Source of the DNA: a virus
Reading direction: 5' to 3' (one strand)
Virus record (IMG/VR): IMGVR_UViG_3300000405_000056
Coordinates: 1 to 23,257 of that record
Length of the DNA stretch: 23,257 nt
In this document: piece by piece, positions 1-23,257 of the stretch
Layout of the letters: each line of letters starts with the position of its first letter
How positions within the stretch are numbered: position 1 is the stretch's first letter
Notes under the pieces: model-generated
Database searches by the model: none
What the model saw: only the letters and a program-made list of their open reading frames with translations
Told to the model about the DNA's origin: nothing
Position numbers and translations under genes: made by a program

Positions 1-111
1 GCGTACAACATTGTATAAAGTTAATACGCTATGATGGTTGGTACTTTAATTTAAGCGTTTGTGCAAAGCGTACTAACCTTATACTTTGCCGTTAGCAAAC
101 ATAATTTGCTA
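1..111 (-). repeat. Cassette-end structured region (attC-like hairpins)
   Basis: Gene-free DNA downstream of the 72 aa minus-strand gene. Positions 13-29 and 68-84 form a 17-bp stem with two imperfect positions. These are A.C mismatches in plus-strand RNA but G.U wobbles in minus-strand RNA, so the fold suits the minus strand, the direction of the neighbouring genes. A competing hairpin pairs GTTTG and GCAAAG (within 57-68) with CTTTGC and CAAAC (within 84-100). The GTTAGC-containing end resembles the other cassette ends at 331-1346. Whether it is a recombination site, a terminator or an RNA-processing site cannot be told from sequence. Confidence 0.5.
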
Positions 112-330
112 CTATTCGCATTCATTACAATGTTCTTTTCTTCTACCATTTTCATCTACTGTATAACCATATCCGTCACAATTACCACAAACAACGGATT
201 TGCTAACAACGGGTATAGTTAATTGCTCCTTTATCTCTTTTGCGAAGTCCTCTAAATCAATCATCAATTTATCATCTTCCGGATAATCTACTTTGATTCT
301 TTTAATGTATTTATCTATTAAATTTTTCAT
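112..330 (-). CDS. Small zinc-ribbon protein, 72 aa
   Basis: Unknown function. The N-terminal two thirds is helical and charged. The C-terminus carries two CxxC knuckles, C48-x2-C51 and C68-x2-C71, and the first lies in a CxxCxGxG context like one DnaJ zinc-finger repeat, so a single zinc-binding ribbon is likely. The protein stops right after the last cysteine pair. It is the last of four small minus-strand genes separated by hairpin-bearing spacers. ATG is preceded by an A/T-rich stretch with no Shine-Dalgarno motif, normal for Bacteroidetes. A regulatory or nucleic-acid-binding role is only an inference. Confidence 0.6.
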   Translation of the reverse strand: MKNLIDKYIKRIKVDYPEDDKLMIDLEDFAKEIKEQLTIPVVSKSVVCGNCDGYGYTVDENGRRKEHCNECE

Positions 331-393
331 GCTTATTTATTAAATTAGTTTCTAATCCCACAACTACTCATACAACTGCAACGTTGGCAGTAA
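331..393 (-). repeat. Intercassette spacer with AACGTT hairpin
   Basis: Short spacer between two small minus-strand genes. Positions 375-391 form a compact hairpin, ACTG-CAACGTTG-G-CAGT, with one extrahelical base. The arms share the ACTGCC/GGCAGT theme of the larger hairpin at 620-663 in the next spacer upstream, suggesting related cassette ends. Confidence 0.4.
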
Positions 394-606
394 TTAAAAA
401 GCGAACCTCTTAATTAAATCTGTCCAATCATTTTGGGATGTTCTTCCTTTTCTCCGTTTGTCATTCCCAAATTTTTCCAATTTTTCTTCAAGAATATTTA
501 ATTTGTCCATAACCCTCAAATCTCTAATTGTATCTTCCACTATTCTATATTTGAAATCATTAATCGCTGCGGCTAAAATACGAGCCTCGTCTTTTTTTAG
601 TTTCAT
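394..606 (-). CDS. Small helical hypothetical protein, 70 aa
   Basis: No family recognised. It is highly charged and predicted almost entirely alpha-helical, with a possible short coiled coil in residues 30-50 and a basic run (KRRKGR) near residues 50-55. Its initiating ATG follows an A-rich stretch. It lies between two hairpin spacers (331-393 and 607-691), so it looks like one mobile-cassette-type unit. The coding strand matches the neighbours. It could be a small accessory or host-takeover protein, but nothing in the sequence shows a function. Confidence 0.5.
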   Translation of the reverse strand: MKLKKDEARILAAAINDFKYRIVEDTIRDLRVMDKLNILEEKLEKFGNDKRRKGRTSQNDWTDLIKRFAF

Positions 607-691
607 CGTTTTTTAAATTAACTACTGCCAACAATTTATATAATTAATAGCCTAGGCAGTGTTTAGACTAAAATCAAAGTTTTACTGAATA
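607..691 (-). repeat. Intercassette attC-like hairpin
   Basis: On the plus strand AAC-T-ACTGCC (620-629) faces GGCAGT-GTT (655-663): a 9-bp stem with one bulged T and a 25-nt loop. Arms starting AAC and ending GTT with an extrahelical base are the general style of integron attC sites, but the canonical RYYYAAC/GTTRRRY cores are not matched. No poly-T tract follows, so a plain intrinsic terminator is less likely. Confidence 0.45.
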
Positions 692-880
692 CTACCATTT
701 ATCTACTACTATACAAGTTCTTGCAGGTAGTTCATCCAAAGCAGTTTGTAATCGCCCACATTGTTCATCTTTATCAAGTGCTTTCCATTCTTCCATAGTA
801 GCGCATTCTAGTTCTTTTAGGCTTATGTTTTCGCTGCCACTTGTAGTATTCACATCCCATTTTACATTAATTGTTTCCAT
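692..880 (-). CDS. Hypothetical protein, 62 aa
   Basis: No recognised domain. It is acidic and soluble, with no signal peptide or membrane segment and two cysteines (in ECATMEEW and QCGRL). The ATG is preceded by a typical A/T-rich Bacteroidetes leader. The gene is flanked by the hairpins at 607-691 and 881-971, making it another cassette-type unit. Function cannot be inferred from the sequence or from its unrelated neighbours. Confidence 0.5.
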   Translation of the reverse strand: METINVKWDVNTTSGSENISLKELECATMEEWKALDKDEQCGRLQTALDELPARTCIVVDKW

Positions 881-971
881 TATATTTTTGTTTTTAAGTT
901 AATATCCGTACTAAGCACAATAACGTGTATATGGCATTAAAACGACAACATACACACAGCGTTATATGCCA
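881..971 (-). repeat. Intercassette attC-like hairpin
   Basis: GCA-CA-ATAACG (915-925) faces CGTTAT-A-TGC (960-969): a 9-bp stem with an asymmetric bulge, again on ATAAC/GTTAT arms. A second pair, ATGGCAT (931-937) with ATGCCAT (966-972), crosses the first, so only one can form in a simple hairpin or the two form a pseudoknot. The 3' arm abuts the stop codon of the 84 aa gene. Confidence 0.45.
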
Positions 972-1226
972 TTAACCAATCGTATCGTGTATTGAAAATT
1001 CTCTTGGTAATAATCTACGCAACAATGAGAAAAACTTTTGATATTCCTCAATCTTTTTTGTGTTCGCCAAAAGTTCATTTTCTTTATCTCTAATGTGTTC
1101 ACTTGCAAGTAGCCATTCATTTAGCTTACCTTGTTCATCTTTTGAAGTAATGAACTTTTTTAATTCTTCGTATTTTTCGGCACATTCTTTTTTTCTCATT
1201 GCTGCTCCGTGGTCATAATAAGCCAT
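972..1226 (-). CDS. Charged helical hypothetical protein, 84 aa
   Basis: No recognised family. It is rich in Lys and Glu and predicted mostly helical; residues 20-70 could form a coiled coil. There is no signal peptide or membrane segment. A TAAATTTG sequence (minus strand, 1241-1234) matching the Bacteroidetes -7 element ends only seven bases before the ATG, so a short-leader or leaderless transcript is possible, but no -33 partner was seen. The gene is bounded by the cassette-end structures at 881-971 and 1227-1346. Confidence 0.5.
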   Translation of the reverse strand: MAYYDHGAAMRKKECAEKYEELKKFITSKDEQGKLNEWLLASEHIRDKENELLANTKKIEEYQKFFSLLRRLLPREFSIHDTIG

Positions 1227-1346
1227 ATTGTTTCAAATTTAACGGCACATAACAAGGGTTTTGCGTAATAGCTCTATCAAGTGTCGTGGTTAATTTTAAG
1301 TTTATACTAAGGGCTTTGCGTAGTAGCCCTGATATGTTAGCAACAA
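1227..1346 (-). repeat. Cassette-end region with 22-nt degenerate direct repeat
   Basis: Two degenerate copies of a 22-nt unit lie at 1254-1275 and 1309-1330 (three mismatches) around TTTGCGTA. The second copy is itself a hairpin, AGGGCT...AGCCCT. Outer arms (GC, ACAT or AACA, AGGG on the left at about 1245-1258; CCCT, ATGT or TGTT, GC on the right at about 1327-1342) can fold the whole block into one long imperfect stem. It follows the stop codon of the 69 aa gene, as in the other cassette ends. Confidence 0.45.
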
Positions 1347-1556
1347 TTAATTGTCTTTTAAGTAATCGTCTACAACCTTGGTTACTGTATACATATTACC
1401 CTTGTCTTCTAACCTCACTTTACTTACTTTTCTAAAAAAGTCAATTAACAGTTCCCTTTGGTCGCCTTTATCATCTGCATCCTGTTCAGTTCGAATAACA
1501 CCTGTATTTAATTGCGGTTTTTGTGATTCATTAAAATTTTCGTTTTTCTTTCTCAT
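1347..1556 (-). CDS. Hypothetical protein, 69 aa, third gene of replication operon
   Basis: No recognised domain. The N-terminal third is polar and probably disordered (Asn, Gln, Lys rich). The C-terminal half has an amphipathic helical pattern (RELLIDFFRKVSKV) followed by a short strand-like segment. It starts 14 bp after the 164 aa gene without a hairpin spacer, so it is most likely co-transcribed with the two replication-type genes. That context is the only hint of a DNA-replication accessory role. Confidence 0.5.
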   Translation of the reverse strand: MRKKNENFNESQKPQLNTGVIRTEQDADDKGDQRELLIDFFRKVSKVRLEDKGNMYTVTKVVDDYLKDN

Positions 1557-1570
1557 AATTTTGTTTGTTT

Positions 1571-2065
1571 TTATTTGTTAAAAAGTTCTAATTTATAAGC
1601 TTCAATATCAACCACTTTAGCCCAAAAAGGCTTTTCATGACCTTGCAATCTAATCGCTTTGTGAAATTTATGGAAGTAGCCATGTAATTCGTTGTTCTTT
1701 TTTACGCTTTGTTGGTAGTCAAATAGCTCAATAGACTTGTCGAAGCCCACGAATTGCGCTATCGTTGGAGTAGGATAAATGCAATTATCAATTACATAAT
1801 TAACGGCTGCTGCAAGACGATCATCCGACATCTCTAAATCCCTTACACGTCCTAAAAGCACTTGAAAAAAAGATGTTTCAAGCTGCGGAAATGATTGTTT
1901 AATCTTCGCTACTTGTTGAACTTGTACGACTTCGGTACAAGTCTTTTTGAATACGCTAATCTCGTACGCCTCGCCTTTGTTTATCAAAGTGTTCGGCAAG
2001 CACACTTGCAAGTTCATCTTCACTTGTTCCTTCTCTGTTTTTAATAATTCCTGTATTGACTGCAT
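1571..2065 (-). CDS. Putative replication accessory protein, 164 aa
   Basis: I do not recognise a named family with certainty. The segment around residues 85-115 (NYVIDNCIYPTPTIAQFVGF, then a KSIELFDY-type motif) resembles small proteins encoded beside the replication-initiation gene in other Bacteroidetes phages, but this is from memory. It is mostly helical, with no catalytic motif or membrane segment. The ATG at 2065 lies 110 nt inside the upstream 270 aa gene; a second in-frame ATG at 2017 would shorten the overlap. The overlap in a different frame suggests translational coupling, so a helicase-loader or primosome-like role is an inference from context. Confidence 0.55.
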   Translation of the reverse strand: MQSIQELLKTEKEQVKMNLQVCLPNTLINKGEAYEISVFKKTCTEVVQVQQVAKIKQSFPQLETSFFQVLLGRVRDLEMSDDRLAAAVNYVIDNCIYPTPTIAQFVGFDKSIELFDYQQSVKKNNELHGYFHKFHKAIRLQGHEKPFWAKVVDIEAYKLELFNK

Positions 2066-2768
2066 TTGATTTTATTTGTTCGTTAAATACGGCTATGTAC
2101 TTCACGCCGTCAGGATTTGTCTTTCTTAACTTTGTTACAGATAGGAAATTTTTTGCCCAAAAAGCATCCGCCCTGGTTCTTTTGATAATGTCTAAAATAT
2201 TTTCGAATGGCAATTTCTCGATCCTATTCAACTTTTCAATCGTATCCTTCCAATTGTTTATTTGACTTTTTGTCACTGGATGAAGATGAGCTTCAAAAAA
2301 TTTTAAACTCTCGTCAAAAGTTTGCAAAACTTTTTGACTAAATACGAGAGTCTTTACTTTCTCTTTCTCTTTCTCTTTCTCTTCTACTTCTACTTCTACT
2401 TCTACTTCTACTTTCCCTTTCCCTTTCCCTTGTACTTGTAGGGTAGGGGTTAAATTTTTATTTTTCACCCCTAGGCAAGGGGGTTCGGTAGGGGGTTGGC
2501 TAGGGGGTACGGCAGGGGGTTGGCTAGGGTTGGATAAAATAATCCCCGTCTTGTCCTCAAACCCACGAACCTGTGTATCTATACTGTTCACTTGACTCAC
2601 GTATGCGAACTTAGCCATACCTCTTAACTCGTTAGGTTTGACGCCAAGGAATTGCCTATCCAACAAAGCATCAATAAACGCTACTTTGTCAGCATCATTA
2701 TCCAATTCGTTGTACACGTCGAAGTACGACCGAAAGAAATTAAATCCTTTTCTCTTTGTCAATTTCAT
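1956..2768 (-). CDS. Phage replication-type protein with repeat-encoded linker, 270 aa
   Basis: Two folded parts joined by low-complexity sequence. Residues 1-75 (KRKGFNFFRSYFDVYNEL, then VAFIDALLDRQFLG) resemble the N-terminal domain of DUF6291-type replication proteins of Bacteroidetes phages. Residues about 83-137 are a Pro/Ser/Gln stretch, then Gly-Lys, Val-Glu and Glu-Lys dipeptide runs, encoded by the tandem repeats at 2357-2440 and 2479-2526. Residues about 140-270 are helical (NNWKDTIEKLNRIEK, then RADAFWAKNFLSVTKLRK), similar to the C-terminus of DnaD/primosomal initiators. It is first in the minus-strand operon, 12 bp after a leader terminator. A role in replication initiation is likely from family resemblance and position, not proven by motifs. 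Confidence 0.6.
   Translation of the reverse strand: MKLTKRKGFNFFRSYFDVYNELDNDADKVAFIDALLDRQFLGVKPNELRGMAKFAYVSQVNSIDTQVRGFEDKTGIILSNPSQPPAVPPSQPPTEPPCLGVKNKNLTPTLQVQGKGKGKVEVEVEVEVEEKEKEKEKVKTLVFSQKVLQTFDESLKFFEAHLHPVTKSQINNWKDTIEKLNRIEKLPFENILDIIKRTRADAFWAKNFLSVTKLRKTNPDGVKYIAVFNEQIKSNAVNTGIIKNREGTSEDELASVLAEHFDKQRRGVRD
2357..2440 (-). repeat. Tandem hexanucleotide array inside the replication gene
   Basis: Fourteen head-to-tail hexamers, all beginning CTT on the plus strand: four CTTTCT, five CTTCTA, three CTTTCC, two CTTGTA. On the coding strand they give Glu-Lys, Val-Glu, Gly-Lys and Val-Gln dipeptides. Each change of one unit adds or removes two codons without shifting frame, so the array can vary in length by slippage while the protein stays intact. 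Confidence 0.9.
2479..2526 (-). repeat. Four 12-bp tandem repeats encoding a Pro-rich linker
   Basis: Four units on the plus strand: GGGGGTTCGGTA, GGGGGTTGGCTA, GGGGGTACGGCA, GGGGGTTGGCTA. Units two and four are identical. They encode a PSQP/PAVP/PTEP-type linker in the same protein as the hexamer array 39 bp away. Confidence 0.9.
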
Positions 2769-2780
2769 GATTTGTTTAAA

Positions 2781-2864
2781 TTAAAAAAGCCGCCCCAACA
2801 AGGTGCGTGAGATAACCTTGAGAGAGCAGCTTTTGAATAAATTTTTTTGAAGATCTCACGCTTC
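2781..2864 (-). ncRNA. Leader RNA with intrinsic terminator (putative attenuator)
   Basis: From the predicted start near 2864 the RNA opens with a small hairpin GAAG-CGTGAGAT-CTTC (2864-2849). It then has an unpaired A/U-rich stretch and a long terminator-type stem. AAAAGC-TGCTCT and CAAGGT (2834-2815) pair with ACCTTG and GGGGCG-GCTTTT (2804-2785 region) around a 2x2 internal loop, with a 10-nt loop and a run of six T. Several pairs are G.U in minus-strand RNA and would be A.C mismatches in plus-strand RNA, which fixes the orientation. The first hairpin's GCGTGAGAT (2861-2853) is the exact complement of ATCTCACGC in the terminator loop (2813-2805). The stem ends about 12-16 bp before the replication ATG, so readthrough versus termination could control that operon. 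A stand-alone small RNA or a replication-origin element are alternatives. Confidence 0.6.
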
Positions 2865-2870
2865 GAATTA

Positions 2871-2895
2871 CAAATATAACATTAATTATTACAAT
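2871..2895 (-). promoter_or_regulatory. Promoter of the minus-strand replication operon
   Basis: The minus strand reads TATATTTG at 2878-2871, a perfect Bacteroidetes -7 element. It is preceded by ATTGTAATAAT (2895-2885), which differs by one base from the 11-bp box at the three plus-strand phage promoters and has the same 17-bp start-to-start spacing. It ends two bases from the first possible ATG of the divergent protease gene, so the two units may interfere. Confidence 0.65.
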
Positions 2896-2896
2896 A

Positions 2897-3982
2897 ATGA
2901 TAAAAGATACAAATTATTTAAATTTAACTGTTAAGGTCATGAGGCTACCTGTACACAGACTTGCAATTGACGAGATAACCGAAGGGATGGATTATGTTGG
3001 CTTGGTAGACATGCCTGCTCATAGCAAGATTTATACAACCATGGCGACGCAAACAAAAAAAGCAATCGTCAAGCAGGTATTTAATTCTGAAAAGCAGATA
3101 GTCACAGGCGTTGTAATTGCTACGAATCATCTTATATATCGAAGAAATGATGATGGTTATGAATATAATGTGTTTATCTCAAAGCAAGATTCGCTTGAAA
3201 TAATGAAGAAGTTCGCAAAGTTCGGTTATCACAACAATGTCAATTTGATGCATGATGCAGGGCGTAAGGTTAAAGATGCGTATTTAATCGAATCGTATTT
3301 TATTCGTGAAGATAAGAAGAATATTCCAGAGGGGTTCAAGGACCAAAACTTGCAACCGGGAAGCTTAGTATTCTCTTATTGGATAGAAGGGAAAGAGAGT
3401 TGGAAGTTCGTTAAAGAAAGTAGCACAGGATTTAGCCTTGAAGGCTGGTTTAAAGAGGTGCCAGTAAAGTTTATAAAACAAAAACAAAAACAAATGAAAA
3501 AAGGAAGAAGCTTAATGGCTCTACTTGGGTTTGCATTAGCAAGCGTAAAAGTTGCTTACGACAGTAAAAAGAAGTACGCAGAAGCAACCAATACTGACGG
3601 TGAGACCGTCCAGTGGGATGGTGAATTAGTAGAAGGCGTATCAGTATTTATTGTACCAGCAGAGGGCGACCCTGTACTTGCACCCGAAGGAGACATGACA
3701 ATTGACATTGATGGCACAATGACAGTTGTATCAGTTGATGAAGTAGGAGTTGTGACTAATGTAGAGATAGTTGAAGTTGATCCAGAGGATGTGGCTGAAG
3801 CAATGACAGCTATGAAGGCTCACTATGAGGGGAAGTTTACGAAGCAAGAAAGCCAACTAGTTTTAATGGCGAAAACTATTGATGATCTAACTGTTGCTTT
3901 TGAAAAGTTTTCTGAAAAGAATCCACCTAAATCAAAGCCTTCATTGGTCAGTGGTTACGCATCTTTGCGAGGTAAAAAATAG
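2897..3982 (+). CDS. XkdF-type prohead serine protease with C-terminal scaffold region
   Basis: Likely head maturation protease, which processes scaffold and capsid proteins during procapsid assembly. Residues about 60-195 carry the XkdF-type pattern: VTGVVIATNHLIYRR, a KKFAKFGYHNNVNLMHD block with candidate His, AYLIESYFIRED, and TGFSLEGWFKEVPV with the usual Ser-containing strand. Residues 200-361 are acidic and Val/Glu-rich, ending in a helical, charged tail, as expected of a fused scaffold or delta-like region. It directly precedes the major capsid gene, the usual order. ATG 2897 gives 361 aa; ATG 2939 (starting MRLPVHRL) is equally plausible because the first 14 residues look unconserved and the minus-strand promoter abuts 2897. 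Confidence 0.8.
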   Translation: MIKDTNYLNLTVKVMRLPVHRLAIDEITEGMDYVGLVDMPAHSKIYTTMATQTKKAIVKQVFNSEKQIVTGVVIATNHLIYRRNDDGYEYNVFISKQDSLEIMKKFAKFGYHNNVNLMHDAGRKVKDAYLIESYFIREDKKNIPEGFKDQNLQPGSLVFSYWIEGKESWKFVKESSTGFSLEGWFKEVPVKFIKQKQKQMKKGRSLMALLGFALASVKVAYDSKKKYAEATNTDGETVQWDGELVEGVSVFIVPAEGDPVLAPEGDMTIDIDGTMTVVSVDEVGVVTNVEIVEVDPEDVAEAMTAMKAHYEGKFTKQESQLVLMAKTIDDLTVAFEKFSEKNPPKSKPSLVSGYASLRGKK

Positions 3983-4007
3983 TAAAAAAAAAATTAAAAT
4001 TTATATT

Positions 4008-5027
4008 ATGAAATGGAAATTCGGTAAATTCACAATGGCTAAAAATGTCTTAAAAGCGATATTTGGCAAGATTGAAATGGATTACGATATTGATGAGTTG
4101 GGCGCATTCGTAGAGGATAAATCTACGGAAGTGATGCACGACTTGCTTAATGATAGTAATCTAAAGACTAGGATGAATGTGATGCAAAATGTTAAGGGTT
4201 CTGAACTTATCAAAATCATCAATTCTAAACCGACACTTCAAAGTGCGGCGGCTTGCGGTTGGACTCCAGAAGGAGGGATGATTTTGACGGACAAGACTAT
4301 CAAGACTTATCCACTTAAGATTCAAGAGGTATATTGTAACGAAAACCTGAATGAGACGTGGGCTCAAATGATGAATGCTATTGGGGCAAACGTACAGAAC
4401 ACTGTGCCACCAACCTTTGCAGATGCGTTGATAGTTTATTACCAAAAACAAGCAAACATCTTAGACGAAAACTTAATAATCAATGGTGATACAGCATCAT
4501 TAGATGTTGACTTATTGCATTATGATGGCTTTATTAAACAATGGAATAACGACGTTCTAGTGAAAGTTTACGACTCATTGGAGACAGCTATTACAGATGC
4601 TAATGCATTCGCAATTGCTAAGGGATTAGTAGCTAGTATACCGACAAAAGTTAAAAGACATAGAGATGCGGTTACATTGGAGGTATTAGTTGGGTATGAG
4701 ACTGCTCAGAAGATAATTAATAATATCCACAACACCAAGGATTACAACGCTTTTATCCCAACCACTGAGGAGGACGGAAGTATCACGTTCATCTTACCTA
4801 CGACTAACATTACATTTCGATCAATTCAACAGTTAGACGAGACAGATGTAATGGTTGCCGCACCGCACAAATACATGTTCTACGCTACGGATTTATCAAG
4901 TGATATTGACGGCTTTACTTGGAAGTATTCTGATTACGAGGATGAATTAAGATTCGGAGTTAAATGGAGAAGTGGTATAGCTTACATATTTAGCGACACA
5001 TTCACTAGATTAGTCTTAGCGGTATAA
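4008..5027 (+). CDS. Major capsid protein
   Basis: Probable HK97-type major capsid protein of about 339 aa forming the phage head shell. It follows the protease by 25 bp and is the usual length for the class. The centre carries a pattern familiar from Bacteroidetes phage capsids (CGWTPEGGMILTDKTI, then a YCNENLNETW segment). The C-terminal region (APHKYMFYATDLSSDIDGF, then a FGVKWRSGIAY segment) matches the end of such proteins. I chose ATG 4008 because it follows an A-rich leader; the frame stays open upstream to 3894, but that part overlaps the protease gene and looks non-native. ATG 4035 is another option. It is followed by a terminator-like palindrome, consistent with high separate expression. 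Confidence 0.8.
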   Translation: MKWKFGKFTMAKNVLKAIFGKIEMDYDIDELGAFVEDKSTEVMHDLLNDSNLKTRMNVMQNVKGSELIKIINSKPTLQSAAACGWTPEGGMILTDKTIKTYPLKIQEVYCNENLNETWAQMMNAIGANVQNTVPPTFADALIVYYQKQANILDENLIINGDTASLDVDLLHYDGFIKQWNNDVLVKVYDSLETAITDANAFAIAKGLVASIPTKVKRHRDAVTLEVLVGYETAQKIINNIHNTKDYNAFIPTTEEDGSITFILPTTNITFRSIQQLDETDVMVAAPHKYMFYATDLSSDIDGFTWKYSDYEDELRFGVKWRSGIAYIFSDTFTRLVLAV

Positions 5028-5036
5028 TAAATTAAT

Positions 5037-5058
5037 GGGAGTGAATTAATTCACTCCC
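5037..5058 (+). terminator. Perfect 22-bp palindrome after the capsid gene
   Basis: GGGAGTGAATT is followed directly by its exact reverse complement, nine bases after the capsid stop codon, and then by TGTTTATT. It forms a strong hairpin with a short T-rich tail, so it is probably a partial terminator or mRNA-stabilising hairpin between the capsid gene and the next structural gene. Confidence 0.65.
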
Positions 5059-5086
5059 TGTTTATTCACTTTTTAACAAAAAAAAT

Positions 5087-5626
5087 ATGATTACTTTAGA
5101 AGATTATTCAAAACTTTGTGAACGTGAAAACGGTGGAGTTGAGCGTATTGTCGTTGCTGAATTGTGCAAGGTCGACAAGACAGGCGTAACTTTTACAGGT
5201 CGTGAAATTACGGATGTTGCTATGGTGGCTGCCGCACAAGCTTACGCATGGACTCCTGATATGGAGAGCGCAATGTTTAGTGACAATAGCACTGGCAACA
5301 GAGGTAATAACTCAGTGATGAGAACACATACTGGATTGGTTATATTTAAGGATGATAGTGAGCTAGTTGCTGACTTGGACGAGAACTTAGCTAAATCAAC
5401 AGGTTTAGTGTTCTTCGTGAAATATGCAACTCCAATAGGCAATGTGTCTAAATGGAAGGTGTTCGGGTTCTTTAACGGTATGACTGTCACTACTTCGGAA
5501 GCTTCGACTGGGCAAAATTATGAAGACCTTAGAGGGCACACAATGAATTTTGAAGGAAAGGAGTTAACAAGGGCATTAGATATTGATGAAGCATTGGTTC
5601 TTGCGCTTCTTATTCCTACTCCGTAA
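5087..5626 (+). CDS. Phage structural protein, 179 aa
   Basis: Probably a virion protein: it sits between the capsid and portal genes and is isolated by hairpins on both sides, as highly expressed structural genes often are. It is predicted beta-rich, with alternating hydrophobic strands (VERIVVAELCKVD, TGLVFFVKYA, KWKVFGFFNGMTV) and a C-terminal Gly/Thr segment (ASTGQNYEDLRGHTMNF). This strand pattern resembles proteins encoded just after the capsid in other Bacteroidetes phages, annotated only as structural. A head-decoration or tail-tube-like role are the main alternatives; the sequence does not decide. Confidence 0.6.
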   Translation: MITLEDYSKLCERENGGVERIVVAELCKVDKTGVTFTGREITDVAMVAAAQAYAWTPDMESAMFSDNSTGNRGNNSVMRTHTGLVIFKDDSELVADLDENLAKSTGLVFFVKYATPIGNVSKWKVFGFFNGMTVTTSEASTGQNYEDLRGHTMNFEGKELTRALDIDEALVLALLIPTP

Positions 5627-5644
5627 CAAAATATCTTTATAACC

Positions 5645-5680
5645 AAAAGAGGGGTGGGTAAGTCCTTGCCCCTCTTTTTT
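5645..5680 (+). terminator. Intrinsic terminator after structural gene
   Basis: AAAAGAGGGG pairs with CCCCTCTTTT across a loop of about a dozen bases, ending in a run of six T. It lies 18 bp after the stop codon of the 179 aa structural gene and 13 bp before the next ATG. It is the clearest plus-strand terminator in the head module. Confidence 0.8.
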
Positions 5681-5692
5681 ATTTAAAATAAT

Positions 5693-5956
5693 ATGGTGAA
5701 AGTAAAAGACAGATATATAGGGTTAACCATTCATTCGGACAAGATAGGATGGGTTAAAGTGAGCAAAGATAGTGCCGAACTATTAACTAAATTAGGGCGA
5801 CTAGAATTGCTGGATGGTCTTGAAGATATTCATAATTCAGACCCTAAAGATGAATTGAAGTTAAAGGATTTGAGAAGTCAAGCAAAGAAGCTTGACGGGT
5901 ACAATTCCAAAATGACACGATCCGAACTTAAGACATTGATTGATGTTAATGCTTAA
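5693..5956 (+). CDS. Hypothetical head-module protein with SAP/HeH-like C-terminus, 87 aa
   Basis: Function not known. The N-terminal half is short-strand-like and matches small proteins between capsid and portal genes in related phages. The C-terminal 35 residues (LKDLRSQAKKLDG, then KMTRSELKTLID) fit the helix-extended-helix pattern of SAP/LEM/Rho-N-like mini-domains, which often bind nucleic acid. It starts just after a terminator, so it needs readthrough or a separate start. It overlaps the next gene by 14 bp, suggesting translational coupling. Confidence 0.6.
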   Translation: MVKVKDRYIGLTIHSDKIGWVKVSKDSAELLTKLGRLELLDGLEDIHNSDPKDELKLKDLRSQAKKLDGYNSKMTRSELKTLIDVNA

Positions 5957-6311
5957 TCTTGACGAGGTGAACACCTTAGACGTCGTATGTAGTGACCTCA
6001 CAACAATTAATGAACCTATATTCTTGTGGCGAATATTGAACAAAGTCACAAAAGTAGAACATCTAATTGAATTGATAAATGAAGTGCCGTTAAATCATAG
6101 ATTTGATAAATTCAAATTGGATTTACCGAATGATTTGGATTTAAAATCAGGTGAATACGAATGGTACATTTACCAATCAGCATTAACAGGAGATGTAAAT
6201 TACAGCGACATGAATTTACTTTCAAGTGGGGATTTAAAAATTAATACTAACTTTGAAATAAATAAGTCTTATGAGCCAATCGGAGGAAGTGACAAGGAGT
6301 ACAATGGATAG
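5943..6311 (+). CDS. Hypothetical beta-rich protein, about 122 aa
   Basis: No named family. The pattern of short strands ending in a GEYEWYIYQSAL-type motif and a late SSGDLKI segment resembles a small beta-sandwich protein recurrent next to portal genes in Bacteroidetes phages, where it is unannotated. I start at ATG 5943 (another ATG at 5949); the frame can also be opened three bases earlier at TTG 5940. It overlaps both neighbours by a few bases and is thus tightly coupled between the 87 aa gene and the portal. A virion or assembly role is inferred from position only. Confidence 0.6.
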   Translation: MLMLNLDEVNTLDVVCSDLTTINEPIFLWRILNKVTKVEHLIELINEVPLNHRFDKFKLDLPNDLDLKSGEYEWYIYQSALTGDVNYSDMNLLSSGDLKINTNFEINKSYEPIGGSDKEYNG

Positions 6312-8250
6312 AGTTAGTTATGTTAAGATGGCTAAGAAGAAGTCGTCAGCTATACGGCTGGCGACGGAGTCGGATAATAAAAATAGTGACACGGTGAATT
6401 GGGGCCGTAAAAATGAATACCCATACTATTTAAATTATCTCGCCGCTTCTAATCCAATTCATTCGGGAATACTTCGAGCAAAGACAGTCTTCACCGTATC
6501 AGGTGGGTTGATTTATGAGGGTAAGCAAGAAGATAGATTTGAGCTATTTTTCAAAAATAAGAAGTCAAAACATTCAGATAAAAATTTAGAAGATTTAGTC
6601 AAAGATATTTCAGTCAATTATGAAATATCAAACATCTTTGTATTCAGAGTCCTATTCAATGTTGTAGGAATCAAGACCTACAAGAAGTTAGAGGTTATAC
6701 CATTTGAGAAAGTACGCTTTGAGATTGCATATGACGAGCAGAACAATGCTATTGCGACTGGCAACATAAAAATATCTGATAATTGGCTAGATTTGAAGCA
6801 GCCAACTAAGATCTTAATGCCATTTGACAAGTCAGATCCAGATCAGCTTGAGTGTTACGTAATGCACATGGAGGAAAGTGGGCAATCGTTAGACGAAAAG
6901 GGCAAGGTCAGCTCTAGTTTTTATCCTGAACCTCTATATTCAGGGGCAATAATTTCTATAGATACGCTTATTCAAGTAGGGAAGCACGGTAATTCAGAGA
7001 TACACAATGGGTTTTCGCTGGGAACTTTAGTATATTTGGCTGGCGGTAAGATTATTGACCCGAAAGTTAAGCGAGAGTTTGAAGATGATTTGACAAATAG
7101 TACTACTGGCGCAGAAAATGCGGGCGGTAATATGATAGTATACGGCAACGGGCAAGATGAAAGACCAACAATTATAAGTTTGTCAGGAAATAACCTTCCA
7201 GATAGGTATGTGATTACTAAGAAGGGGGCGGAAGAATCAATAATACACGCTCATCAAGTTGTCGTACCTACCTTATTTGGAGTTAAACAGGAAGGCTCAT
7301 TTAACGCAAGCGAATTAGAGGTTGGTTACGCTATAATGCAGGCTAATTATTTCACAGGCAGAAGGGATGCAATACTATCGGTACTCAACTGGATAATGAA
7401 TGACATTGCAGGTATTGAGGGATCAATTGCTTTCGGTGAAGTTCAATTGAATTTAGAGAATCAAGTTGCGACGGATGATGCGAGCAAGACGGGTCAAGCC
7501 CTTAATGCTATGTCGCCTTTAGTTGCTAATAAAGTACTGAGCTCAATGACGGCGAACGAAATTAGAGCCTTGGCAATCTTAAAGCCAAAAGAAGGTGGTG
7601 ATGAATTACCCTCTTTGTCAAAGGATGGCGCACAAACAGAGATGTCAAAAGAGGTTAAAGATGAATTTATCGAAAGGTTCAAGAAGTTTGGAGTTGAAAA
7701 ATCAAGCATTACCGAAATTTTCTCAACGCAATTAATCGACGGCACTCAAGAGGGAGAGCAGATATTCATGGATGAGTTTAAAAAAGCTGCATTCCAAGCT
7801 TTAAGTGAAAATGGTCAGCGCACTTTGGAGTTAATAAAAGACAACGAAAACTTTAATAATATTCGCAAAACATTAGATATTTCAAGTGTCGATTTAGCTA
7901 AGATTTATGGTGATTTGATTCAAAAAGGATTAATCACTAAAGATGGAGTTGTGACTACTGAAGGCAACAGACAGATAGCAATTAATGATGTTACCTCTTT
8001 ACAAGTTATGTATGGTTATCGTCTTAGATTTGACGCTCCCAAATTACAAGTAGGTGGTAAGAGCCGTGAATTTTGTCAAGTATTGATAGGTGCTAATAGG
8101 TTGTACACGAGGTCAGATATCGAAAGAATTAGCGGAGTAGAGGGGTATGATGTATTCGCATATAGAGGTGGTTGGTATCACAATCCTAATTCAGGAAAGA
8201 ATGAACCAGGATGTCGTCACGAATGGTATCAAGTTGTAACATTTAAATAA
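6304..8250 (+). CDS. Portal protein with MuF-like C-terminal domain
   Basis: Likely portal: the dodecameric ring at the head vertex through which DNA enters. Residues about 20-400 fit a Bacteroidetes-type portal (WGRKNEYPYYLNYLAASN, then NPIHSGILRAKTVFTVSGG near the start; a VPTLFGVKQEGSFNASELE segment near 320-345). Residues about 470-560 are helical, with a winged-helix-like section. The end (SREFCQVLIGANRLYTRSD ... CRHEW) has the FC...CRHEW signature of MuF/SPP1 gp7-type head-morphogenesis domains, suggesting a portal-MuF fusion. ATG 6304 (648 aa) is preferred: an AAGGAG run lies four bases upstream and overlap with the previous gene is only eight bases. ATG 6271 would add 11 residues. Confidence 0.75.
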   Translation: MDRVSYVKMAKKKSSAIRLATESDNKNSDTVNWGRKNEYPYYLNYLAASNPIHSGILRAKTVFTVSGGLIYEGKQEDRFELFFKNKKSKHSDKNLEDLVKDISVNYEISNIFVFRVLFNVVGIKTYKKLEVIPFEKVRFEIAYDEQNNAIATGNIKISDNWLDLKQPTKILMPFDKSDPDQLECYVMHMEESGQSLDEKGKVSSSFYPEPLYSGAIISIDTLIQVGKHGNSEIHNGFSLGTLVYLAGGKIIDPKVKREFEDDLTNSTTGAENAGGNMIVYGNGQDERPTIISLSGNNLPDRYVITKKGAEESIIHAHQVVVPTLFGVKQEGSFNASELEVGYAIMQANYFTGRRDAILSVLNWIMNDIAGIEGSIAFGEVQLNLENQVATDDASKTGQALNAMSPLVANKVLSSMTANEIRALAILKPKEGGDELPSLSKDGAQTEMSKEVKDEFIERFKKFGVEKSSITEIFSTQLIDGTQEGEQIFMDEFKKAAFQALSENGQRTLELIKDNENFNNIRKTLDISSVDLAKIYGDLIQKGLITKDGVVTTEGNRQIAINDVTSLQVMYGYRLRFDAPKLQVGGKSREFCQVLIGANRLYTRSDIERISGVEGYDVFAYRGGWYHNPNSGKNEPGCRHEWYQVVTFK

Positions 8251-8257
8251 TAAGAAG

Positions 8258-8776
8258 ATGGGCGCATTAGACATAACATATTTATTAACTCCTAAGGTGT
8301 GGGGTGAATATGGATTCACCGACATCAACACAGACACTAAGAAGTTACTCCCTATAATTAGGGATGTTCAGGCTCGAATTGTGGAATCTGTAATCGGAAA
8401 GAATCTATACGATAAATTTATAGAAGATATTGACGCAGGCACACCAATAGTCGGGCTTTACAAGGAGTGCTTAGACAAGTATATATTACCTATGATGATA
8501 GCTTATTGTGATTATAAGGCAACTTGGCACACGACATATCAGATAACCAATAAGACGACAGGGCGCAACCGTGACGAGCATATTGAGCCTAATGATGTAA
8601 ATCAGAACAACGATTTGAGGAATGAATTAATCAAGACCGCAAAGTCTTACGAGAAAAAATTAAAAAATTGGCTATGTGACAATACGCAGAAGATTGAAGA
8701 GTTACGCATTGAGGGTTGTTCCGGTTCGGATTTAAGTCAAAGCAATGATTATTTTAATTCAATCGGGATATTTTAA
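8258..8776 (+). CDS. Head-tail connector-like protein, 172 aa
   Basis: Probably a head-completion or adaptor protein. It lies seven bases after the portal gene and is all-helical, with a N-terminal segment (LLPIIRDVQARIVESVIGKNLYDK) typical of the DUF6712 / gp6-like connector group of Bacteroidetes phages. The middle (YILPMMIAYCDYKATW) is a hydrophobic helix and the C-terminus is Ser/Asn-rich. In gp6-like proteins this fold makes a ring below the portal. Assignment rests on recalled sequence pattern and position. Confidence 0.6.
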   Translation: MGALDITYLLTPKVWGEYGFTDINTDTKKLLPIIRDVQARIVESVIGKNLYDKFIEDIDAGTPIVGLYKECLDKYILPMMIAYCDYKATWHTTYQITNKTTGRNRDEHIEPNDVNQNNDLRNELIKTAKSYEKKLKNWLCDNTQKIEELRIEGCSGSDLSQSNDYFNSIGIF

Positions 8777-8779
8777 GAA

Positions 8780-8869
8780 ATGAGAGTGAGCGAAAAAGCA
8801 AAGGAGAAAGTCAAGGTAGCTGCAGCAAAAGTAAAGAAGTCTGTAGCGGATAAAAAGAGGATCAAATGA
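8780..8869 (+). CDS. Tiny Lys/Ala-rich basic peptide, 29 aa
   Basis: ATG 8780 opens three bases after the previous stop and ends in TGA overlapping the next ATG (ATGA at 8866-8869). The 29-residue product is about one third lysine with many alanines and valines, predicted as one amphipathic basic helix. The tight start-stop coupling on both sides argues that it is translated. Its charge suggests nucleic-acid or membrane contact, or it may simply couple translation of its neighbours. Confidence 0.55.
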   Translation: MRVSEKAKEKVKVAAAKVKKSVADKKRIK

Positions 8870-9366
8870 TAAATGCAGATGTAACACTTATAAGGCTTAT
8901 AGCTGAGTTCAAGGAGTTTTCCGATAAGCACGGTATGCTTAATGATTTCTTTGGTTACGGACAATTTCTGCAGCTATCAATGGAGGGTAGGCGAGACTAT
9001 CCAGCAATGGTTATAAATGTAACTGCGGCACCTTCCGATACTTGGTATTTCAACTTTCAATTAGAGGTGATGGTGTTGGATTGGATGCAAGACGATCAGA
9101 GCAATCGGACTAGGTTAATGTCAGATACACGTCAGATATTGAACGACCTAGAGGAGACAATACGCTATTCGAATAGGTGGCAATCATTTAGCAAGTTGGA
9201 AGGTCAAGTAAATTGCCAACCTGCCATAGAAAAGGGTCGAGACAAATCATTTGGTTGGATAGCTACATTCACCTTAAAATTAAAGAAAAGACACGGTATA
9301 TGTGACCTAAAGACTTTACTTCCAACTTATGACTTCGAAAAGGGCATTTATGACGATTTAATTTAA
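8866..9366 (+). CDS. Neck or tail-completion-like protein, 166 aa
   Basis: Function inferred from position downstream of the connector gene and upstream of the lysis genes. It is mixed alpha/beta with a strand-rich centre (YPAMVINVTAAPSDTWYFNF, then QLEVMVLDWMQDDQSNR). This order of a helical start followed by paired strands resembles small tail-completion or stopper proteins, but no named family was recognised. It is coupled to the preceding 29 aa gene by an ATGA overlap. Confidence 0.55.
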   Translation: MINADVTLIRLIAEFKEFSDKHGMLNDFFGYGQFLQLSMEGRRDYPAMVINVTAAPSDTWYFNFQLEVMVLDWMQDDQSNRTRLMSDTRQILNDLEETIRYSNRWQSFSKLEGQVNCQPAIEKGRDKSFGWIATFTLKLKKRHGICDLKTLLPTYDFEKGIYDDLI

Positions 9367-9376
9367 CCTAAAACTT

Positions 9377-9583
9377 ATGAACGGAAACGAATTTATATTA
9401 AATTTAATTAACATCTCACCAGCTCTAGGAGTATTGGTGTGGGTGGTAATTTATTTTAAGGGGCAAATCAAAGATAAAGACTTGTTAATTAAGGCTTTAA
9501 ATGAAGAATCTCGTACAGCTCTTAGAGATGCCTATAAGCATATGAGCGATATAAACGAAACGCTAAAAGAGTTTTTAAAATGA
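9377..9583 (+). CDS. Single-pass membrane protein, holin candidate, 68 aa
   Basis: Residues about 13-28 (SPALGVLVWVVIYF) form one transmembrane helix. The rest is a charged, coiled-coil-like cytoplasmic tail (KDKDLLIKALNEESRTALRD). Size, single helix and a charged tail resemble BhlA/UviB-type holin-like proteins. It lies one gene upstream of the endopeptidase and starts the lysis cassette, so a holin or holin-modulator role is likely but not certain. It overlaps the following 54 aa gene by ATGA. Confidence 0.6.
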   Translation: MNGNEFILNLINISPALGVLVWVVIYFKGQIKDKDLLIKALNEESRTALRDAYKHMSDINETLKEFLK

Positions 9584-9744
9584 GTCCACAACAAAGAAAA
9601 AAGAAGTCTGCTATTCTAACGAATAAGCTAGTATTAGACTCAATGCGTCAAATTATGGACGAGAATAGCCGTATGTTAAAAGAATTGCTTAACCAAGGTA
9701 AATTTATATATGTTGGAGATGCTCAAACTAACCAAACGAAATAA
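9580..9744 (+). CDS. Small basic hypothetical protein in lysis cassette, 54 aa
   Basis: Starts in the ATGA that ends the holin candidate and ends in the TAATG that opens the endopeptidase gene, so all three are translationally coupled. The N-terminus is basic (SPQQRKKKSAILTNK), followed by one helix (DSMRQIMDENSRMLKELL). No membrane segment is predicted. Its location between holin candidate and endolysin suggests a lysis accessory function, but nothing in the sequence proves it. Confidence 0.6.
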   Translation: MSPQQRKKKSAILTNKLVLDSMRQIMDENSRMLKELLNQGKFIYVGDAQTNQTK

Positions 9745-10214
9745 TGTACGATCAATTAACAATCGAAAGAATCGGCTTTGCTCACCCACGGATTAGGGTG
9801 GAATTGGAAAACTATTACTTAGAGATAAACAAGAAACTACCTAAAGGTGTGCGCTTGCGATTCTCTTCTGTTTACAGAACAAATAAAGAACAGGATGCTT
9901 TGTACGCTAAAAGACCAAAAGTAACCAACGCTAAGGGTGGCCAGTCCATTCATAATTATGGTCTTGCATTCGATATTGCTATCCTATTCGATTTGGACGG
10001 CAACGGCACATTCGAGACCGCCTCATGGAAGCAAGACAAATACTTTAAATTGGTTGTTGATTTCTTTAAATCTAAGGGCTACACATGGGGTGGTGATTGG
10101 AGTTCGTTCAAGGATAATCCACATTTTCAAAAAGATTACGGATATAACTGGAGAGCTTTACAACTTTTACATGTATTGATGGATGATAACGGTATAAATT
10201 ACCCTGTTTTATGA
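9744..10214 (+). CDS. M15-family peptidoglycan endopeptidase (endolysin)
   Basis: A zinc D,D- or L,D-peptidase of the M15 / VanY-CwlK type that cleaves peptide cross-links in the host cell wall at lysis. Zinc ligands are visible as H70 and D77 in SIHNYGLAFD, and H127 in NPHFQ; D124 is the expected catalytic acid. The upstream SSVYRTNKEQ block is the family's substrate-side motif. At 156 aa it is a single catalytic domain without a cell-wall-binding extension. No signal peptide is seen, so it needs the upstream holin candidate for export. It overlaps the lipoprotein gene by four bases, completing a lysis cassette. Confidence 0.85.
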   Translation: MYDQLTIERIGFAHPRIRVELENYYLEINKKLPKGVRLRFSSVYRTNKEQDALYAKRPKVTNAKGGQSIHNYGLAFDIAILFDLDGNGTFETASWKQDKYFKLVVDFFKSKGYTWGGDWSSFKDNPHFQKDYGYNWRALQLLHVLMDDNGINYPVL

Positions 10215-10615
10215 GATATTTAATAATCATTTTATCTGTATTACTTTCCTCTTGCTCCGCTCAATGGCATCTAAGAAAAGCAATAGAAAAGGATCCTTCA
10301 ATCTTAAATATAGACACATTAACCGTAATCGACACAGTTACATTCATAACTAATGAAGTTCAAGTGGATAGCGTATTTAAGCTCACTGCTGACACGGTTG
10401 TGATTCGTAAAGACAATCTAACCATCAAACACTATTACAGCCGTGACAGCGTATTTATATGGGGCGAGTGCGCTAGTGATACCATTTACAGAGTTCGAGA
10501 AGTTAAAGTGCCATATCAACAATTAATTTACAAAGAAAAATTTATCCCGAATTGGATTTATCTATTAGTTATATTCGGGCTAATTGTGCTTTTCGTTCGC
10601 AAAGCACTAAAATAA
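10211..10615 (+). CDS. Lipoprotein with C-terminal transmembrane helix, u-spanin candidate, 134 aa
   Basis: The N-terminus is a short lipoprotein signal peptide ending in LLSSC, with the lipidated Cys at residue 15. The middle is strand-rich and polar, suited to the periplasm. Residues about 112-131 (IPNWIYLLVIFGLIVLF) form a transmembrane helix followed by a basic tail. An outer-membrane lipid anchor plus inner-membrane helix in one chain is the architecture of unimolecular spanins (phage T1 gp11 type), which fuse the two membranes in the last step of lysis. Position right after the endopeptidase supports this. An Rz1-like role with a partner elsewhere is the alternative. Confidence 0.65.
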   Translation: MRYLIIILSVLLSSCSAQWHLRKAIEKDPSILNIDTLTVIDTVTFITNEVQVDSVFKLTADTVVIRKDNLTIKHYYSRDSVFIWGECASDTIYRVREVKVPYQQLIYKEKFIPNWIYLLVIFGLIVLFVRKALK

Positions 10616-10633
10616 GTTAACTTATTTCATATT

Positions 10634-10659
10634 AAGACCTCCGTATCTACGGGGGTCTT
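10634..10659 (+). terminator. Intrinsic terminator ending the structural and lysis block
   Basis: AAGACCTCCGTA pairs with TACGGGGGTCTT around a two-base loop, with one G.U pair, followed by CTTGTTT. An 18-bp perfect palindrome AAATAAGTTAACTTATTT at 10610-10627 covers the stop codon just before it. Together they close the head-lysis transcription unit. Confidence 0.8.
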
Positions 10660-10667
10660 CTTGTTTA

Positions 10668-10733
10668 TGTTAAATTATTAACGTAATTTAATTACATTAA
10701 TAGTTGTAATTGTTATAATTGTTATTAACTTTG
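10668..10733 (+). promoter_or_regulatory. Phage promoter P1 with box A operator and box B
   Basis: Box A, TGTTAAATTATTAACGTAAT (10668-10687), contains a GTTAA-4-TTAAC inverted repeat and recurs exactly at 15635 and 21496. Box B, ATTGTTATAAT (10709-10719), starts 41 bp later. The -7 element TAACTTTG (10726-10733) starts 17 bp after box B. A TTG at 10704-10706 with 19 bp to the -7 fits a standard Bacteroidetes -33. From box A to box B the sequence matches P3 (52 nt) with three mismatches. It drives the unit starting at 10772. Confidence 0.75.
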
Positions 10734-10771
10734 TCGGGTAGCAATTAAGTTACTAAAATAAAAACAATAAA

Positions 10772-11221
10772 ATGGAAAATTTAAAAAATGGATTTTACTT
10801 CGAGACATCTAAAGAAAATGCAGAAGTATTTGCAAACGGGTTTTATTTCAAAAAAGGAAGAGACAATTCAACTGATAACACGCACGTATTGAGTGTTGGG
10901 ATTGTTCAGAATGGTATATTAGTAAACGAGAATTGGACGGGTAGTATGACTGGTTGTAAATTTACCTCTAAATTTTTCTGTAATGATGCGGTAAGCATCA
11001 CTCAAAAAATGGACACGAAAAGTTTAAACGAAAAAATTGAACAAGCCGTAAAAAATATTGGCGGAACAGTATCATTCAATCAATTTGGAGAGATAATAAA
11101 ACTAACACATCAAGGAGATAAAATTCTTTACTATCGCATTAAATTCTTTCTTTTTCTCATTGATAATAGAATGAAAGTAGCAACAATTCAGGATAAATTA
11201 ATGCAAGCTATTAATCACTAA
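10772..11221 (+). CDS. Hypothetical protein, 149 aa
   Basis: First gene after promoter P1. No named family. It is mixed alpha/beta with several Phe-rich segments (NGFYFETSKENAEVFANGFY, where NGFYF is nearly repeated) and a C-terminal hydrophobic strand (YYRIKFFLFLI). No signal peptide. Its start context resembles those at 11234 and 21595. As the first gene of the non-structural block it may be an early host-takeover protein; that is inference. Confidence 0.55.
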   Translation: MENLKNGFYFETSKENAEVFANGFYFKKGRDNSTDNTHVLSVGIVQNGILVNENWTGSMTGCKFTSKFFCNDAVSITQKMDTKSLNEKIEQAVKNIGGTVSFNQFGEIIKLTHQGDKILYYRIKFFLFLIDNRMKVATIQDKLMQAINH

Positions 11222-11233
11222 AAAAATAAGAAA

Positions 11234-11545
11234 ATGGAAAATTTTAGATCACAACAGTACAAGGTTACTCCTCGAGATGTAGCAATGGCTTATGAATTAT
11301 TTGGCGGCGAGTTTTTAGTTTTAAAAAATATTGAGTTTAAATTCAAAAGTCAAGGACATTACACGCTTATAGGCTTGTTTGAATTAGATGATGAGACGAT
11401 TGAAAAGAGAGTAGTTATAACCAATATGAATTTGGCTGATGCTTGGAAAAGTGGCATGATAGACCAATACGAGGATGGAGAGGATGGTTTTAACAACTGG
11501 GATGAGGTTGTCGAAACAGTGTTATGTAAATTTGACATCTGTTAA
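11234..11545 (+). CDS. Hypothetical protein, 103 aa
   Basis: No recognised domain. It is acidic and soluble, with a strand-helix pattern and a C-terminal DEVVETVLCKFDIC segment. The nucleotides around the start, TAAGAAAATGGAAAATTTT, are identical to those of the gene at 21595, suggesting a shared initiation context. It lies 12 bp after the 149 aa gene and is probably co-transcribed from P1. Confidence 0.55.
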   Translation: MENFRSQQYKVTPRDVAMAYELFGGEFLVLKNIEFKFKSQGHYTLIGLFELDDETIEKRVVITNMNLADAWKSGMIDQYEDGEDGFNNWDEVVETVLCKFDIC

Positions 11546-11547
11546 TT

Positions 11548-11844
11548 ATGACAAGGGAAGAATACATAGTAAAACAATCAAAAGAACTCTTAAGACTAGT
11601 TAGACAAAGAAAGAAGCTGAACGCAAGAGTTACACTTCATGACCAGATGAGTTCTAAGGCATTTGATAAGCTTAACACGGATATACATTGGCTATGCATG
11701 AATATAGACAAGACACGTGAGCGCATTGGCTACGTGCTAGGTTATTTAACCCTATTAGAATTGCGAGACGAATATCAACCGAGCGGATGGACTAAGTATA
11801 AAGGCATCAAGGGCGAGATGCTGACATTAAATTTTAGCGAATAA
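11548..11844 (+). CDS. Helical hypothetical protein, 98 aa
   Basis: Starts two bases after the preceding stop. It is mostly helical, with a basic N-terminal coiled-coil-like segment (KELLRLVRQRKKLNARVTL) and a second helix (YVLGYLTLLELRDEYQP). Its last residues, NFSE, are encoded within the repeated TAAATTTTAGCGAATAATTAA sequence that recurs at 12428 and 13074, so the duplication described downstream begins inside its 3' end. Function unknown. Confidence 0.6.
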   Translation: MTREEYIVKQSKELLRLVRQRKKLNARVTLHDQMSSKAFDKLNTDIHWLCMNIDKTRERIGYVLGYLTLLELRDEYQPSGWTKYKGIKGEMLTLNFSE

Positions 11845-11916
11845 TTAAATTTATGATACAAATTACAAATGAATGCAACATGGAGCTGATGAGCCGATAC
11901 CCTGATAATTATTTTG
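11828..11916 (+). repeat. Direct repeat copy 1 (89 bp)
   Basis: This 89-bp stretch is identical to 12428-12516, exactly 600 bp away. It comprises the end of the 98 aa gene, the untranslated leader and the first 21 codons of the methyltransferase. After this point the two copies diverge abruptly. Confidence 0.95.
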
Positions 11917-11978
11917 GTTTATACGAGTTTGAAAATATAGAGCTTCAAAATAAATTTAATGTTATAGAAATACTATAA
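11853..11978 (+). pseudogene. Truncated methyltransferase 5' end fused to foreign tail, 41 aa
   Basis: The first 21 codons are identical to the methyltransferase at 12453. It then switches at 11917 to 20 unrelated codons ending in QNKFNVIEIL and stops in TAATG, overlapping the start of the 140 aa gene. It lacks the DPPY catalytic motif and everything after it, so it cannot be a methyltransferase. The unrelated tail may be the surviving C-terminus of a gene that normally precedes the 140 aa gene. It could still be translated, which would couple the 140 aa gene to the old methyltransferase start. Confidence 0.75.
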
Positions 11979-12400
11979 TGGAAAAAGTAAAAGGCATATC
12001 AATAAAGTCCGATTGGCTAAATGATTTAGTCAAAGTAAGTGACCTCATATATTATGATGGCCCTTTGCTTTCTCATTATCAAAGTCTATCAGGCGAAGAT
12101 TATCTATTTTATTGGGTCGATACAGATGATACCTACAATAGATGGCTTATTGTTAACATAAGCATTGTTAAACTACAAGATTACCTCAATCGTAAAATTT
12201 CACTTTTAAACCTTATCACAGAATTAGATAATGGTTTAGTTTATAAGGTAGATATAGATAAGAATATTCAATATCACAATTTCGAGTTACTATACATTTA
12301 TGAATTACCCGAAACCTATTTACCCACAAAGAATATTGTTGACGTAGGTAACAAAAGATATAATAATCACATTAAGCAAAAAACTATATTTGATGTGTAG
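11978..12400 (+). CDS. DUF6575-like accessory protein, 140 aa
   Basis: The pattern YYDGPLLSHYQS, then LFYWVDTDDTYNRWLIV, and LNRKISLLNLITEL resembles a small uncharacterised family (DUF6575-like) known from scattered bacterial and mobile-element genomes. It is soluble with no catalytic motif I can name. It sits inside a methyltransferase duplication and is flanked by repeats, so it was probably inserted as an accessory (moron-type) gene. A TATATTTG at 12385-12392 inside its 3' end could serve as a -7 element for the methyltransferase downstream. Function unknown. Confidence 0.6.
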   Translation: MEKVKGISIKSDWLNDLVKVSDLIYYDGPLLSHYQSLSGEDYLFYWVDTDDTYNRWLIVNISIVKLQDYLNRKISLLNLITELDNGLVYKVDIDKNIQYHNFELLYIYELPETYLPTKNIVDVGNKRYNNHIKQKTIFDV

Positions 12401-12407
12401 ATAATTA

Positions 12408-12448
12408 TAACTATATTTTAATAGCGGTAAATTTTAGCGAATAATTAA
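12408..12448 (+). repeat. Repeat marking the end of duplicated unit 1 (41 bp)
   Basis: Identical to 13054-13094, which follows the intact methyltransferase gene. It includes TATATTTTAATAGCGG and the TAAATTTTAGCGAATAATTAA core. It shows that the DNA after the 140 aa gene is the original 3' flank of a methyltransferase copy. Confidence 0.9.
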
Positions 12449-12516
12449 ATTTATGATACAAATTACAAATGAATGCAACATGGAGCTGATGAGCCGATAC
12501 CCTGATAATTATTTTG
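12428..12516 (+). repeat. Direct repeat copy 2 (89 bp)
   Basis: Identical to 11828-11916. Here the repeat runs into the intact methyltransferase coding sequence, so this is the functional copy. Confidence 0.95.
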
Positions 12517-13067
12517 ACTTGGCAATAGTTGATCCTCCCTATGGGCTAGGTAATAAATTAGCGCATTCAGGAAATGGAAAAAACTCCCAAACAAAATTTG
12601 CAGAAGATTTTAAAAAAAAGAATTGGGATATAATTCCAACTAAAGAATATTTTGATGAATTAAAAAGGGTTTCAAAGCAGCAAATAATATGGGGCGGTAA
12701 TTATTTTAATTTACCTCCAAACAGGGGTTTTATAATTTGGGATAAAATGGTTTATATACCTTCAATGAGTCAAATAGAACAAGCATGGGTAAGTCAAGAC
12801 AGGCTTCCTAAATTAGTTAAGATAAACAACAACGATTGTAATAGAATACACTTAACCCAAAAACCCGTTAAACTTTACGAATGGCTTTTAATGAATTATG
12901 CAAAAGAAGGCGATAAGATTTTAGACACGCATTTAGGTTCTGGAAGCATAGCAATAGCGTGCCACAACTTAAAGTTTGATTTAACAGCGTGCGAACTTGA
13001 TAAGGATTATTTTGAAGCAGCTATGAAAAGACTTAAAGACCATCAAGCGCAATTAACTATATTTTAA
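12453..13067 (+). CDS. DNA adenine or N4-cytosine methyltransferase
   Basis: A SAM-dependent N6-adenine/N4-cytosine methyltransferase with catalytic DPPY at residues 27-30. The SAM-binding LGSGS lies near the C-terminus (161-165), followed by acidic E181, i.e. catalytic motif first and AdoMet motif last (beta-type order). The HLTQKPVKL block at 133-141 is a family hallmark. At 204 aa it is short, with almost no target-recognition insertion. No cognate restriction enzyme is nearby, so it is an orphan phage methylase that may protect phage DNA from host restriction or mark it for regulation. Its 5' end is duplicated at 11828. Confidence 0.85.
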   Translation: MIQITNECNMELMSRYPDNYFDLAIVDPPYGLGNKLAHSGNGKNSQTKFAEDFKKKNWDIIPTKEYFDELKRVSKQQIIWGGNYFNLPPNRGFIIWDKMVYIPSMSQIEQAWVSQDRLPKLVKINNNDCNRIHLTQKPVKLYEWLLMNYAKEGDKILDTHLGSGSIAIACHNLKFDLTACELDKDYFEAAMKRLKDHQAQLTIF

Positions 13068-13094
13068 TAGCGGTAAATTTTAGCGAATAATTAA
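13054..13094 (+). repeat. Repeat after intact methyltransferase (41 bp)
   Basis: Second copy of the 12408-12448 sequence, overlapping the methyltransferase stop codon. Its TAAATTTTAGCGAATAATTAA part is the third occurrence of that core in 1.3 kb (11828, 12428, 13074). Confidence 0.9.
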
Positions 13095-13120
13095 TAAACA
13101 AAAATAAATAAATAAACAAA

Positions 13121-13258
13121 ATGGCAAAAAACACAATTGAAATTACGAATGAAATGGCGGTAACTCTTTCAAAGATTCGTTTAAAAACTGGTAAAAAATT
13201 AACAAATCAGCAAGCAATTGAGGAGGGGTTGAAATTGTTAGCGATGTACCTACTATGA
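13121..13258 (+). CDS. Small ribbon-helix-helix-like protein, 45 aa
   Basis: The ATG follows an A-rich AT leader. The order strand (NTIEITNEMAV), helix (TLSKIRLKTG), turn and helix (TNQQAIEEGLKLLAMYL) fits the Arc/CopG ribbon-helix-helix fold, which binds DNA as a dimer through the strand. It is the only clear small DNA-binding regulator candidate in the window, so it could act on the box A operators, but that link is speculative. It ends in ATGA with the next gene. Confidence 0.55.
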   Translation: MAKNTIEITNEMAVTLSKIRLKTGKKLTNQQAIEEGLKLLAMYLL

Positions 13259-13383
13259 AGAGCAATGTAACTAAATTGTTAGCTTTTCAAATACTTGTTC
13301 ACTTGGCAACAACAGACAAGATAGCCAAGAAGGACTTGTATTTGACTGAAGAAAAAGTATTTAACACAAAAGAAAAATTTTAA
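13255..13383 (+). CDS. Small hypothetical protein, 42 aa
   Basis: Starts in the ATGA that ends the ribbon-helix-helix-like gene and stops five bases before the SbcC-like gene. The product has one hydrophobic helix (VTKLLAFQILVHLATT) followed by a Lys/Glu-rich tail. No family recognised. Tight coupling on both sides supports translation. Confidence 0.5.
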   Translation: MKSNVTKLLAFQILVHLATTDKIAKKDLYLTEEKVFNTKEKF

Positions 13384-13387
13384 AAAG

Positions 13388-15328
13388 ATGAAAATTAGAC
13401 TAAAAAATATAACCCTGATCAATTTCAAAGGGGCAAAAAGACAAATTATTGAGCTTAATAAGGAAACCTCAATCTTCGGTGACAACGCAACAGGCAAGAG
13501 CACCATATTTGATGGGTTCAGTTGGTTATTGTTCGGTAAAGATTCGTTCGACCGTTCAGACTTTGATGTAAAATTCAAGGATAAGCAAGGTAATACGGTC
13601 GATAATCAAGACGTGGAAGTCTCAGCTACGATAACAATTGATGGGGTGGACAGAGAATTTAAAAGAGTCTTACGGGAGCAATGGGGGGTAACTAAAAAAG
13701 GATGCGCTGACACTGAATTTAAGGGTAACGAAACACATTACTTCATAGATGATTTACCCCTTAAATCTTCTGAGTTTCAGCAAAGAATGAACGACCTTAT
13801 CGACGACAAACTATTTAAGTTAATCACTTCACCAACTGCGTTCAATTCATTGCCTTGGAAGGATAGGCGTTCATTGCTTATGCTTATCGTTGGCGAGGTT
13901 AGCAGTGATACCGCTATTGAAGGGCTTGACGTATCTGCAGACAAAAAGCAAGAACTAATAAACATGCTCGCTAAAGACAGTTCACTTGAGAACCACAAGA
14001 AAACAATTGCTTCTAAGATTAAGACTCAAAAAGATGAATTGAAGCTCATCCCTACACGCATAAATGAAGCATTAAGAAGCAAGCCAGAGGAGGTTGATTT
14101 CTCTCAAATCGAAAAGGAGCTGGAGCTAAGCCAAAGCGAAATTGAAGCAATCAACGGTATAATAGCTAACGAATCTAAAGCAGTTGATTCAACAGTTAAA
14201 GAGTTGAGCGAGTTAAAAAAAAGGCTGTACAAAGTTAATTCCGAGATAGAGCGGAAGGAAAACGAATGTAACAAGGAAGCGATTAAGCTAACTACTATTG
14301 ATGATTCGGAAAGAGAATTACTAGAGATTGAAATTGAAAGGTTGGAAGGTAATCAATCGAGCGTGCCAGCACAAATTGAGCGCTTGGCGAACCACGTTAA
14401 AGACCTTAGATTAAAGTTTAGCGAGGTCAATTCTAAGTCATTCGAGATGGACAGCAATCTTTGCGCTTGCCCAACTTGTAAGAGGGAGTTTGAAAGTGAC
14501 GACATTGAATCCAAGCGTATTGAATTAGAGGAAAACTTTAATACCGCAAAAGCTTCAAGGCTTGCTAAAATTAGAGCTGAAGGTGGCTTGGTAAACAAAG
14601 AGATAGAAGCCTACATTGAATTAGATACGGAAGCCAATAGACAGATTACTGCGGCTAAAACAAAGCTTGAAGCTTTGCCAAAAGCAGGAGAGGTAGAATC
14701 ATTTAAGATTGTACACGATAGGCTTATTTCTGAATTAAAGAACTCTAGTTTAGAATACGACTTATCGGAAGAGTTGACTAAAGAAATACTTGAAAAAGAG
14801 GAAAGTATCGGAAAAGTTGATCCTGAACTACTCCACAAAAAGGATGCTGCACAAGTACAAGTTGATGAATTAAAGATTCAACTGGCTGCCAATATTAAGA
14901 TTGAAGAGGTAAACTTAAGGGTCAATGAATTGGAAGCCGAAGAAAAGAGCATAGCGCAAGAAATAGCGAACCTAGAGCGAACTGATTTCTTAATCAAAAT
15001 GCTCAACAAATCAATGGTTGACCTATTGGAATACAAAGTAAATTCATTATTTACCTTAGTTAAATTCAAAATGTTTGAGACTCAAATCAATGGAGGGGAG
15101 AGTGAAGTGTGTATCTGTACGGTTGATGGGGTCAATTATAACAGCCTTAATACAGCTATGAAGATAAACGCTGGGCTTGAAATAATTAACGTCTTTAACG
15201 ACTTCTATAAGATTTCTGCACCAATTTTTATTGATGGACGTGAGTCGGTTGTGGAATTGATTGACACTAATACACAAGTCATTAACCTAGTGGTAAGTAA
15301 GGCGGATAAAAAACTTAGAGTCGTATGA
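13388..15328 (+). CDS. SbcC/Rad50-like ATPase with zinc hook
   Basis: An SMC-like AAA/ABC-type ATPase of DNA repair and recombination. Walker A is GDNATGKST at residues 31-39. Two coiled-coil arms (about 205-345 and 375-540) flank a zinc hook CPTC at 361-364. The C-terminal head has an ABC-signature-like region near residue 590 and a Walker-B-type strand PIFIDGRE with D616. At 646 aa it is much shorter than cellular SbcC, as in other phage versions. No SbcD nuclease is adjacent. The metallo-beta-lactamase protein and RecT downstream suggest it handles DNA ends for phage recombination. It overlaps the next gene by four bases. Confidence 0.8.
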   Translation: MKIRLKNITLINFKGAKRQIIELNKETSIFGDNATGKSTIFDGFSWLLFGKDSFDRSDFDVKFKDKQGNTVDNQDVEVSATITIDGVDREFKRVLREQWGVTKKGCADTEFKGNETHYFIDDLPLKSSEFQQRMNDLIDDKLFKLITSPTAFNSLPWKDRRSLLMLIVGEVSSDTAIEGLDVSADKKQELINMLAKDSSLENHKKTIASKIKTQKDELKLIPTRINEALRSKPEEVDFSQIEKELELSQSEIEAINGIIANESKAVDSTVKELSELKKRLYKVNSEIERKENECNKEAIKLTTIDDSERELLEIEIERLEGNQSSVPAQIERLANHVKDLRLKFSEVNSKSFEMDSNLCACPTCKREFESDDIESKRIELEENFNTAKASRLAKIRAEGGLVNKEIEAYIELDTEANRQITAAKTKLEALPKAGEVESFKIVHDRLISELKNSSLEYDLSEELTKEILEKEESIGKVDPELLHKKDAAQVQVDELKIQLAANIKIEEVNLRVNELEAEEKSIAQEIANLERTDFLIKMLNKSMVDLLEYKVNSLFTLVKFKMFETQINGGESEVCICTVDGVNYNSLNTAMKINAGLEIINVFNDFYKISAPIFIDGRESVVELIDTNTQVINLVVSKADKKLRVV

Positions 15329-15555
15329 AAAATCAAACAGTTTTTAATGCCCCAAAGCTAGGTGAGGGGCAACGTTGGGAGGTACAGGGTTACCTGCTCG
15401 GTAAAGGCATCAGGAAGTGTCCTAGAAAGTTTAGTGAGTTCTCAACTATTCAGTACATATCTTTTTCAGATGGCTACTACCACTTTATCGGTGATGGGGA
15501 TAAGGTTGTTGTATGTTCGATTAGAATTGAATGTAGATTAAAGGATAGATTATGA
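15325..15555 (+). CDS. Hypothetical protein, 76 aa
   Basis: Coupled to the SbcC-like gene by a four-base overlap and ends in the ATGA of the next small frame. Predicted all-beta, with Gly/Tyr-rich turns (EVQGYLLGKGIRKCPRK, then SFSDGYYHFIGDGD). It has no signal peptide or membrane segment. No family recognised. Genetic coupling suggests an accessory to the ATPase, but nothing else supports this. Confidence 0.55.
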   Translation: MKNQTVFNAPKLGEGQRWEVQGYLLGKGIRKCPRKFSEFSTIQYISFSDGYYHFIGDGDKVVVCSIRIECRLKDRL

Positions 15556-15653
15556 ATAAGCAAAAAGTAAGCAAAAAAGCGAAAAGTAAGCCTGAATTAT
15601 ATACAGTGTTATGCGCTTTTATTAATTGTCGAACTGTTAAATTATTAACGTAA
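15552..15653 (+). CDS. Possible small basic peptide, 33 aa
   Basis: The frame opens in the ATGA of the preceding stop and ends inside box A of promoter P2. It encodes a Lys-rich N-terminus and a short hydrophobic stretch. It may be real through coupling, or merely spacer DNA before the promoter; its 3' end is constrained by the operator rather than by protein sequence. Confidence 0.3.
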   Translation: MNKQKVSKKAKSKPELYTVLCAFINCRTVKLLT

Positions 15654-15710
15654 TAAACAAATAAACAAGTCACCTAATTACAATAATTGTTATAATTACA
15701 ACTATATTTG
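15635..15710 (+). promoter_or_regulatory. Phage promoter P2 with box A operator and box B
   Basis: Box A lies at 15635-15654, identical to P1 and P3. Box B, ATTGTTATAAT, is at 15686-15696, 51 bp downstream, ten bp or about one helical turn more than at P1 and P3. The -7 element TATATTTG (15703-15710) starts 17 bp after box B. It drives recT, whose ATG follows 21 bp later, and probably the operon to the terminase genes. Confidence 0.75.
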
Positions 15711-15731
15711 TATCAACTAAAAAATAAAAAC

Positions 15732-16568
15732 ATGACAAAAGAAAATCAATTACCAACGGTTAAAGATATAACTGTTCAGGTTTTGGAGAAAGTTAGGTCT
15801 TTCGAAACCTCAAACGAATTGAAGATACCTAAAGATTATTCAGTAGAGAACGCAGTTAAGTCTGCGTATCTAATCTTGTTAGAGACAACGAATGCAGCCA
15901 AAAAGAATGCGCTTGAGGTTTGCACAAAAGCAAGCATAGCGAATGCGCTACTTAGAATGGTTGTATGGGGCTTATCCCCAATGAAAAAGCAATGCGCATT
16001 TATCATGTATGGTGATAAATTAGAATGCCAGATGGAGTACGCAGGTAATATTGCTCTTGCTAAACGTTGGGGAGGTATGGCAGACATTAAAGCGAATGCC
16101 GTGTTTAGCGGCGAGGAATTTGAATACACCGTGGACCCTATGACTGGACGTAAATACATTGTTAAACACAACGGAAACTTGGCAGCTCAAGAAGAACAGA
16201 AGGTTATTGGGGCTTATGCGGTAGTTACAATGAATGACGGCAGCTCATTTGCCGAAGTGATGGCTATGAGTCAAATTAAAGCAGCTTGGAACCAAGGTGC
16301 AATGAAGGGCAACAGTCCGGCTCATAAGAACTTCCCCGATCAGATGTCTATCAAGACGGCTATCTCAAGAGTCTGTAAGCTACTAATAAGAGGCTCGAAT
16401 GATTCAATATTAATCGACAACGAAGTTGAAGATACGGAAGGTATAGAGGTTCACGACGTGCAAGTTCAACATGAGATAGCAACCGAATCTAATAAGGTGT
16501 CTATTGATTTTAAGGAGGAAGATTACCCTACTAAGAGTGATTCGTCTTTTGATGAGCCAGGTTTTTAA
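15732..16568 (+). CDS. recT: RecT-family single-strand annealing protein
   Basis: A phage recombinase that binds ssDNA and anneals complementary strands in recombination-dependent replication or repair. The core matches RecT: LEVCTKASIANALLRMVVWG, then GLSPMKKQCAFIMYG, then ECQMEYAGNIALAKRWGG, and a QMSIKTAISRVCK block. The C-terminus is acidic (DFKEED ... DEPGF), as in SSB-like tails. I start at ATG 15732 (278 aa); an upstream TTG at 15708 would lie in the promoter -7 element and is rejected. First gene after P2. It pairs with the upstream SbcC-like ATPase and the downstream MBL-fold hydrolase in place of the classical RecE nuclease. Confidence 0.85.
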   Translation: MTKENQLPTVKDITVQVLEKVRSFETSNELKIPKDYSVENAVKSAYLILLETTNAAKKNALEVCTKASIANALLRMVVWGLSPMKKQCAFIMYGDKLECQMEYAGNIALAKRWGGMADIKANAVFSGEEFEYTVDPMTGRKYIVKHNGNLAAQEEQKVIGAYAVVTMNDGSSFAEVMAMSQIKAAWNQGAMKGNSPAHKNFPDQMSIKTAISRVCKLLIRGSNDSILIDNEVEDTEGIEVHDVQVQHEIATESNKVSIDFKEEDYPTKSDSSFDEPGF

Positions 16569-16593
16569 TATTAACATTATAAAAAATATAAGT

Positions 16594-16893
16594 ATGATAG
16601 TAATTAAATTTAATGCGAAGTACGAGGACAGAGTGTCTATTTACCTTAGTCATTCACAATTGAGATGCAAAGGAATAGATATTGATTATATCGAAGAAAC
16701 CCCAAATAAATGTGATGAAAAGTTGGCTTACTGGAAGTTCTCAGACTACAGATTGAATCAGATAAATATAATATTAAACGCACTCAAGGATCTTAAAGAT
16801 ACAATGGGCGTGGATGATTTATGCTTTTCGTTCGCCTATAACGAAAAAGAGCTGTACACTCAATTCAGTAACGACTTTAACGCCTTTATTTAA
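16594..16893 (+). CDS. Hypothetical protein, 99 aa
   Basis: Located between recT and the MBL-fold gene in the recombination operon. I start at ATG 16594, which follows an A/T-rich leader; the frame is open further upstream but runs through the recT 3' end in another frame. It is mixed alpha/beta with a Tyr-rich middle (EKLAYWKFSDYRLNQI). No named domain. Context suggests a replication or recombination accessory protein. Confidence 0.55.
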   Translation: MIVIKFNAKYEDRVSIYLSHSQLRCKGIDIDYIEETPNKCDEKLAYWKFSDYRLNQINIILNALKDLKDTMGVDDLCFSFAYNEKELYTQFSNDFNAFI

Positions 16894-16901
16894 CGTCTAA
16901 C

Positions 16902-17609
16902 ATGAAGCTAAAAGTAATAAAAACAGGGAGCGCAGGTAATGGATATGCGCTCCTTTCTTCAACAGGTGAGTGCCTATTGATTGAAGCAGGTGTTAAGCTG
17001 TCAGAGGTTAAGAAGTACTTAGATTTCGACCTATCACAAGTGGTTGGGTGTATTGTCACTCATGAACATGGAGACCACGCTAAGTATATTAATGAGTATG
17101 CTGATGCAGGGATAGATGTGTATGCGCAAGAAGTCACATTTAAGACTGAACACCATAGATTTAAGGTCTTAAAAATGTCCTCACCTAATGTATTAGGCGA
17201 ATTCTATATACTTCCCTTAGCTGTCAAGCACGACGTACCGACGGTTGGCTTCCTGATTCAGCACGACGAGTGCGGAAAGGTGTTGTTTCTAACCGATACG
17301 TACTATTGCCCTTACAGGTTTAGTGGATTAAACCAAATCATAATCGAATCGAATTATTCAAAGATGATTATCGAAGATAAATTGGGCGGTTATTTGGGCT
17401 TCTTGAAGAACAGGATTAAATCAAGTCACATGAGCTTGGAGACGTGTATCGACTTGCTAAGAGCGAACGACCTGACAAAGGTAAATAATATTGTCTTGAT
17501 TCATTTGAGCGACACTAATAGCGATGAAGACATGTTTAAGAATGATGTTGAGAAGGCAACAGGTAAGCTTTGCACGGTGGCGATAAATGGATTAGAAATT
17601 GAATTGTAA
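16902..17609 (+). CDS. Metallo-beta-lactamase-fold hydrolase
   Basis: Metal-dependent hydrolase of the MBL superfamily, YycJ/VicX-like small type. The HxHxDH motif THEHGDH is at residues 53-59 (H54, H56, D58, H59). H110, D132 (FLTDT), H176 (SSHMS) and H201 (IHLSD) supply the remaining ligands for a binuclear site. The N-terminal KTGSAGNGYALL is the usual first strand and turn. Many such proteins are nucleases. Lying just after recT with an SbcC-like ATPase upstream, it is a plausible 5'-exonuclease substitute for RecE that makes ssDNA for RecT; the substrate is inferred, not shown. Confidence 0.8.
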   Translation: MKLKVIKTGSAGNGYALLSSTGECLLIEAGVKLSEVKKYLDFDLSQVVGCIVTHEHGDHAKYINEYADAGIDVYAQEVTFKTEHHRFKVLKMSSPNVLGEFYILPLAVKHDVPTVGFLIQHDECGKVLFLTDTYYCPYRFSGLNQIIIESNYSKMIIEDKLGGYLGFLKNRIKSSHMSLETCIDLLRANDLTKVNNIVLIHLSDTNSDEDMFKNDVEKATGKLCTVAINGLEIEL

Positions 17610-17643
17610 AATTTAAAAAAATGAGATACTAATGTAGTCTATT

Positions 17644-18087
17644 ATGCACGGATTTGACAGATATTTAGAGGGTAGGGGATATAAATCATTTGCATTCAAT
17701 AGTGAGACAGGCAGGCTAGAGGAGACTGGTAGTAATAGTATTAGTTCTCTTGGCCCTATTGGATTACTCTATATTCATTCATCTAACGAGGCAATGAAAT
17801 TAGTTGATAAAGGCGAGAGTATTAAGGGTCTGGATATTAAAGATTGTTTTATCCTAGGGCTTAACGAGGGCGGTGGATCACCAACATTGATAAGTCCACG
17901 ACCTAAAATTAAAGTAAAGAAAACATGTGGTTTAGTGTGGTGGCTCGAATTTGAATGGAGAGATATATCAATGGCCCTTGCGTTTGAAAATGAATCCCTT
18001 GAAGATATTTACAACGCAGCTATTAATCAAGACGTGACATTTATATACAATGTTGAAGTGAATGACGTGAATGAGGCTAATAAGTAA
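17644..18087 (+). CDS. Hypothetical protein, 147 aa
   Basis: No recognised family. Mostly beta with Gly-rich turns and a Trp cluster near the centre (CGLVWWLEFEWRDISMAL). No signal peptide or membrane segment. A 34-bp gap without hairpin separates it from the MBL gene, so it is likely in the same operon. Ends nine bases before the promoter-like TATATTTG at 18096. Confidence 0.55.
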   Translation: MHGFDRYLEGRGYKSFAFNSETGRLEETGSNSISSLGPIGLLYIHSSNEAMKLVDKGESIKGLDIKDCFILGLNEGGGSPTLISPRPKIKVKKTCGLVWWLEFEWRDISMALAFENESLEDIYNAAINQDVTFIYNVEVNDVNEANK

Positions 18088-18095
18088 ATAATACT

Positions 18096-18103
18096 TATAT
18101 TTG
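18096..18103 (+). promoter_or_regulatory. Possible internal promoter before sigma-like gene
   Basis: A perfect TATATTTG -7 element sits only three bases before ATG 18107, so a transcript from it would be leaderless or nearly so. No TTG was found at the right distance for a -33 element and neither box A nor box B is present. Chance is possible in DNA this AT-rich. Confidence 0.3.
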
Positions 18104-18106
18104 AAT

Positions 18107-18622
18107 ATGGCAATAGGTTCAGATTTGGTTTTAGGGTTGGAAAGTTGCAGAGAAGCAGCTGGTAAATTTTACCCCCTTGACCCTGACGAGTTATTTAACC
18201 GAACATGGCTACTGCTTCGAGAGTCTGAATTAAGACGCCCACAATGGGTAGTGAATGACGTTGAAGCATATTTCATACGGATGTTGAAAAACGAATCTAT
18301 TGCCATTAAAAAAGAGAATTCAAAGACAGTCCAACTCTCAAATGCATTAGCAGAAGATGCGCCCATAGAAGATGTGCGAGTTGAACGTGAATTAATGCTA
18401 TTGGATTGGTTAGAGAGTGATAGTGATAGTGAATTTACTGTCTTTTGCAAAAATATACTTACCTTGGCCATGTATAGCGAAAATATAAACCAAGCCTGCG
18501 AGGTTGCAGACATAAAAAGAAATGCATTTTGGAAATACCGCAAGGCAGCAATAAATAAATTCTATGAGGACACTAATTATTTTGCAGATTCTAACCACGT
18601 TTTCGGTCATACTTTGGTTTGA
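18107..18622 (+). CDS. Sigma-70-like or helix-turn-helix regulator, 171 aa
   Basis: All-helical with a two-domain plan like small sigma factors. An N-terminal region (PDELFNRTWLLLRESELRRP, then VEAYFIRMLKNES) resembles sigma region 2 of Bacteroidetes phage sigma-like proteins. An acidic linker follows (about residues 70-110), and a C-terminal helix-turn-helix (INQACEVADIKRNAFWKYRK) sits where region 4 would be. It could redirect host RNA polymerase to late phage promoters or act as a transcription regulator. Similarity is weak and by pattern only. ATG 18107 is preferred to TTG 18101, which falls inside the TATATTTG. One base separates it from the next gene. Confidence 0.5.
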   Translation: MAIGSDLVLGLESCREAAGKFYPLDPDELFNRTWLLLRESELRRPQWVVNDVEAYFIRMLKNESIAIKKENSKTVQLSNALAEDAPIEDVRVERELMLLDWLESDSDSEFTVFCKNILTLAMYSENINQACEVADIKRNAFWKYRKAAINKFYEDTNYFADSNHVFGHTLV

Positions 18623-18623
18623 T

Positions 18624-18878
18624 ATGTTCAAGTTCAATGTAAAGCTCTTGAAATTGTTAAATTACAGTCCTTTGATATCAAAGGTATCAATGAGAAAGAC
18701 AAGACATAAATGGATAGTGTGTTATTTCTGCACGTCATTTTGGATGGGCGTAGCCTACTCACTTGTCTATCTATTATTTACGGGTGATATTGTCAATTCA
18801 GTATTACTCATCATTTTAAATTCAATAGCAAGTAGGGTGATGGACATCTTACTTAATTATAAATCTTACAAATCTTAA
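18624..18878 (+). CDS. Small membrane protein, DUF1360-like, 84 aa
   Basis: Two predicted membrane helices (around residues 32-53 and 57-72) with a CYFCTSFWMG motif at the start of the first, matching the CxxCxSFW signature of the DUF1360 family of small phage and bacterial membrane proteins of unknown role. The start ATG 18624 follows the sigma-like gene by one base; upstream extension would run through that gene in another frame. It lies far from the lysis cassette, so a holin role is less likely than for the 9377 gene. Confidence 0.6.
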   Translation: MFKFNVKLLKLLNYSPLISKVSMRKTRHKWIVCYFCTSFWMGVAYSLVYLLFTGDIVNSVLLIILNSIASRVMDILLNYKSYKS

Positions 18879-18882
18879 AATT

Positions 18883-19389
18883 ATGTATCAAAAAGAACAA
18901 CCGAGAAAGTATTACAATGGATCACAATTTATACCTATAACTTGTCAGGCTGAAATTATTGAAATTAGAAAAGAAATTGAAGCGAAAGAATTTCACGCCG
19001 ACAGAAATTTACGAATTGCCTACCAAGCTTATAAAGAGATTCAAGAAGCTCAGGGCAAGTTTCCAATGAAAATAGACACAACCTGCTCTAGTTGTATTAT
19101 TACGATTAATCTAATCCTTAACAATTGGCTATTGAAGTTCGATAATGAAGAGGGTCCCGTTAAGATGCCAGATAGTCCTACCGCCCTTGTAGAAGATATT
19201 GAGGTACCACCCATCAAAGAGGTAGAGGAAGTCGAAAAAAAAGTAAACCAAGAATACCTCGATTTGCTAAAGAAATTCAACGCAGTTGCATCTTCACAAG
19301 AGAAGGCGACTATCAATGAAGGCAAGAAACCAACCAAGGCGCAAATACTAACCTACTTCAAAAACAACCTAGAAGATGTCGTTCAGTAG
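18883..19389 (+). CDS. Hypothetical protein, 168 aa
   Basis: No named family. The N-terminal half has a helical, charged pattern with one CSSC pair (residues about 68-71). A Pro/Glu-rich linker (about 98-118) leads to a C-terminal helical domain (YLDLLKKFNAVASSQEKATI, then KAQILTYFKNNLED). It overlaps the next gene by 14 bp, placing it in the unit ending in terminase, so a packaging or late-regulation role is possible but unsupported by motifs. Confidence 0.55.
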   Translation: MYQKEQPRKYYNGSQFIPITCQAEIIEIRKEIEAKEFHADRNLRIAYQAYKEIQEAQGKFPMKIDTTCSSCIITINLILNNWLLKFDNEEGPVKMPDSPTALVEDIEVPPIKEVEEVEKKVNQEYLDLLKKFNAVASSQEKATINEGKKPTKAQILTYFKNNLEDVVQ

Positions 19390-19798
19390 AAATCAGAAAA
19401 GGAAATTCAAACCTTCTTCAAATGGAACGCCAATCGTACCTCTACACAAGAGGAAGGTGAATATATCAATGGTTAATGATGGTGGTTATTATGAGGGTAT
19501 GCCGGGTGTAAATGTAGATTCCAATGGCAATCGGAAAATTATTGATTTTATTGTGACGTCCACAGGTGAATTTAACGCCTATATTTACGCACACCCTAAG
19601 ATTGTCAAGTCGGCTATGCAGGAAAGTATGCGACATAAAGAGTTGAGAAGCCTAATGATGTCAGTGTTCGTGGATTATATCTTTAAAAGGAAATGGAATC
19701 CTCTTTATTGGCTTGTTAGGTTTGCTTTTAGAATTAAAAGGATTTATTTGTCGCTGAAATTTAAACGTAAGAAATTAAAGGAAAGTAACAATGGCTAA
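19376..19798 (+). CDS. Basic hypothetical protein, 140 aa
   Basis: Unknown. The N-terminus is basic and probably disordered (SRNQKRKFKPSSNGTP). The centre is polar, and the C-terminal 50 residues are strongly basic and aromatic (FKRKWNPLYWLVRFAFRIKR), possibly a membrane-associated amphipathic helix or a DNA-contact region. It overlaps both neighbours (14 and 8 bp) and directly precedes the small terminase gene. Confidence 0.55.
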   Translation: MSFSRNQKRKFKPSSNGTPIVPLHKRKVNISMVNDGGYYEGMPGVNVDSNGNRKIIDFIVTSTGEFNAYIYAHPKIVKSAMQESMRHKELRSLMMSVFVDYIFKRKWNPLYWLVRFAFRIKRIYLSLKFKRKKLKESNNG

Positions 19799-20210
19799 TC
19801 AATATAGAAAGATAGATGCTAACCAGCTGTGGCAACTTGCGACCGAGTACATGGATGAATGTATTGAAGCGGTTCAAGAGCAAGCAACAGGAAGTGGAAA
19901 GATAGTTTCGATAAAATCAAGACACATTCCAACAATTGGTTACTTTTGTGATCACTGGATAAGGAGGAAGGATATTAATTTCTATACTAGGTGCTACTTT
20001 CATGAGGTTATTAATACGGACACACATCCATTATCCAACACTATAAAGAGTATAGACGATAAATTCAAGAGCCTAGCTACTGACATAGTAGCCAACGAAG
20101 GCAAGGGAATATTCTACGCAAAGAACCGCTTAGGCATGACGGATAGAATGCAGACAGACACGACAGCTAATGTGAACATACTTAGCATTGACCCCCTAGG
20201 GGATGATTAG
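19791..20210 (+). CDS. terS: Terminase small subunit
   Basis: DNA-packaging recognition subunit, 139 aa, that binds phage DNA and recruits the large terminase. The C-terminal half has the pattern typical of the Bacteroidetes phage family: NTIKSIDDKFKSLATDIVA, then NEGKGIFYAKNRLGMTDR, ending near NILSIDPLGDD. The N-terminal helical part with HIPTIGYFCDHWIRRKD would be the DNA-binding region. It is separated from the large subunit gene by 86 bp holding a terminator-like hairpin. Confidence 0.8.
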   Translation: MANQYRKIDANQLWQLATEYMDECIEAVQEQATGSGKIVSIKSRHIPTIGYFCDHWIRRKDINFYTRCYFHEVINTDTHPLSNTIKSIDDKFKSLATDIVANEGKGIFYAKNRLGMTDRMQTDTTANVNILSIDPLGDD

Positions 20211-20243
20211 AAATAAAGAGGGAGCGCCCCACATGCATAAAGG

Positions 20244-20283
20244 GATAGCCATTTATTAATTTAGATGGCTATCAGCTTTTTTT
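20244..20283 (+). terminator. Intrinsic terminator between terS and terL
   Basis: GATAGCCAT (20244-20252) pairs perfectly with ATGGCTATC (20265-20273) around a 12-nt loop. AGC and seven T follow. The structure ends 13 bp before the large-terminase ATG, so it may attenuate terL expression. A weak TAACTTCG just after it could be a degraded -7 element for terL. Confidence 0.7.
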
Positions 20284-20296
20284 GTAACTTCGTATA

Positions 20297-21493
20297 ATGG
20301 AACAGACAACTGCCCTACGTAAGATAGCAGGCATGAAGAAAAGGATCAGAGGGATCCAAGGCGGTCAAGGGGCGGGTAAGACCTTTGCTATAATGATGCT
20401 GATTATTAACCATGCATCTGGCAATCCTAATAAACAATGCTATGTTATAAGTGCTGAACTATCTAAGATGCGAGATACTGTCTTGAAGGACACGATAACC
20501 ATACTTCAATCGTTCGGGATTCGTTGCACTATCCTAGGCAAAGATAGTGGTCAAGCGAAGGTTATATTTCCGAACGGATCATTCATTCGGTTTATCGGCA
20601 TGGATAAAGACGATATAGGAAAGGGGCTTAGGTCAGATATAGTGTTCATAAACGAAGCCAATAAGATTAATTTCGAATCGTATCGAGAAGCTACTTCGAG
20701 GGCTAAGAAAGTGTTTATTGACTTTAATCCAAATGCTAAGTTTTGGTTTCATAAAGAAATCGAGTCCAGAGCTGACTGCCAATTCATAAAGCTCACTTTC
20801 TTAGATAATGAATTTATATCCCGCATTGAGTTATCTGAGATATTATTATACCACCTCATGGGCTATGGAGTAGAGTTCGACCCCGACTACCCCAACGAAG
20901 AGCATCCAATTATAGGTAAGTACTGGGCTAATAAGTGGCGAGTATATGGCAAAGGCGAGATCGGAATAATCGAGGGTGCGGTTTACGAAAATTGGGATGT
21001 AATAGACGAGTTGCCAAAGGAAGCAAAGCTAATCGGTTTGGGGGTAGATTTCGGTTGGGAGCACCCACAAGCTTGCATAGCTTGTTACGAATGGAATAAG
21101 TTACGGATATACGACGAGGTCAGTTACGGCAGCCATAAGGGCACGGTCATAATGGCTAGACACATTAAGGAACAGGGTCTGCAGAATGAAGTGGCTTATT
21201 GCGACAACTCCGCACCTCAACTCATTAGCGAACTTAGGGATAGTGGAGTGAACGCTGTGAAATGTTATGGCAAAACGGGGCTTATTAACTTTGCTGTGGA
21301 GAAGATGAATAGAGATGTATTTTACGTGACCAAGAGAAGCAAGAACATTATATCCGAATTACATGGCTACGTATGGGGCAAGGACTCTAAGGGCAATCCG
21401 ACAGGCAAGCCGATTGATTTAGGTGATGATGCTATGAACGCAATACAATACTTCGAGGGCACGGAGGGTAGATATAGTGGGGCTTATCGTTAA
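20297..21493 (+). CDS. terL: Terminase large subunit
   Basis: The packaging motor: an N-terminal ATPase that pumps DNA into the head and a C-terminal RNase-H-like nuclease that cuts concatemers. Walker A GGQGAGKT at residues 22-29; Walker B VFINEAN at 116-122. Nuclease acidic residues are D251 (GLGVDFGWEH), D303 (YCDNSAP) and D377/D378 (DLGDDAMNAIQY). Length 398 aa matches the Terminase_3 / PBSX-like class. Start at ATG 20297 leaves a short N-terminus before Walker A, as in that class. It lies about 12 kb from the portal rather than adjacent, an unusual arrangement. Promoter P3 follows immediately after the stop. Confidence 0.9.
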   Translation: MEQTTALRKIAGMKKRIRGIQGGQGAGKTFAIMMLIINHASGNPNKQCYVISAELSKMRDTVLKDTITILQSFGIRCTILGKDSGQAKVIFPNGSFIRFIGMDKDDIGKGLRSDIVFINEANKINFESYREATSRAKKVFIDFNPNAKFWFHKEIESRADCQFIKLTFLDNEFISRIELSEILLYHLMGYGVEFDPDYPNEEHPIIGKYWANKWRVYGKGEIGIIEGAVYENWDVIDELPKEAKLIGLGVDFGWEHPQACIACYEWNKLRIYDEVSYGSHKGTVIMARHIKEQGLQNEVAYCDNSAPQLISELRDSGVNAVKCYGKTGLINFAVEKMNRDVFYVTKRSKNIISELHGYVWGKDSKGNPTGKPIDLGDDAMNAIQYFEGTEGRYSGAYR

Positions 21494-21495
21494 AC

Positions 21496-21563
21496 TGTTA
21501 AATTATTAACGTAATTAAATTACATTAATTGTTGTTATTGTTATAATATATTACGTATATTTA
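21496..21563 (+). promoter_or_regulatory. Phage promoter P3 with box A operator and box B
   Basis: Box A at 21496-21515, identical to P1 and P2 and starting two bases after the terL stop. Box B, ATTGTTATAAT, at 21537-21547, 41 bp downstream as at P1. The -7-like TATATTTA (21556-21563) starts 19 bp after box B and differs from consensus in its last base, so it may be weaker. It drives the accessory genes from 21595. Confidence 0.7.
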
Positions 21564-21594
21564 CAGAAACAATTAAAAAACAAAAACTAAGAAA

Positions 21595-21819
21595 ATGGAA
21601 AATTTTGTAAAAACAATAGATGAATTAATCGAAAAAATAAACGAGGGATTCGAAATGATTTTATGTATCTACAATGATACGAGAGGAAGATACGTAGCTT
21701 GTAATAGGGATGATTATAAAAAAGTGTTTCAAGAGGTGGTAGGACGTGAATTTAATGATTGCGATATGGCAATGCCGGTAGAAGATTTTAAAATTTTAGT
21801 AGAGGAACACGAATTTTAA
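21595..21819 (+). CDS. Acidic hypothetical protein, 74 aa
   Basis: First gene after P3. Acidic alpha/beta protein, no domain recognised; a helix (FVKTIDELIEKINEGFEM) leads to a strand pair (ILCIYNDTRGRYVACN). Its start context TAAGAAAATGGAAAATTTT is identical to that of the gene at 11234. As the first gene of an accessory unit it may be an early anti-host protein; this is inference only. Confidence 0.55.
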   Translation: MENFVKTIDELIEKINEGFEMILCIYNDTRGRYVACNRDDYKKVFQEVVGREFNDCDMAMPVEDFKILVEEHEF

Positions 21820-21932
21820 AATTAGATTATAATTATTTTGCCGTTGCAGTTGCAGTTGAATGCCTTTATATTTTACAGCACCTACTTAAAAAACAAGAAA
21901 TAAACATTGAATTATTAACCAACTGCCTATAA
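21792..21932 (+). other. Start-less open frame downstream of the 74 aa gene
   Basis: This frame is open for 46 codons in a different phase from the 74 aa gene, overlapping its end. It reads a plausible protein-like helix (AVAVAVECLYILQHLLKKQE) but has no ATG, GTG or TTG start. It may be the remnant of a gene that lost its 5' end, or chance. Otherwise the 151 bp between 21820 and 21970 hold only the hairpin at 21921. Confidence 0.25.
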
Positions 21933-21955
21933 ATTATATACTGGGCGGGGCGGTT
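21921..21955 (+). repeat. Hairpin before the 99 aa gene
   Basis: AACTGCC (21921-21927) can pair with GGCGGTT (21949-21955) with one T.G wobble around a 21-nt A/T-rich loop. The AAC...GTT arms recall the left-end cassette hairpins. It precedes the ATG at 21971 by 15 bp. Not clearly a terminator, since only a TT-AAAA tail follows. Confidence 0.35.
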
Positions 21956-21970
21956 TAAAAAACGAGAAAT

Positions 21971-22270
21971 ATGATAATGGTAAAAATGCCGATGCAAATT
22001 GACAGAGAATTAATAAGACAAGCTTATGACCAAAATCTAATATGCGCACCTCAATTAGAGGTAGGAAAGTTCATTCTTGTAGATGTGGTTAAGGAAGTTT
22101 ATTTAATACCAAATACGGCATCTGTAATATCCAGTCAACAATATGCCCAAAAAGCAGCTAATGCTCATAATAAATATAAGGGTATTTCTGATGCACAAGC
22201 TGATAAGCTTATCTCAAAATCAATGAAATTATGTGTATTTAAATTAACAAAAAATGATTTTAGCATTTAA
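21971..22270 (+). CDS. Hypothetical protein, 99 aa
   Basis: Soluble alpha/beta protein without a recognised family. The middle has a strand pair (GKFILVDVVKEVYLIPN) and the C-terminus is helical and Ala/Lys-rich. Starts at ATG 21971, with another in-frame ATG at 21977. It lies in the accessory segment after terminase, among genes with variable-looking spacers. Confidence 0.55.
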   Translation: MIMVKMPMQIDRELIRQAYDQNLICAPQLEVGKFILVDVVKEVYLIPNTASVISSQQYAQKAANAHNKYKGISDAQADKLISKSMKLCVFKLTKNDFSI

Positions 22271-22290
22271 AAAACCGTAAACTTTAAATT

Positions 22291-22332
22291 ATGAGACAAT
22301 TAATAACAAAACAAACAAACAAGCAATCATGA
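22291..22332 (+). other. Possible 13-codon leader peptide
   Basis: ATG 22291 opens a 13-codon frame rich in Lys, Asn, Gln and Thr, whose TGA overlaps the ATG of the next gene (ATGA at 22329-22332). This could couple translation or simply be A-rich leader DNA. Confidence 0.25.
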
Positions 22333-22718
22333 ACAACAAAGAATTAAGATTAGGCAATTTAGTAAGAGTAGACGGTGCGGATTATAAGGTATTAATGCTC
22401 GGGAAAAGAAATGATTTGATTAAGCTAGAAGGGCTTGGATTGGTTGGGATTTCAAGGATAGAGCCCACCCCGATAACTCCTGATATTTTAGAATCGCTTG
22501 GATTCAAAAAGGCAGTAATAGGCTACTACTTTGATTTAGATCAGGACATGAATACAGGTTCTTTTTTAGGGGTGCTTGTGACGAATGAAATGGAGGTAGT
22601 TATAATAATGTATGGGGATTACTTTACGCCAGACAAAAAGACGGAGTATTACCTTGAATGCACAAGCGCACACCATTTGCAAAACTTATGTGCTGCATTA
22701 TCGAATACGGTTAATTAA
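22329..22718 (+). CDS. Hypothetical protein of common Bacteroidetes phage type, 129 aa
   Basis: The sequence begins with the ELRLGNLV pattern, has a PTPITPDILESLGFKK motif near the middle and ends with YYLECTSAHHLQNLCAALSN. This is the outline of a small protein family that recurs in Bacteroidetes phages and conjugative elements without known function. Mostly beta with a C-terminal helix. Start at ATG 22329 follows the A-rich leader. High confidence that it is a real gene, none for function. Confidence 0.7.
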   Translation: MNNKELRLGNLVRVDGADYKVLMLGKRNDLIKLEGLGLVGISRIEPTPITPDILESLGFKKAVIGYYFDLDQDMNTGSFLGVLVTNEMEVVIIMYGDYFTPDKKTEYYLECTSAHHLQNLCAALSNTVN

Positions 22719-22776
22719 TAACAAAACAAACAAATAAAATTATGAAAAAAGTAAATTTAAGCCCTCCAACTGGAGA

Positions 22777-22799
22777 AACCGCTATTTTTTATAGCCGTT
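22777..22799 (+). repeat. AAC...GTT hairpin before the last gene
   Basis: AAC-C-GCTAT faces ATAGC-C-GTT around a short T-rich loop: an 8-bp stem with one C.C mismatch. GTTGTTACCTGCC follows the arm. It resembles the left-end cassette ends, here on the plus strand, and sits 28 bp before the ATG at 22827. Confidence 0.45.
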
Positions 22800-22826
22800 G
22801 TTACCTGCCGTTTTTATCTCCGAATT

Positions 22827-23257
22827 ATGAGCAAAAAACTTGAAGTATTGAAACAATCGCTAATCAAAAAAGAAGAGCAACTAAGAAAAAGATTTGATGA
22901 CCATTTTGCAAGTGTCAGACAAGCGAATGGGCAACCGCTTAACGATAAGCGAAATGGACAAGCTACTTTGAATAGATGGGAACGACAAGACGATGCAATA
23001 CGCACTTTGAAAGCAAGTATAGAAAAAACAAAAAACGCTATTGAATTTGAGGAAGGTCGAATTAATGGGGTTAATTATGTAAATGAAAATTTTATACCAA
23101 AAGAGATACTTGCACTTGTAGAAAGCGGTGATTTAATACAATGGCGAAAACACCCGACCACTTTTTTTGTGCCTGATGTTGATAAGGCTCGAATTGTTTG
23201 GGATAACAAACGCAAAGTTGTTGCACACAGATACGCTCACTTAATTACCGAACAGGA
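22827..23257 (+). CDS. Partial hypothetical protein, at least 143 aa, runs off the window
   Basis: An open frame from ATG 22827 to the window edge with no stop. The N-terminus is highly charged with two predicted coiled-coil helices (KSLIKKEEQLRKRF-type start, then RWERQDDAIRTLKASIEKTK). A strand-rich segment follows (IQWRKHPTTFFVPDVDKARI, then VWDNKRKVVAHRYAH). The pattern of helical start and WRKHP...FFV...DKARI..W end resembles unannotated Bacteroidetes mobile-element proteins. It follows an attC-like hairpin, so it may be an acquired cassette. Its C-terminus is unknown. Confidence 0.6.
   Translation, partial: MSKKLEVLKQSLIKKEEQLRKRFDDHFASVRQANGQPLNDKRNGQATLNRWERQDDAIRTLKASIEKTKNAIEFEEGRINGVNYVNENFIPKEILALVESGDLIQWRKHPTTFFVPDVDKARIVWDNKRKVVAHRYAHLITEQ

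Follow-up and report, generated by a model that had tools for sequence, protein, structure and literature searches.

In plasmid copy-number attenuators of the pT181 type and in the kissing loops of RNAI and RNAII, the level of replication protein is set by attenuation or by pairing between loops; there, a separate antisense RNA is made from the opposite strand. In the satellite phage P4, the replication genes are kept off because an RNA makes transcription end early (PMC4825925). Its CI RNA (c4 antisense RNA, RF01695) is a phage leader RNA system in which complementary segments lie in one leader and transcription stops prematurely before the replication genes; CI is processed and pairs with the separate sites seqA and seqC (PMC4825925). 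The putRNA of the lambdoid phage HK022 is a structured nascent phage RNA at the start of an early transcript and suppresses downstream termination through contact with RNA polymerase (PMC9378689). Riboswitches with loop-loop contacts or terminator-embedded aptamers, such as HMP-PP (PMC6478431), combine a 5' leader, a tertiary contact and a terminator that serves as expression platform. In Bacteroidota, the small RNA GibS (RF04182) ends in an intrinsic terminator, is about 145 nt long and is largely unstructured (PMC7366714).

The element described here was found in a viral record of 23,257 bases (the whole IMG/VR record, referred to below as the window), which encodes terminase and portal genes and has promoters of the Bacteroidota type; the virus infects Bacteroidota bacteria. 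It probably acts in cis as a transcription attenuator, within the 5' leader of a phage replication operon. P4 CI RNA is the nearest system in function, whereas architecture, host group and lifestyle differ: in the element, a single 5' hairpin would pair with an intrinsic-terminator loop, all in about 85 nt, it occurs in phages isolated as virulent and it has no Rfam match. In contrast to putRNA, the element has a 5' hairpin that can base-pair with the terminator loop. Unlike the plasmid systems, no opposite-strand antisense RNA is indicated, and the asymmetry of G.U and A.C pairs given below favours the sense RNA. In comparison with the riboswitches, the loop contact varies freely by covariation instead of being conserved in sequence, and no ligand candidate was found for the element. 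Searches of the window and 13 element-bearing loci at the Rfam gathering score gave no match on the element, RF01695 included. Low-threshold matches to GibS (22.1 bits against a cutoff of 115), the PyrG leader and RAGATH-21 were dismissed as chance level. DNA similarity to named phages was not found around the element, nor did searches of an open-access library turn up an account of such an element in Bacteroidota phages. The RNA class appears to be unreported, although its functional kind, the leader attenuator, is already known. The features in the window are as follows.

2878-2871, minus strand: promoter -7 box TATATTTG, read directly; Bacteroidota sigma-A consensus TAnnTTTG
2864-2849, minus strand: 5'-terminal hairpin (HP1), GAAG-cgtgagat-CTTC, from the fold
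2853-2861, minus strand: M, GCGTGAGAT, the HP1 loop plus closing G, complementary to the terminator loop
2835-2848, minus strand: A/U-rich linker from HP1 to the terminator, read from the sequence
2834-2785, minus strand: terminator hairpin AAAAGCTGCTCTCTCAAGGT-TATCTCACGC-ACCTTGTTGGGGCGGCTTTT, from the fold
2805-2813, minus strand: M', ATCTCACGC, within the terminator loop, perfect complement of M
2788-2783, minus strand: U-tract of the intrinsic terminator, read from the sequence
1956-2768, minus strand: gene for a DnaD-like helicase loader or replisome organizer of 270 amino acids (PHROG 2514, E = 6.9e-11; PHROG 4880, E = 1.1e-9)

A sequence-only reading of the window had proposed a minus-strand promoter with an RNA start at about 2864. 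The start predicted here differs by 2 nt: the box TATATTTG matches the consensus TAnnTTTG, which was mapped at -12 to -5 in Flavobacterium psychrophilum (PMC9723704) and is also known for Bacteroidota from another study (PMC7366714), and because the consensus sits at -12 to -5, the RNA is predicted to start at about 2866 with HP1 as its 5' end. Between the box and HP1, the minus strand reads TAATTC. No clear -33 element is visible upstream of the box, and a sigma-70 scanner omits this promoter because its consensus does not apply to Bacteroidota. On the plus strand, inspection by eye gave no TAnnTTTG box within the element. The small first hairpin and the intrinsic terminator that had been suggested to end just before the replication gene were recovered as HP1 (2864-2849) and a terminator at 2834-2783, the hairpin of which comprises an outer stem, a 2x2 internal loop and an inner stem (CAAGGT/ACCTTG). 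The ATG of the replication gene lies at 2768, 14 nt past the U-tract. The promoter, the terminator-bearing leader and the directly downstream gene on the same strand are all present in the window, which is the anatomy of an attenuator.

The minus-strand RNA folds with -26.1 kcal/mol (z = -3.8), a stability equalled by 0 of 200 shuffles, and the plus-strand fold does not stand out in this way (z = -1.6). The perfect 9-nt complement between the two loops, GCGTGAGAT/ATCTCACGC, also stands as it had been read; a 9-nt complement of the terminator loop is expected in a shuffled 30-nt leader with p = 0.0003, and exactly two copies of GCGTGAGAT are present in the window, at 2805-2813 (plus strand) and 2853-2861 (minus strand). 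It had further been argued that the G.U pairs point to a minus-strand, gene-sense RNA. The family agrees with this: in its subtype I, the gene-sense RNA has 58 G.U pairs and 9 A.C pairs; for the outer terminator stem alone, the counts are 41 and 0. Because G.U pairs outnumber A.C pairs in this way, the sense RNA is considered to be the selected molecule, and a plus-strand reading is disfavoured.

With the replication protein as query, 80 viral loci were fetched. Where the gene or operon starts after a promoter, a common plan was seen upstream in most of them, namely TAnnTTTG, a hairpin with loop M, a terminator with the complement of M, a U-tract and the ATG, all in other sequence. L011 2658, which is nearest to the window element among its relatives, retains GAAGC..CTTC and GGT..ACC; its loop pair is GCATCGGA/TCCGATGC where the window element has GCGTGAGAT/ATCTCACGC, and the two loops still match. 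This exchange reads as a direct compensatory replacement. In an alignment of 10 elements, changes on both sides were observed in 23 of 29 pairs, with a covariation score of 0.65 against 0.22 when shuffled. A larger set of 41 elements was aligned with R1, a covariance model of subtype I that has no loop-loop pairing built in. Here the score was 0.70, compared with 0.23 +/- 0.01 for shuffled and at most 0.20 for slid controls, and both sides had changed in 7/8 pairs of the loop-loop helix; the paired fraction of this helix is lowered to 74% by some elements that are aligned off by one loop column. In subtype I, the HP1 stem, the outer and inner terminator stems and the loop-loop helix all covary. 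The sequence-only reading had looked to related phages for compensatory changes, and these are seen both in the four helices and in the matching loops of the scans described below.

The window element is a structural outlier within this family. R1 does not report 2783-2864, the internal loop differs and all 8 nt of the HP1 loop are paired. Since it is not of subtype I and goes unreported by R1, its membership rests on the architecture, the exact loop match and L011 2658, with which it makes up a third, rarer form. The internal loop carries UGAAA/GGAU in subtype I and GGAGG/GCCAAA in subtype II, and in both subtypes conserved non-Watson-Crick positions flank the inner stem; the window element has neither motif. 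In L026, L032, L041 and L046, an extra small hairpin is present in the linker between HP1 and the terminator (e.g., ACGTTAC..GTAACGT in L032), with compensatory differences of its own.

Viral contigs were also scanned twice with patterns made of the promoter and the terminator-loop flanks only, which are blind to complementarity. Pattern matches without an outer stem (32/80 and 42/55 loci, duplicates included) were excluded as chance before loop pairing was examined. Of the distinct elements in the two scans, 41 and 8 had an outer stem, and a perfect leader-loop match of 7-9 nt was present in every one of these (41/41 and 8/8, together 49/49). When the leader of one element was compared with the loop of a different one, a match reaching 7 nt was seen in only about 10% and 7% in the two scans, and these arise because some loop sequences recur. 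The 9-nt match of the window element lies above the family criterion of a perfect complement of at least 7 nt. The predicted kissing-loop element, with its covariation, is thus a family trait among related phages. A descriptor of promoter and terminator with a loop energy of at most -12 kcal/mol found 28 elements in 1.46 Mb (both strands of 41 stretches); three shuffled versions yielded 3, 1 and 0. A promoter-free version was rejected as too loose, with 71 real against 22 shuffled matches at the same energy of at most -12.

The geometry was compared over larger sets. The loop-loop helix has 7-9 bp in 76/82 elements and, again in 76/82, it ends at the stem borders with no further pair. The -7 box precedes HP1 in the relatives as well, and in 40 of 57 elements HP1 begins 4-6 nt past TTTG, which places it at about +1. 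The orientation is constant, with promoter, HP1 and terminator in this order, and the first ATG follows 1-61 nt past the stem (median about 20, mostly below 30), so near that no room is left for another promoter. In 45 of the 82 elements, M comes directly after the HP1 stem with about 6 nt on its 3' side, and M' has 2 nt before and 0 after it (0|M|6 with 2|M'|0), and the mirror of this arrangement is seen in 12/82. Such gaps would resemble groove-crossing pseudoknot loops. That both stems leave one end of the loop-loop helix was dropped as a defining feature, since the window element and the A/A class deviate from it.

At least one descriptor match was found in 45 of 55 phage records, which is not a prevalence because most of these records were chosen for holding the element or a relative of the gene; 57 elements were left after six spurious ones had been removed by eye. 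About a dozen phages have two or three elements, each with a different M. The genes that follow are early or replication genes, their functions being partly judged from sequence: replisome organizers, helicases, HNH and NUMOD4-type endonucleases, ParB-like/methylase fusions, primase-like proteins and small unknown proteins. Cultured phages with the element are the Flavobacterium phages hattifnatt9-1, lillamy9-1, 11b and FCV-1 and the Cellulophaga phage phi18:3; in hattifnatt9-1, three elements lie before a helicase, an endonuclease and the replication cluster. The Baltic lytic isolates of the study that reported hattifnatt9-1 and lillamy9-1 were described as virulent, its single temperate phage being a different one (PMC7077304). 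Searches of Bacteroidota host genomes with R1 gave 0/295 and 0/41; these counts are uninformative, as the fast filters also missed a known match in G040, and with filters so insensitive they leave room for the element in chromosomes. In L123, from a Lacinutrix MAG, two tandem elements that differ in their loops are separated by about 750 nt (approximately 820-1640), one of them before a KilA-N-like gene, in an apparently phage-derived region. At L030 1987-2019, a DUF805b RNA (RF02914, 49.5 bits) was found between the ATG and a kissing-loop element that ends 3 nt upstream of this RNA; the DUF805b RNA may be an independent Bacteroidota 5' UTR signal.

Under the preferred reading, the host RNA polymerase would start at about 2866 and make HP1 immediately. 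As the terminator loop emerges, M' would pair with M in the HP1 loop, giving a compact loop-loop helix of 8-9 bp that coexists with the terminator stem; the kiss would thus form in cis during transcription and shape the decision at the terminator. The polymerase would then either stop at the U-tract (2788-2783) and release a folded RNA of about 85 nt or read through into the replication gene, which, with its ATG only 14 nt on and too near for a separate promoter, would be reachable by readthrough alone. The readthrough fraction would set the dose of replication protein, and could respond to a protein, a metabolite, the dose of the RNA or the speed of the polymerase. Related phages carry this module ahead of several early operons. 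The kiss most likely favours termination, because the terminator is conserved in full as part of the structure. The anatomy, the covariation, the strand and the placement before genes are shown by computation on sequence; we infer that the RNA is produced and terminated and that the kiss forms in cis with this effect. The terminator looks strong by itself, so termination may not depend on the kiss, which may instead act in RNA stability or in trans. Kissing loops, a pseudoknot and mutually exclusive folds had all been put forward initially. The kissing or pseudoknot form is favoured, and mutually exclusive folds are not, because the complement stays within the two loops and all stems covary at once. 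Pairing of M with a stem arm, which would make an antiterminator, was rejected because the complement stops at the stem borders. A leader peptide, suggested by AUGAAA in the subtype I terminator, was also rejected; the position at which its frame closes is variable, and AUGAAA is absent from the window element.

Several other explanations were weighed against the cis-acting attenuator. The kissing fold and the conserved internal loop could form a binding site for a ligand or protein whose occupation decides termination, an idea that overlaps with the attenuator itself and is conceivable but doubtful: the sequence-conserved non-Watson-Crick positions beside the inner stem in both subtypes and the regulon-like presence of the module before several early operons of a phage speak for it, whereas the window element lacks both internal-loop motifs, the downstream genes have no metabolite in common and no ligand or protein candidate was found. 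It is unlikely that the terminated leader accumulates as a trans-acting immunity or dose-control RNA, its loops pairing with nascent leaders of the same phage and shutting off replication-gene expression in the manner of P4 CI RNA. Both partners are encoded in each element, so a released RNA can bind nascent copies, the loops differ among the elements of one phage and P4 offers a precedent (PMC4825925). On the other side, M has its pairing partner in the same molecule and thus at high local concentration, Rfam gave no c4-type match and the element occurs in hattifnatt9-1 and lillamy9-1, from the study whose lytic isolates are called virulent (PMC7077304). Cross-pairing has a mean of -3.6 kcal/mol within phages and -4.6 kcal/mol between phages, a difference that does not exceed noise, which leaves address-like selection unsupported and does not separate cis from trans. 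In an extended form, every early operon would have a loop-loop code of its own, and the terminated leader would act in trans on nascent leaders carrying that code; replication would thereby be under RNA-dose feedback, and co-infecting phages with a shared code would be excluded. This form is distinctly unlikely.

The main rival in the sequence-only reading was a replication-origin element. The 9-nt inverted repeat does adjoin a replication gene in an A+T-rich region, and an origin, an iteron or an operator dyad with incidental RNA structure could look like this. Yet elements also stand before helicase, HNH, ParB/methylase and KilA-N genes, one phage may have as many as three, the loop pair is free to drift provided that it matches, and the constant promoter-to-gene orientation with its U-tract and the 58:9 asymmetry disfavour a function at the DNA level, which is now highly improbable. 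That a chance 9-nt match lies beside an ordinary terminator is scarcely credible. Short complements do arise in A+T-rich sequence and weak descriptor matches were seen in shuffles, but the probability of 0.0003 for the window alone, the different matching pair of L011 2658 and the 49/49 of the unbiased sets stand against it, and at the family level the chance reading is refuted.

The timing of early genes in Bacteroidota phages is little understood, and the element is a recurring compact RNA module with clear covariation. Because it is present in cultured phages, it is open to a direct test by single and compensatory mutants. Should the kiss control termination, the module would be a small reprogrammable RNA switch that draws its specificity from 8 base pairs and is suited to the transcription signals of Bacteroidota; action in trans would make it a new kind of dose control in phages.

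The DnaD-like replication protein had no match in a Pfam search. Many relatives of its gene sit inside longer operons without the element directly upstream, and hence the gene does not require the element. A short run of codon repeats, VEVEVEVEVEEKEKEKEK, lies between the N- and C-terminal parts of the gene (window 2330-2450), and similar dipeptide runs are present in other element-linked initiators (SVSVSVSDSDSV in L146 and NVNVNVNV in L182); these runs are possibly fast-changing linkers. The replication gene (1956-2768, minus strand) overlaps the next minus-strand open reading frame (1571-2065) by 110 bases in a different frame (1956-2065).
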